Assembly (NCBI GenBank): GCA_040902655.1
Contig: JBBDWV010000014.1
Coordinates: 96,952-160,951, forward strand
From: Mycobacteriales bacterium
GTDB lineage: Bacteria; Actinomycetota; Actinomycetes; Mycobacteriales; SCTD01
Length of the DNA: 64,000 nucleotides
Reading direction: 5' to 3'
The notes below the pieces were generated by a model. The model made no database searches. It saw only the letters and a list, made by a program, of their open reading frames with translations, and was not told the origin of the DNA. Positions 1 to 64,000 of the stretch are shown here, in pieces (the stretch's first letter is position 1; each line of letters opens with the position of its first letter). A program made the translations under genes and the position numbers.

Positions 1-1009
1 CCGCCTGCACCCGGGCCAGCTCCTGCGCACACCCCAGCCGTTCGGCCGTCGGCCGCAGGTCCTGCACCAGCTCGGCGAGCGCGTCGCGGAGCGGTTCGGT
101 GCCGCCCTCACCGACGATGATGTGGGCGTCGAGGCCGTAGCGGGCGGCCCGCCACTTGTTCTCCTGGACGACCCATCGCCGCGGCGTGGGCAGCGTGTAG
201 CCCCTGTCGATCTCGCGGTCCATTCTCTCCACCAGGCACTGCGACAGTGCGGCGACCATCCCGACCTCCGTCAGCGTCGGCAGGCCGTCGCAGATCCGCA
301 GTTCGACCGTGCCGTAGTCCGGGTGCGGCCGGATGTCCCACCACACCTCCTTGATGGAGTCGATGGTCCCGGTCTTGATGAGCGTCTCCATGTAGCGCTC
401 GAAGCCGGACCAGTCCTCCACCTGCTGCGGGAGACCGGCAGTCGGCAGCCCCTCGAAGACCTTCGATCGCGCCGACGCCAGTCCCGTCTCCGTGCCAGAC
501 CAGTACGGGGAGGACGCGGACAGCGCGAGGAAGTGCGGGATGTAGACCTGCAGCGCGTTCACCATCGCGATGACCTTGTCCGGCGAGCGGACACCGACGT
601 GCACGTGGACCCCGAAGATCTGCATCCGGCGGGCGAGCCACTGCATGTCGTTCACGAGTTTCTCGTAGCGCGGGTGGCTGCTGATCTGCTGGGTGCGCCA
701 GTTCGTGATCGGGTGCGTCCCGGAGCACATCAGCCCCAGTCCGCGTGCGTCGGCCAGGGGAACCACCTGTTCCAGCGTCCGCGCCAGATCGGCTGTGGCC
801 TCGCCGACGCTCGCACAGACGCCGGTGATGACCTCGATGGTCGACTGGAGCAGCTCCTTCTTCGCCGTGGGGTGCTCCCCGTCAGGCTGCAGCTCGTGCA
901 GGATCTCGGTCGCCCCGCTGGTGAGGTCCCGGGTCTCGCGGTCGACCAGCATGAGCTCCCACTCCACCCCCAGGCTGGACCGCGGCGAGGAGTTGAAGTC
1001 GATTCTCAC
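1..1009 (-). CDS. Carboxylate-amine ligase of the glutamate-cysteine ligase 2 (YbdK/GCS2) family, 3' end cut by the window
   Basis: Reading leftward from a GTG at 1009 gives an open frame of 336 codons that runs off the window edge without a stop. The N-terminus reads IDFNSSPRSSLGVEWELMLVD, followed by GTHPITNWRTQQISSHPRY and MQIFGVHVHVG, which are the ATP-grasp-like GCS2 signatures (the GVEWELML glutamate-binding start and the HVHVG metal/ATP motif). Family members ligate glutamate, or another carboxylate, to an amine; YbdK itself has only weak glutamate-cysteine ligase activity, so the in vivo substrate is not determined. A GAAGGGA Shine-Dalgarno lies just upstream of the GTG. The full protein is expected to be about 370-380 residues, so only the C-terminal tail is missing. 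It stands alone, followed upstream by an 830-bp spacer. Confidence 0.9.
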   Translation of the reverse strand, partial: MRIDFNSSPRSSLGVEWELMLVDRETRDLTSGATEILHELQPDGEHPTAKKELLQSTIEVITGVCASVGEATADLARTLEQVVPLADARGLGLMCSGTHPITNWRTQQISSHPRYEKLVNDMQWLARRMQIFGVHVHVGVRSPDKVIAMVNALQVYIPHFLALSASSPYWSGTETGLASARSKVFEGLPTAGLPQQVEDWSGFERYMETLIKTGTIDSIKEVWWDIRPHPDYGTVELRICDGLPTLTEVGMVAALSQCLVERMDREIDRGYTLPTPRRWVVQENKWRAARYGLDAHIIVGEGGTEPLRDALAELVQDLRPTAERLGCAQELARVQA

Positions 1010-1094
1010 CCGCGCTTCCCTTCGGACGTCCTGCTGCGGACCCTACCCAGCGCAGGAGCAGACGCCTCGTCGCAGGTGGGCCTACGTTGCGCCC

Positions 1095-1373
1095 ATGACC
1101 GAGCCGATCAGCGGGCCTGACGCGATGCCCATCGCCGGGCCGCCGCCTGCCGGCTCGGGAAACCTGACTACGAGCCGCGGTGCGCCTGCTGCCCGTTGAC
1201 GCGCACGCGCGAGACCGACCTCGCCGAAGGGCTCGACCCGCTGCCGATGTATGCGGAAGCGCATCGGGTCCGTCTCGACGTGGGCACCGGCGTGGGCGTG
1301 AGAGCGCGCGAGGTCGGTGGGCCTGCGGACGGCACGGGCCATGACCTCGTGCTGCTGCAGGTAGGGCCCTGAG
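1095..1373 (+). pseudogene. Possible small broken or frameshifted gene
   Basis: An ATG at 1095 opens a frame (MTEPISGPDAMPIAGPPPAG at its start) that stops with TGA at 1197-1199. The next frame continues without a break from about 1170 to a TGA near 1373, with strong G/C in third positions (reading RTRETDLAEGLDPLPM and on to HDLVLLQVGP). The two halves together would make a protein of about 92 residues. Either this is one gene with a single-base frameshift, two overlapping short genes (a TTG at 1196 overlaps the first stop), or chance coding bias. I recognise no family. Confidence is low. Confidence 0.2.
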
Positions 1374-1559
1374 TCGAGCGAATTTTTCCCTCCGGCGTTG
1401 CCCCGTCGTAACGTCCGCTCACCCGGACGACGCCGCCACGCAGGCGGGCGGACGTCGTGCCGGACCGACAGGTGATGGCTCCCTTTGTCGCGTCGACGAG
1501 ACCGGCGCTGGTGTCTGTTCGCTAGCACCTATGTGGTCCGGCCACGGCCGACACGAGAC

Positions 1560-1615
1560 CAAGATCTTCGGAACATTCACAGGGCCAGGGTCCTGTGGAT
1601 GTCCCGAAGATCTTG
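1560..1615. repeat. 56-bp near-perfect palindrome, copy 1 of a dispersed repeat
   Basis: Two 24-base arms (left arm starting CAAGATCTTCGGAACATTCA, right arm ending ATGTCCCGAAGATCTTG) surround an 8-base centre GCCAGGGT. The arms have two mismatches. The same element occurs at 8882-8937 with perfect arms and with its centre in the opposite orientation, ACCCTGGC, the exact reverse complement. It is too long and too well conserved between unrelated sites for an ordinary terminator. The AAGATCTT ends are themselves palindromic. It lies in the long spacer before the mutase gene. Confidence 0.9.
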
Positions 1616-1843
1616 CTCAGGTTCGGCGGCACCCTGACATCCACCACCGACGAACCCGGCCTCCGGCGAGAGGCAGCGGCGCCGTCGCCGCTGACCTCAG
1701 CAACCGCTCGTGAGTGGCGCTCTGCAGGGCACTTTTCCGGCGTACCAGAAGTGAGCAAGCCCGGCGTTGATCATGACCGGTGGCTTGGTCGGGCCGCACG
1801 GTACTGGCGGCTAGCTGTTGCTGGGCCAGACCCACTACCAGGC

Positions 1844-3421
<1,578 letters not shown>

Positions 3422-3540
3422 GGGGCGGGCCTTCCTGGCGGTGGATGTCTGCAGACGGAGCCTATTCGCGGGCCCTCGAGCGGGCCGTGCCACCCTCGGG
3501 GCGGGAGTACGCACCGCACACGGGGGGGTAGGGCAGCAAC

Positions 3541-5304
3541 GTGGACACCGGGCAGCGCGTGGTCGCCGGGCGATATCGCCTGCTCGCACCCCTCGGGGCG
3601 GGCGGCATGGGCACCGTCTGGCGGGCCGAGGACCTGGTGCTCGGCCGCTCCGTCGCGATCAAGGAGGTGACCTTCCCGCACGGGCTGAGTGACGAGGACC
3701 GCGACGTGCTGCGGGAGCGCACCCGCCGCGAGGCCCGCGCCGCCGCCAAGCTCGACCACCCGAGCGCCGTCACGGTCTACGACGTGGTCGAGGAGGACGA
3801 CGCGCCCTACCTCGTGATGGAGCTCGTGGAGGCCCGCACGCTGTCGCAGGTCGTGCGGGCGGACGGCCCGCTGAGCCCGCAGTACACAGCGCGGATCGGC
3901 CTGGCCCTGCTCGGCGCCCTCGCCGCGGCGCACCGGCAGGGGATCGTGCACCGCGACGTCAAGCCGGGCAACGTCCTGCTCGGCGACCGTGACGGCCTGT
4001 CCGAGCGGGTGGTGCTCACGGACTTCGGGATCGCCTCCTCGGCGGGGGATTCGAGCATCACCCACACCGGCCTGCTGCTGGGCTCGCCGTCCTATATCGC
4101 CCCCGAACGGGCCCGGGGCGAGCCCCCCGGCCCGGCATCGGACCTGTGGTCGCTCGGCGCCACGCTGTTCACGGCGGTGGAGGGCAAGCCGCCGTTCGAC
4201 GCGGGCGAGCCGCTGCTCACGGTCACGGCGGTCGTGACCGGCGAGCACGCGCCGTTCGAGCGCGCCGGGCCGCTGGAGGAGGTGCTCGAGGGCCTGCTCG
4301 AGCGCGACCCCGCCCGGCGGCTGACCGTGGCGGCGGCGCGCCGCCAGCTCGAGCGGGTCCTGTCGACGGCGCCGGCGGGCGCGGCCCGGGCACCGGCGGT
4401 GCCGCTGCCGGACGAGGCTGCGCCGGACCAGCCGCTGCCCGCCAAGCCAGCGGCCGAGCGGACCGCCGCGCTCGAGTTCTCCGACGTGCGCGAGGCCGCC
4501 GACGTGCGCGAGGCCGCCGACGAGGCGCCCGCGCCGGCGACCCGGCCCGCGCCGGCGACCCCGGCTACCCCGCCGGCCCGGGTCGCCCCGGCTGCCGGAC
4601 CCACCCCGGCAACCGATCGCGGCTGGACCCGGCCGCCACGGATCGAGCCACGGGGGCGGCGCCGCTCCCGCGTACCGATCGTGCTCATGGCCCTGGCCCT
4701 CACGCTGGCCGCCGGCGTTGTCGGCCTGGTGCTGGCCACCGACCCGGGGCGAGGCGGCCCCGACGCCGGCCCCGCACCGTCGCCGAGCGAGCCTGCGGAC
4801 AGTCCGGATCCGTCGCCGACCGCCGAGCCGGAGTCGAGTGCGGCCGCGGCCGCGGCCGCGGCTGCGCCGGAGGACTGGGAGGTCGTCACCGACGAGGGCG
4901 GGTGGACGGTCGCCGTGCCGCCGAGCTACCAGCCCGGAAGCTTCGACGGCGCGCCGCAGTACAAGGACCAATCCGTCGGCCGGACGCTGCGGGTGTCGGC
5001 CACGGCACCCGGCGGCGGCAGGAATGACGTCGTCGGGGACCGCAGACAGCAGGCGGAGTTCTTCGCCAAGAGCCATGAGGACTACCAGGAGATCTCGATC
5101 GCGCCGGTCGACTACCGTGGCTACGAGGCCGCCGACTGGGAGTTCACCTACAGCGACAAGGGCGCCTCGCTGCACGCGCTCAGCCGGGTGTTCGTCGTCG
5201 ACGGCCGCGGCTACTCGCTGTTCTTCCAGACCCGCTCCACCGACGACTGGGGTGCCGCCCGGGCCGACTTCGACAAGATTGCGGCGGCGTTCCAACCCGG
5301 CTGA
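3541..5304 (+). CDS. Membrane-anchored Hanks-type serine/threonine protein kinase
   Basis: 587 residues from GTG 3541. The kinase domain occupies about residues 12-275: glycine-rich loop GAGGMGTV (19-26), catalytic lysine K41 in [14 protein letters not shown] (137-144, catalytic D139), DFG (161-163), activation segment ending SPSYIAPE, and [11 protein letters not shown] Pro/Ala-rich juxtamembrane linker (about 280-370) leads to one membrane helix ([20 protein letters not shown], 378-397) and an extracellular part of about 185 residues with a Pro/Ser/Ala stalk and a compact globular end. There are no PASTA repeats, so it is not a PknB orthologue. The extracellular end resembles other unassigned actinobacterial sensor kinases and its ligand is unknown. 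It is transcribed away from the mutase gene, 119 bp from its start, and toward sdhCDAB. Confidence 0.93.
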
Positions 5305-5428
5305 GCCCGCGGATGTCGTCCAGGTCACAGTGCCGGGGCTGCTCCCGGCGACCGCCGCCCGTGCAGCCGCCGATAGCATGAGCCGTCCAGGTGAGCGCCT
5401 GGTCGCCGAGCCTTGAAAGGCGCCCGAC

Positions 5429-5821
5429 ATGCAAGCACCGGCAGGCACCCTCTACCGGGGGCGCGAAGGCATGTGGAGCTGGGTGGCGCACCGCGTCACC
5501 GGCGTCCTGATCTTCTTCTTCCTGTTCGCGCACGTCCTGGACACAGCGCTCGTCCGGGTGTCGCCGGACTCCTACGACCGGATCATGGACACCTACAAGA
5601 CGCCGGTGGTCAACCTCATGGAGGTCGGTCTGGTCGGTGCGGTGCTGTTCCACGCGCTCAACGGCATCCGGGTCGTGCTCATCGACTTCTGGGCCAAGGG
5701 CACCCGCTACCAGAAGCAGATGATGTACATCGTGGTGGCCATCTTCCTGCTCGTCATGGTCCCCGCCAGCTACCGCATGACGGTGCACACGTTCGCCGAG
5801 CTGTTCGGGACAACCTCGTGA
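5429..5821 (+). CDS. sdhC: Succinate dehydrogenase cytochrome b556 subunit SdhC
   Basis: 130 residues from ATG 5429, preceded by a GAAAGG Shine-Dalgarno. Three membrane helices are visible (about 23-42, 62-82 and 98-118). H21, H35 and H75 (the last in FHALNGIR) are candidates for haem b ligation. The motif SWVAHRVTGVLIFFFLFAH is typical of actinobacterial SdhC. It anchors the SdhAB dimer and passes electrons to menaquinone. The stop overlaps the sdhD start by GTGA, so the two are translationally coupled at the head of sdhCDAB. Confidence 0.93.
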   Translation: MQAPAGTLYRGREGMWSWVAHRVTGVLIFFFLFAHVLDTALVRVSPDSYDRIMDTYKTPVVNLMEVGLVGAVLFHALNGIRVVLIDFWAKGTRYQKQMMYIVVAIFLLVMVPASYRMTVHTFAELFGTTS

Positions 5822-6297
5822 CGGCGGTCGATGCCACCGGGGGCCTGCGGCCCGGCTCGATCGCGCAGCCCGACAACGCCGACCGGCTGGTCATCGAGTC
5901 GCCGCGCACCCGGCGCAAGCATCCGGCGCAGGGGCGCAGCAACACCAACTTCGAGATGTACGCGTGGATCTTCATGCGGATGTCCGGGCTGCTGCTGGTG
6001 TTCCTCGTTCTCGGGCACCTGTTCATCATGTTGCTGCTCGATGACGGGGTGCAGCGCATCAACTTCGGCTTCGTCGCGGGCCGGTGGGCCTCCCCGTTCT
6101 GGCGCACCTGGGACCTGATGCAGCTCTGGCTCGCCCAGCTGCACGGCACCAACGGGCTGCGCGTGATCATCAACGACTACGCCGAGCGGGACGGCACCCG
6201 GTTCTGGCTGAAGATGCTGCTCTACACCTCCTCGTTCCTCGTCCTGGTGCTGGGCACGCTCGTGATCTTCACCTTCGACCCCGATCTCGCGGGCTAA
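5818..6297 (+). CDS. sdhD: Succinate dehydrogenase membrane anchor subunit SdhD
   Basis: 159 residues when started at the GTG (5818) that overlaps the sdhC stop. A basic N-terminal cytoplasmic stretch of about 45 residues is followed by SNTNFEMYAWIFMRMSGLLL, then three helices: about 48-75, 97-118 (LHGTNGLRVIINDY) and 133-153. H67 (GHLFIM) and H109 are conserved candidates for haem or quinone contact. The length fits actinobacterial SdhD. It is the second gene of the operon, 10 bases before sdhA. Confidence 0.93.
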   Translation: MTAVDATGGLRPGSIAQPDNADRLVIESPRTRRKHPAQGRSNTNFEMYAWIFMRMSGLLLVFLVLGHLFIMLLLDDGVQRINFGFVAGRWASPFWRTWDLMQLWLAQLHGTNGLRVIINDYAERDGTRFWLKMLLYTSSFLVLVLGTLVIFTFDPDLAG

Positions 6298-6307
6298 GGA
6301 GCTCTCC

Positions 6308-8077
6308 ATGGTCCAGCACCACCGTTACGACACGATCATCGTGGGCGCCGGCGGCGCCGGCATGCGGGCCGCCCTCGAGGCCGGTAAGCGCTCCCGTACA
6401 GCCGTCCTGACCAAGCTCTACCCGACCCGCTCCCACACCGGCGCCGCGCAGGGCGGCATGTGCGCCGCCCTGGCCAACGTCGAGGAGGACAACTGGGAGT
6501 GGCACACCTTCGACACCGTCAAGGGCGGCGACTACCTCGTCGACCAGGACGCCGCGGAGGTGATGTGCAAGGAGGCCATCGACGCCGTCCTCGACCTCGA
6601 GAAGATGGGCCTGCCGTTCAACCGCACACCCGAGGGGCGGATCGACCAGCGCCGCTTCGGCGGGCACACCCGCAACCACGGTGAGGCCGCCGTGCGCCGC
6701 TCGTGCTTCGCGGCGGACCGCACCGGCCACATGATCCTGCAGACGCTCTACCAGCAGTGCGTGAAGGAGAACATCGACTTCTTCAACGAGTTCTACGTCC
6801 TGGACCTGGTGCTGACCGACGTCGCCACCGAAGGCGGGGGCAGCGAGCGGGTCACCAGCGGCGTCGTGGCCTACGAGCTGGCCACCGGTGAGCTGCACGT
6901 CTTCCACGCCAAGGCGGTGCTGTTCGCCACCGGTGGCTTCGGCAAGGTCTTCAAGGTGAGCTCGAACGCCCACACGCTCACCGGCGACGGCATGGGCATC
7001 GTCTACCGCAAGGGCCTGCCGCTGGAGGACATGGAGTTCTTCCAGTTCCACCCGACCGGCATCTGGAAGATGGGCATCCTGCTGTCCGAGGCCGCCCGCG
7101 GCGAGGGCGGCATCCTGCGCAACAAGGACGGTGAGCGCTTCATGGAGCGCTATGCCCCCACCATCAAGGACCTCGCGCCGCGGGACATGGTTGCCCGCGC
7201 GATCTACACCGAGATCCGGCAGGGGCGTGGCTGCGGGCCGGCCGGTGACCACGTGCTGCTCGACCTGACCCACCTGCCGCCCGAGACGATCGACGCGAAG
7301 CTGCCGGACATCACGGAGTTCGCGCGTACCTACCTCGGCGTCGAGCCCTACACCGACCCGGTCCCGATCCAGCCGACCGCGCACTACGCGATGGGCGGCG
7401 TGCCGACGAACATCGACGCGCAGGTGCTGCGCGACAACGACAACGTCGTGCCGGGACTGTTCGCCGCCGGCGAGGTCGCCTGCGTGTCGGTGCACGGCGC
7501 CAACCGGCTGGGCACCAACTCCCTGCTCGACATCAACGTCTTCGGCCGGCGCGGCGGGCTGTCCGCTGCGGCGTACGCCAACTCGGTCGACTTCGTGGAG
7601 CTGCCGCCGGAGCCGGAGAAGGACACCCACACCCTGCTGGAGCGGCTGCGTGACGGCGGCGGCACCGAGCTGGTGGCCCGGATCCGCGGCGAGCTCCAGG
7701 AGACGATGGACACCAACGCGTCGGTCTACCGGACCGAGGCGACACTCAAGCAGGCCGAGATCGACATCGCCGCACTCAAGGAGCGCTACCTGCGGGTGGG
7801 CGTCGCCGACCGCGGCAAGCGCTACAACACCGAGCTGCTCGAGGCCGTCGAACTCGGCTTCCTGCTCGACCTCGCGGAGGCGCTGGTCGTGTCGGCGAAG
7901 GCGCGCAACGAGTCCCGCGGCGGCCACTTCCGCGAGGACTACCCGACCCGCGACGACGTCAACTTCCTGCGCCACACGATGGCCTACAAGGTCGACCAGG
8001 GCTTCCGGTCCGACGTGCGCCTGGACTACAAGCCGGTCGTGCAGACCCGTTACCAGCCGATGGAGCGCAAGTACTGA
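6308..8077 (+). CDS. sdhA: Succinate dehydrogenase flavoprotein subunit SdhA
   Basis: 589 residues, the full family length. The FAD Rossmann motif is IIVGAGGAGMRAALEAG (10-26); the covalent FAD histidine is H43 in TRSHTGAAQGG. The catalytic stretch RRSCFAADRTGH and the HPTG motif (FQFHPTGIWKMG) are present, as is the C-terminal RNESRGGHFREDYP. It oxidises succinate to fumarate on the cytoplasmic side of the membrane, linking the TCA cycle to the quinone pool. The last base of the stop is the first base of the sdhB start (ATGA overlap). Confidence 0.97.
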   Translation: MVQHHRYDTIIVGAGGAGMRAALEAGKRSRTAVLTKLYPTRSHTGAAQGGMCAALANVEEDNWEWHTFDTVKGGDYLVDQDAAEVMCKEAIDAVLDLEKMGLPFNRTPEGRIDQRRFGGHTRNHGEAAVRRSCFAADRTGHMILQTLYQQCVKENIDFFNEFYVLDLVLTDVATEGGGSERVTSGVVAYELATGELHVFHAKAVLFATGGFGKVFKVSSNAHTLTGDGMGIVYRKGLPLEDMEFFQFHPTGIWKMGILLSEAARGEGGILRNKDGERFMERYAPTIKDLAPRDMVARAIYTEIRQGRGCGPAGDHVLLDLTHLPPETIDAKLPDITEFARTYLGVEPYTDPVPIQPTAHYAMGGVPTNIDAQVLRDNDNVVPGLFAAGEVACVSVHGANRLGTNSLLDINVFGRRGGLSAAAYANSVDFVELPPEPEKDTHTLLERLRDGGGTELVARIRGELQETMDTNASVYRTEATLKQAEIDIAALKERYLRVGVADRGKRYNTELLEAVELGFLLDLAEALVVSAKARNESRGGHFREDYPTRDDVNFLRHTMAYKVDQGFRSDVRLDYKPVVQTRYQPMERKY

Positions 8078-8835
8078 TGACGATCGTCGATGATGTGGCT
8101 GCGCGCCCTGAGAGCTCGCCGGTCGCCGGCCACCAGCAGCTCGTCACCGTCAAGGTCCGCCGCTTCGACCCCGAGGTGGATCCCGAGGCCAACTGGCAGA
8201 CCTTCTCCGTGCCGGTGGAGCAGGGCGACCGTCTGCTGGACGCGCTGCACCAGATCAAGTGGTACCAGGACGGCTCGCTGTCCTTCCGCCGCTCGTGCGC
8301 GCACGGCGTCTGCGGGTCGGACGCGATGCGCGTCAACGGCGTGAACCGGCTGGCCTGCAAGGTGCTCGTCAAGGACCTGGGCGACGAGATCCTGGTCGAG
8401 CCCATCAAGGGCCTGCCGGTGCTCAAGGACCTGATCGTCGACATGGAGCCGTTCTTCGAGGCGTTTCGCGCGGTCAAGCCGTTCCTGATCACCGACGGCC
8501 GCGAACCCACCCGGGAGCGGCTGCAGTCGGCCGCTGACCGGGAGCGCTTCGACGACACCACCAAGTGCATCATGTGCGCGGCCTGCACCACGTCGTGCCC
8601 GGTGTTCTGGAACGACGAGGCCTACTTCGGCCCGCAGGCGATCGTGGCCGCACACCGCTTCATCTTCGACAGCCGCGACGACGGCGCCGAGGAGCGACTG
8701 GAGATCCTCAACGACAAGGAGGGCGTGTGGCGCTGCCGCACGACCTTCAACTGCACCGACGCCTGCCCGCGCGGCATCCAGGTGACGAAGGCGATCCAGG
8801 AGGTCAAGCGCGCGCTGATCTTCCGCCGCAGCTGA
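8077..8835 (+). CDS. sdhB: Succinate dehydrogenase iron-sulfur subunit SdhB
   Basis: 252 residues. The [2Fe-2S] site is C74, C79, D82 and C94 (SCAHGVCGSD...RLAC), with Asp in place of the third Cys as in many SdhB. The ferredoxin-like C-terminal half carries C164-C167-C170-C174 (CIMCAACTTSC) and C220/C226/C230 (CRTTFNCTDACP), which hold the [4Fe-4S] and [3Fe-4S] clusters. It passes electrons from SdhA to the membrane subunits. It is the last gene of sdhCDAB; the palindromic repeat at 8882-8937 follows 46 bp after its stop. Confidence 0.97.
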   Translation: MTIVDDVAARPESSPVAGHQQLVTVKVRRFDPEVDPEANWQTFSVPVEQGDRLLDALHQIKWYQDGSLSFRRSCAHGVCGSDAMRVNGVNRLACKVLVKDLGDEILVEPIKGLPVLKDLIVDMEPFFEAFRAVKPFLITDGREPTRERLQSAADRERFDDTTKCIMCAACTTSCPVFWNDEAYFGPQAIVAAHRFIFDSRDDGAEERLEILNDKEGVWRCRTTFNCTDACPRGIQVTKAIQEVKRALIFRRS

Positions 8836-8881
8836 GCTGGAGCACCCCCGCACGAGCCAGCCGAGCCACTGGAGCCCGGAG

Positions 8882-8937
8882 CAAGATCTTCGGAACATCC
8901 ACAGGACCCTGGCCCTGTGGATGTTCCGAAGATCTTG
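8882..8937. repeat. 56-bp perfect palindrome, copy 2 of a dispersed repeat
   Basis: Left arm 8882-8905 and right arm 8914-8937 are perfect 24-base inverted repeats (ends CAAGATCTTC/GAAGATCTTG) around ACCCTGGC. Compared with 1560-1615 the arms are nearly identical and the centre is reversed. The site lies between the convergent sdhB and the leftward membrane-protein gene, so it could also stop transcription from both sides, but there is no T-tract. Confidence 0.92.
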
Positions 8938-8978
8938 GTATGGTGCCGGGAAACAGGGCGCGCGTAGCTGTTCCGGGG

Positions 8979-9218
8979 TCAGCCTGCCCGGCGCCAGGCC
9001 GTGACGCCGAGAACGACCAGGGCCAGGCCGATCAGCATCGACACAGCGGCCAGGGCGACGTGCACCACCAGGTACGCGGTAGGACCACCGTCGAAGGCGC
9101 GCTCATCGGTGGCGACGACGCGCACGAAGTTGGGCCAGATCAGCATGGGCCACAGGCCGGCCAGGACCAGCAGCGCGGCAATGCGTCGGGTGAGGGTCAT
9201 CAGGGCAGTGTCGGTCAC
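8979..9218 (-). CDS. Small two-helix membrane protein, SCO4848 family
   Basis: 79 residues from GTG 9218 (VTDTALMTLTRRIAALL); an in-frame ATG at 9200 is an alternative giving 73 residues. Two hydrophobic helices (RIAALLVLAGLWPMLIW and AYLVVHVALAAVSMLIGLAL) flank a short polar loop WPNFVRVVATDERAFDGGPT. The sequence and its place between sdhB and a D-Ala-D-Ala carboxypeptidase match the conserved SCO4848-type membrane protein of actinobacteria; the function is unknown. It is divergent from the carboxypeptidase gene with only 36 bp between starts, so the two promoters must overlap. Confidence 0.75.
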   Translation of the reverse strand: MTDTALMTLTRRIAALLVLAGLWPMLIWPNFVRVVATDERAFDGGPTAYLVVHVALAAVSMLIGLALVVLGVTAWRRAG

Positions 9219-9254
9219 CGTTCGGCGCCTGTCCCGGCGGTAGCGTCCGGATCT

Positions 9255-10346
9255 GTGCGGATCCCCCTCCCAGTGCTCGTCGCCGCCCTGGCGGGAGTAC
9301 TCGCCACCGCCACCCCGGCGGCAGCCGGGTCCGGTGAGGTGGTCGGCGGGGAGCGGCTCGCCGCGACCGGGCTGCTCGTCGACGCCGACGCGCCCGAGGT
9401 GCCGACCGGCCTGTCCGCCGCCAGCTGGCTGGTTGCCGACCTGGACAGCGGCCAGGTGCTGGCGACCAGGAACCCGCACGGCCGCTACGCGCCGGCCAGC
9501 ACCCTGAAGATGCTCACGGCGGTCACGCTCATCCCCGTGCTCGACGCCGATCGCAAGGTCGTCCCGGTGTTCGACGACATCGCCGTCGAGGGCAGCAAGG
9601 TCGGTCTGGTCGAGCGCGTCGGCTACCCGGTGCACGAGCTGTTCTCGGCCCTGATGATGGTGTCCGGCAACGACGCGGCCAATGTGCTGGCCTCGGCCGC
9701 CGGTGGCCAGGCCGCCACCGCCGCCCTCATGAACGAGAAGGCCAAGAGCCTGCACGCCCTGGACACCCGCGCGGTGAACCCCCACGGACTGGACGCCGAG
9801 GGCCAGCTGAGCTCGGCGTACGACCTGGCGCTGATCGCCCGCGCCGGGCTGGCCGATCCGGCATTCGCCGGCTACGCGGCGGCCGCACGCGGCAGCGTCA
9901 GCGCCCCCGGCACCGCCCGGATCCAGATGGCCACGAAGAACAAGCTGCTCAAGAGCTACGACGGTGCCCTCGGCATCAAGAACGGCTACACCTCACGCGC
10001 CCGTGCCAGCTTCGTCGGCGCAGCCGAGCGGGACGGCCGGCGGCTGGTCGTCACCCTCATGCGGGCCGACCCGAAGGTCGCGGACGAGGCGGCCAAGCTG
10101 CTGGACTGGGGCTTCTCGGCCGCCGGCAGCGTCGATCCGGTCGGCCGGCTGGTCGACCCCGAGCCGTCCCCGGAGCAGGCAGCGGCGGCGGAGCCGGCCG
10201 GCGCCCTGACCCGGGCCGCCCCGTCACCGCGCGGACCCGGCAGCGGGACGGGAGTTCCGGCCACCCTCGCCGGTATGGGCCTGGCCGCGGCCGCTGTGGC
10301 GGCGGTGCGGCACCGCCCCCCGGCGCGTCCGCCCGCCCGTTGCTAG
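9255..10346 (+). CDS. D-alanyl-D-alanine carboxypeptidase (penicillin-binding protein, S11 family)
   Basis: 363 residues from GTG 9255. A signal peptide (about residues 1-24, ending TPAAAG) is followed by the S11 serine peptidase domain with catalytic S82 and K85 in STLK, the second motif SGN (137-139) and the third motif K242-N-G (KNG instead of KTG, a common form in actinobacterial members). A Pro/Ala linker leads to a C-terminal membrane helix and a basic tail, so the enzyme is held on the outer face of the membrane. It trims the terminal D-Ala of peptidoglycan stem peptides. The GTG lies well inside a longer open frame; it is chosen because the signal peptide begins there. Confidence 0.92.
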   Translation: MRIPLPVLVAALAGVLATATPAAAGSGEVVGGERLAATGLLVDADAPEVPTGLSAASWLVADLDSGQVLATRNPHGRYAPASTLKMLTAVTLIPVLDADRKVVPVFDDIAVEGSKVGLVERVGYPVHELFSALMMVSGNDAANVLASAAGGQAATAALMNEKAKSLHALDTRAVNPHGLDAEGQLSSAYDLALIARAGLADPAFAGYAAAARGSVSAPGTARIQMATKNKLLKSYDGALGIKNGYTSRARASFVGAAERDGRRLVVTLMRADPKVADEAAKLLDWGFSAAGSVDPVGRLVDPEPSPEQAAAAEPAGALTRAAPSPRGPGSGTGVPATLAGMGLAAAAVAAVRHRPPARPPARC

Positions 10347-10360
10347 CGCGCCCGTCGTTG

Positions 10361-11599
10361 CTAGCGCCGCACGAGGTCGCGGACCGTCCTGCCGACGTGC
10401 AGCAGGATCGCCATCACCGCCATCCCGAGGGCGCCGGCGGTGAACTGCGCAGCCGAGCGCACCGCCCGCTCCGCCCCCGACGGCTGCTGCGGCGCCGGCC
10501 GCACCAGGACGCCCGCCCCACCGCGTCCCGCCGGCACGTCCTGCACCGCCGCGCCCTGCACCGCCGCACCCTGCACCGCCGCACCCTGCACCGCCGCGCC
10601 CTGCACCGCCGTGCCCAGCGGGCTGGGCGCACCGTCCTCCTGCAGCGTGGGCGGGTCGTCGGGGTCCTGGTCGGCGAACTCCTCCGGGATGCCGGCGGCG
10701 CGCGCCGCGTCGACGCTCGCCGTGCCCGACGGCTCGATGTCGGAGTCGTACGGCGCCGTCACCGTCCAGGCCGCGCAGACGAGCAGCATCCGGCTGACGA
10801 TGTTGATCCAGACCAGCAGCCCGACGACCACGGCGAAGCTGCCGTAGAGCGGGTTCTCCGTGGTGCGCTCGATGTAGATCGCGCCCACCCGCTTGAGCAC
10901 CTCGAACAGCACAGCGGCCAGCAACGCACCCCTGATGATCCGGCGGAACGGCGACTGCACCCTCGGCAGCCGCCAGAACAGGTAGGTGAACAGCGCCGTG
11001 CTGGTGGCGATGCCCAGCGTGAAGCCGACGATCTTGGCCAGCACCCGCGCCGGGCCGCTGTCGTCGAGAGCGACCAGGCCGAGGGCGAAGTCGGTGAAGG
11101 CGCCGGTGGCCGCCGACACGGCGATCGACACCAGCACGGTCAGCCCCAGCCCCAGCAGGACGATGACGTCCTTGACCTTCTTCACCAGGAAGTTGCCGGC
11201 CTTGACATTGTGGTGCCAGATCGCCCGGACCGCCTCGCGCAGCGCGTCGACCCAGCCGAGGCCGGAGTAGAGCAGCCCCGCCAGCCCCAGCGCACCGGCA
11301 GCGCCGGCCTTGCGGTTGTCGCTGAGGATCTCCCTCAACTCCAACTGCTCGGCCAGCCCGGGCGCGTAGGAGTTCACCTGGTTCACCACGGTGCCGACCG
11401 CGTCGTCCCCCAGCGCGTAGGACAGGATCGACGTCGCGAGCGCCAGGATCGGGAAGAAGCTCAGGAAGCCGAAGAAGGTGACCGAGGCGGCCAGCCGGTC
11501 ACCTGCGTCGGCCTGGTAGCGGCCGAAGGCGCGGATCAGGTGGTCGAGGGCCGGACGCTTCTCGCGCGCAGCAACGAGGGCCGCCTTGGGACTGGGCAT
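10361..11599 (-). CDS. YihY/virulence factor BrkB family membrane protein
   Basis: 412 residues from ATG 11599. The YihY core spans about residues 20-290, with six or so helices and the family features AASVTFFGFLSFFPILAL, AGLLYSGLGWVDALREAVRAIW and NPLYGSFAVVVGLLVWINI. The family is unrelated to RNase BN despite old annotations, and its biochemical role is not settled. The C-terminal cytoplasmic tail (about 125 residues) includes five exact AVQGA-type pentapeptide repeats coded by the 15-bp tandem repeat at 10541-10615, then a last hydrophobic helix near the C-terminus. It converges on the carboxypeptidase gene, 14 bp apart. Confidence 0.9.
   Translation of the reverse strand: MPSPKAALVAAREKRPALDHLIRAFGRYQADAGDRLAASVTFFGFLSFFPILALATSILSYALGDDAVGTVVNQVNSYAPGLAEQLELREILSDNRKAGAAGALGLAGLLYSGLGWVDALREAVRAIWHHNVKAGNFLVKKVKDVIVLLGLGLTVLVSIAVSAATGAFTDFALGLVALDDSGPARVLAKIVGFTLGIATSTALFTYLFWRLPRVQSPFRRIIRGALLAAVLFEVLKRVGAIYIERTTENPLYGSFAVVVGLLVWINIVSRMLLVCAAWTVTAPYDSDIEPSGTASVDAARAAGIPEEFADQDPDDPPTLQEDGAPSPLGTAVQGAAVQGAAVQGAAVQGAAVQDVPAGRGGAGVLVRPAPQQPSGAERAVRSAAQFTAGALGMAVMAILLHVGRTVRDLVRR
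10541..10615. repeat. Five 15-bp tandem repeats inside the YihY gene
   Basis: The unit CTGCACCGCCGCRCC is repeated five times without a gap (the last unit has one further change). On the minus strand it codes for repeated GAAVQ pentapeptides in the cytoplasmic tail. Because the unit is a multiple of three, copy-number change would keep the frame. Confidence 0.95.
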
Positions 11600-11628
11600 G
11601 GGGCGCCCCTACCCGGCTGCGCCTGCGG

Positions 11629-12180
11629 TCAACGCGGCGGCTCGGCCGGGCCGGGCCGGCCGCTGGCGCCGAACGGGAAGTCGCGCTGCGGCCGCCAGAC
11701 CCCGGCCCGGTCCTGTTCGAACAGGGTGAAGCCCCAGACGTCGAAGTGCGCCTCGTAGTTCTTCAGCGCCTCGAATGCCCGGTCGAGGGCCGGTTCCCCC
11801 AGGTCGTGCGCGACGGTGACGTGCGGGTGGTACGGGAAGGCGAGCGGACGGAGCAGCGGGCCGGACCGGACCTTGCCCTCGACCCGCTCGCAGTCGGCGA
11901 TCCCCTGGACCAGCGGGACGAACACCACGGGCGAGACTGGCCGGAAGCTGGCCGCGCCACGCAGGTGCATGCGGAACGGCCGCTCGGAAGCGGCCACTTC
12001 ACGCAGGTGCTCCTCGACCTCCGCCAGCGACTCGTCCGGCAGCGCGGTCGGCGGCAGGAGCGTGACGTGCGGGGGGATGCCGCCGGCATTGGGGTCACCG
12101 AGGCGTTCCCGCCAGGCCTGCAGCTCGCTGGTGTAGGGCTCGGGGATGCCGAATGCGACGCCGAAGTCGCGCCGGGCCAT
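11629..12180 (-). CDS. 2'-5' RNA ligase/2H phosphoesterase family protein
   Basis: 183 residues from ATG 12180. Two HxT motifs, H38-V-T40 (PPHVTLLPP) and H120-V-T122 (HPHVTVAHD), are the catalytic pairs of the 2H phosphoesterase fold. Family members act on 2',3'-cyclic or 2'-5' RNA phosphodiesters; the actinobacterial substrate is not known. The start overlaps the trpS stop (ATGA), so it is coupled to trpS in a two-gene operon. Confidence 0.88.
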   Translation of the reverse strand: MARRDFGVAFGIPEPYTSELQAWRERLGDPNAGGIPPHVTLLPPTALPDESLAEVEEHLREVAASERPFRMHLRGAASFRPVSPVVFVPLVQGIADCERVEGKVRSGPLLRPLAFPYHPHVTVAHDLGEPALDRAFEALKNYEAHFDVWGFTLFEQDRAGVWRPQRDFPFGASGRPGPAEPPR

Positions 12181-13205
12181 CAGGCCGGTGCGCCCGGGAA
12201 GGACGCCAGCAGGCCGACCCGCTCCCGGACCGCGTCCATCGTCCGGGTCGCGACCTCGCGGGCCCGGATGGCCCCGCCGGCCAGCACCCGGTCGAGCTCG
12301 TCCGGGTCGGCGATCAGCTCGGCGTACCGCTCCCGGACCGGCGCGAACAAGGCGACGACGGCCTCGGCGACATCTGCCTTGAAGTCACCGTAGCCCTTGC
12401 CGTCGTAGGCCGTCTCGAGCTCGGGGACGGGGGTGCCGGTGCACACGGACAAGATGGTGAGCAGGTTGGTGATGCCCGGCTTGGCTCCACCGGCGCGCAC
12501 CTCACGGCCGGGATCGGTGACAGCGCTCTTGATCTTCTTGGTGACCGTCCGGGGATCATCGAGGACCCAGATGGTGCCGGAACCGCCGAGGCTCTTGCTC
12601 ATCTTGCGGTCCGGGTCCTGCAGGTCCTTGATCCGCTCGCCTGGCTGCCCCGCGTAGGCGGCCGGGCGAACGAACGTGTCGCCGTACCGGGTGTTGAAGC
12701 GCTGGGCGAGGTCCCGGGTCAGCTCGAGGTGCTGGCGCTGGTCCTCCCCGATCGGGACGGAGTCCGCCTGGTACATCAGGATGTCGGCGGCCTGCAGGAC
12801 GGGATAGGTGAACAGGCCGACGCTGGCAGACCCCGCCACGCTGCCACTCTTCTCCTTGAACTGCGTCATCCGGCTGGCCTCGCCGAAGCCGGTGAGGCAG
12901 CCGAGGATCCAGCCCAACTCGGCGTGCTCGGGCAGATGGCTCTGCGCGAAGACCGCGCTGCGAGCGGGATCGACCCCCATCGCGAGCAACTCGGCGACCG
13001 ACTGGCGGGTGCGCGCACGCAGCCGGGCGGGGTCCGGCAGCTCCGTCAACGCGTGCAGGTCGGCAAGGAAGAAGTAGCACTCGTTCTCGGCCTGCATGGC
13101 CGCCCAGTGCCGGACCGCGCCGACGTAGTTGCCGAGCTGGAAGCTCTCTCCGGTGGGACGGATCCCGGACAGCACACGGGGGCGGGTCGGGCGGGCATCG
13201 GGCAT
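12180..13205 (-). CDS. trpS: Tryptophanyl-tRNA synthetase
   Basis: 341 residues from ATG 13205. Class I signatures: PTGESFQLGN (17-26, HIGH-like) and KMSKS (201-205). Other TrpS landmarks are FFLADLHALT and ASVGLFTYPVLQAADILMY. It charges tRNA-Trp. Two in-frame ATGs are possible, at 13214 and 13205. The AAAGGA Shine-Dalgarno overlaps the first ATG and is properly spaced only for the second, which decides the start. Divergent from the flavoprotein gene at 13260, and coupled downstream to the RNA ligase-like gene. Confidence 0.96.
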   Translation of the reverse strand: MPDARPTRPRVLSGIRPTGESFQLGNYVGAVRHWAAMQAENECYFFLADLHALTELPDPARLRARTRQSVAELLAMGVDPARSAVFAQSHLPEHAELGWILGCLTGFGEASRMTQFKEKSGSVAGSASVGLFTYPVLQAADILMYQADSVPIGEDQRQHLELTRDLAQRFNTRYGDTFVRPAAYAGQPGERIKDLQDPDRKMSKSLGGSGTIWVLDDPRTVTKKIKSAVTDPGREVRAGGAKPGITNLLTILSVCTGTPVPELETAYDGKGYGDFKADVAEAVVALFAPVRERYAELIADPDELDRVLAGGAIRAREVATRTMDAVRERVGLLASFPGAPA

Positions 13206-13259
13206 GACAGGCATCCTTTCATCGCAGGGGAGCCGAGCGGGAGCAGGGCGGAGACGCGG

Positions 13260-14444
13260 ATGTGGGACCTGGCGGTGGTCGGCGCCGGCCCGGCGGGCGC
13301 CGCGGCCGCACTGTCGGCCCTGCGTACCCGCCCGGGCGCCCGGGTGCTGCTGCTGGACCGCAGCGACTTCCCGCGCGACAAGTCCTGCGGCGACGGGATC
13401 GCCCCGCACGCCCTCGACGAGCTCGCCCGGCTCGGGGCCACCGACGTGCTCGCCGACCGGGTGCCGGTGCACCGGCTCCGCCTGCAGGCCCCGGACGGGA
13501 CCGTCGTGACCGCCCGGATGAAGCGTCCCGACCACGTGGTGCCCCGCACCCTGTTCGACGACCGGCTGGTCCGGGCGGCCGTGCGGCACGGCGCGGTGCT
13601 CGAGCGGCACACCGTCCGGTGCGTGGACGTGCACCCCGACCACGTCGTGCTCGACCGCGAGATCGCCGCGCGGGTGGTCGTCGGTGCCGACGGGGCCAAC
13701 GGCGTCGTCCGCCGCCGGCTGGGGCTCGGCCGGCAACCCGCTGCGGCCACCGCCGTCGCCGTCCGCGGCTACGCCGCCGCACCCCCGGGTGAGCCCGAGC
13801 AGGTCATCCTGCTCTCGCCCCACGACTGGCCGTCGTACGCCTGGTCGTTCCCGGCCGGTGACGGCACCGCGAACGTCGGCTTCGGCCTGCTGCTCCCTGC
13901 CCTGCGGGCCAAGGAAGGCGGCGGCCGACGGGCGCTGCATGACGGCCTGGAGGAGCTGCTGCCGGGGCTGCAGGCCCAGCGGCTGGTCAGCCACCACCTG
14001 CCGATGTCCACCGTCCGGCCGGTCCCTGCCGTCGGCCGGGTGCTGCTCGCCGGCGACGCCCTGTCGCTCGTCAACCCGCTGACCGGCGAGGGGATCTTCT
14101 ATGCGCTGCTGTCCGGCCGGCTGGCCGGCGCGGCGGCGTGCGGAGCCGATCCGGCCGGGGTGTACGCCGGGGCGCTGCGGCGCGAGCTCGGCCGGCACCT
14201 GCGCCACACCTCGGCGCTCGCGTGGCTGACCACGCGCCGGGGAGTGGTCGACGCAGCCATCGCCGCGGCGGGCCGTTCGGACGCGGCGTTCGACGCGCTG
14301 GTGGAGCTCGGCCTGGGCCGCGGTCTGGTGCAGGCGCCGCTGGCGGGAGGCCTGGTCGCGGAGCTGGGGCGCCGACGCGGGCGGGGCCTGATCAGGAACG
14401 CAGCGCGTCCGCGAGCAGCTCGGCCTCCTTCGCGGCCAGCTTGA
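13260..14444 (+). CDS. Geranylgeranyl reductase family FAD-dependent oxidoreductase
   Basis: 394 residues from ATG 13260 with GGAGA upstream. N-terminal FAD Rossmann motif LAVVGAGPAGAAAALSAL (4-21), then LLLDRSDFPRDKSCGDGIAP, the hallmark of the GGR family, and the second FAD motif GRVLLAGDALSLVNPLTGEGI. Such enzymes saturate isoprenoid chains, for example the beta-isoprene unit of menaquinone (MenJ), or act as related flavin monooxygenases. The actual substrate cannot be read from the sequence, but a UbiA prenyltransferase lies at 39-40 kb. The 3' end overlaps the convergent DUF2505 gene by 53 bp. Confidence 0.88.
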   Translation: MWDLAVVGAGPAGAAAALSALRTRPGARVLLLDRSDFPRDKSCGDGIAPHALDELARLGATDVLADRVPVHRLRLQAPDGTVVTARMKRPDHVVPRTLFDDRLVRAAVRHGAVLERHTVRCVDVHPDHVVLDREIAARVVVGADGANGVVRRRLGLGRQPAAATAVAVRGYAAAPPGEPEQVILLSPHDWPSYAWSFPAGDGTANVGFGLLLPALRAKEGGGRRALHDGLEELLPGLQAQRLVSHHLPMSTVRPVPAVGRVLLAGDALSLVNPLTGEGIFYALLSGRLAGAAACGADPAGVYAGALRRELGRHLRHTSALAWLTTRRGVVDAAIAAAGRSDAAFDALVELGLGRGLVQAPLAGGLVAELGRRRGRGLIRNAARPRAARPPSRPA

Positions 14445-14886
14445 CGAGCAGGTCGGCGACGACACGCTCGGCCTTGCCACCGATCAGCGGCACCCTGACC
14501 GTCACCTCGCCCTCGACGGTGTAGCAGCTGCCCGCGGGCCGCGGCTCCAGCCGCATCGTGCCGCCGACGCCGGCCGGCGCGCCGGGGATCTCGACCGTCC
14601 AGCTGCCGTGCCGGACGCCCTCCCCGGGCGGCCCCCAGGCATCCGTCTGCAGGACCCGGCCGTCCTTGGGCAGGAAGCGGTCGAGGAAGCCGGGACCACC
14701 TCCCGGCAGCTCACGCGAGACGGCCAGGACGATGCCGCCGCCGGGCTGCTCCTCCCGGCGCACGATCCGGCTGGCGTCGCCCAGCTGCTCGCCCTTGTGC
14801 TGCACCCAGCTGTCGGACGTCAGCAGGGCGAGAACGGCCTCGACGTCGCCCGGGCAGTCCGACCTCATGGTCACCGGTGTGCTCAC
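14392..14886 (-). CDS. DUF2505 family (SRPBCC/START-like) protein
   Basis: 164 residues from the GTG at 14886 that overlaps the upstream stop (GTGA); an internal ATG seven codons in is an alternative. It resembles DUF2505 proteins: a single domain of about 160 residues of the START-like fold, with GSWTVEIPGAPAGVGGTMRL and VTVRVPLIGGKAERVVADLL near the C-terminus. No enzymatic role is known; the fold binds hydrophobic ligands. It is translationally coupled to the CNNM-type membrane protein gene. Confidence 0.8.
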   Translation of the reverse strand: MSTPVTMRSDCPGDVEAVLALLTSDSWVQHKGEQLGDASRIVRREEQPGGGIVLAVSRELPGGGPGFLDRFLPKDGRVLQTDAWGPPGEGVRHGSWTVEIPGAPAGVGGTMRLEPRPAGSCYTVEGEVTVRVPLIGGKAERVVADLLVKLAAKEAELLADALRS

Positions 14887-16190
14887 GCGGAGTCCACCAG
14901 CTCGGCGTCATCGGCGGAGGCCAGCGGCGTGACCCGGACCCGAGCGATCCGACGGGCGTCCAGCTCGGTGACCTCGAGCCGGTGGCCGTCCACCTCGACC
15001 GCCTCGCCCGGACGGGGCACATGCCCCAGCGTGGCCATGACGTAGCCGGCGAGCGTTTCGTACGGGCCCTCGGGCAGCGTGACGCCGGTGACGGTGCGGA
15101 CCTCGTCGAGGTTGAGCAGGCCGTCTGCCTCGACGTCTCCGCCACGGAAGCGCAGCGGGTCGTCCTCACCGACGTCGTACTCGTCGCGGATGTCGCCGAT
15201 GACCTCCTCGATGAGGTCCTCCAGCGTGACGATCCCGGCGGTGCCGCCGTATTCGTCCACGACGATCGCCATGTGGTGGCCCTCGCGGCGCATCTCCGAC
15301 ATGGCCGGGAGCACCCGCTTGGTACCGGGCAGCAGCTTGACCTCCCGCACGACGTCGGCGACCCGCATCCCGCGGGCCCGGCTGGTCGGCACCATCAGGT
15401 CGCGCACGTGCAGGAAGCCGATGACGTCGTCCTGGGAGGCGCCGGACACGGGGTACCGCGAGTGCGGCGCCGCCGAGGTCTCCTTGACGGCCCGGCTGAG
15501 GGTCATGTTCGCGTCGAGGAAGGCCACCTCCGTGCGCGGCAGCATCACCTCGCGCAGTTGACGCTCACCGGCGGCGAAGACGTCGTCGATGAGCTTGCGC
15601 TCGTCCTTGGTGAGCGACTCGTGCGCGGCGACCAGGCCGCGCAGCTCGTCCTCGGTGATGGCGTCGCGCTGCTCGGTGGGATCGATGCCGAACAGCCGCA
15701 CGATGAGGTTCGTGCTGCGCGAGAGCAGCCAGATCACCGGTCGGAAGACGGTGGCCAACCGGTCCAGCGGGCCCGCCCAGATCAGTGCCCAGCCCTCTGC
15801 CCGCTGCAGGGCGATGCGCTTGGGCACCAGCTCACTGAAGACCAGCGACAGGTAGGTGATCACGGCCAGCAGGAGGACGAAGGACAGCGGCTCGGCCAGG
15901 CGCCGCGACAGGCCCAGGTCGACGAGCGCGGGTGACAGCTGCCCCGCCAGCCTGGACGCCCCGAACGCCGACGCCGCGAAGCCGGCCAGGGTCACCCCTA
16001 CCTGCACGGCCGCCAGGAAGCGGTTCGGGTCGCTCGCGAGCTGGGCGACCCGTTGCCCGCGCTTGCCGCGGGCCGCGAGGTTCTTGACCTGGCCGTCGCG
16101 CAGCGAGACCAGCGCGATCTCGGTACCGGCGAAGACGGCGCCGAGGAAGATGAAGAACAGCACGAGCGCGCTGTCCAGAGCGAAACTCAC
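14883..16190 (-). CDS. CNNM/CorC-type hemolysin family membrane protein with CBS pair
   Basis: 435 residues from GTG 16190. An N-terminal DUF21 membrane domain (residues 1-190, with helices at about 7-28, 62-82, 98-120 and 130-150) is followed by two CBS domains (about 215-340, including MLPRTEVAFLDAN and MAIVVDEYGGTAGIVTLEDL) and a C-terminal CorC/HlyC transporter-associated domain (350-430). Family members take part in Mg2+ or Co2+ transport and divalent-cation homeostasis. The old name hemolysin is misleading. The downstream DUF2505 gene starts inside its stop codon. Confidence 0.93.
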   Translation of the reverse strand: MSFALDSALVLFFIFLGAVFAGTEIALVSLRDGQVKNLAARGKRGQRVAQLASDPNRFLAAVQVGVTLAGFAASAFGASRLAGQLSPALVDLGLSRRLAEPLSFVLLLAVITYLSLVFSELVPKRIALQRAEGWALIWAGPLDRLATVFRPVIWLLSRSTNLIVRLFGIDPTEQRDAITEDELRGLVAAHESLTKDERKLIDDVFAAGERQLREVMLPRTEVAFLDANMTLSRAVKETSAAPHSRYPVSGASQDDVIGFLHVRDLMVPTSRARGMRVADVVREVKLLPGTKRVLPAMSEMRREGHHMAIVVDEYGGTAGIVTLEDLIEEVIGDIRDEYDVGEDDPLRFRGGDVEADGLLNLDEVRTVTGVTLPEGPYETLAGYVMATLGHVPRPGEAVEVDGHRLEVTELDARRIARVRVTPLASADDAELVDSA

Positions 16191-16282
16191 GGCGCACCCC
16201 CGGTCGTGCTGCCGTCGGGGGGCGCCGGACCAGAGGGAGGCTCCACACCAGCAGGGTAGACGGGACCGCTCGTCGCCCGGAA

Positions 16283-17458
16283 CTAGAGGCGCCTGGACCG
16301 CGCGAGCGGTACCAGGCGCAGGGCCAGCGCACCGCTCAGCCCGGTGGCCACCGCCAGCGGCAGGACCGGCCCGACCGCCCGGGCGAGCGTCGTGACGGAG
16401 AACGGCGCGGCCATGCCGGTGTAGGCGACGGCGTAGAAGATGCCGGTCAGCGCGCCCCGGCGCTCCACGGGAGCCAGCCGCACGGTCAGCGCCAGCCCGG
16501 ACGCCAGCGCCCAGCCACTGCCTGCCCCCAGCAGCAGCCCCGCCGGCACCAGCACCGGCCAGGCGTCCGTGCTGGCGGCCAGGAGGGACAAGCCGAAGCC
16601 CAGCGCCCCGCTGAGGGCGGCGCACGCGCCTGTCCACGTCCCGAGCCGGCGCTGCAGCGGCGCGGCGGCCGCTCCGGCACCGAGGGTGAGGCCGGCGAGC
16701 ACGCCGGCGGTGAGGACGCCGTCGCCGGGCAGGCCGACCAGCAGCGGCAGGGCGGCCATGGCGGTGGCCGGGAAGGCGTACACGCACACCGCGACGGGGG
16801 CGAGGGCGGTCAGCGCCAGCAGCCGGTCGCCCCGGCGCACCAGCGGCGAGCGGGCCGGATCACCGACCTGGCGCCGGTACCGCGGCGCGGTCTCCGGCAG
16901 CGTCCGGACGGCGAGCAGCCCGGCAACCGTCAGCGCGGCATGCGCGGCGTACGGCAGCACCAGCGGGATCGGCAGGGTCACCGCCAGCAGGGCGGACATC
17001 AGCGGGCCGAGCGAGAAGCCGGCGGCCAGGACGACGGCGGCCCGCCTTCCCGCCGCCTGCCCCTCCCCCTGTTGCTCGGACAGTTCGGCGAGCCAGGCGC
17101 TGGCGGCGGTGAACACGGCGCCGCTGACCAGCCCCTGTACGAACCGGGCGAGCAGCAGCAGCGCGAAGGAGTCGCTCGCGCCGGCGAACAGCAGCGACGC
17201 CACACCGGCGAGCAGCGTGAACGGCAGCACCAGCGGCCGGCGGCCGTACCGGTCGGACAGCGGACCGGCAGCGAGCACGGAGGGCGCGAGGCCGGCGGCG
17301 TAGACGGAGAAGACGAGGGTCGTCTGCGGGCCGGACAGGTCCAGGCGGTCGCGGTAGAGCAGGAGCAACGGCGTCGAGACGTTGGTGCCGGCAGCCACCG
17401 CGAACAGCGCGAAGGCCGCGCGCCGCCAGGAGGCGGAGCGCGGCCTGGACGCGGTCAC
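16283..17458 (-). CDS. Major facilitator superfamily transporter
   Basis: 391 residues from GTG 17458, with about 12 predicted helices in two halves. The MFS motif between helices 2 and 3 is [15 protein letters not shown], and the helix 4/5 region shows [15 protein letters not shown]. The substrate is unknown; the profile is that of a small-molecule exporter. It lies immediately downstream of icd on the same strand with a 31-bp gap, so some read-through is possible. Confidence 0.88.
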
Positions 17459-17489
17459 CGGGCTCTACGCGACGCGGCGTCGGCCCCGG

Positions 17490-19703
<2,214 letters not shown>

Positions 19704-19746
19704 GGCCTGCCTGATTCGGGACGAGGGATGGGCTGGTGAGTCAGGG

Positions 19747-19763
19747 CGACGCCGCGGGCGTCG
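19747..19763 (-). terminator. Possible weak stem-loop between mdh and icd
   Basis: CGACGCC and GGCGTCG form a 7-bp GC stem around a 3-base loop, 28 bp downstream of the mdh stop. There is no T-tract, so it may act as a weak attenuator or an RNA-stabilising end rather than a full terminator. Confidence 0.3.
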
Positions 19764-19790
19764 GCTCATGGGCCGGGGACGGCTCTCCCG

Positions 19791-20819
<1,029 letters not shown>

Positions 20820-20934
20820 TCAGGCTACGAGGTGGGTGCGGGGCCCGGGACGTCGGGGGCCGTCCTGCGGTGCAGCTCCGCCGGAAGCCCACGGAGGCAC
20901 CGGGGCGCCTCGCGGTCAGGGCCTCGGAAGGGTG

Positions 20935-21186
20935 TCAGGGCCTCGGAATGGTGTTGGCCAGCACCGCCAGGGCGAAGCCGAGGCCGAGCAGCACTGCGCT
21001 GTCGACGCCGCGACCGCGCACCGCGAGCCACCCTGCCGAGCGGACCGGCAGGGTCAATCGCAGGCCGGCGGCGAGCAGGAGTGCCAGCGAGAGCGTGAAC
21101 GCGCCCACCTGCCAGTCCTGAACCGCGGCCAGCAGCAGCCCGAGCCCGGCCAGCGCGAGCACCACGGCAGCGGGCAGCTGACTCAG
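20935..21186 (-). CDS. DUF3017 membrane protein, probable CTG start
   Basis: 83 residues if read from a CTG at 21186. Three hydrophobic segments (LPAAVVLALAGLGLLLAAV, GAFTLSLALLLAAGLRL and SAVLLGLGFALAVLANTI), with LRLTLPVRSAGWLAVRGRGVD between, match the DUF3017 family found between folD and mdh in actinobacteria. No ATG, GTG or TTG lies near the expected N-terminus. A GAGGAG Shine-Dalgarno sits 6 bases before the CTG. A GTG at 21165 would cut into the first helix. The function is unknown. Confidence 0.7.
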   Translation of the reverse strand: MSQLPAAVVLALAGLGLLLAAVQDWQVGAFTLSLALLLAAGLRLTLPVRSAGWLAVRGRGVDSAVLLGLGFALAVLANTIPRP

Positions 21187-21367
21187 CGGGCGCTCCTCGG
21201 CTCGAACATCGCCGCAGCGTAGCGAGCTGTCCCCCGCCGCGTGCCGGCTCTGCGTCCGGCCACGGCCGGGCGGCGGGCGGGTGTACCGGCCGCGGCTGCG
21301 GGTAACCCTGTGCGCGGCGGACCTCTCGCCGTCCGCGCTCGTCACACGCCGCTGGGAGGACCCGCCC

Positions 21368-21979
21368 GTGCAGACGCCCCACCTCCGGCTCGAGGACAGC
21401 GGTGAGACGTTCGCGCTGGCTGCCGAGGTCACGACGGTCGGGCGTGGACCAGGTGTGGACATCGCCCTCGACGACCTGAGCGTCTCGCGGCTGCACGCCG
21501 AGATCGTCCGGCGGGGCGGGCACTTCTACGTCAGCGACCTCGGGCTTTCGGTCAACGGCACCCGGATCAACGGCCGGCCGGTGGGACGCCGGGTGCTGCT
21601 GGACGGGGACGTGCTGGCCTTCGGTGCCTGCCGCACCCGGGTGGCCGGACTCACCGCGGGGGGCGCCGACGACACGGTGGAGATGCGCCGCATGTCGGCG
21701 CCGGAGCTCACCCGCCGCGAGTGCGAGGTGCTGACCTCGCTGTGCCGACCGGCACTGCAGCAGGAGGCCTTCGTGGCTCCGGCCACTGCCCGCGACATCG
21801 CCGGAGAGCTGGTCGTGACGGAGGCGGCTGTCAAGCAGCACCTGCTGCGGCTGTACGTAAAGTTCCGGATCCCGGAGGGCGTGAATCGGCGAGCCCGGCT
21901 GGCCAACGAGGTCATCAGCTCCGGGATCGTGCGGCCGCTGCCGGTCGATGTCGAGGAGTCGGTCCGGCGGGCCGGCTAG
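21368..21979 (+). CDS. FHA-domain protein with C-terminal winged-helix-like region
   Basis: 203 residues from GTG 21368, which has GGGAGGA seven bases upstream; the longer open frame upstream lacks such a site. The FHA domain (about residues 8-95) shows TTVGRGPGVDIALDDLSVSRLHAEI and GLSVNGTRINGR, with the Arg, Ser and His of the phosphothreonine pocket. Residues 110-190 (LTRRECEVLTSLCRPAL...DIAGELVVTEAAVKQHLLRLYVKF) look like a helix-turn-helix effector domain. It would be a phospho-dependent regulator, possibly a target of Ser/Thr kinases like that at 3541-5304. It sits between folD and DUF3017 on the opposite strand, and its stop overlaps the folD stop. Confidence 0.85.
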   Translation: MQTPHLRLEDSGETFALAAEVTTVGRGPGVDIALDDLSVSRLHAEIVRRGGHFYVSDLGLSVNGTRINGRPVGRRVLLDGDVLAFGACRTRVAGLTAGGADDTVEMRRMSAPELTRRECEVLTSLCRPALQQEAFVAPATARDIAGELVVTEAAVKQHLLRLYVKFRIPEGVNRRARLANEVISSGIVRPLPVDVEESVRRAG

Positions 21980-22836
21980 CTCTCCGCCCGACGCTCCGCA
22001 GCCTCGACGCAGTTCTTGAACAACATCGCCACCGTCGTCGGGCCGACACCGCCGACCCGCGGCGTGATCGCGCCGGCCACCTCGTTGCAGGCCTCATCGA
22101 CGTCGGGGAGCAGCCGCCTGCCCTCGTAGCGGACCCCGCCGCCGACAACGGTCGCACCGGGGGTGATGTGCTCGGGCCGCAGAATCCCGGGCACGCCCAC
22201 GGCGGCCACGACGATCGCCGCGCGGCGGGTGTAGCGCTCCCAGTCCGGCACCCCGGTGTGCACCACGGTCACGGCGGCGTTCGCCGTCGGCCGCTTCTGC
22301 GTGAGCAGCAGCGCGAGCGGGCGCCCGAGGGTGGTGCCGCGGCCCAGGACGCAGACCTCCTGTCCGGCCACCGGGATGCCATGGTGGGCGAGCAGCGCCT
22401 CGATCCCCGCAGGCGTGCACGGGACGGGGCCGGCCATCCCGAGGGCCAGCCGACCGATGTTGACCGGGTGCAGCCCGTCGACGTCCTTGTCGGGGTCCAT
22501 CTCGAGAAGGGCTGCCTCGAAGTCGATCTGCTTCGGCGTCGGGTGCTGCACCAGCATCGCGTCGACCGCCGGATCGTCGTTCATCGAGCGAATCGCGGCG
22601 ACCACGTCTGCCTGCGTGGCGTCATCGGGCAGCTGGACGTGGGGGCTGGTCATGCCGAGCTCGGCGGCCTTGGCCATCTTCATGTTCACGTAGCCGCCGC
22701 TGGCACTGTCCCCGCCGACCAGGATCGTGCCGAGCCCCGGCTGGTGACCGGCCGCAACGAGGCGGGCGATGCGGGGCCGCAGGTCGGCCAGCACGGCCTC
22801 CGCGACAGGGGCTCCGGGCAGCAGGCGGGCAGTCAC
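21976..22836 (-). CDS. folD: Methylenetetrahydrofolate dehydrogenase/cyclohydrolase FolD
   Basis: 286 residues from GTG 22836. The catalytic tyrosine and lysine are Y49 and K53 (YVNMK). The quinone-like QLPLP motif of other FolD proteins reads VQHPTPKQID here, and the later signatures DKDVDGLHPVN, PCTPAGIEALL and GRGTTLGRPLALLL (NADP site) are intact. It makes 10-formyl-THF, which PurN and PurH (26 kb) use. Overlaps the FHA gene by 4 bp at their 3' ends. Confidence 0.95.
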   Translation of the reverse strand: MTARLLPGAPVAEAVLADLRPRIARLVAAGHQPGLGTILVGGDSASGGYVNMKMAKAAELGMTSPHVQLPDDATQADVVAAIRSMNDDPAVDAMLVQHPTPKQIDFEAALLEMDPDKDVDGLHPVNIGRLALGMAGPVPCTPAGIEALLAHHGIPVAGQEVCVLGRGTTLGRPLALLLTQKRPTANAAVTVVHTGVPDWERYTRRAAIVVAAVGVPGILRPEHITPGATVVGGGVRYEGRRLLPDVDEACNEVAGAITPRVGGVGPTTVAMLFKNCVEAAERRAES

Positions 22837-22861
22837 GAACGAGAACCCTAGCGGCGGTCGG

Positions 22862-23611
22862 TCAGGGCGACGACGCGCTGCGGTAGTGGTAGCTGGACGC
22901 GGCGGCGAAGCCGGCGTCGCCGTAGAGCGCTCGGGCCCCGTGGTTGCCGTCGAGTACCTGCAGCCAGGCGCGGGTGGCTCCGTGGCTCGCTGCCTGCTCG
23001 AGCAGGGTGCGCAGCACGGCGCGCCCGTAGCCGCGGCGGCGGGCGTCCGGGCGCACGGCCATGCAGAAGACACCCGCCCACTCCTCGACCAGGGCCAGTC
23101 GGGCAACCGCCGTCACGCCGGTGCTGTCCCGGATCGATCCGTAGAGGGCAGGTCCGCCGGTGAGCAGCCTGGACGCAACGGCGCGTGCCTGGGCACCACC
23201 GCGGCCGTCGATCGACCACCAGAGCCGCATCCAGTCCTCGTCGGGCGCCGTCTCGACCGAGGCGGCCACCGCCGACGTGAGGAGCCGGCGCAGAGCGGTG
23301 CTGACGTCGGCGACCTGGATCACGGTGGGCGTACGCACCGCGTAACCGCGGTCGGCAAGAAGATCGTCAAGGCCGGCCGGCTGCGCGGCAGGGCTGATCT
23401 GGAAGGTCGGCGTCAGGCCGCGTTGTCGGTAGATCCGCTCCACTTCCTCGACAGCGGCGCTCAGGTCGCGTGGCGCCCGGAGCGGGAGAACCGAATTGGC
23501 GCGTTGCGTGACACCCTGCGCCAGACGGACCAGCCAGCCGTCCACCTCGACGCTCTCCAGAGCAGGCCAGCCACGGTGCGTGAGTTCGTCCAGACGGTAC
23601 GGGGCAGTCAC
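22862..23611 (-). CDS. GNAT family N-acetyltransferase
   Basis: 249 residues from GTG 23611. The C-terminal half (about 130-245) is the GNAT domain, with the acetyl-CoA loop VRPDARRRGYGRAVLRTLLEQA and the late motif LQVLDGNHGARALYGDAGF. The N-terminal part (ESVEVDGWLVRLAQGVTQRANSVLPL) is typical of a two-part GNAT group in actinobacteria. The substrate is unknown. The start overlaps the stop of the upstream PaiB-like gene (GTGA). Confidence 0.88.
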   Translation of the reverse strand: MTAPYRLDELTHRGWPALESVEVDGWLVRLAQGVTQRANSVLPLRAPRDLSAAVEEVERIYRQRGLTPTFQISPAAQPAGLDDLLADRGYAVRTPTVIQVADVSTALRRLLTSAVAASVETAPDEDWMRLWWSIDGRGGAQARAVASRLLTGGPALYGSIRDSTGVTAVARLALVEEWAGVFCMAVRPDARRRGYGRAVLRTLLEQAASHGATRAWLQVLDGNHGARALYGDAGFAAASSYHYRSASSP

Positions 23612-24261
23612 GCCGGTCCGCGTGCCTGCAGGGACTGCTGCAGCCGGCGCAGCTGCTGGTCGGCGGCCCCCCGGTCACGGCCCAGCGCGCGCTGCTGCAG
23701 GCGCCGGGCGACGTCGCGCCGGTGTCGGGCGGGCTTGTGGTCGTCGAACTTGTACTTCGCCCGTACGTCGACCACGTGCAAGCGCAGAGCCCGGATGCCC
23801 GCGAGCATGCGGCCGTACGGCTCGCTGTCGACGGAGATGTCGGCGAAGTCCCGGTCGGGCTGGAAGTGCTCCAGCTGCCGCCTCAGCAGGTCGGCCTTGC
23901 CCACGGGGTCATCCACGATCTCGGCCCGGCACCTCAGCTGCACGGCGGCGTAGTAGCTCGTCGGGACGCCGTGCTCGGGCGGGACGTCAGGCGCAGCACG
24001 CCAGCCGGTCGGGACATAGGCGTAGTCATCCAGCACGGCCAGCAGGACACGGGAATCCGCTTGCAGCGCCGCCCACATCGGGTTCGAGCGAGCCAGATGC
24101 ACCAGCACCTGCTGCTCGCCCTGGAGGACGAAGTGGGTCGGCACCACCAGCGGCCAGCCGTCCGTGTCGCTGGTGACCAGCTGGCCGAAGTCACGTCCTT
24201 CACCCAGCCATGCCCGCCACTCGCGCTCGTCCAGCGCCGCGTCACAGGGATGGATCAACAT
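23608..24261 (-). CDS. FMN-binding negative transcriptional regulator (PaiB-like)
   Basis: 217 residues from ATG 24261. FMN-binding split-barrel protein: GQLVTSDTDGWPLVVPTHFVL and VHLARSNPMWAAL, with PTSYYAAVQLRCRAEIVDD in the middle. The Bacillus PaiB protein represses sporulation and protease genes, but most homologues are uncharacterised flavoproteins, so a regulatory role is only inferred. The C-terminal 35 residues are Arg/Gln-rich. It forms a coupled pair with the GNAT gene. Confidence 0.85.
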   Translation of the reverse strand: MLIHPCDAALDEREWRAWLGEGRDFGQLVTSDTDGWPLVVPTHFVLQGEQQVLVHLARSNPMWAALQADSRVLLAVLDDYAYVPTGWRAAPDVPPEHGVPTSYYAAVQLRCRAEIVDDPVGKADLLRRQLEHFQPDRDFADISVDSEPYGRMLAGIRALRLHVVDVRAKYKFDDHKPARHRRDVARRLQQRALGRDRGAADQQLRRLQQSLQARGPA

Positions 24262-24378
24262 CTCGGCAGCATAGTCATGCGTTCGAGTGCAGCTCCATGC
24301 ATATGTGCTGCTCCGGAGCGTCAGATCAGAACGGCGGGTCGTCGCCGGCCGGGTCTGTGCGGTGCCGACGCCCAGCCG

Positions 24379-24408
24379 TGGATATCTGGATGGTACGATT
24401 TGGATATC
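24379..24408. promoter_or_regulatory. Paired TGGATATC sites, candidate VapBC operator/promoter
   Basis: TGGATATC occurs at 24379-24386 and 24401-24408, exactly 22 bp apart (two helical turns), each centred on the palindrome GATATC. TACGAT at 24394-24399 between them could be a -10 hexamer. The second site ends 19 bp before the antitoxin start. The arrangement fits autorepression by a ribbon-helix-helix antitoxin. Confidence 0.5.
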
Positions 24409-24427
24409 AAACTGGGAGGTGTTGGCT

Positions 24428-24634
24428 GTGGCGAAGACGCTCGTTGACGTGCCTGCGGAGAAGTTGGCCCGGGCCGCGGAGGTTCTCGGAACCCGAACGA
24501 AGAAGGACACGATCACGCGGGCGCTCGACATCGTCGCCGCGCAGGGCGCGATGGGTGAGTTGCTCGCCTGGGCGCGGTCGGGTGACCTGCCCGACCTGGG
24601 CGACCCGGATGCCGTTCGCGACGCGACTCGGTGA
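24428..24634 (+). CDS. VapB-type antitoxin
   Basis: 68 residues from GTG 24428, eight bases after GGGAGG; a TTG at 24422 is too close to that site. The N-terminal AKTLVDVPAEKLARAAEVLG plus TKKDTITRALDIVAAQGA is the ribbon-helix-helix DNA-binding pattern of VapB proteins (one beta strand, two helices), and the C-terminal tail (about 45-68) would wrap the toxin. Its stop overlaps the toxin start (GTGA). It should both neutralise the PIN toxin and repress the operon. Confidence 0.85.
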   Translation: MAKTLVDVPAEKLARAAEVLGTRTKKDTITRALDIVAAQGAMGELLAWARSGDLPDLGDPDAVRDATR

Positions 24635-25068
24635 ACCTCTACCTCCTCGACGCCTCCGCGTTCCATCGGCTTGGACGCAGCGCGCAGGTCGCCGCGGCGG
24701 TCGAGGAGTGGAACGCCAGGGCGGTTCCGGCGGCGTGCTCGCCGATGCGACTGGAAATCTGCTACTCCGCGCGAAGCGAGTCCGAGCATGCGCGCCTGGC
24801 GGGGATCCTCGAGGCGTTCATCCCGCTGGACACGACTCCGGATGTCACTCGGCGCGCGGAAGAGTTGCAGCGCCGGCTGTTCGCGGCCGGAGCGGGACGG
24901 GCGGCGGGTGCCGTCGATCTTCTGCTTGCGGCGACCGCGCTGGAGTACCGAGCCGTCCTTCTGCACTACGACCAAGACTTCGACCTCTGCCAGGAGGTCG
25001 AACCGGCACTGCTGAGCCAGTGGGTGGTTCCGCGGCGCATCAGTGTGCGAAGTGCCGGGTCCCGGTGA
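24631..25068 (+). CDS. VapC-type PIN-domain ribonuclease toxin
   Basis: 145 residues from GTG 24631. PIN acidic residues are D7 ([11 protein letters not shown]), E42 ([11 protein letters not shown]), D96 ([12 protein letters not shown]) and D114/D116 (HYDQDFD), the complete set for Mg2+-dependent RNA cleavage. VapC toxins cut tRNAs or rRNA; the target here is unknown. Coupled to the antitoxin by GTGA. The 3' end overlaps the convergent purH by 29 bp, so the module was placed against a core gene without breaking it. Confidence 0.9.
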
Positions 25069-26593
25069 GGTAGATCGTGATGCCGGCGTTCTTCGCCGCC
25101 GCGACGACCTCCTCGTCGCGCACCGACCCGCCGGGCTGGACCACGGCGCGGACGCCGGCGTCCAGGAGCACGAGAAGCCCGTCGGCGAAAGGGAAGAACG
25201 CATCCGACGCCGCCACCGACCCGACCGCCCGCTCCCCCGCCCGCTCCACGGCGAGCCGCGCGGCGTCCACCCGGTTCACCTGGCCCATGCCCACGCCGAC
25301 CGTGGCGCCATCTGCCGCGAGCAGGATCGCGTTGCTCTTGACCGCGCGTACGGCCCGCCAGGCGAAGGCCAGCTCGGCCAGCAGCGCGGCGTCTGCCGGC
25401 TCCCCCGCGGCGAGCGTCCAGCTCGCCGGGTCGTCCCCGGGCGCGTCGAGCGCGTCCGCGTCCTGCAACAGCACCCCGCCGTTCACCGGGCGCAGCTCCA
25501 CGCCCCGGCCACCGAAACCACCGGTGCGCAACAGGCGGATCGAGGGCTTCCTCGACAACAGCTCGACCACGCCGTCGTCGTACGCCGGGGCGACGACCAC
25601 CTCGGTGAACACGTCCGCGATCTGCTCGGCCATCGCGAGGGAGACCGGCCGGTTGGCCGCGATCACGCCACCGAAGGCCGACACCGGGTCGCAGGCGTGC
25701 GCCTTGGCGTGCGCGTCGGCGATGTCGCCGGCCACCGCGATCCCGCACGGGTTGGCGTGCTTGATGATGGCCACGCACGGCTCGGCGAAGTCGTTCGCGG
25801 CGCGCAGCGCGGCGTCGGTGTCGACGTAGTTGTTGTACGACATGGCCTTGCCGTGCAGCTGCTGCGCCGAGGCGAGCGTGTCCGCCCCGCCCGGCGCCAG
25901 GTACAACGCCGCACCCTGGTGCGGGTTCTCGCCGTAGCGCAGCACCGCGGAGCGCTCCCAGGTCGCGCCGAGGAAGGCCGGGAAGCGCTCCTCGTCCGCC
26001 GGCGCGTAGCCGGAGGAGAACCACGAGGCGACCGCCGTGTCGTACGCCGCGGTGTGCGCGAAGGCCTGCGCCGCCAGGCGCTTTCGCTGCTCCAGTGTCG
26101 TGCCGCCCTGCCGGACGGCCCCGAGCACCTCGCCGTACGACGCGGGGTCCACGACCACCGCCACCGAGGGGTGGTTCTTGGCCGCGGCGCGCACCATCGT
26201 CGGCCCGCCGATGTCGATCTGCTCGACACACTCCTCCGGTGCGGCGCCCGACGCGACCGTCTCGGTGAAGGGGTAGAGGTTGACCACGACCAGCTCGAAC
26301 GGCTCGATGTCGAGCTGCTCGAGCTGCGCGATGTGGTCGGTGAGCCTCAGGTCGGCCAGGATGCCGGCGTGCACCTTCGGGTGCAGCGTCTTGACCCGTC
26401 CGTCCAGACACTCCGGGAAGCCGGTCAGCTGGTCCACCGGCGTGACGGCGACACCGGCCTCGCGCAGCCGGGCGGCGGTCGAGCCGGTGGAGACGAGCTC
26501 GACGCCGGCGTCGGCCAGCCCCCGGCCCAGCTCGACCAGCCCTGCCTTGTCGTAGGTGCTGAGCAGCGCGCGGCGCACTCGGGTGCGGGTCAT
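25040..26593 (-). CDS. purH: Bifunctional AICAR transformylase/IMP cyclohydrolase
   Basis: 517 residues from ATG 26593. The N-terminal IMP cyclohydrolase (MGS-like) domain carries [52 protein letters not shown] and [11 protein letters not shown]. The C-terminal transformylase domain has [14 protein letters not shown], the catalytic KHANPCG and [11 protein letters not shown]. It performs the last two steps of IMP synthesis using 10-formyl-THF. Coupled to purN by an ATGA overlap. Confidence 0.97.
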
Positions 26594-27195
26594 CGGAATC
26601 TCACGGTCCTTCCCTCGACGGTCCAGCCCTCGCGCGCCAGCCGCCGCACTGCCTCGACGTAGAGCGGTTGCTCCACGTCCTGGATCCTCGCGTGCAGCGA
26701 GGCCTCGTCGTCGTCCTCCCGCACCGGTACCGCAGCCTGCGCCACGACCGGTCCGGTATCGACTCCCTCGTCCACCAGATGCACGGTCACGCCCGTCAAC
26801 CGCACGCCGTACGCGAGTGCCTCGGCCACCGCGTGCGCGCCCGGGAACGCCGGCAGCAGCGCAGGATGGGTGTTCACCACGCGGTGCGGGAACCGGGTCA
26901 GGAAGTCGGCGCCGAGAATGCGCATGAAACCGGCGCAGACGACGAGGTCGGGGGCGTACGACGCGACCGCGTCGGCAAGCGTCGTGTTCCAGCGCGCCCG
27001 GTCGGGAGAGTCGGCCGGCGCCGCGGTGAAGGTCGGGACACCGGCTGCGGCGGCCCGGTCGAGCGCCCGGATCCCGCGGCGGTCGCTGCCGACCGCGACC
27101 ACGCGTGCGCCGAAGGCGGGGTCGGCGCAGGCGTCCAGCAGGGCCTGCAAGGTGTTGCCGGTGCCGGAGGCCAGCACGACCAGGCGTGCGGACAG
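26590..27195 (-). CDS. purN: Phosphoribosylglycinamide formyltransferase, probable CTG start
   Basis: 201 residues if started at CTG 27195. PurN signatures: [19 protein letters not shown] (nucleotide loop), [15 protein letters not shown] (catalytic Asn region), [17 protein letters not shown] (active-site His) and [16 protein letters not shown]. It formylates GAR in purine synthesis. A stop codon precedes the frame, and between it and the conserved first beta strand there is no ATG, GTG or TTG. The GTG at 27177 would delete the start of that strand. GAGGAG lies six bases before the CTG. Downstream purH is coupled by ATGA. Confidence 0.93.
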
Positions 27196-27290
27196 GACGT
27201 GCTCCTCGAGTGACTGCGGGAGGCGGTGCCGTCAGGGACCGCCGCTGAAGGATCACCGCCCGCGACCGTTCGGCGCGGGCAGCGAGCAGT

Positions 27291-27746
27291 CTAGGAGAAG
27301 GGGCCGGGCTGCCCGGTCCCGCCGGTGTACGGCGTCTGCGGGCCCGTCCCGCCCGGCCCTCCGCCCCACGGGCCTGCTCCCGGAGGGGGTCCGCCGGGAC
27401 TGCCGGGACTGCCGGGACTGCCGGGGCCGCCGGCACCGGAGCTCATCAGGGCGACCAGCGTCGAGGTGTTCTCGCCGATCCGGAAGAGCACCGCGATGAG
27501 CTCCATCCACATCCGTGCGAACACCAGGTAGAGCAAGGTGCCGAGCGGGACGAAGATCAGCCCGAGGACGATCCCGACGCCGCCGAGCGACAGGACCCGC
27601 AGCAGGAAGACCAGCCCGCCGAGCAGGATGAGGACCACGAGGATCCCGTAGATGACGCGCAGGAACTTCAGCGTGACGAACGTCGTGAAGCTGAAGTCGA
27701 ACAGGCCGCCGATGAAACTCTTCGCGTCCGTCTGCTGGGCACTCAT
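27291..27746 (-). CDS. DUF4282 membrane protein with Gly/Pro-rich tail
   Basis: 151 residues from ATG 27746. Residues 1-100 are the DUF4282 domain: [20 protein letters not shown], two hydrophobic helices ([19 protein letters not shown] and [18 protein letters not shown]) and [17 protein letters not shown]. The tail is Gly/Pro/Ser-rich with three GSP repeats coded by GGGACTGCC triplets at 27396-27422. The function is unknown. It lies between purN and the divergently transcribed DUF4190 gene. Confidence 0.82.
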
Positions 27747-27897
27747 CGTCGCTCCTCGTCTGGGGCCGATGCTCCTCCACCGGACGGTAGCGAGGCGACG
27801 AGCGACAGGAGGCACGACGCGCCGGGCACCGCCGTCGGTTCCGACGGACCGACAGGGGCAGGACCGTGACGATGACCAGCCCGAGCCGGGAGGACCC

Positions 27898-28335
27898 ATG
27901 AGCAGCCCACAGGACCCGTACCGTCCGCCGACCACCCCGCCGGGCCACGCCGGTCCGGGCGCCTTCGGCGAGCCCGTTCCCCGCGCCGCCCGCAACGGGC
28001 TGGGCGTCGCCGCGCTGGTGCTCGGCATCCTCAGCCTGGTCAGCTGGTTCCTGTTCGTCGGCGGGATCTTCGGCGTGGTCGCCGTCGTCCTGGGTCTGGT
28101 GGGGCGAGGGCGGGCCAAGCGGGGCGAGGCGACCAACGGCGGGATGGCCCTGGCCGGCGTCATCACCGGCATGGTGGGAGTGTTGCTGACGATCCTGGTC
28201 ATCGCCGGCGTCGTGTCGCTGCTGGGCGGCGGCAAGCTGACCAATCTCACCGAGTGCCTCCAGCAGGCCGGCAGCGACCAGGCCGCGATCGACAGGTGCG
28301 CCGCGGAGTTCGAGGAGGTCGTCCGCGGGGGCTGA
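27898..28335 (+). CDS. DUF4190 domain membrane protein
   Basis: 145 residues from ATG 27898, preceded by GGGAGGA. A Pro-rich N-terminus (PQDPYRPPTTPPGHAGPG) is followed by the DUF4190 helical pair: NGLGVAALVLGILSLVSWFLF and GGIFGVVAVVLGLVGRGRAKRGEATNGGMALAGVITGMVGVLLTILV. A small C-terminal domain with two cysteines (ECLQQAGSDQAAIDRCAAEF) probably lies outside the membrane. The function is unknown. It is transcribed against the surrounding leftward operon. Confidence 0.85.
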   Translation: MSSPQDPYRPPTTPPGHAGPGAFGEPVPRAARNGLGVAALVLGILSLVSWFLFVGGIFGVVAVVLGLVGRGRAKRGEATNGGMALAGVITGMVGVLLTILVIAGVVSLLGGGKLTNLTECLQQAGSDQAAIDRCAAEFEEVVRGG

Positions 28336-28361
28336 ACGGGCGGGGCGCAGGCCGCCCGATC

Positions 28362-29555
28362 TCAGGAGCGCCCGAGCAGGCGGCCGCGGCGGAGCAGGGC
28401 ACCGGCGACGGAACCGACCGCGACCACCGTCGCCACGGCCAGCGCCACCCGCCACGGCGACGGGCCCACCTGCACGAGCCGGGCCCCCCCGACCGCGCCG
28501 CCGGACAGCCAGGCCAGCAGCCAGACCGCGGCACCGCAGACCGGCCCGACGAGCGCCGCCTCGGTCACCGTGCGCACCCGTCCCGGCTCGTCGGCGGCGA
28601 GTTCAGCGATGACCATCCGGCCGGCGACGGCACCGGCGACGAGCGGGACGACAAGGCCGGCTACCCCCACCCACCCGGGCACTGCCGTGTCCGGGAGGGC
28701 GGCGAGCAGGGGCAACGCAGGGACCGGCCCGACCTCGTGGGCGGACGGACTCACGACGGTGCCGACCCCGACGGCGAAGCCGGGGCCGGCCAGCCAGGCG
28801 ACGGCCCAGACGACGGCGTTCGGGAGCAGGGCCAGGCAGGCCAGCAGCAGGGCGATCCCGCCGACCACGCCGGGCTCACTGGAGCCGGCCAGTTCGGCGG
28901 CACGCGCCCCGTGGAAGGCCAGCGAGCCACCGGCCAGGACCGCGCCGGCAGCGATCGACAGGGCGGCCGCGGCCGCCGCGGCCTGCACCAGCCGCCGGGT
29001 ACGCCGGGACAGCGCGTGCCAGGCTGCCCGCCACAGCCGGCCCGGGCACAGCACGCCGAAGGCTGCGCCTGCAAGGCCCACGGCCAGCCCGGCGAGCAGG
29101 GACTGCACCGGCGAGACGTACACGTCCGGGTCGGTGGCGGCCACCGCCACGGCGGCCACGAGCAGGGCGTACGGCCCGGCGATCCACAGCGTCAGCGTCA
29201 TGGCCGCGCGTACCCGCGCCGGGCGGACGTCGCGAGCGGCGACGGCGGCGAAACGGGCCAGCAGCGCGAGGGGCAGCAGCAACAACCCGATCGGCGTCAG
29301 CGCGTAGCGCCCGCCGGGCACGTCCAGCGACGCGCCGTGCGCGACCAGCCACAGCCGCGCGGCGTTGCGCAGCGCCTCCCCGGCCCCGGCACCCGAACGG
29401 CTGTCGGTGCCCCAGACGAGCAGCGCCGGCACGACCACGCAGAGCAGCCCCACCGCAGTGGTCCACAGCGCCGCGGCGGCACCAGCACCGACACCGCTGC
29501 GGGTCGGGGACGAGCGCAGGGACGTGGGTGCGGGGCGGTTCAGCGTCTCGGTCAT
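28362..29555 (-). CDS. DUF6350 polytopic membrane protein (PerM-like)
   Basis: 397 residues from ATG 29555; an in-frame start 12 codons upstream is possible. About 10 hydrophobic helices fill the protein, very rich in Ala, Val and Leu. The position directly downstream of sucD and upstream of purN/purH is that of the DUF6350 family (the mycobacterial homologue is PerM, linked to cell division under stress). The assignment rests on the topology and neighbourhood more than on a motif. Confidence 0.75.
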   Translation of the reverse strand: MTETLNRPAPTSLRSSPTRSGVGAGAAAALWTTAVGLLCVVVPALLVWGTDSRSGAGAGEALRNAARLWLVAHGASLDVPGGRYALTPIGLLLLPLALLARFAAVAARDVRPARVRAAMTLTLWIAGPYALLVAAVAVAATDPDVYVSPVQSLLAGLAVGLAGAAFGVLCPGRLWRAAWHALSRRTRRLVQAAAAAAALSIAAGAVLAGGSLAFHGARAAELAGSSEPGVVGGIALLLACLALLPNAVVWAVAWLAGPGFAVGVGTVVSPSAHEVGPVPALPLLAALPDTAVPGWVGVAGLVVPLVAGAVAGRMVIAELAADEPGRVRTVTEAALVGPVCGAAVWLLAWLSGGAVGGARLVQVGPSPWRVALAVATVVAVGSVAGALLRRGRLLGRS

Positions 29556-29625
29556 GGCGCTGACGACTGTCCCAGCCACTGGACGAACCACGGGTGCGGC
29601 TCGCCGACATCCACCGGAGACAGGG

Positions 29626-30519
29626 TCAGGCGGTGCGTGAGCGCATGATCTCCCGCATCAGCGCGGCGGTGGCCGACGGCGTCTTGCCGACCTTGACCCC
29701 GGCCGCCTCGAGCGCCTCCTGCTTGGCCTGCGCGGTGCCGGAGGAGCCGGACACGATCGCACCGGCATGGCCCATCGTCTTGCCCTCGGGAGCGGTGAAA
29801 CCGGCGACGTACCCGACGACCGGTTTGGTCACGCTCGCCTTGATGTAGTCGGCCGCGCGCTCCTCGGCGTCCCCGCCGATCTCGCCGATCATGACGATGG
29901 CGTCGGTCTCCGGGTCCTTCTCGAACGCCTCGAGCGCGTCGATGTGCGTGGTGCCGATGACCGGGTCCCCGCCGATGCCGATGGCGGTCGAGAAGCCGAA
30001 CTCCCGCAGCTCGTACATCATCTGGTAGGTCAGCGTGCCGGACTTGGAGACCAGGCCGATACGCCCGGCCTTCGGCGCGATCGACGCCGGGATGATGCCG
30101 GCGTTGGACTTCCCGGGGCTGATCAGGCCGGGGCAGTTGGGCCCGATGATGCGGGTGCTCTTGCCCTTGCCGGCCTTGGACATCGAAGAGGCGAAGAACC
30201 AGGCGCTGTCCTGCACCGGGATGCCCTCGGTGATGACGACCGCCAGCGGGATCTGCGCATCGATGGCCTCGACGACCGCGGCCTTGGCGAACGCGGGCGG
30301 GACGAAGATGACGCTGACGTCGGCTTCCGTCTCCTTCATCGCCTCGGCCACGGTCGCGAAGACCGGGATGCCGTCGACGTCGCTGCCGGCCTTCCTCGGG
30401 TTCACGCCTCCGACCACGTTGGTGCCGGAGGCCACCATGCGTCGGGTGTGCTTGGTGCCCTCGGAGCCGGTGATGCCCTGGACGATGACCCTGGAGGAGT
30501 CGGTCAGGAAGATGGCCAT
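29626..30519 (-). CDS. sucD: Succinyl-CoA synthetase alpha subunit
   Basis: 297 residues from ATG 30519. CoA-binding Rossmann start [61 protein letters not shown] and the phosphohistidine loop [16 protein letters not shown] with the catalytic His. With SucC it makes succinyl-CoA or ATP/GTP in the TCA cycle. The ATG shares one base with the sucC stop (TAATG). Confidence 0.97.
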
Positions 30520-31691
30520 TACGCAGCAGCTCCAGCAAGCTCGGCGGCCTTGTCGGCCGCGCCGTCCATGGTGTCGACGACCGTCACGAGCGGGTGGGCG
30601 GCCTCCGCGAGGATGCGACGCCCCTCCTCGACGTTGTTGCCGTCCAGTCGTACGACGAGCGGCTTGGTGGCCGCCCCGCCGAGCATGCCGAGCGCCTGCA
30701 CGATGCCGTTGGCGACCGCGTCGCAGGAAGTGATTCCGCCGAAGACGTTGACGAACACCGAGCGGACGTCCGGGTCGGACAGGATGATCTCGAGGCCGTC
30801 GGCCATCACCTGCGCGGAGGCGCCGCCGCCGATGTCGAGGAAGTTGGCCGGCTTGACCCCGCCGTGTGCCTCGCCGGCGTAGGCGACGACGTCGAGGGTG
30901 CTCATGACCAGACCCGCACCGTTGCCGATGATGCCGACCGCACCGTCGAGCTTGACGTAGTTCAGGCCCTTCTTCTTGGCCCGCCCCTCGAGGTCGTCCT
31001 CGGCCACGACGTCGGCGTACGCGTCGAAGACGTCCTGGTGCCGGAATTCGGCGTTGCCGTCCAGGGTGACCTTGCCGTCGAGCGCGACGATGCGGCCGTC
31101 AGGGGTGCGGCACAGCGGGTTGACCTCGACGAGGGTGGCCTCCTCCTCGACGAACACCTTCCACAGGCTGACGAGGATGCGGGTGACCTCGTCGATCACG
31201 TCGGCCGGGATCCGACCGGCCTCGGCGATCTCGCGCGCCTTCTTCTCGTCGACGCCCTCGACCGGGTCGACGGCGATCCGGGCCAGCGCCTCCGGTCGCT
31301 CCACGGCGAGCTGCTCGATCTCCATGCCACCCTCGGCGCTGCACATCGCCAGGTAGCAGCGGTTCGCGCGGTCCAGCAGGAACGAGACGTAGTACTCCAC
31401 CTCGATGTCGCTGGCCTCGGTGACGAGCACCTTGCGCACCAGATGGCCCTTGATGTCGAGGCCGAGGATGCCTTGCGCCTTCTCGACGGCCTCGTCCGGC
31501 GTCTCGGCCAGCTTCACGCCGCCCGCCTTGCCACGCCCGCCGGTCTTGACCTGGGCCTTGACGACCACCGGCTTGCCGATCCGCTCGGCGACGGCGCGGG
31601 CGGCCGGCGCCGAGTCGACCGTCTCGCCGGGCAGCACCGGCACACCGTGCTTGGCGAAGAGCTCCTTCGCCTGGTACTCCATGAGGTCCAC
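30519..31691 (-). CDS. sucC: Succinyl-CoA synthetase beta subunit
   Basis: 390 residues from GTG 31691 ([20 protein letters not shown]), the usual N-terminus and length. ATP-grasp features: [39 protein letters not shown], and the C-terminal ligase part [21 protein letters not shown] with [12 protein letters not shown]. An ATG three codons in is an alternative start. First gene of sucC-sucD. Confidence 0.96.
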
Positions 31692-31872
31692 GGGGGGTCC
31701 GATCTCGTCGACGGATGCAACTCTTGCGCGTTGCTCGCGAGGGTAGCCACGGTGCGGCAGGCACGAACACCCCACCCCGGGCGGTGTGACGCAGCACACT
31801 GGGGACGTCCACACCCGGTCGCTGCACCTTCCCAGCTCCCGACCGGTCCCTCCTCGTCCCCGGAGACGTCCC

Positions 31873-33882
31873 GTGCGCACCCGCGTCGCCCTGCTGCTCG
31901 CCCCGCTCGTCACCCTGCCACTGCTGGCCGTTCCCGCCGTCGCGCAGGGCGCGCCGACGACGGTGGAGGTGGTGCCACTGGTCTTCAGCGTGCAGACCGG
32001 GCCGGACGAGGCGCGGACCTGCCAGGTGCTCGGCGACCTCTACCTGCCGGGCACCGCCACCGCCGCCGCCCCGGCGGCGGCGGTGCGGGCGACGAACGGC
32101 TTCGGCGGCAGCAAGACCGACGCCGGCGAGCGTGGGAACGCGACCGTCGCGCAGCACTACGCGGCACGCGGCTACGTGACCCTGTCCTACTCCGGGCTCG
32201 GCTTCGGTGGCAGCGGCTGCGAGATCACCCTCGACCAGCGCGAGTGGGACGGCCGGGTCGGCGACGCCCTGGCGCAGTTCCTCGGCGGCCGCAAGGACCT
32301 TGCCACCCGCGACGGCCGGCCCTACGACATCGGCGGACGCGTCCGTACCGAGAGCGGCGACCTCGACTTCGACCCGGTGCTCGGCATGATCGGTGTCTCC
32401 TACGGCGGCGAGGTGCAGTTCGCCACCGCGTCCTTCGGGCGGGTCGACACGATCGTCCCGCAGATCACCTGGAACGACCTGGGCTACTCCCTGGCGCCGA
32501 GCAACGTCTCCCCGCTCCGGACGGCGACCGATCCCGAATCCGTCTCGGCCGCGGTCGGCGTGTCGAAGATCGGCTGGACGTCGCTGTTCTTCGCACTCGG
32601 TCTCGGCCAGGACGTGCAGAACCAGCGTCCGCAGGACCTGGTGGCGCAGCTCGAGCAGGCGAACACCTGCCCCAACTTCGATCCCCGGGCCTGCACCGCG
32701 TTCCTCGACCTGGCTTCGGACGGCGCCCCGTCCCCGGCCACCCTCGACTTCGCGCGCAGCGCCTCCGTCACCAGCTACCTGGACGAGATCGACATCCCGG
32801 TGCTGCTCAGCCAGGGCCAGGCCGACACGCTGTTCACCCTGCAGGAGGCGATCGCCACCTGGTCGGCGCTGCGGCAGCGCGAGGTGCCGGTCAAGATGGT
32901 CTGGCAGAGCTGGGGGCACAGCACGGCCACCCCCGTCCCGGGGGAGCTGGACCAGCGCCGGCCGGCCGAGCAGACCTTCCTCGGCGCGATGTACGCGGCC
33001 TGGTTCGACCACTACCTGCTCGGGGTCGGGCCCGCCCCGTCGCTGGACACCGAGTACTTCCGCGACTGGGCGCTGACCGGCACGACCCGGGCCGACGTGG
33101 CCGCCGCCTACGCGCGGGCTCCCGGCTACCCGGTGGCACAGGACCTGCACCTGCTGCTGTCCGGGTCGGGCGCCCTGGTCACGGACGCGGCCGACGTGCA
33201 GGACGGCACCGCGCGCTTCGCCGCCGTGGTGCCGGCCGGAGCGCCGAGCAGCTACAGCGAGTTCCCCGTCGTCGCGCAGAACGAGCCGGTCCGCGACACC
33301 CCCGGCACCTTCGCGCAGTTCACCTCCGAGCCGCTGGCCGGCGACCTCGACCTGGCCGGTGTCCCGGCACTGACGGTGTCGCTCTCGCGGACACTGCCGG
33401 CGGTGCCGCTGCCGGACGGAGCCGGCGACCTCGTGCTGTTCGCCAAGCTCTACGACCTGGCACCCGACGGCACCGTGACGCTTCGGCACAGGCTGGTGTC
33501 GGCCGCGCGCCTCACCGACCTGGACGAACCGGTACGCATCGAGCTCCCCGGGGTCGTGCAGCGCTTCCCCGCCGGGCACCGGCTCGCGGTCGTGCTGGCG
33601 GCCAGCGACAGCGGCCACCGCGGCAACACGGTCCCGGGCGACGTCACGGTCACCACGACGGCCGCCGCGCCCGGCGTGCTGGAGCTGCCGGTGCTGGCCG
33701 GTCTGCGCGAGGTCGCGCCGGTCTCGGTGCCGGTCGCTCCAGCGGTCGCTCCGGCTCCCGCGGCGCCCGGCCCGCGAGGAGCGTCGCTGCCGGCGACCGG
33801 TGTGCCGGCGCTGCTGCCGCTGGCCGCGACGGTGCTGCTGGGGGCGTGCTGGGCCGCGCGGCGTCGTCGTACGGCCCGCTGA
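31873..33882 (+). CDS. Secreted S15-like/CocE-type hydrolase with LPATG cell-wall anchor
   Basis: 669 residues from GTG 31873, six bases after GGAGA. A signal peptide (about 1-25, ending VAQGA) leads to an alpha/beta-hydrolase domain with nucleophile S176 in GVSYGGE, acid D318 in QGQADTL and H349 in SWGHST, plus a C-terminal jelly-roll-like domain (about 440-610; [18 protein letters not shown]) typical of X-Pro dipeptidyl-peptidase/CocE proteins. The end is a Pro/Ala spacer, LPATG (about 639-643), a hydrophobic helix and ARRRRTAR, a full sortase sorting signal. It would be bound to the cell wall. The substrate could be peptides or esters. Confidence 0.88.
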
Positions 33883-33898
33883 TCGGCTCTGCCCCGTC

Positions 33899-34312
33899 TC
33901 AGGCGGCGGTCGAGCCGCCGACGTTGTGCTGGACCCACTCGACGATCGACTGCGTCGTGGCGCCGGGGGTGAAGACCTTGGCCACGCCCAACTCGGCGAG
34001 CAACGGCAGATCGTCCTCGGGGATGATCCCGCCGCCGAAGACCACGACGTCCTCGGCGCCGCGCTCCTTCAGCAGCTGCGTCACGCGCTGGAACAGCGTC
34101 ATGTGCGCCCCCGACAGCACCGAGAGCCCGACGCAGTCGGCGTCCTCCTGGACCGTCGTCTCCACGATCTGCTCCGGCGTCTGGTGCAGGCCGGTGTAGA
34201 TGACCTCCATGCCGGCGTCGCGCAGCGCGCGCGCCACGACCTTGGCGCCACGGTCGTGGCCGTCGAGGCCGGGCTTGGCGACGACCACGCGGATGCGGCC
34301 GGGGCTGGTCAC
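33899..34312 (-). CDS. Stand-alone cobalamin-binding subunit of an acyl-CoA mutase
   Basis: 137 residues from GTG 34312. A B12-binding Rossmann-like domain: [20 protein letters not shown] with the DxHxxG motif (D17, H19, G22), whose His is the lower cobalt ligand, then GLSVLSGAH and [11 protein letters not shown]. Size and sequence match IcmB/methylmalonyl-CoA mutase small subunits. No large subunit is adjacent; the only candidate in the window is the B12-domain-less mutase at 1844-3421. Confident on fold; the pairing is inferred. Confidence 0.93.
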
Positions 34313-34458
34313 AGGGCCTCCAACGGAAGGGAGTCGGTCCGGTGGGAGAGTACGCGCGCCACGCGTCGCATCCTCCGGGGGCCGCTGCCGGCGGGTTGCG
34401 CCGGGCCGGAAATCGAGCCCGAAGGTCTATCCGGACGAGAAGTGGGTAGTGACGAGAT

Positions 34459-34486
34459 TTGCTCTGTTGCCGCTCAAAGCGATAAC
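34459..34486 (+). promoter_or_regulatory. Possible promoter of the M23 peptidase leader
   Basis: TTGCTC (34459-34464) and GATAAC (34481-34486) are spaced 16 bp. The region from 34440 to 34500 is clearly more AT-rich than its surroundings. The match to a housekeeping sigma promoter is moderate. It would give a leader of roughly 105-110 bases before the TTG start. Confidence 0.35.
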
Positions 34487-34497
34487 GTCGGTGTAAC

Positions 34498-34582
34498 GAC
34501 CCGCCTCCAGGTCCCCTCCGCGGGGCGGGTCAGGATCGGAGCAGACCCCCTGGAGGGGGTCTGGTTCGTACTGTCCTGACCC
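34498..34582 (+). promoter_or_regulatory. Structured 5' leader with mutually exclusive helices
   Basis: Three perfect inverted repeats: GACCCGCC (34498-34505) with GGCGGGTC (34524-34531); GGGTCAGGA (34527-34535) with TCCTGACCC (34574-34582); and, inside the latter, CAGACCCCC (34542-34550) with GGGGGTCTG (34555-34563). The first and second helices share bases 34527-34531 and cannot form together. This is the layout of an attenuator or a ligand-sensing RNA just ahead of the M23 peptidase start. I found no match to the c-di-AMP (ydaO) riboswitch core. Confidence 0.55.
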
Positions 34583-34601
34583 CGACGACGGAGCCGAGAA
34601 C

Positions 34602-35315
34602 TTGCCCCCGCAGCAGTCGCGTGCGCGCCATGTCGCCCCCAGGCCGCCCCGGACGCGCACCGCGCTGCTGCCCGGTGTCCTGCTCGCAGCGGCCGCCAGC
34701 GCCTTCGCCGGTCTGGCCGCCTTCCCGGCCTCGGCGGTCGACATCGCACCGCGGGTGACCGCAGCCTCCGCCCTGCAGCCGGTGGCCCTGCCGGCGGCGG
34801 AGCAGACCAACGTGGCGCTCAACAGCGCGCTCGAGCAGGGTCTGGTTGTCGCGAACAAGCCCAAGCCGCCGGCGGCTAAGCCGGAGCGCGCCTCGCGGGA
34901 CCGCGACGCGCCGGCCGCCGAGAGCAAGGCGGCCTTCGTGCGGCCCGGCCTGGGGCGCCTCACCAGTGCCTACGGCCGCCGGTGGGGGCGCCTGCACGCC
35001 GGCATCGACCTAGCGTCGGGGGTCGGCTCCCCGATCCGGGCGGTCACCAACGCCACTGTGGTCTCCGCCGGCTGGGAGGGCGGCTACGGTCGCTGTGTCC
35101 GCCTGATCCACGCCGACGGCACGGTCACGGTGTACGGCCACATGAGCGCGATCCTCGTCGGCGCCGGGGACCGCGTCGCCGCCGGGGAGCAGATCGGCCG
35201 GGAGGGCAACACCGGCCAGTCGACCGGCCCGCACCTGCACTTCGAGGTGCGCATCAACGGGACCCCCGTGAACCCGGTCAGTTGGTTGAGCAAGCGCGGC
35301 GTCGCCGTCCGATAG
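34602..35315 (+). CDS. Secreted M23 family metallopeptidase (peptidoglycan endopeptidase)
   Basis: 237 residues from a TTG at 34602, eight bases after GGAG. The N-terminus is a basic, probably cleaved signal sequence (RTRTALLPGVLLAAAASAFA), followed by a linker of about 70 residues rich in Lys, Pro and Ala. The LytM domain covers about 115-230, with HAGIDL (first zinc ligands), GHMSAILVGAGDRVAAGEQIG and HLHFEVRINGTPVNP. All zinc residues are present, so it should be active. It cuts peptide cross-links in the cell wall. The structured leader upstream suggests post-transcriptional control. Confidence 0.92.
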   Translation: MPPQQSRARHVAPRPPRTRTALLPGVLLAAAASAFAGLAAFPASAVDIAPRVTAASALQPVALPAAEQTNVALNSALEQGLVVANKPKPPAAKPERASRDRDAPAAESKAAFVRPGLGRLTSAYGRRWGRLHAGIDLASGVGSPIRAVTNATVVSAGWEGGYGRCVRLIHADGTVTVYGHMSAILVGAGDRVAAGEQIGREGNTGQSTGPHLHFEVRINGTPVNPVSWLSKRGVAVR

Positions 35316-35365
35316 CGCCCTCCGAGCCGCGCATGGCGCCCTCCGAGCCCGTCGCGGCGAGGGTG

Positions 35366-37696
35366 TCAGAGCTTGTCCAACGGGGCGTAGCGCAGCAGCA
35401 GCCACTTGGCGCCCGTCGCCCCGCCGAAGTCCACCTCGGCCTGCGCCTTGTCCCCGGCGCCGCGGGTCGCGGTGACGGTGCCCAGGCCGAAGGCGTCGTG
35501 GGTCACCCGGTCGCCCGGCTCGAGGTTCGGGATCGGCCGCAGCCCGGGACCGGCGGACCGACTGCGCGCCGTGCCGACCAGCCGGTCCGCCATGCGGCTC
35601 GACGCAGGGGCCGGTGCCGCCACGGAGGACTCCTCCCGCTGCCACTCGACCAGCCCGTCAGGGACTTCGTCGAGAAAACGCGACGCCGGGTTGGAGGAGA
35701 TCTGCCCCCAGGCGCTCCGCATGTGTGCGCGGGAGAGGTAGAGCCGCTCGCGGGCGCGGGTGATGCCCACATAGGCCAGCCGCCGCTCCTCCTGCAGCTC
35801 GCGTTCGTCGCCCAGGGCGCGCAGGTGTGGGAACACCCCGTCCTCGAGACCGGTGAGGAACACGACCGGGTACTCCAGGCCCTTGGCGGCGTGCAGCGTC
35901 ATCAACGTGACCACGCCGTCGGCATCACCTTCCGGGTCGGGGATCGAGTCGGCATCGGCGACCAGGGAGACCTGCTCCATGAAGTCGGCGACGCCGCCGT
36001 CGGGCACCCGCTCGCTGAACTCCCGGGCGACGCCGACCAGCTCGGAGAGGTTCTCGACCCGGCTCTCGTCCTGCGGGTCGACGCTCTGCGCCAGCTCGGT
36101 GAGGTAGCCGGTGCGGTCGAGAACCGCCTCGAGCACCTCTGCCGGCGGCATGTTCCCCTCGGCGAGCGCACGCAACTCGTCCATCAGCTCGGCGAACTGG
36201 CGCACGGCGTTGGCGCTGCGCGTCGCCATGCCGGGGACCTCGTCGCAGCGGCGCAGCGCCTCGGCGAACGGCACCCGCTCGCGGCCGGCGAAGGCCTCCA
36301 GGCAGGCCTCGGCCCGGTCGCCTATCCCGCGCCGCGGGGTGTTGAGGATCCGGCGCAGGCTGACCGTGTCGGCCGGGTTGGTCAGCACCCGCAGGTAGGC
36401 CAGGGCGTCCCGGACCTCCCTGCGCTCGTAGAAGCGCACCCCGCCGACGACCTTGTACGGCAGGCCGACCCGGATGAACACCTCCTCGAAGACGCGGGAC
36501 TGCGCGTTGGTGCGGTAGAAGACGGCCACCTGGTGCGGCTTGACGCCGTGCTCGTCGCCGAGCCGGTCGACCTCTCCGGCGACGAAAGCGGCCTCGTCGT
36601 GCTGGTTGTCCGCGACGTAGCCGACGATCGGGTCGCCCTCGCCGGAGTCGGTCCACAGCCGCTTGGGCTTGCGGCTCGGATTCTTGGCGATGACGGCGTT
36701 GGCCGCCGACAGGATCGTCTGCGTGGAGCGGTAGTTCTGCTCGAGCAGCACGACCTTCGCGTCGGGGTAGTCGTTCTCGAAGTCCTCGATGTTGCGGATG
36801 TCGGCGCCCCGGAAGGCGTAGATCGACTGGTCGGCGTCACCGACCACACACAGCTCGGCCGGCGGGATCGCGCCGGGAGCCGTCGCGCGCTGCCCGCGGC
36901 CCCCGGTGGCGCCGACCAGCTCGCGGACCAGGACGTACTGCGCGTGGTTGGTGTCCTGGTACTCGTCCACCAGCACGTGCCGGAAGCGCCGCCGGTAGTG
37001 CTCAGCAACGTCCGGGAAGGCCTGGAACAGGTCGACGGTCGTCGCAATCAGGTCGTCGAAGTCCAGGGCGTTGGCCTCGCGCAGCCGGGCCTGATAGGTC
37101 GCGTAGACCTCGGCGACGGTGCGGTCGTGCTCGGTCTCCGCCTTGGCCGCCGCGCTCTCGTGGTCGACCAGCTCGTTCTTCAGGTCGCTGACCTTGTTGC
37201 TCATCACGCGGGGCGGGAAGCGCTTGGCGTCCACGTCGAGGTCGCGGCAGACCAGGGTCATCAGCCGCTGCGCGTCGGCCGAGTCGTAGATCGAGAAGGT
37301 GCTGGTGAAGCCGAGCTTCCTGGCCTCGGCGCGCAGGATCCGGACGCAGGCGGAGTGGAAGGTCAGCACCCACATGGCGCGAGCACGCGGCCCGACAGCC
37401 ACGGCGACCCGCTCACGCATCTCCCCGGCGGCCTTGTTGGTGAAGGTGATGGCCAGCACCTCGCCGGGCTGGACGTGCCGTGCCGCCAGTAGGTAGGCGA
37501 TCCGAGTCGTGAGCGCCTTGGTCTTGCCGGACCCCGCACCGGCGACGATCAGCAGCGGGCTGCCCTCGTGCACGACGGCCTCGCGCTGCTGGGGGTTCAG
37601 CCCGTCGAGGAGCCGGTCGACGCTCGGCCGCGACGGCGCGGGGACCGCCGGGCCGAGGTCGTCGTCCGCGCCGACGACATCTCCACGGGGGCTCAC
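35366..37696 (-). CDS. pcrA: ATP-dependent DNA helicase PcrA/UvrD
   Basis: 776 residues from GTG 37696; longer starts at ATG 37726 or GTG 37741 are possible. SF1A motifs: Walker A IVAGAGSGKTKA, Ia ITFTNKAAGEMRERV, Walker B VLVDEYQDTN, III GDADQSIYAFRGA, IV QNYRST, and the C-terminal VTLMTLHAAKGLEYPVVF and YVGITRARERLYL. A C-terminal Tudor-like region (DRVTHDAFGLGTV) is typical of actinobacterial PcrA. It unwinds DNA 3'-5' in repair and replication. TAGACT at 37704-37709 (minus strand) lies 7 bases before GTG 37696, as in leaderless actinobacterial promoters. Confidence 0.95.
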   Translation of the reverse strand: MSPRGDVVGADDDLGPAVPAPSRPSVDRLLDGLNPQQREAVVHEGSPLLIVAGAGSGKTKALTTRIAYLLAARHVQPGEVLAITFTNKAAGEMRERVAVAVGPRARAMWVLTFHSACVRILRAEARKLGFTSTFSIYDSADAQRLMTLVCRDLDVDAKRFPPRVMSNKVSDLKNELVDHESAAAKAETEHDRTVAEVYATYQARLREANALDFDDLIATTVDLFQAFPDVAEHYRRRFRHVLVDEYQDTNHAQYVLVRELVGATGGRGQRATAPGAIPPAELCVVGDADQSIYAFRGADIRNIEDFENDYPDAKVVLLEQNYRSTQTILSAANAVIAKNPSRKPKRLWTDSGEGDPIVGYVADNQHDEAAFVAGEVDRLGDEHGVKPHQVAVFYRTNAQSRVFEEVFIRVGLPYKVVGGVRFYERREVRDALAYLRVLTNPADTVSLRRILNTPRRGIGDRAEACLEAFAGRERVPFAEALRRCDEVPGMATRSANAVRQFAELMDELRALAEGNMPPAEVLEAVLDRTGYLTELAQSVDPQDESRVENLSELVGVAREFSERVPDGGVADFMEQVSLVADADSIPDPEGDADGVVTLMTLHAAKGLEYPVVFLTGLEDGVFPHLRALGDERELQEERRLAYVGITRARERLYLSRAHMRSAWGQISSNPASRFLDEVPDGLVEWQREESSVAAPAPASSRMADRLVGTARSRSAGPGLRPIPNLEPGDRVTHDAFGLGTVTATRGAGDKAQAEVDFGGATGAKWLLLRYAPLDKL

Positions 37697-37819
37697 CCGG
37701 ACCAGTCTAGGTTCACCTCCCGACATCCAGGCCACCCTCACCGTCCCTTGATCGTCCCCTCGACCATCCCTTGATCCACGCGGAAGTTGACGTGGTTTCA
37801 GGGCACCGGAGCACCTCGA

Positions 37820-37886
37820 GGTACGCGGGGATCACCGGTACGCGGGATCACCGGTACGCGGGGATCACCGGTACGCAGGGATCACC
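37820..37886. repeat. Four tandem 16/17-bp repeats upstream of the PIG-L gene
   Basis: Units GGTACGCGGGGATCACC occur at 37820-37836, 37837-37852 (one G shorter), 37853-37869 and 37870-37886 (one G to A change). The junctions create ACCGGT palindromes, and each unit is an imperfect inverted repeat (GGT...ACC). They end 53 bp before the PIG-L start codon, so an operator array is possible; a neutral minisatellite is the alternative. Confidence 0.9.
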
Positions 37887-37938
37887 GTGGAGGCGGTATC
37901 CGGCATGCTCTGCCGTACCGGACGCCGAGGGAGCAGAC

Positions 37939-38664
37939 ATGACGGAGCAGGAGAGCACGGTCGAGCGGGCACTGGTGGTGACGGCGCACCCGGACGACGT
38001 CGACTTCGGCGCCGGCGGCACGGTGGCGAGCTGGACAGCCGAGGGCATCGAGGTGTCGTACTGCATCTGCACCGACGGCGACGCCGGCGGCTTCGACCCC
38101 GACGTGCCGCGCCGCGACATCGCCGGCATCCGGCGGGCCGAGCAGCAGGCGGCGGCCAAGGAGGTCGGCGTCGAGGACGTGACCTTCCTCGGCTACCCCG
38201 ACGGGCGGCTGACGATCACCCATGAGCTGCGGCGTGACCTCTCCCGGGTCATCCGCCAGAAGCGCCCGCAACGGATGATGATCCAGTCGCCGGAGCGGAA
38301 CTGGGAGCGCATCTCGGCCAGCCATCCCGACCACCTGGCGGCAGGCGAGGCGGCGATCAGCGCCGTCTACCCCGACGCGCGCAATCCCTTCGCCCACCTC
38401 GACCTCGCCGGCGAGGGGCTGCCGGCGTGGACCGTGGACGAGGTGTGGGTGATGGGCGGCACCGCGGCTGGACCGAACCGCTCTGTCGACGTGACGGACA
38501 CCTTCGAGCGCAAGCTGGCCGCGCTGCGGGCCCATGCGTCGCAGACTGCGCACCTCGACGACCTCGAGGGCCGCATCCGCGAGCGGCTCTCGCTGCACGC
38601 GGCCGCGGCCGGCTTCCCGGAGGGCCGGCTGGCCGAGCCCTTCCGCGTCGTCAGTACGCGGTGA
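37939..38664 (+). CDS. PIG-L/LmbE family deacetylase
   Basis: 241 residues from ATG 37939. The zinc motif AHPDDVDFGAGG (16-27) gives H17, D19 and D20, and the later SASHPDHLAAGEAAI supplies the third ligand. Other family text is ICTDGDAGGFDP, FLGYPDGRL and the Arg-rich RRDLSRVIRQKRPQ. Members deacetylate N-acetyl sugars, as in mycothiol synthesis (MshB) and Mca, but this one is shorter than MshB and could act on another GlcNAc conjugate. The tandem repeats at 37820-37886 lie just upstream. Confidence 0.88.
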   Translation: MTEQESTVERALVVTAHPDDVDFGAGGTVASWTAEGIEVSYCICTDGDAGGFDPDVPRRDIAGIRRAEQQAAAKEVGVEDVTFLGYPDGRLTITHELRRDLSRVIRQKRPQRMMIQSPERNWERISASHPDHLAAGEAAISAVYPDARNPFAHLDLAGEGLPAWTVDEVWVMGGTAAGPNRSVDVTDTFERKLAALRAHASQTAHLDDLEGRIRERLSLHAAAAGFPEGRLAEPFRVVSTR

Positions 38665-38716
38665 TCGGTGCGGCCGGCCCCGCCCGAGCAGCCGGCACCC
38701 GACGAACGACCGCGCC

Positions 38717-39043
38717 CTACTCGTGCCGGCCGGCGCGGCCGCCGATCGCGGTCTCCTCGCCGGTCAGCAGCCACAGCGCCCCCGGGCCGCTCCAGGTCAG
38801 CACCAGCGGCAGGAGCGCGGCGAGTGTCGGCACCCGCTCGACGCGGGAGAAGACCAGCGCGAGCGCCAGGCCGAGCAACGAACCGCCGAGCGCGACCGCC
38901 CCCCAGCGGGCGGAGGAGAACGCCCGCGCATCGGCCATCTGCAGCGCCAGAACGAACGGCACCAGCGTGACCGCGGCCAACAGCGCGAGCCCGACGGCGA
39001 CGATCAGCGGGAAGGTGACCAGGGCCAGCAGCAGGTCGAGCAC
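38717..39043 (-). CDS. Small multi-helix membrane protein of unknown function
   Basis: 108 residues from GTG 39043 (VLDLLLALVTFPLIVAVGL). Three hydrophobic stretches are visible: 4-36, 45-64 and 74-93. A short soluble C-terminus ends in EETAIGGRAGRHE. I recognise no family. It starts 5 bp downstream of the prenyltransferase stop on the same strand, so the two are probably co-transcribed. Confidence 0.65.
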   Translation of the reverse strand: MLDLLLALVTFPLIVAVGLALLAAVTLVPFVLALQMADARAFSSARWGAVALGGSLLGLALALVFSRVERVPTLAALLPLVLTWSGPGALWLLTGEETAIGGRAGRHE

Positions 39044-39047
39044 CCGC

Positions 39048-40118
39048 TCAACCTAGTGGGAGGCCGGTGCCGGTGACGGCTGCGACGAGCAGGCCGAGCA
39101 CCAGCAGCGCGCCGGCGCGCCGGACATGCACGAAGCAGACAGCGGCGAACCACAGCGGCCAGACCGGAAAGCCCGGCGGCGGGTCGGCGGGCGCCGGACG
39201 GCGCAGGGCGCCCGATGCCTTGCGCAGCGTCGGCAGCGCCAGGGCCACCAGCAGGACCGGCCACGGCAGCGCGCCCACGGCCACCGCCACGCCGGTGGTG
39301 ACGTAGAAGCCGACCAGCAACGCGATCGTCGCGACCCGCGCCCGCACACCGCCCAGCCGAACGGGCAGCGTCCGCGTCCAGGACAGCTCGTCGTACGGGA
39401 TCTTGTCGATGTGCTCGCCCATCAGCACGGAGGTGCAGAGCAGGCCGTACGGGAGGCTGGCCAGCCACACCTGCCAGGGCAGCTCGCCGGTCGCCGAGAA
39501 GTAGGTCCCCCCGACCATCAGCGGGCCCCACACCAGGAACGCCCCCAGCTCGCCCAGTCCGCGCTTGTTCAGCCGCAGCGGCGGCGCGTGGTAGGCGATC
39601 GACAGGAACACTCCGGCGAGGCCGAAGGCCAGGACAGGCCAGCCGCGCTGGGTCGCAAGCGCGACCAGCATGACGAGCCCGGTGAGGTGGAGCCCGAGAA
39701 CGGCCAGCCCCATCTGGCGCCGTTTCACCGTTCCGGTGAGCAGGGGATGCGGGGCGTGGACAGCACGCGCGTCGTCCCCGGTGTCCCGGCCGATCCCGAC
39801 GTCCGACAGGCCACTCATGATGGTGGTGCAGGCATGCGCGAGCAGGATCCCCAGCAGCGCCAGCAGGTAGAGCGGCCAGGAGAAGCCGTCGACGAGTACG
39901 CCCAGCAGCCCCGCCACCAGCCCGGCGAACAGCGTCATCGACAGCGTGGCGGCCCGGGTGACCACGAGCCACGTCGTGACCGCGTCCAAGGTGCGCGGGT
40001 CGCGGTCCGGCGGCGAGTTCGTGGTGCGCAGCGCGTAGACCCAGGCGCCGACCCGGCCCGCCGGCGCAGGGGCGAGGAGCCGGCGCTCCCGCGAGCTGGA
40101 GGCGGCCCGGCTGCTCAT
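39048..40118 (-). CDS. UbiA family prenyltransferase
   Basis: 356 residues from ATG 40118. About nine helices; the first aspartate motif region reads MSGLSDVGIGRDTGDD and the second GEHIDKIPYDELSWTRTLPVRLG. The usual NDxxDxxxD of UbiA/MenA is altered in the first motif (SDVGIGRD), but D and E residues on both sides remain to bind Mg2+ and the prenyl diphosphate. It attaches an isoprenoid to an aromatic or other acceptor; menaquinone-type or another quinone precursor cannot be decided. Long overlapping frames upstream in this direction are shadows of the metalloprotease. Confidence 0.82.
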   Translation of the reverse strand: MSSRAASSSRERRLLAPAPAGRVGAWVYALRTTNSPPDRDPRTLDAVTTWLVVTRAATLSMTLFAGLVAGLLGVLVDGFSWPLYLLALLGILLAHACTTIMSGLSDVGIGRDTGDDARAVHAPHPLLTGTVKRRQMGLAVLGLHLTGLVMLVALATQRGWPVLAFGLAGVFLSIAYHAPPLRLNKRGLGELGAFLVWGPLMVGGTYFSATGELPWQVWLASLPYGLLCTSVLMGEHIDKIPYDELSWTRTLPVRLGGVRARVATIALLVGFYVTTGVAVAVGALPWPVLLVALALPTLRKASGALRRPAPADPPPGFPVWPLWFAAVCFVHVRRAGALLVLGLLVAAVTGTGLPLG

Positions 40119-40280
40119 GCGCAGACGGTACTGCGCGGGCACCGGTGGCGAGGGGACCGCGGCGGGGCGATGCTCTGATCGGGTGAAACATGGCCGACTA
40201 CGAGCCCTTCGCCCGCTACACACGTTTGCTCTTGTACCGGGAAGCCTCAGCTCCTCCACCTCCGGCCAGAACGGGCCCCC

Positions 40281-42563
40281 ATGCACCTCCCCCTCCATCG
40301 ACGACGGGCAGGGCGGCACCACAACGCCGCCCGGCTGTTGCTCGCCGCCCTGCTCATGGCGGGCGTGGCGCACGCACCCCTCAGCTCTGCCGACGTCCCG
40401 CCGCCCCCGAGCGGGCAGGTGTCCTGCGGCGCCCTGACGCCGCTGTCCGCCGACGGCGGGGGGCCCACGGCCTGCACGCACGGCCCCGATCCGGCACCTC
40501 CCGGGGTGGATCCGAGCGTGCCCTGGCCCGGCCGTGAGGAGCAACCGGTGCCCGCCACCGCCCAGGCGCTGCCCCCGCCGACGCTGCCCTGCTACGGCGA
40601 CGGCACGTCCGGCGCGAGGATCCAGGCGATCTACGCCGTGCCGGCAGGAACGACTGACCGCTACGCGACGGTGGCCCCGTCGATCGCCCGGTGGGCCGCC
40701 GAAGCCGATCATGTGTTCGCGGAGAGCGCCCGGCAGACCGGCGGCGTGCGACACCTGCGCTACGTCACCGACAGCAACTGCACCCTGGTCGTCCAGCGCG
40801 TCGCGCTGACTGCCCTCGGCGACGACACCTTCACCAACACCATGACCGAGCTGCGCGCCCAGGGCTTCAACCGGCCGGATCGCAAGTATCTCGTCTGGAT
40901 GGAGTCGACCGTCCTGTGTGGCATCGCGGGCTACTACCTCGACGACCGGCCGGGCCAGGACAACGTCAACAATTCCGGCGCCGCCGGCCAGGTCGGCCGG
41001 ATCGACAGCGGCTGCTGGGGCTTGGCGTCGCGCGGGCAGTCGGTGGAGGCACACGAGCTGCTGCACAACCTCGGTGGCGTGCAGCCGACGGCGCCGCACG
41101 CGACGCAGCTCGGCCACTGCGACGACGACGCCGACCGGATGTGTTACGCCGACGGCTCTCCCGGGCTGGTCCTGCGCACCGTGTGCCCGGCCAGCATGGA
41201 GGCGTACCTGGACTGCGGGAAGGACGACTACTTCTCGACGGCGCCCGCGACGGGCAGTTACCTCGCCACCCGCTGGAACACCGCCCGGAGCAGCTTCCTC
41301 GCCACGCAGGAGCCGTCGACGGCCGTGCCGGTCACGGCCTCGCCGCAGCCTCCGCCGCCCTCCCCGTCGCCCACCGCGTCCCCGCCGCCACCGGGCTCCG
41401 GGCTGCTCGGCGCGAACGCCGATGCGCTGTTCACCTCCCTCACACCGGCGCGCGTCTTCGACACCCGCACCGGCAACGGCGGGCGCACCGGCAAGCTCGG
41501 TCCCGGCGGGTCCCACGACGTCACCGTCGTGGGCCGGGGAGGTGTTCCCACGACCGGAGTGGGGGGCGTCCTGCTGAACGTCACGGTCACGCAGGGGACC
41601 GCCGCGAGCGACATGACCGTCCACCCCACGGGCGGTCAGCAGCCGGCGGCGCCGAACCTGGTGTTCTCGGCGAACCAGACCCGCCCGAACCTGGTGGTCG
41701 TCCCGGTCGGGTCCGGCGGGCGGGTGCGCTTCACCAACCGCGCCGGCTCGACCCATGTCCTGGCCGACGTGGTGGGCTGGTTCGACGCGGGCGGCGGCCA
41801 GGCGCAGTCGCGGTTCTCCTCGTTGACACCGGACCGGATCCTGGACACCCGTACCGGTGTCGGCGCCCCGCGGGCACGGCTGGGCGCAGCGCGCACGCTG
41901 TCGCTGCAGGCGACCGGGCGGGGCGGCGTACCGGCCTCGGGCGTCTCGGGCGTCGTCATGAACGTGACGGTGACCAACCCGACGGCCGCGAGCTTCCTCA
42001 CGCTCTCGCCGGGCGGACGGTCGCGGCCGCTGGCCTCGCAGTTGAACTTCGTTTCGAACCAGACGGTACCCAACCTCGTGTTCGTGGCGACCGGGCCGGA
42101 CGGCAGGGTCGACATCTACAACGCGGCCGGGGAGACGCACGTCATCGCCGACGTCGTCGGTTGGCTCGACAACGGGTCGAAGGCCGCGCAGTCCCAGTAC
42201 GAGGCGCTGGAGCCGCGTCCCCTGCTGGACACCCGCACGGGGGAGGGCGGGCGCACCACGCGGCTCGGCCCGGGCGAGACGGCCACCGTGCAGGTGACCG
42301 GACGGCAGGGCGTTCCCGCCTCCGGTGTCGCCGGTGTCACGCTCAACGTGAGCGCCATCGACCCCACGCAGAGCGGTTTCCTCACCGTCTACCCCACCGG
42401 CGCCTCCCGGCCCACGGCGTCGAACCTCAACTTCACGGCACAGCAGTCGACGGCCAACGTCGTGGCGGTGCCGGTGGGGCGGGACGGCCGGATCGACATC
42501 TACAACCCGTTGGGCGGCACCCACGTCCGGGTCGACGTGGTCGGGTTCTTCGATCAGGGCTGA
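40281..42563 (+). CDS. Secreted HELLH zinc metalloprotease-like protein with three C-terminal repeats
   Basis: 760 residues from ATG 40281. Signal peptide (basic start, AARLLLAALLMAGVAHA). The catalytic part (about 100-345) has H258-E259-L-L-H262 in SVEAHELLHNLGGVQ, later H273 and H279 as possible third ligands, and a Met-turn-like RMCY (286-289). A Pro/Ser linker (350-372) leads to three copies of a domain of about 125 residues (from 385, 511 and 640), each running from SLTP.R..DTRTG through GVPASGV and LNVTVT to HV.ADVVGW. Such repeats are common in secreted actinobacterial proteins. Substrate unknown. Confidence 0.85.
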   Translation: MHLPLHRRRAGRHHNAARLLLAALLMAGVAHAPLSSADVPPPPSGQVSCGALTPLSADGGGPTACTHGPDPAPPGVDPSVPWPGREEQPVPATAQALPPPTLPCYGDGTSGARIQAIYAVPAGTTDRYATVAPSIARWAAEADHVFAESARQTGGVRHLRYVTDSNCTLVVQRVALTALGDDTFTNTMTELRAQGFNRPDRKYLVWMESTVLCGIAGYYLDDRPGQDNVNNSGAAGQVGRIDSGCWGLASRGQSVEAHELLHNLGGVQPTAPHATQLGHCDDDADRMCYADGSPGLVLRTVCPASMEAYLDCGKDDYFSTAPATGSYLATRWNTARSSFLATQEPSTAVPVTASPQPPPPSPSPTASPPPPGSGLLGANADALFTSLTPARVFDTRTGNGGRTGKLGPGGSHDVTVVGRGGVPTTGVGGVLLNVTVTQGTAASDMTVHPTGGQQPAAPNLVFSANQTRPNLVVVPVGSGGRVRFTNRAGSTHVLADVVGWFDAGGGQAQSRFSSLTPDRILDTRTGVGAPRARLGAARTLSLQATGRGGVPASGVSGVVMNVTVTNPTAASFLTLSPGGRSRPLASQLNFVSNQTVPNLVFVATGPDGRVDIYNAAGETHVIADVVGWLDNGSKAAQSQYEALEPRPLLDTRTGEGGRTTRLGPGETATVQVTGRQGVPASGVAGVTLNVSAIDPTQSGFLTVYPTGASRPTASNLNFTAQQSTANVVAVPVGRDGRIDIYNPLGGTHVRVDVVGFFDQG

Positions 42564-42570
42564 GCCGGTC

Positions 42571-43053
42571 TCAGAACAGCGAGGAGGACTCCAACGCGAG
42601 CAGTCGCTGCTTGCGCTCGACGCCTCCGGCGTAGCCGCGCAGCTTCCCGTCGGACCCGATCACCCGGTGGCACGGGACGATGACGGCGATCGGGTTCCGG
42701 CCGTTGGCCAGTCCGACGGCGCGCACACACCGGGGGTCGCCGAGCCGCGCGGCGAGCTCGCCGTACGTCATGGTGGTGCCGTACGGGATCCGGCGCAGCT
42801 CGTCCCAGACCCGCTGCTGGAAGGCGGTCCCGGGCGGCGCCAGCGGGAGGTCGAACGCGGTGCGCTCACCGGCGAAGTGCTCGCCCAGCTGACGGCCGGC
42901 CTCGGCGAGCACCGGCTCGGCCGAGGGCGGACCGCGCTCCTCGTACGGCGGGCGCTGCCCGCTCCGGAAGCGCGCCTTCACCAGGGCGCCGTCGACGGCG
43001 ACCAGCAGCAGGTCGCCCAGCGGCGTCGGGACCGTCGTGCAGGCCTGCGTCAT
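42571..43053 (-). CDS. ogt: Methylated-DNA--protein-cysteine methyltransferase
   Basis: 160 residues from ATG 43053. The active-site motif is VIVPCHRVIG with C128; the helix-turn-helix text QQRVWDELRRIPYGTTMTYGELA and the winged region LRGYAGGVERKQRLLALE are intact. It removes O6-alkyl groups from guanine in a suicide reaction. The start faces acVLRF1 with 88 bp between. The 3' end nearly touches the metalloprotease 3' end (7 bp). Confidence 0.95.
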   Translation of the reverse strand: MTQACTTVPTPLGDLLLVAVDGALVKARFRSGQRPPYEERGPPSAEPVLAEAGRQLGEHFAGERTAFDLPLAPPGTAFQQRVWDELRRIPYGTTMTYGELAARLGDPRCVRAVGLANGRNPIAVIVPCHRVIGSDGKLRGYAGGVERKQRLLALESSSLF

Positions 43054-43141
43054 GGCGGCACGGTAATGCGCGGGACCGCGCCGTAGCGTGAGGCCGCGTG
43101 CAGTCCCTCCCCCTGGCCGTACCGGGCCCGGCGGTGCCCTC

Positions 43142-43780
43142 GTGACGGCGCGGCCGGCTGCCGGTGGTGGCCGCTGGGTGAGCGTCTCGCCCGAGCGGCT
43201 GCAGCGCTGGCTGGACGGCTTTGCCACCCGGCACGGCACGGTGACCCGCACCGTCGACACGGGCGTCGTGCGGCTGATCGGTGAGGACGGCTCGCTCGCC
43301 GAGATCGAGGTGCCGTTCCCGCCGCTGACGGGCGGGCTGGTCGAGCACGTCCTGCGCGAGCGGCGGGTGGGCGTGCTCCTCGTACGCCTCGGCGGTTGTG
43401 CCTGCGGAGTCTTCGACGGGCCGCGGCTGGTCGCGTCGAAGGTGACCACCCGCCAGGTGCACGGGCGCTCCGCCGCCGGCGGACAGTCCCAGCAGCGCTT
43501 CGCGCGGCGCCGCGAGGGTCAGGTGCGGATGGCGCTGCAGGCCTCCGCCGACACGGCCGTACGTGTGCTGCTGCCGGCCGCGGCCAGCCTCGACGCGGTG
43601 GTGGTCGGCGGCGAGCGCAGCGCTGTGGACGAGGTGCTGGCCGACCGCCGGCTCGAGCCGCTGCGCCCGCTGGTGACCGGCCGGCTGCTCGACGGCCCCG
43701 ACCCGCGACAGAAGGTGCTCGAGGCGTCGTACGACCAGCTGCGCCAGGTCTGGATCCGGGTGGTCGACCCGCCCGGCTGA
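43142..43780 (+). CDS. acVLRF1 family peptidyl-tRNA hydrolase (eRF1-like)
   Basis: 212 residues from GTG 43142. A release-factor-like domain with G113-G114-Q115 in AAGGQSQQRFARRREGQ is the signature of actinobacterial VLRF1 proteins. RVGVLLVRLGGCACGVFDG and TRQVHGRS precede it, and VLLPAAASLDAVVVGGERSAVDEVL and RPLVTGRLLDGPDPR follow. Members of the VLRF1/Vms1 clade hydrolyse stalled peptidyl-tRNA in ribosome rescue; the actinobacterial role is inferred. No clear Shine-Dalgarno is present; an upstream GTG at 43088 is a weaker start. Confidence 0.82.
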   Translation: MTARPAAGGGRWVSVSPERLQRWLDGFATRHGTVTRTVDTGVVRLIGEDGSLAEIEVPFPPLTGGLVEHVLRERRVGVLLVRLGGCACGVFDGPRLVASKVTTRQVHGRSAAGGQSQQRFARRREGQVRMALQASADTAVRVLLPAAASLDAVVVGGERSAVDEVLADRRLEPLRPLVTGRLLDGPDPRQKVLEASYDQLRQVWIRVVDPPG

Positions 43781-43782
43781 CC

Positions 43783-43805
43783 AGCCGATCGACCGTCGGT
43801 CGGCT
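43783..43805 (+). terminator. Stem-loop directly after the acVLRF1 stop
   Basis: AGCCGATCGA (43783-43792) and TCGGTCGGCT (43796-43805) pair over ten positions with one T-G wobble and a 3-base loop. It starts two bases after the stop codon. There is no T-run, as is usual for actinobacterial terminators. Confidence 0.6.
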
Positions 43806-44230
43806 TCTGCACGATCTGCTCCTGCCCGGCGTCCGGTTCTGGTCGGGGCGCCGGGTGGTCGGCGGTCGGGCGTGCCTGGCCGCTTGACCCGGCCGGCCCT
43901 GCGCGAGGTCATCCGCTGGATGCGCCGATGGCGGGAGGTCGGTGCACACGTGGTGCGCGCGTCGCGGTGACTGTCCGGTGTAAGCGCGACGCAGGCCGCT
44001 GCGCCGGCGAGAGGAGAGACCAGCAGGCCACGCACCGGGGCAAGGCTCCGCCGGAGCAGGCCCCGCAGGAACGGTTGTGGACGGCGCGCGGGCAACGTCC
44101 CGTAAGGCCGGAGGAAGCGGGCGGTCGCCGCCGCGAACCACCGGGCCGTGGGAGTCATGACTTGCACCTCGATGGCGGACGCGGCGCCTCGAGCGTGAGC
44201 ACCCGATCGAGGAGGGCCATCCGGGGCCGA

Positions 44231-44308
44231 GGTACACGTCCTGACTCCCGCGAGCCTGAATCCCGCGGGGCAAGGTGCACGTCCTGACTCCCGCGAGCCT
44301 GACTCCCG
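44231..44308. repeat. 35-bp direct repeat, two copies
   Basis: The segment from GGTACACGTCCTGACTCCCG (44231-44265) recurs at 44274-44308 with two substitutions, at a 43-bp period. Inside each copy CCTGACTCCCG/CCTGA.TCCCG repeats again, so there is a smaller periodicity of about 15 bp. It lies in the spacer before the PHA synthase region. Confidence 0.85.
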
Positions 44309-44413
44309 AGGAGCGAGGCACGGCCCGCGTGACGCCCACGGGGCACCGGTGACACCGGCCGCACGCGGATCGATCCAGCCGCACGCCGGCCCGACGGCTC
44401 GCGGCCGGACCCG

Positions 44414-44941
44414 TCAGGTCAGCGCGTCCTCGAGCCCGGCGGCGGCCATGCCGGACCAGGTGCCGTCGACGACGTGGGCGAGCACGACGAGGTCCCTCAG
44501 CTCGCCGGCTCGGTCCCGCACGTGGTCGCGCAGCAGTGCCTCGGGCTCGAAGCCGATCGCCTCGAACATCCCGATGGCCGGGACCGCGTCCACGACGACC
44601 TCGACCACGATCTTGGTCAGCTCCATCTCGAGGGACATGAGCAGGCCGGTACGCGCCAGCTCGCGGCCGATGCCCTTGCCGCGCGCCTGCGGGTCGACGA
44701 CCACCCGGAGGCTGCCGACGTGCGAGGACCAGCCGACCAGCGGGATCACGGCGACATACCCGATGACCGTGCCGTCGTCCACGGCCACCGACCGGCGGGC
44801 CCGGCCGTCCGCGAGCCAGCTCTCGATGACGCCGGACCGCAGCACGTCCTCGGCGAAGCTGTTGTGATCGGACTCCGGCACGCGTCGGAAGAACTCCTCG
44901 AGTGGCGCGGCGAGCTCCGGGGTCAGCGGCTGGACGTCCAT
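44414..44941 (-). CDS. GNAT family N-acetyltransferase
   Basis: 175 residues from ATG 44941. The acetyl-CoA loop is RVVVDPQARGKGIGRELARTGL, preceded by TVIGYVAVIPLVGWSSHVGSL and followed by KIVVEVVVDAVPAIGMFEAIGFEPEALL. A single-domain GNAT of unknown substrate. The start overlaps the end of phaC by 19 bp on the same strand, and the conserved linkage to PHA synthase in this orientation hints at a role in, or co-expression with, storage metabolism. Confidence 0.88.
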   Translation of the reverse strand: MDVQPLTPELAAPLEEFFRRVPESDHNSFAEDVLRSGVIESWLADGRARRSVAVDDGTVIGYVAVIPLVGWSSHVGSLRVVVDPQARGKGIGRELARTGLLMSLEMELTKIVVEVVVDAVPAIGMFEAIGFEPEALLRDHVRDRAGELRDLVVLAHVVDGTWSGMAAAGLEDALT

Positions 44942-46029
44942 GAGCCGTTCCTCTCGTCGGTCGTGCTGTGGTCGCGCAGCCACTCGAAGATCCGGGGCAG
45001 CGTGGTCGTCGCGGCGGCCTTGCCCATCACCAGCCCGACGTGGCCCGCGGGAAGCTCCAGCGTCTCGGCCTGCGCCGCCCCCACCAGCCGGCACACCGGA
45101 AGCGCCGCCGCCGAGGGCACGATGTGATCCCTGGACGCGACGACGTTCAACACCGGCCAGCGGACATCGACCAGCGTGAGGGGCCGGTCGTCCAGCCGGA
45201 ACCGGCCCGCCATCAGCGCGCCGTCCCTCATGAGCTCGACGGTCTCGCCGAAGGCCCTGCCCGGGAAGGGGATGTGGTCGCGGGTCCACTGCCCCATGAC
45301 CTGGAAGCCCTCCATCTGCCGGTCGTCCCAGAGCTTCTCCCACAGCACGGCGTACTGCGTGAGGTCGGCCGTCGGCTTGAGCACGCGGAAGGCGTTGCGG
45401 ATGACCTCGGCCGGGACGTTGCCGGTGTCGTCGATCAGGTCCTCGGGAGCCACCCGGCCCTCGCCGAAGATCCGCCCGAACAACCCCATCGCGTCGAAGT
45501 CGACCGGGGTGGCCATCGTCACCAGCGAGGCGACCGGCAGGTCCGGGTGGGCGGCGCCCAACAGCAGCGACAGGAGACCGCCGTAGCAGTAACCGATCAG
45601 GTTGACCTCGTCCACACCCGAGGTGTCGAGGACCGCGCCGACGGCGGCCGGCAGCAGCTCGTCGACGTAGGTGGCCAGCCCGTTGCCGGCCTCCCGCTCG
45701 TCGGGGATCCCCCAGTCCAGCAGGTACACGTCGAAGCCCTCGTCACGCAGCGCCTGCACGAAACTGGTACCGGGATAGAGGTCGAGGATGTAGCTGCGGC
45801 TGACCAGGCTCATGACGATGAGCACCGGCGTGCCCGTGCTGACCCGGTCGCTGCGGTAGCGCCAGAGCTGGGCCTTGTCACGGCGCCAGACGGTCTCCTT
45901 GGGCGTCGTCCCGACCTTCGGCCGGTCGATCCCGGCCATGTACTTGACGCCGTTGCGCGCCCGCAGCAGGTTGCGCCCCACGTCGCGGCGTACCCGCGCC
46001 GCCAGCTCGGCCGGATCGGTCGTCAGCAC
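44923..46029 (-). CDS. phaC: Class III-type polyhydroxyalkanoate synthase (PhaC)
   Basis: 368 residues from GTG 46029, preceded by GAGGAGGAG. The length is that of class III PhaC (about 360), far shorter than class I. The lipase-like box is GYCYGG with nucleophile C148, and the acid and base are in VASRDHIVPS and PAGHVGLV. YILDLYPGTSFVQALRDEGFDVYLLDWG is typical. It polymerises hydroxyacyl-CoA. Class III enzymes need PhaE; the small phasin-like gene just upstream, overlapping its start, may play that part. Confidence 0.9.
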   Translation of the reverse strand: MLTTDPAELAARVRRDVGRNLLRARNGVKYMAGIDRPKVGTTPKETVWRRDKAQLWRYRSDRVSTGTPVLIVMSLVSRSYILDLYPGTSFVQALRDEGFDVYLLDWGIPDEREAGNGLATYVDELLPAAVGAVLDTSGVDEVNLIGYCYGGLLSLLLGAAHPDLPVASLVTMATPVDFDAMGLFGRIFGEGRVAPEDLIDDTGNVPAEVIRNAFRVLKPTADLTQYAVLWEKLWDDRQMEGFQVMGQWTRDHIPFPGRAFGETVELMRDGALMAGRFRLDDRPLTLVDVRWPVLNVVASRDHIVPSAAALPVCRLVGAAQAETLELPAGHVGLVMGKAAATTTLPRIFEWLRDHSTTDERNGSWTSSR

Positions 46030-46327
46030 CCTGGGCTCCTCCTCGCGTCACAGCCTGCTGGCGCAGCGACTCGTCGAGCCGCCGGACGTTGCGGTCCAGC
46101 GAGCTGACCTGTTCGCGCAGCCGTACGACGTCGCTGGCGGCGGGCAGGTTCACCCGGTGCAGAGCGTGCCGCGTCGTCCGCTCCACGCGCCGGGACAGCG
46201 CCGCCCGGCTGCGCACGACCAGACCGGCCACGTCGGCGAAAATCTCGGTCTGTACGACGGACTCCAGGCGACTGCCGAGCGGGCGCTCGACGGCGTCGTA
46301 CGCCATGCGCCACAGCGGCTTCGCCAT
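45878..46327 (-). CDS. Phasin/PHA synthase subunit-like coiled-coil protein, 3' end doubtful
   Basis: Starts at ATG 46327 behind a strong AGGAGGTGC. The first 90 residues (MAKPLWRMAYDAVERPLGSR and a coiled coil VVRLREQVSSLDRNVRRLDE) look like a small granule-associated or synthase-subunit protein. As the sequence stands the frame runs on to 45878, overlapping phaC by 152 bp, and its last 55 residues (Arg/Gly/Gln-rich) read like an out-of-frame version of phaC. A one-base shift near 46050 would end it at a TGA just before the phaC ribosome site. So the C-terminus is uncertain, and a frameshift is possible. Confidence 0.6.
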   Translation of the reverse strand: MAKPLWRMAYDAVERPLGSRLESVVQTEIFADVAGLVVRSRAALSRRVERTTRHALHRVNLPAASDVVRLREQVSSLDRNVRRLDESLRQQAVTRGGAQGADDRSGRAGGAGTPRRGAQPAAGAQRRQVHGRDRPAEGRDDAQGDRLAP

Positions 46328-46416
46328 CGGCCCGCACCTCCTCCACCTCGGCCTCTACCCCTGCGGAGCCTCGACGCACACGTGTGACCGGCGCCTGACG
46401 GTGGCACAGACAGAAC

Positions 46417-48120
46417 ATGAGCCCCGTTCAGCAGCAGGCAGCCGCCACGCGCAGCGCGGCGGACGGCTCCCCCCTCGACGTGATGCTGACCGACGCGGCG
46501 CTGGGACCGATCCGCCGGCTGCTGCCCGGTCGCGCCGGCCTGAAGCTGTGGGCCCGGCTGGCATCGCGGCCGGTGGACACGACGCGGCTGGGACTGCGTA
46601 CGGCTGCCGAGCTCGGCAAGGTCGTCGCCGGAACGTCCGAGGTCGAGCCGGGCAAGCGCGACAAGCGCTTCGCCGACCCCGCGTGGAAGGGCAATCCGGT
46701 GCTGCACCGGCTCTGCCAGGGATATCTGGTCGCCGGATCCACCCTGGAGCGGGTCGTCGACGAGGCCGACCTCGACTGGCGCAGCGAGAAGCAGCTGCGC
46801 TACGCCGTGCAGATGCTCGTCGACGCGATGGCGCCCTCGAACCACCCGTTCCTCAACCCCGCCGCCCTCAAGACCGCCCTGGACACCGGCGGCCGGAGTT
46901 ACCTCAACGGCGCCCGGCAGTTCGTGCAGGACATGGCGTCGCGGCCCCGCATCCCCTCGATGGTCGACAGCCGCGGCTTCGCCGTCGGCGGCAACCTGGC
47001 CACCTCGCGCGGAGCCGTCGTCCTGCGCACCCCCGTCTTCGAGCTGATCCAGTACGCGCCACTGACCGAGCAGGTCCGCGAGGTACCGCTGCTGGTCGTC
47101 CCACCGATGATCAACAAGTACTACATCGCCGACCTCGCCCCGGGCCGCAGCATGATCGAACACTGGCTCGGCCAGGGGCAGCAGGTGTTCACCATCTCCT
47201 GGCGCAACCCGCAGGCCGAGCACCGCTCGTGGGACCTGGACGCCTACGCCGGAGCGGTCGTCGCGGCACTGGATGCGGTCGAGGAGATCACCGGCAGCGA
47301 GCGGAGCCACGTGCTCGGGCTCTGTGCGGGCGGCATCGTCACCAGCACCGTCCTGGCGCATCTGGCCGCCACGGGTGCGCTGCACCGCGTCGCGGGACTC
47401 ACCCTGGGGGTGACGCTGCTGGACCAGGAGCGGGCCGGCACCATCGGCTCGATGATCGACGAGTCGACTGCGCAGGTCGCGGTCGCGGAGTCGCAGCGCA
47501 GGGGCTACCTCGACGGCAAGGCGCTGGCGGGTGTCTTCGCCTGGCTGCGGCCCAACGACCTGATCTGGAACTACTGGGTCAACAACTACCTGCTCGGGAA
47601 AAAGCCTCCGGCCTTCGACGTCCTGGTCTGGAACTCCGACACCACGCGGATGCCGGCCGGCCTGCACCGCGACTTCATCCGCATGACGCTGGACAACTCG
47701 CTGACGAAGGCCGACACGATGACCGTGCTCGGGACGCCCGTCGACCTGTCCAAGGTCGACGTGGACTCCTACGTCGTCGCGGGCAGCACCGACCACATCT
47801 GTCCGTGGGAGAGCTGCTACCGCAGCGTGCACATGCTCGGTGGCGACACCCGCTTCGTGCTGTCGACGGCCGGTCACATCGCGGCGCTGGTCAACCCGCC
47901 GTCGAACCCGAAGTCCAACTTCCGGGTGAACGCCGAGCTGCCCGCCTCGGCCGAGGAGTGGCAGGTCGGCGCGGTCACCCATCCCGGCAGCTGGTGGACC
48001 GACCATGTCGCCTGGCTCGCCGAGCGTTCCGGGGACCTGCGGGCCGCGCCCACGACGCTGGGCAGCGCACAGCACCCGGAGCTCGTCCAGGCGCCCGGCA
48101 CCTACGTCCTGGAGCAGTGA
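46417..48120 (+). CDS. Class I-type polyhydroxyalkanoate synthase
   Basis: 567 residues from ATG 46417. The PhaC N-terminal domain (about 75-240; FADPAWKGNPVLHRLCQGYL) is followed by the alpha/beta hydrolase core with GLCAGG, C303 the nucleophile. INKYYIADLAPGRSMIEHWL, FTISWRNPQAEHRSWDLD and VVAGSTDHICPWESCY plus the H in TAGHIAALVNPP complete the site. It polymerises 3-hydroxyacyl-CoA. It is divergent from the class III-type gene, and the downstream hydrolase is coupled by GTGA. Confidence 0.94.
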   Translation: MSPVQQQAAATRSAADGSPLDVMLTDAALGPIRRLLPGRAGLKLWARLASRPVDTTRLGLRTAAELGKVVAGTSEVEPGKRDKRFADPAWKGNPVLHRLCQGYLVAGSTLERVVDEADLDWRSEKQLRYAVQMLVDAMAPSNHPFLNPAALKTALDTGGRSYLNGARQFVQDMASRPRIPSMVDSRGFAVGGNLATSRGAVVLRTPVFELIQYAPLTEQVREVPLLVVPPMINKYYIADLAPGRSMIEHWLGQGQQVFTISWRNPQAEHRSWDLDAYAGAVVAALDAVEEITGSERSHVLGLCAGGIVTSTVLAHLAATGALHRVAGLTLGVTLLDQERAGTIGSMIDESTAQVAVAESQRRGYLDGKALAGVFAWLRPNDLIWNYWVNNYLLGKKPPAFDVLVWNSDTTRMPAGLHRDFIRMTLDNSLTKADTMTVLGTPVDLSKVDVDSYVVAGSTDHICPWESCYRSVHMLGGDTRFVLSTAGHIAALVNPPSNPKSNFRVNAELPASAEEWQVGAVTHPGSWWTDHVAWLAERSGDLRAAPTTLGSAQHPELVQAPGTYVLEQ

Positions 48121-49049
48121 CCCTCGTCCGGGTCGGGCGCGGGACCACCGCGACCCGGCTGCACGTCGAGCGGGAAGGCAGCGGCGAGCCGCTGCTCTGG
48201 ATCACCGGCTTCGCGATCAGCAGCGAGATCTTCTCCCCCGTGATCTCCACCTACGCGGCGGACTTCGACTGCATCCGCTACGACAACCGCGGCGCCGGCC
48301 GGTCACCTGCCCCGTGGCGCATCACGTCCATCCCCGAGCTCGCCGGCGATGCGGTGCGGCTGCTCGACGCGCTCGGCCTGGACAGCGCGCACGTCTACGG
48401 ACTCTCGATGGGCGGCATGATCGCCCAGGAGGTGGCCATCCGCTTCCCCGACCGGGTACGCGGCCTGGTGCTCGGTGGCACCAGCCACGGCGGACCGCGG
48501 GCGGTGCTGCCCGCCCCGCGCATCGCCGCGGCCCTCACCAGCCGGCAGGCCCCGGCGGCGGTGCGCGCCGAGCTGGTCGGCCGGGCGCTGTTCACCGAGG
48601 CCTTCCGCCGGCGCGAGGCTGCGCTGGTGCAGACCTATCTCGGCCTGCTCGTCCAGCACCGGACCTCCGCGCGCGGACTGGTCAGCCACCTTGCGGCGAC
48701 GACCTGCCACGACACCCGGTCGCGGCTGGGACGCATCGTCGCGCCGACCCTCGTGCTGCACGGTGCGCAGGACGAGCTGACGCCGGTCGGCAATGCCCGG
48801 CTGCTGGCCGCCGCGATCCCGGACGCCGAGCTGCGGCTGGTCTCGGCCGGCCACGCCTACCTGCTCGAGCAGCCCGAGCAGTCCCACCGGCTGTTCGACG
48901 AGTGGCACGCCGCCCGCGCCCCGATCGCCGCCGGGCGCCCGCTGACCGGCCTGGCTGCACGTACCGAACCGCTCACCCGTCACCTGGGGCTGCCGGTCGG
49001 CGCGGTGCGCACGGCGCGCAGCCTGGCCTCCGTCCGCCCGCGTCGGTAG
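48117..49049 (+). CDS. Alpha/beta hydrolase coupled to PHA synthase
   Basis: 310 residues from GTG 48117, overlapping the synthase stop. Nucleophile S97 in YGLSMGGM, acid in HGAQDELTPVGN, base in SAGHAYLLEQP. The family covers esterases, lactonases and intracellular PHA depolymerases. Its coupling to a PHA synthase suggests depolymerase or hydroxyester hydrolysis, but this is inferred. The last 35 residues (GLAARTEPLTRHLGLPVG and on) extend beyond the fold. Confidence 0.87.
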   Translation: MTLVRVGRGTTATRLHVEREGSGEPLLWITGFAISSEIFSPVISTYAADFDCIRYDNRGAGRSPAPWRITSIPELAGDAVRLLDALGLDSAHVYGLSMGGMIAQEVAIRFPDRVRGLVLGGTSHGGPRAVLPAPRIAAALTSRQAPAAVRAELVGRALFTEAFRRREAALVQTYLGLLVQHRTSARGLVSHLAATTCHDTRSRLGRIVAPTLVLHGAQDELTPVGNARLLAAAIPDAELRLVSAGHAYLLEQPEQSHRLFDEWHAARAPIAAGRPLTGLAARTEPLTRHLGLPVGAVRTARSLASVRPRR

Positions 49050-49050
49050 G

Positions 49051-49857
49051 TCAGCGAGGAGCGAGCGTACGGCCGATCTCGCGGTAGGTGTGCCGGTTGA
49101 ACGCCAGCCCGACATGGCTGCCGGTGACCTCGACGCAGCGGGCGTACGGCACCACGCACGAGCGCCAGCGCACGACGCCGTCGCCCTTGGAGTAGACCGA
49201 GGTCAGCGGCACCGAGTCCGGGAACGGCGCGCCGTAGTCCTGCGAGTACCGGCACAGGCAGGTGTGCGTGAAGCAGCCCTGCGCAGCGCGCTCCGGGTCC
49301 CGGCGCTGCACCACCCGGCGCGCCCCCTCGACGGCCAGCCGGGTCGGCTCGGAGATGTCGAACGGCTCGTCCAGGCCGGCCCCCAACGAGATCACCTGGG
49401 AGACCTGCTCCGGGCAGCGCGTGGCCAGCGCCTTGGCGAAGTGCCCGCCGCGGCTGTGGCCGACGATCGCCACCGTGCGGCCGGTGGACAGGTGGGCGTG
49501 GTGCAGCACCCGCTCGAGCCGGTCCACCGCCGTGTCCGCGCAGCGGACGTTGAACGAGATGCCGGCCCGGCGGGGCCGGTAGCCGAGCCGGCGCAGCCAG
49601 CTGGCCATCACCGAGAGCGACTGGTCGCCGGCCAGGAAGCCCGGGACGAGCAGGACCGGCTCCCCGTCTCCCCGCGGCACCCCCACGCCGCGCCAGACCG
49701 GATCGGCGAGCAGGCGGGCCAGCTCGGCCTGCCAGCGCATCTCGCGCAGATGCGCGCCCCACCACTTCGGCTCCACCACCGCCGGCTCCACCACCGCCGG
49801 GACCGCCTCCACCGGCGCGGGGACCTGCTCCGACACCCTTGCCACCGTCTCCGACAC
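49051..49857 (-). CDS. Alpha/beta hydrolase (lipase-like)
   Basis: 268 residues from GTG 49857, five bases after GGAGGAG. EPVLLVPGFLAGDQSLSVM forms the oxyanion strand and S135 lies in VGHSRGGHFAK. Several cysteines (CFTHTCLCRYSQDY) in the middle are unusual for a cytoplasmic enzyme. The final His is in TGSHVGLAFNRHTYREIG. It converges on the PHA hydrolase gene with no space. The substrate is unknown. Confidence 0.85.
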   Translation of the reverse strand: MSETVARVSEQVPAPVEAVPAVVEPAVVEPKWWGAHLREMRWQAELARLLADPVWRGVGVPRGDGEPVLLVPGFLAGDQSLSVMASWLRRLGYRPRRAGISFNVRCADTAVDRLERVLHHAHLSTGRTVAIVGHSRGGHFAKALATRCPEQVSQVISLGAGLDEPFDISEPTRLAVEGARRVVQRRDPERAAQGCFTHTCLCRYSQDYGAPFPDSVPLTSVYSKGDGVVRWRSCVVPYARCVEVTGSHVGLAFNRHTYREIGRTLAPR

Positions 49858-49942
49858 GAGCGCTCCTCCACCGGCCCGGCGGGCCACGCCTCCAGTGTGC
49901 CCCGAACCGACTGGAACAGCCGTCACCTCAGACAGCGGGCTC

Positions 49943-49971
49943 TTGACCTTCTACAGGATGCATCCTACCTT
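49943..49971 (+). promoter_or_regulatory. Promoter with an internal palindrome, for the esterase-monooxygenase operon
   Basis: TTGACC (49943-49948) and TACCTT (49966-49971) are spaced 17 bp, a good match to a housekeeping sigma promoter. The spacer contains AGGATGCATCCT (49955-49966), a perfect 12-bp palindrome that overlaps the first base of the -10. A repressor bound there would block RNA polymerase. The GntR protein at 52807 is the obvious candidate. Confidence 0.6.
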
Positions 49972-49977
49972 CCAACC

Positions 49978-49993
49978 TGTGACGGACGTCACA
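49978..49993. promoter_or_regulatory. Perfect CRP/GlxR-type palindrome
   Basis: TGTGACGGACGTCACA fits TGTGA-N6-TCACA, the consensus of CRP and its actinobacterial relatives (GlxR, Cmr). It starts 7 bases after the -10, near the predicted transcription start, where binding would normally repress. Confidence 0.6.
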
Positions 49994-50051
49994 CCATCAT
50001 CCGCACCGACTGCGGAGCTTGCGGCCGGTGCCCGTACCGACAGGGGTTCCC

Positions 50052-51035
50052 ATGGCGCTCGACGACGCGACAACCGCACTGCTCGGCCAGCTGGCCGAGA
50101 GCGGCCTCGAGCCGCTGCACGAGATGACACCCGTGGAAGCTCGCGGTCTCGGCGGCATGCTCGGCGCGATGTACGGCCCCGGGCCGGAGATGGCCCGCGT
50201 CGAGGAGGTGGCCATCCCGACTCCGGACGGACCGCTGCCCGGCCGCGTGCTTGTCCCCGCCGGCACCCCCCGCGGGGTGATCATCTACTACCACGGCGGT
50301 GGCTGGGTGATCGGCGCGCTGGACGAGTTCGACACCCTGGGGCGCAACCTGGCGGAGCGCTCGTCCTGCACTGTTGTGCTGGTCGACTATCGGCTGGCCC
50401 CCGAGGCGCGGTATCCGGCGGCCAGCGACGACGCGTTCGCCGCACTGACGTGGGTGGACGACAACCTGGCCTCGCTGGCCGCCCCCGGCGCCCCTGTCGT
50501 GGTGATGGGCGACAGCGCCGGCGGTCACCTCGCAACGGTCGTGGCGCGCCAGGCCCGCGATGCCGGGGGCCCGGCGGTCGCGATGCAGGTGCTCGTCTAC
50601 CCGGTGACCGATTGCGACCTCGAGACGCCGTCGTACCTCGACCCGGCCAACCAGCTGCTGCTCAGCCGCGACGGCATGGTCTGGTTCTGGGACCACTACG
50701 TCCCGGACGCCGCGCGCCGCACGGAGCCGGACGCCTCGCCGCTGCGCACCCCGGACCTGTCCGGGCTGCCACCGGCGGTTGTCCTGCTCGCCGAGCACGA
50801 CGTGCTCCACGACGAGGGCAAGGCCTACGCCCAGCGACTCCGCGACGCCGGCGTCCCCGTCCAGGAGCGGGTCTTCGAGGGGCAGATGCACGGCTTCTTC
50901 ACGCTGATCAACGTGCTCCCCGCCTCGATGACGGCGATCGAGCACGTCGCGCAGGCGGTCGACGCGCACCTGTCGGGCGCCGCCGCGCTGCCCGGGCAGC
51001 GCAAGCAGGCCGACGACACCGTGGCCTCGGCATGA
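50052..51035 (+). CDS. HSL-type alpha/beta hydrolase (carboxylesterase)
   Basis: 327 residues from ATG 50052. The hormone-sensitive lipase family motifs are HGGGW (81-85) and GDSAGG with S155; the acid and base are in LAEHDVLHDEG and GQMHGFF. Family members hydrolyse short esters. It ends with the ATGA overlap to the monooxygenase gene. It would hydrolyse the ester made by the monooxygenase. The start is chosen because the frame upstream lacks a better ribosome site. Confidence 0.93.
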   Translation: MALDDATTALLGQLAESGLEPLHEMTPVEARGLGGMLGAMYGPGPEMARVEEVAIPTPDGPLPGRVLVPAGTPRGVIIYYHGGGWVIGALDEFDTLGRNLAERSSCTVVLVDYRLAPEARYPAASDDAFAALTWVDDNLASLAAPGAPVVVMGDSAGGHLATVVARQARDAGGPAVAMQVLVYPVTDCDLETPSYLDPANQLLLSRDGMVWFWDHYVPDAARRTEPDASPLRTPDLSGLPPAVVLLAEHDVLHDEGKAYAQRLRDAGVPVQERVFEGQMHGFFTLINVLPASMTAIEHVAQAVDAHLSGAAALPGQRKQADDTVASA

Positions 51036-52729
51036 GCCCGCAGGCGGCGGAGGGCGCCGTGCAAGCTCCCGCCCAGCGCAACGAGCCACCGCGTCTGCTG
51101 GACGTCGTCATCGTCGGCGCCGGCTTCTCCGGGCTCTACATGCTCCATCGCCTGCGGGAGCTGGGCCTGTCCGCGCAGGTCTACGAGAAGGGCGACGACG
51201 TCGGCGGCACCTGGTACTGGAACCGCTACCCCGGCGCTCGGGTGGACGTCGAGAGCATCAACTACTCCTACTCCTTCGACCCCGACCTCGAGCAGGAGTG
51301 GGAGTGGTCGGAGCGGTACCCGACCCAGCCGGAGATCCTGCGCTACATCCAGCACGTCGCCGACCGGTTCGACCTGCGCCGCGACATCGCCTTCGAGACC
51401 TGCGTCGAGCAGGCGGTCTGGCACGACTACACCCGCCGCTGGTCGGTGCGGACGAGTCGCGGCGAGCACGTCCTCGCGCAGTACCTGATCATGGCCACCG
51501 GGTGCCTGTCGGCGGCGAAGAAGCCGGAGATCCCGGGCCTCGAGAGCTTCCAGGGCGAGGCGTACTACACAGCTCACTGGCCGCACGAGGGCGTGGACCT
51601 CACCGGGAAGCGGGTGGGCGTCATCGGCACCGGCTCCTCCGGCATCCAGTCGATCCCGGTCATGGCCCGCCAGGCGGCCGAGCTGACCGTCTTCCAGCGC
51701 ACCCCGAACTTCAGCCTGCCGGCCCACAACGGGCCGATGGACCCCGAGACGCTGGGCACGGTGAAGAAGAACTACCCGGAGCATCGGGAGGCCGCCCGGC
51801 AATCCGGCTTCGGCGTGCCGGCGCCCCTTCCCGAACACTCGGCGCTGGACGTCGACCCGGCCGAGCGGACGGCGACCTACCAGGAGCGCTGGGACTGGGG
51901 CAACCTGGTCGGTGTCCTGCTCGCCTACAACGACCTGATCGTCGACAGGGACGCCAACGAGACCGCCGCCGAGTTCGTCCGGTCCAAGATCCGTGAGATC
52001 GTCCACGACCCTGAGGTCGCGGACACGCTCTGCCCGACGGACCACCCGATCGGCACGAAGCGGCCGTGCCTGGACACCGGCTACTACGCCACCTTCAACC
52101 TGCCGCACGTCAGCCTGGTGAACCTCCGCACGACCCCGATCGAGCAGATCACGCCCACCGGGGTCCGCACGTCGGCGCAGGACTACGAGTTCGACACCAT
52201 CGTGTTCGCCACCGGCTTCGACGCGATGACGGGTGCGCTGACCGGCGTCGACATCCGCGGCAGGAGCGGCGTGTCGCTGAAGGAGAAGTGGGCGCCGGGT
52301 CCGCAGACCTACCTGGGGATCGCCACGGTCGACTTCCCCAACATGTTCACCATCACCGGTCCTGGGAGCCCCTCGGTGCTCTCGAACATGATGATCTCGA
52401 TCGAGCAGCACGTGGACTGGATCTCGGACTGCATCAAGGCGATGCGCGACCGCGGGTTCGCGACCATCGAGCCCACACCCGAGGCCGAGTCGGCCTGGGG
52501 GGAGCACGTCCAGGAGGCCGGGAACGGCACGCTCTACCCCCAGGCGAACTCCTGGTACATGGGTGCGAACGTCGAGGGCAAGCCGCGGGTCTTCCTGCCG
52601 TACGTGGGTGGCGTCGGCCCCTACCGGCAGAAGTGCGACGAGGTCGCGGCCGCCGGCTACGAAGGCTTCGCGCTCACCACGGCGGGGGACGCCCCCGCGG
52701 CGCAGGCCGCCCGGCTGGCGACCGCCTGA
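51032..52729 (+). CDS. Baeyer-Villiger-type flavin monooxygenase, variant fingerprint
   Basis: 565 residues from ATG 51032. Two Rossmann folds: VGAGFSGL (28-35) for FAD and IGTGSSGI (198-205) for NADPH. The text between and after closely follows phenylacetone monooxygenase, including GTKR with R344 at the place of the catalytic Arg. The BVMO fingerprint FxGxxxHxxxWP reads FQGEAYYTAHWP (173-184), with Tyr179 where His is expected and a His at 182. It should convert a ketone to an ester with O2 and NADPH. The substrate is unknown. Co-transcribed with the upstream esterase. Confidence 0.9.
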   Translation: MSPQAAEGAVQAPAQRNEPPRLLDVVIVGAGFSGLYMLHRLRELGLSAQVYEKGDDVGGTWYWNRYPGARVDVESINYSYSFDPDLEQEWEWSERYPTQPEILRYIQHVADRFDLRRDIAFETCVEQAVWHDYTRRWSVRTSRGEHVLAQYLIMATGCLSAAKKPEIPGLESFQGEAYYTAHWPHEGVDLTGKRVGVIGTGSSGIQSIPVMARQAAELTVFQRTPNFSLPAHNGPMDPETLGTVKKNYPEHREAARQSGFGVPAPLPEHSALDVDPAERTATYQERWDWGNLVGVLLAYNDLIVDRDANETAAEFVRSKIREIVHDPEVADTLCPTDHPIGTKRPCLDTGYYATFNLPHVSLVNLRTTPIEQITPTGVRTSAQDYEFDTIVFATGFDAMTGALTGVDIRGRSGVSLKEKWAPGPQTYLGIATVDFPNMFTITGPGSPSVLSNMMISIEQHVDWISDCIKAMRDRGFATIEPTPEAESAWGEHVQEAGNGTLYPQANSWYMGANVEGKPRVFLPYVGGVGPYRQKCDEVAAAGYEGFALTTAGDAPAAQAARLATA

Positions 52730-52735
52730 GCCCAC

Positions 52736-52767
52736 GGCGGGCCGGGGGCACAACCCCCCGGCCCGCC
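52736..52767 (+). terminator. Strong intrinsic-type terminator after the monooxygenase
   Basis: GGCGGGCCGGGGG (52736-52748) and CCCCCGGCCCGCC (52755-52767) form a perfect 13-bp stem around a 6-base loop, followed by TT. It separates the operon from the GntR gene 40 bp downstream. Confidence 0.85.
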
Positions 52768-52806
52768 TTACGCTCCTCGCATCCGTCCTTGAACCGGGGA
52801 GCGACC

Positions 52807-53469
52807 ATGTCCTTCAGCGTGCCGCTGACCCGGCGTGAGGCGGTCCTGCGTCAGCTCCGGCAGGAGATCGTGACCGGCGAGCTCAAGCCGGGGATGCTGA
52901 TCAAGGACGCCGAGCTCGCCGCCCGGTTGGGGGTGAGCATCACCCCGGTCCGGGAGGCGATCGCCCAGCTGGCCGCGGAGGGGCTGATCGACATCGCCCC
53001 GAACCGGACCCGCCACGTGACCGGCGTCAGCGGGAAGAACGCGCTCGAGCTGATCGACGTGATGATGGTGCTCGCCTGCGCCGGCTTCGAGTGGGGCGTG
53101 GAGAACGTCACCGAGACCCACCTCACCCTCATGCGGCAGCGACTCGAGGAGTTCCGGGAGGGGCTGCGGTCGGACAACGTCGTCGCCGCCTCGGCCGCGG
53201 GAGCCGACTTCAGCACGATCGTGATCCTGGCAGCGGGCAACCGCGAGCTGCAGACCCACATCGACCTGGTCGTGGCCCGGACGCTACGGGTGCTCGCCCT
53301 GGCGGCCGACAGCGAGCTCTGGAACGTGTGGCTGGTCGGTTACGAGGAGACGCTCGAGCGCCTGGAGCACGATGACAAGGCGGCGGCCATCGCGCGCTAC
53401 CGGCAGATCTACCATGACTACCGCGCGTTGGTGGAGCAGCTGCTCTTCCACAACGAGGAGGCGGAATAG
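52807..53469 (+). CDS. GntR family transcriptional regulator (FCD-type)
   Basis: 220 residues from ATG 52807. The N-terminal winged helix (about 10-75) has RREAVLRQLRQEIVTGELKPG and DAELAARLGVSITPVREAI, with the usual RQEI...GxLxPG pattern. The helical C-terminal effector domain (about 85-215) is of the FadR/FCD type, binding small carboxylic acids or metals. It lies downstream of, and in the same direction as, the monooxygenase operon, and likely controls it through the palindrome at 49955. Confidence 0.9.
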   Translation: MSFSVPLTRREAVLRQLRQEIVTGELKPGMLIKDAELAARLGVSITPVREAIAQLAAEGLIDIAPNRTRHVTGVSGKNALELIDVMMVLACAGFEWGVENVTETHLTLMRQRLEEFREGLRSDNVVAASAAGADFSTIVILAAGNRELQTHIDLVVARTLRVLALAADSELWNVWLVGYEETLERLEHDDKAAAIARYRQIYHDYRALVEQLLFHNEEAE

Positions 53470-53486
53470 CCGGCCACGTCCTGCTA

Positions 53487-54539
53487 CTACAGGACGGCGG
53501 CGATGGCCTCCGCAACGAATCGACCCAGCGGCGGGGGGACGGAGTTCCCTAACTGTGCCTGCACCGAGGTTCGTGATCCGACGAAGGTGAAGTCATCGGG
53601 GAATCCGAACAGTCGACGAAGCTCCGGCACGCGTAGCCGTCGGTTTTCCCAATGGAATGGACCTACGTACGGACCAGGCTGCGCCTGGATCGTCGGCGAT
53701 GGCCGTTGCGGGTCCAACTTCAGCAGGAACGACCAGTACCTACTCCGCCACTCGAACTGCGGCTGCAGGTGCCCGCGCTTCTCGGTGTAGTGCAGGTAGT
53801 TCCCGCCGGGCGGGATGTCCGCAAGCAAGTGCCCGTACCGGCCGGTCACCGCCTCTTCGGGCTCTGCGGGTGCATCGAGATCTGCCAGTGCCTCCCCCGT
53901 CGAGACATGCGGATTCGTGGCATGACCGATGCGGCGCCGCTCCCAGCGCCCGCCATGCGTCGGCGTGGGCAGCTCCGGAAGCGGCCTCCCCTTCGGAACG
54001 CCGACCAGCACCAGGCGCGGGCGGGCCTGGGGCACACCGAAATCGGCCGCATTGAGGACCGACCAGGTGCTCCGGTAGCCCGCCTCGTCGACCTCGCGGA
54101 GCAGCCGTTGGAAAGCCGGTCCGCTCTGTCGGTTGTTGTACGTCAGCGCGTACACGTTCTCGAGAAGAAAAGCTTCGGGCCGCGCCTCGGCCAGCACGCG
54201 CGTGTACGCCTGCAGCAGGCTGGCCTTCGGGTCCAGCCCTGCCCGCTTCCAGTCGAGCCAGAATCCCGATTTCGAGAAGGGCGTGCACGGAGGCCCGCCG
54301 ATCAAGAGCCGAGGGCGTTCGCGACCTCCAAACCCCGCCCGCCGAAGAAGATCCCTTGTGCTGACACACATGATGTCGTCGCGGACGACGCTGGCCAGGT
54401 GGGGGAAGTTCTTCTCCATCGTATCGGCGGCGTCGGCGTTGATCTCCAACGCCGCAGCAACAGAGAAACCCGCCTGCTCCACGCCCAGATCGAGCCCGCC
54501 CGCGCCGGAGAACAAGGAGAGGGTGTCGCCGTCAACCAT
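53487..54539 (-). CDS. DNA (cytosine-5-)-methyltransferase of a type II R-M system
   Basis: 350 residues from ATG 54539. Motif I LSLFSGAGGLDLGVEQAG (8-25), motif IV GGPPCTPFSKSG with C85, motif VI LLENVYAL (E127, N128), motif VIII RPRLVLVG, and motifs IX/X with QLGNSVPPPLG near the C-terminus. It methylates cytosine at C5 in a specific DNA site; the target-recognition region is about 210-310. Sampled composition is 60-67% GC against about 75% in neighbours, which suggests transfer. Follows the nuclease gene by 50 bp on the same strand. Confidence 0.94.
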   Translation of the reverse strand: MVDGDTLSLFSGAGGLDLGVEQAGFSVAAALEINADAADTMEKNFPHLASVVRDDIMCVSTRDLLRRAGFGGRERPRLLIGGPPCTPFSKSGFWLDWKRAGLDPKASLLQAYTRVLAEARPEAFLLENVYALTYNNRQSGPAFQRLLREVDEAGYRSTWSVLNAADFGVPQARPRLVLVGVPKGRPLPELPTPTHGGRWERRRIGHATNPHVSTGEALADLDAPAEPEEAVTGRYGHLLADIPPGGNYLHYTEKRGHLQPQFEWRSRYWSFLLKLDPQRPSPTIQAQPGPYVGPFHWENRRLRVPELRRLFGFPDDFTFVGSRTSVQAQLGNSVPPPLGRFVAEAIAAVL

Positions 54540-54589
54540 ACCGTCACCCTGCCACGGCGCCCGGACATTTTCCGGGAGGCACGTCGGCG

Positions 54590-55797
54590 CTAGTGGACCT
54601 CGCTGATCGTGCGGGACCAGTGCCGGTTGATGCGTTGCACCGGTGCGATGCGGTCGGTGTGAGCGGTGTCCTGGAGTAGGCTGCTCGATCGCCGGAACCG
54701 AAACTCCCAGAGTCCGGTGCTGGCGAAGAGGCAGGCGGCAAGGACGTCGAACTGGCCAGGTCGGTACAGCCGTCCGGCCGGGTCGCCCTTCTGGGCGCGA
54801 GTCTTCTGGACCTCCACCTTGGCGTCGCCCACAGCATCCACCGGGCCATCGGCGCGCGCGTACACGTGCGGACTCGCGTTCTTGCACTCGACCGCGAGCC
54901 GTCGGCCGTCGCGGAGGACCACCTCGAAGTCAGGTGGGCCGTCTCGGTCCACCTGATCCACGGAGAGCACCTGGGGATCCCCTTGCAGATGGTGCTGCAG
55001 GTGGTGCTCTGCAACACCGCCGCGAACCGCAACCTTCAGCCGCCCCCGATCGGAGATGATGTCGAGGAGCGCGACGTGATCGAGTCCAAACTCCTCTTCC
55101 AGAGTGTGGCGCGTTCCCCGGCGACGGTGGGGACGGCTCTTCACCGCCTCTGCTGCGCGGTAGCGCAGCGGTGGGTCCAGGGCGAGCGTGGAGGCCTCTC
55201 GCTCAAGCTTTACGTAGTCGATGAGCCGCTCCGGGAGGAAGCCGACGACCGTTTCGAGCTGGTTCCGGGCTCGTGGCCGGGACCGACGCGTCCCGCCCCG
55301 GTTGACACGCTCCCACACAGACCAGCCGTCTGCTCGCACCTCGTCCACCTGATGTTGCTTGAACTCGACGCTGATGCCCATCGGTAAGGGGTTGTAGAGC
55401 GCCGGGTCCAACCCGATAAAGATGCCGGCCGCAAGATGAAGCCCGAGCACCAGCGTCACATCCACGCGTGCGACGTCGGTGCCGAGTGGATGCTCGCCCG
55501 TCCACGACCTCTCGCCGCCGTACCGGACCTGCAGTCGGTGCTCGTCCACCGGTCGACCCTTGATCGGCGGTGGGTTGCACCTGAACGGATAGATCAGCAG
55601 GCCCAGCCGCTCCTCCTCAGCAACCTCCAGGCCCATGTAGAGCGGAGCCATGGCAGAAGCACTCACGAAGAGCAGACGGGCGCCGCTCTCCGCGACCGCG
55701 TCCAGCAGGAAATCCACAAGGTCGTCGCGCGCTTGCACCCGGTAGGCACGGGCATACGACCTACCGGCGATGCTCGCGCCGTGGTCTGAGCGGTGGC

Positions 55798-55801
<4 letters not shown>
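54590..55801 (-). CDS. Predicted type II restriction endonuclease, PD-(D/E)xK
   Basis: 403 residues from the GTG at 55801 that overlaps the guaA stop (GTGA). The C-terminal half holds P290-D291 and E305-C306-K307 (PPDFEVVL...LAVECKN), a PD-(D/E)xK nuclease site, then [30 protein letters not shown], a pattern known in R-M nucleases. The N-terminal half ([20 protein letters not shown] and [11 protein letters not shown]) is a domain I do not recognise, perhaps for target binding. The only candidate partner is the methyltransferase just downstream. The start is not certain because guaA coding lies on top of its ribosome site. Confidence 0.78.
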
Positions 55802-57378
<1,577 letters not shown>

Positions 57379-57456
57379 CTTCGACAGGCTACCGGGGGAG
57401 GAACCGCCCGCCGTACGGCGAACAGGGCAGGGCCCTCACCTCTGCATTGGAGACCC

Positions 57457-59688
57457 ATGCGCCTGACGCGCCGCGCGACCCTGCTGTCCGTCGCCGCCCT
57501 GCTCGCCTCACCCGCCCTCGTCCACGCCTCCGCACCGACCGGTGTGGCGCCGTCGACGGGCACGGCGGTCCAGCCGAGCCCCCCTGCCTTCCAGCCCTGG
57601 CTGGAGCAGCACCTGACCGGGGTGCCCGCCGACACCGTCCTGCGCGTGATGGTGCGCGGCACGTCGATCGACGCCGCCGTCGCCGCGACCGAGGCCGTCG
57701 GCCTGCAGGTCCAGCAGCGCTGGGCCCTGGTGGACATCGCCGTCGGCGTCGGCACCCCGGTGCAGGTGCAGGCGCTGCGGGAGCAGCCCGGCGTGCTGTA
57801 CGTCGAGGGCGACACGCCGCTGTCCTACGACCTGCAGACCGCGCACGCCGCTACCCGCGCGGACGAGGCGTTCACCACCTACACGGCTCCGGACGGCAGC
57901 CCCGTCGACGGCACCGGCGTCACCATCGCCGTCATCGACTCCGGCATCGACGGCACCCACCCGTTCTTCGGCGAGGACGGCCGCAGCAAGGTCGTGCAGA
58001 ACCGCAAGAACGCCTGCGGCATCACGTTCGTCCCGAGCACGAACAGCACCTGCTTCCAGCAGGTGCCCAGCAACGACACGGACACGATCTCGGTCGGCGG
58101 CCACGGGACCCACGTCGCGGGCATCGCGGCCGGCACGCCGGTCGCCACCACCTCGCCCGCGGGCACCGAGCTGCGCGGCTCCGGCTCGGGCGCCACGCTC
58201 GTCGGGCTGTCGGTCGGTGCCGCCATCGGCCTGCTGGACGCGGCGGCCGCGCAGAACTGGGTGCTGGAGCATCAGCAGAACCCCTGCCGGCCCGCGGCCG
58301 ACCAGACCCCCTCCGACGTCGACCCGGACTGCCCTCCGATCCGCGTGACCAACCACTCCTACGGCCCGGCCACGCCGCGCGAGGGTGGCAACACCTTCGA
58401 CGAGAACAGCGCCGCGGTGCAGATCCAGCGGGCGCTCGTCGACAAGGGCGTCGTCGCGGTCTGGGCGGCCGGCAACTCCGGCGGCGACGGGAAGATCGCG
58501 ACCACCAACCCGCCGGCCATGGACCCCACCGGTGGCGTCCTCATGGTCGCCAGCTACGACGACGGCCAGACGGGCGACCCGGACAACGCACTGTCGGGCT
58601 TCAGCTCCCGCGGCGCGGCCGGCAAGCACGAGACCTACCCCGACCTGGCCGCGCCGGGCGACAAGATCACCTCGGCCTGTCGCCGCTCGCTGGTGATCTG
58701 CCAGGGCGCGCCGTCGTTCGACGGGGGCGACTACCAGACCATCAGCGGGACGTCGATGGCCTCGCCGTACGTCGCGGGTGTCGTCGCCCAGCTGCTCGAG
58801 GCGGACCCTGCCCTGACGCCGGCCGAGGTCGAGGACATCCTCGAGGACTCCGCCCACAAGTTCACCGCCGGAGCGCCGTACGAGAGCGACCCGCGCGACC
58901 CCGACGGCACCACCACCTCCTTCGACAAGGGCCACGGCCTGGTGGACGTGCTCGCCGCCGTCGGCGCCGTCCAGGGCGCGGAGGTGGCCGAGCAGGAGCC
59001 GGCCGCCCCGCTGGAGCCGCGCTGCGGCGACGGCACCGCGCTGGTGGCCGACCCGGCCGGCGACGCGGCCGCCCCGGTGACCGGCATCCCCGCCCCGGGC
59101 CAGGACCTCACCCAGCTCGACTTCGCCGCCGTCGAGGGCGGCCTGGCCGTCACCGCCGTCTATGCCGACCTGTCCGTGACCCCGGTCGCCGGCAGCACCA
59201 CGACCAACCACTACGTCACGTGGGTGAGCAGCGACGGCGTGCGCTACGCGGTCTGGCACAACGAGCCGGGCGGGAACTACGTGGTCGGCGAGTTCGACGC
59301 GACGCGCAACCGGCTGGTCGCCGGCACGACGGCCCCGGTGGAGGGCACCTTCACCGCGGGCAAGGGCGGCACGATCTCCTGGATCGTCCCGCTCGAGCTG
59401 GTCGGCAGCCCGGCCATCCCGGTCGACCAGACGACCGACCCGGACGCCGTGCCCGCCGTGAGCGACTCCTACGGCCTGGTCACCGCCGGCCTGGGCGCGT
59501 TCGGCAGCGGGCTGGTCTACGTCGCGGCGGTCGACCGCGCGCCCGACGGCGGCGCCACCCCCGCGTGGTCGGTCTGCAACAGCGACCCCGTCCTCGACGG
59601 GTCCGACGAGGAGCCGCCGGCGCAGGAGTGCACCCGGCCCAACGGCAAGCCGTGCAAGGGCAAGGGCAAGAACCCCGGCAACCGCTAG
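57457..59688 (+). CDS. Secreted S8 family serine peptidase (subtilase)
   Basis: 743 residues from ATG 57457. Signal peptide 1-24 (RRATLLSVAALLASPALVHA). A short pro-region (about 40-135) precedes the subtilase domain with D161 (AVIDSGIDGTHP), H216 (GGHGTHVAGIAAG), oxyanion N340 (VWAAGNSGG) and S433 (SGTSMASPYVAG). The C-terminal domain of about 220 residues ends in Cys-containing Lys/Gly-rich [11 protein letters not shown]. Family members are secreted proteases. The gene is inserted between guaA and guaB3 on the opposite strand; the 3' end overlaps guaB3 by 4 bp. Confidence 0.94.
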   Translation: MRLTRRATLLSVAALLASPALVHASAPTGVAPSTGTAVQPSPPAFQPWLEQHLTGVPADTVLRVMVRGTSIDAAVAATEAVGLQVQQRWALVDIAVGVGTPVQVQALREQPGVLYVEGDTPLSYDLQTAHAATRADEAFTTYTAPDGSPVDGTGVTIAVIDSGIDGTHPFFGEDGRSKVVQNRKNACGITFVPSTNSTCFQQVPSNDTDTISVGGHGTHVAGIAAGTPVATTSPAGTELRGSGSGATLVGLSVGAAIGLLDAAAAQNWVLEHQQNPCRPAADQTPSDVDPDCPPIRVTNHSYGPATPREGGNTFDENSAAVQIQRALVDKGVVAVWAAGNSGGDGKIATTNPPAMDPTGGVLMVASYDDGQTGDPDNALSGFSSRGAAGKHETYPDLAAPGDKITSACRRSLVICQGAPSFDGGDYQTISGTSMASPYVAGVVAQLLEADPALTPAEVEDILEDSAHKFTAGAPYESDPRDPDGTTTSFDKGHGLVDVLAAVGAVQGAEVAEQEPAAPLEPRCGDGTALVADPAGDAAAPVTGIPAPGQDLTQLDFAAVEGGLAVTAVYADLSVTPVAGSTTTNHYVTWVSSDGVRYAVWHNEPGGNYVVGEFDATRNRLVAGTTAPVEGTFTAGKGGTISWIVPLELVGSPAIPVDQTTDPDAVPAVSDSYGLVTAGLGAFGSGLVYVAAVDRAPDGGATPAWSVCNSDPVLDGSDEEPPAQECTRPNGKPCKGKGKNPGNR

Positions 59689-60850
59689 GCGCCCATCCCC
59701 CGAGACTGAGCGCGCTGCAGGCTCTTGCCCTCCGTCGTCACGGTCGGCGCCACCATGACCTCGACCTTCTGGAACTCCTTGATCGAGCTGTAGCCGGTCA
59801 TGGCCATCGCCCGGCGCAGCCCGCCGAACAGGTTGGTGGTGCCCTCGTCGGTGCGCGCCGGGCCGACCAGCACCTCCTCCATCGTGCCGACCGGCTGCAG
59901 GCTCACCCGGGTGCCGCGCGGGAGCTCGGGATGGTAGGAGCCGTGCCCCCAGTGCCAGCCGCGACCGGGCGCATCGCTCGCGCGCGCGAGCGGGCTGCCC
60001 ATCATCACGGCGTCGGCGCCGCAGGCGATCGCCTTGGCGACGTCACCGCCTGTCCGCATGCCGCCGTCGGCGATGACGTGGACGTAGCGGCCGCCGGACT
60101 CGTCGAGGTAGTCACGGCGGGCGCCGGCCGCGTCGGCGACGGAGGTCGCCATCGGCACCCCGAGGCCGAGCACGCCGCGGGTGGTGTTCGCCTGACCCGA
60201 GCCGACACCGACGAGGATCCCGGCGGCTCCGGTCCGCATCAGGTGCAGCGCCGACTGGTAGGTGGCGCAGCCGCCGACCAGCACCGGCACGTCGAGGTCG
60301 GCGATGAAGCGCTTGAGGTTCAGCGGCTCCGAGCGTGAGGAGACGTGCTCGGCCGACACGACCGTGCCCTGGATGACGAACAGGTCGACGCCGCTGTCGA
60401 GCACCGTCTGCGCGAACTGCACGGTGCGCTGCGGCGTGAGCGAGGCCGCCGCCGTGACGCCGGCCTCGCGGATCTGCTTGACCCGCGCCGTGATCAGGTC
60501 GGGCTTGATCGGCTCGGCGTAGATCTCCTGCATCCGTGTCGTCGCCCGCTCCTCGGGCAGCGACGCGATCTCGGCCAGCAGCGGCTCCGGCTCGTCGTAC
60601 CGCGTCCACAGACCCTCGAGGTTCAACACCCCGAGGCCGCCGAGCTCGCCGATCCGGATAGCCGTGGCGGGCGACACGACGCCGTCCATCGCGCTGGCGA
60701 CCAGCGGCAGCTCAAAGCGGTAGGCGTCGATCTCCCACGCGAGCGAGACATCCTCGGGGTCACGCGTGCGGCGCGAGGGGACGATCGCGATCTCGTCGAA
60801 GCCGTACGCCCGGCGGCCGCTCTTGCCGATCCCGATCTCGATCTCGGCCA

Positions 60851-60851
<1 letters not shown>
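59685..60851 (-). CDS. GuaB3 family IMP dehydrogenase-related protein
   Basis: 388 residues from ATG 60851. TIM-barrel IMPDH family without CBS domains. [20 protein letters not shown] is the GuaB3 N-terminus. In the active-site loop, [20 protein letters not shown] (positions 214-233) aligns with GxGPGSICTTR of GuaB, so the catalytic Cys is replaced by N222. It therefore probably lacks classical IMPDH activity, as in mycobacterial GuaB3. Coupled to guaB by an ATGA overlap. Confidence 0.9.
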
Positions 60852-63550
<2,699 letters not shown>

Positions 63551-64000
63551 CTAGCCGCCGCTGCGCCCCTTTGTGCGCACCGGCGACGTGCGCTGGGGCT
63601 GCCCCGGCGTCGCGTCCGGCTTTGCGTCGGGCTTGTCGTCGGGCTTCGCGTCGGGCTCGGCGGCGGGCTTCGCGTCCGGCTTGTCGTCCGGCTTCGCGTC
63701 CGGCTTGGCATCGGGCTTCGCCGGCTTCGTGTCGGGCTTCGGCCGCTCGGACGCAGGCGCGGGAGCCGGCTGGGCGGACGCCTCGTCGGCACGCCTCCGC
63801 AGCTCGGCGAGCCGCTGCGCCAGCGGGTCGGCATCGGCCGGCAGCACCTCGGCCAGCCGGCGCTCGGCGGTGTCGAGCCGGGCGCGGGCGGCGGCCGTGC
63901 GACCGTCCGCCAGCAGCGCCTCGGCGGCGTCGAGCAGTGCAGTCACCTGCCGGGCGGCGGCCTGCGAGCGGGCGACGGCCGCGGCCGTCGAACCGGGAGC
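63551..64000 (-). CDS. Helical protein with Lys-Pro-Asp-Ala repeat tail, 5' end cut by the window
   Basis: Open to the window edge; the frame upstream of the GTG at 63946 also stays open and coding-like (GSTAAAVARSQAAARQ), so the gene is probably truncated here. Residues before the tail form amphipathic helices (LLDAAEALLADGRTAAARARL and RRLAEVLPADADPLAQRL). From about 63740 down the sequence becomes repeats of KPDA/KPDD (12-bp units), ending TSPVRTKGRSGG. I do not recognise the family. Its place upstream of guaB, where anti-sigma factor RsdA lies in mycobacteria, makes a link to sigma regulation possible but unproven. Confidence 0.7.
   Translation of the reverse strand, partial: APGSTAAAVARSQAAARQVTALLDAAEALLADGRTAAARARLDTAERRLAEVLPADADPLAQRLAELRRRADEASAQPAPAPASERPKPDTKPAKPDAKPDAKPDDKPDAKPAAEPDAKPDDKPDAKPDATPGQPQRTSPVRTKGRSGG

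Follow-up and report, generated by a model that had tools for sequence, protein, structure and literature searches.

A putative MtrA-type operator and a predicted 5′-terminal hairpin in the promoter and leader of a pcrA-linked M23 peptidase gene in an actinobacterial family

Genomic context of the M23 peptidase gene

The window analysed here, a stretch of 64,000 nt from the genome of a Mycobacteriales bacterium, contains a gene for a secreted or anchored M23 peptidase, which is convergent to a pcrA/uvrD1-type helicase gene and divergent from a gene for a B12-binding protein (Table 1), with sucC- and sucD-like genes located farther upstream. In Mycobacterium tuberculosis, the M23 gene Rv0950c is flanked by uvrD1 and sucC (PMC8594824), and hence both the gene family and the neighbourhood are the same as those of the M23 gene in the window. 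The best explanation for the region with the inverted repeats is that it represents the promoter and 5′ leader of this pcrA-linked wall peptidase gene. No further copies of the M23 leader were found in the genome (for pairs of MtrA-type half-sites, see the genome search below). In the draft genomes G001, G006, G010, G013 and G014 the contig stops at or within the M23 gene or the leader preceding it, and such contig breaks in several drafts of the family perhaps reflect poor assembly of this region.

Table 1. Features of the M23 peptidase locus, in window coordinates
Feature	Position	Strand	Remarks
B12-binding protein gene	33899..34312	-	Pfam PF02310
-35-like hexamer TTGCTC	34459..34464	+	putative -35
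Direct repeat ATAACG-TCGGT-GTAACG	34482..34498	+	11-bp period; putative MtrA-type (OmpR-family) operator over -10 and predicted start
-10 hexamer TAACGT	34483..34488	+	TAnnnT type; putative -10
Transcription start	34495..34495	+	predicted from the -10 position, within one to three bases
Hairpin A	34498..34531	+	at predicted 5′ end of transcript; pairing kept via compensatory changes across the family
Stem A	GACCCGCC 34498-34505 with GGCGGGTC 34524-34531	+	8 bp; 10 bp counting a G-U pair
Stem B	GGGTCAGGA 34527-34535 with TCCTGACCC 34574-34582	+	9 bp; competitor of A
Hairpin C	CAGACCCCC 34542-34550 with GGGGGTCTG 34555-34563	+	9 bp; enclosed by B
Conserved CCCCGACGACGGAGCC	34580..34595	+	contains Shine-Dalgarno GGAG 34590-34593, 8 nt ahead of the startcodon
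M23 peptidase gene	34602..35315	+	237 aa; TTG start; Pfam PF01551, 116 bits
pcrA/uvrD1-type helicase gene	35366..37741	-	Pfam UvrD domains; identified also from relatives

Inverted repeats in the leader

A preliminary description, made from the sequence of the window, had presented the 85-nt stretch 34498–34582 as a switch-like leader RNA with three perfect inverted repeats. All three were confirmed at the positions given, as were the overlap of stems A and B at five bases (34527–34531) and the gap of 19 bases that separates 34582 from the TTG start (34602). The stretch has a folding energy of -53.4 kcal/mol (z -4.7), which was equalled by none of 200 shuffled sequences, and when 2738 segments of comparable GC content from the window were folded, one was as stable; the longer leader folds less extremely than the 85-nt core, with z-scores of -2.7 to -3.2. 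The leader is real and conserved, and the folding of the 85-nt repeats goes beyond chance.

The promoter and its direct repeat

The most important flanking part is formed by the promoter and a direct repeat at 34459–34498, just 5′ of the inverted repeats, which the preliminary description had overlooked. Counting the window, 17 members of its family had a leader that could be read, and these leaders were compared. All 17 share one layout, consisting of a direct repeat RTAACGTNNNGRTAACG with the -10 sequence inside it, a hairpin from the predicted 5′ end onwards, and a Shine-Dalgarno sequence, with a -35 present in 16 of the 17. The conserved letters are concentrated in the promoter with its direct repeat and at the Shine-Dalgarno sequence. 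At window positions 34580–34595 the conservation (CCCCGAYGACGGAGCC) reaches well past the Shine-Dalgarno GGAG.

The TAAC and the last T of the putative -10 hexamer are invariant (17/17), and a TTG is positioned 16–17 nt ahead of RTAACG in 15 leaders, with TTT in one and no counterpart in the remaining leader (L019). A consensus scan did not find an E. coli-type promoter in the region, and such an absence is not unusual in high-GC actinobacteria. The second half of the direct repeat, though located at the predicted start point, is as conserved as the first, while the intervening bases vary between the 17 leaders; the variants of the halves consist of ATAACA as first half (L012), GTGACG as second half (L014) and TAACA as second half in three leaders. 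The two RTAAC-type halves with their 11-bp period are found here as ATAACGTCGGTGTAACG, and the pattern RTAAC-N6-RTAAC has a single occurrence in the 3.56-Mb genome, which is the site at 34482–34498.

The TAACG pair may also be read as a mere -10 box followed by a favoured start sequence, with no regulator involved and with the hairpins forming an unregulated leader structure, as the -35 is found at 16–17 nt upstream and the first half makes a good -10. However, the second half GTAACG is conserved like the -10, which is unusual for start regions, and related boxes are present ahead of the same gene in other families (see below), and this reading is in our opinion improbable.

MtrA as candidate regulator

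The consensus for MtrA-type operators was taken from three published sources (PMC3353115, PMC5650626, PMC10704036). The MtrA site of Corynebacterium glutamicum is (A/G)TAACAATttn(A/G)TAACAAT, with binding of MtrA near the -10 associated with repression, as stated in a review (PMC3353115), while the site of Streptomyces coelicolor is G/T-T-G/A-A-C-C-N5-G-T-G/T-A-C-N (PMC5650626), and OmpR-type regulators share the kind of box known for GlnR, GTnAC-n6-GTnAC (PMC10704036). Among the genes under MtrA control are mepA and nlpC of C. glutamicum, which are repressed by MtrA (PMC9602371), and M. tuberculosis Rv0950c, which is tied to MtrA sites by ChIP-seq (PMC5845002), MtrA there being called a repressor of such genes. 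These are likewise wall peptidase genes, with RTAAC halves, an 11-bp period and a site at the -10, and Rv0950c shares the uvrD1/pcrA–sucC surroundings of the gene in the window (PMC8594824). In contrast to these three genes, the window represents another lineage, its MtrA site is a predicted one, and the sequence following RTA reads ACGT or ACGA instead of ACAAT; also, a leader hairpin is not reported for mepA, nlpC or Rv0950c in the excerpts of these sources, unlike for the gene in the window.

The genome encodes MtrA (371.6 bits, cut-off 300) and MtrB (602.9, cut-off 450) side by side, and the first half of the repeat overlaps the predicted -10, which would place the site near the -10 as for MtrA-repressed genes. 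The looser pattern RTNAC-N6-RTNAC was detected before pcrA-linked M23 genes elsewhere, in 3/3, 2/2 and 2/5 loci of families f14, f8 and f16, respectively, with a chance expectation of ~0.01 each (per 450 bases). Of ten loci with pcrA linkage in named genomes, eight also have it, and Mycobacterium, Rhodococcus, Gordonia, Tsukamurella and Amycolatopsis are represented among them. A search with the plain MtrA pattern allowing two mismatches was uninformative, giving 66 matches versus 58 for the reversed pattern.

In M23 promoters of Pseudonocardiaceae-type (L101, L102, L106, L128, L139, L143) and Mycolicibacterium (L112, L114) loci, phased half-sites were observed, which consist of GTTAC(T/C)GTCC or GTTAACGTC followed by RTNAC-N6-RTCAC, ~22 and 11 bp apart. 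Such an arrangement would suit the binding of several MtrA dimers.

Alternatively, another regulator of the OmpR family, of the GlnR or AfsQ1 type, could act on the direct repeat, with the rest of the mechanism proposed below unchanged. The genome encodes several MtrA-like response regulators, and the GlnR box has the same 5+6+5 spacing as the repeat in the window, with near-identical letters (PMC10704036). The known targets of GlnR lie mainly in nitrogen metabolism, whereas the target in the window is a wall peptidase gene; moreover, the M. tuberculosis counterpart of this gene is linked to MtrA by ChIP (PMC5845002), and the RTAAC half-site is that of C. glutamicum MtrA (PMC3353115), so that we regard a GlnR- or AfsQ1-type regulator as unlikely.

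The presence of a near-perfect MtrA-type site in the promoter makes control at the DNA level, the usual actinobacterial way, most likely. The strongest conserved feature of the leader is the putative MtrA-type operator over the promoter, followed by the family-specific hairpin at the predicted 5′ end. The preliminary description had suspected a leader RNA switch, perhaps of another type than the c-di-AMP riboswitch; the conserved letters point instead to a DNA-binding regulator of the MtrA type. The pcrA-linked M23 peptidase is thereby likely to be under MtrA control in a further, unstudied actinobacterial family, and the related boxes before the same gene in relatives from Mycobacterium, Rhodococcus, Gordonia and Amycolatopsis suggest that the operator is old.

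Covariation and probable role of hairpin A

Hairpin A begins at the end of the direct repeat, or a few bases from it, in every species of the family. Its arms differ by species (GACCCGCC, GACCACCC, GGCCACCT, GACCGCGC, GGCCCGCT and GGCTCGCT) with their complementarity kept, and its loop ranges from 3 to ~26 nt. As the automatic alignment of the 17 leaders misplaced the arms, these were aligned by hand for counting of the pairs, with exclusion of L020, which needs a bulge. In this alignment 88.5% of the cells were paired versus 69.3% after shuffling, and six of the eight pairs had changed on both sides. The covariation score was 0.59 compared with 0.22 in shuffles, none of 500 shuffles being as good, and pairing fell to 28–42% in slid registers (~40% for a slide of one column). 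All these values are somewhat overstated by the choice of the 3′ arms by hand as best partners and by the relatedness of the sequences. The compensatory changes which the preliminary description had proposed to look for in homologous leaders are thus present for hairpin A. Tested as an anchored stem against shuffled leaders, hairpin A gave p <0.03 in 11 of the 17 leaders and 0.03 in one more, with a combined p of 2e-11 that is inflated by relatedness; L013 and L014 form only a weak version of the hairpin, and L020 a bulged one.

Outside the family, hairpin A was detected in L107 and L108 of family f16 (p 0.08 and 0.007) and nowhere else. In these two loci a hairpin directly follows the box (CGGCCCGCC/GGTGGGCCG; CGCCGGT/ACCGGCG).

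The position of the inverted repeat directly behind the start, a common place for operators, would also suit a DNA operator of a dimeric repressor, without an RNA hairpin being formed. Such an operator is highly improbable, since the arms differ widely (GACCCGCC, GACCACCC, GGCCACCT, GACCGCGC, GGCTCGCT) and the spacing of the arms shifts, but the complementarity is kept. The free sequence and loop size indicate that A acts as a stem in the RNA and has neither a pocket nor an operator of defined sequence, and its location at the predicted 5′ end suggests protection of the mRNA.

Several bacterial mRNAs are stabilised by 5′ stem-loops (PMC7509114). As in the ompA, vacA and recA leaders described there, the hairpin lies near the 5′ end (a predicted one here, and a few bases away), its sequence is free and its pairing is kept, with the pairing being under selection. 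By analogy with these leaders, hairpin A probably functions as a 5′-terminal stabiliser of the mRNA. The covarying hairpin is a directly testable candidate for an effect on mRNA life.

Stems B and C and the riboswitch question

Stem B was significant only in the four closest species (p 0.01–0.04), with a weak variant in a fifth (L014), and was unsupported in the other genera of the family (combined p 0.75). A second hairpin in the position of C was modestly supported family-wide (combined p 3e-4). When the leader of the window is folded at full length, the structure of lowest energy uses B and pairs the Shine-Dalgarno sequence, yet across the family leaders the pairing of the Shine-Dalgarno sequence was not above that of shuffled leaders. 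No terminator or attenuator was found in the leader, and there was no loop or bulge sequence in the family leaders that is conserved enough for a pocket. A search of the window against Rfam gave nothing at gathering score, and a permissive search gave only chance matches with E-values of 2.6 or worse, which agrees with the earlier statement that the core of the known c-di-AMP riboswitch is not visible here; in the absence of a covariance-model match to any Rfam family, the c-di-AMP (ydaO) riboswitch was ruled out. Such a ydaO/c-di-AMP riboswitch precedes C. glutamicum nlpC (PMC9960051), and the leader in the window is likewise a structured leader of a wall peptidase gene, under MtrA control in nlpC, but is without an Rfam match and without a conserved core.

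With B restricted to the closest species and hiding of the Shine-Dalgarno sequence at chance level, a riboswitch in the M23 leader is not supported. Mutually exclusive folds conserved among homologues were not found, nor was an expression platform in the form of a terminator or a hidden Shine-Dalgarno sequence in the leader tests. The notion of a switch-like leader RNA is supported for the leader, with its conserved promoter and a start predicted near 34495, upstream of 34531, and unsupported for the switch, as the competition between A and B is confined to four species and a variant in a fifth, and the arms and loops are too variable for a ligand pocket.

A true RNA switch would have A as the on-state and B with C as the off-state, in which B pairs the CUCCG of the A loop with the Shine-Dalgarno CGGAG, and in which a ligand, protein or temperature would set translation. 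The five bases common to A and B and the hidden Shine-Dalgarno sequence in the lowest-energy fold would fit such a switch, as would GGGTCAGG and CCTGACCC, which are constant in four species that differ in their loops and C hairpin, but the remaining family is without B, and the results of the pocket, shuffling and Rfam searches argue against it, making it quite unlikely. There is also little likelihood of a two-state switch (A versus B, with hiding of the Shine-Dalgarno sequence) at the level of one uncultivated actinobacterial genus, of a class outside Rfam, layered on control by MtrA, for which C. glutamicum nlpC, with MtrA and a c-di-AMP riboswitch acting on one gene, would be a parallel.

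Proposed mechanism

An MtrA-controlled promoter combined with a stabilising hairpin at the 5′ end is to us a fairly likely reading of the locus as a whole, one that draws on the sequence and its conservation, the covariation of hairpin A, the uniqueness of the repeat and the presence of MtrAB. Phosphorylated MtrA would most likely bind the direct repeat at 34482–34498, which has the -10 box inside and reaches the predicted start point, and would there block RNA polymerase and repress the gene. Upon release of MtrA, the mRNA would start near 34495 and hairpin A would fold immediately, leaving about three unpaired bases at the 5′ end, and hairpin A, together with C, would most likely shield the message from 5′-end-dependent decay. 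For repeats in leaders beside genes, the locus illustrates that these should be interpreted jointly with the adjacent upstream promoter.

A dispersed palindrome elsewhere in the window

At window positions 8883–8936 we observed a 26-bp perfect palindrome, with arms containing GATCTTCGGAACATCCACAGG, a 4-nt loop and a folding z-score of -6.7. Approximately 24 copies are found on 19 contigs of the genome, compared with 0 matches for a reversed control, and a second copy in the window is located near 1563. The GC content of the palindrome is below that of the genome and some copies differ in a single arm; it is classed as a dispersed palindromic repeat element.
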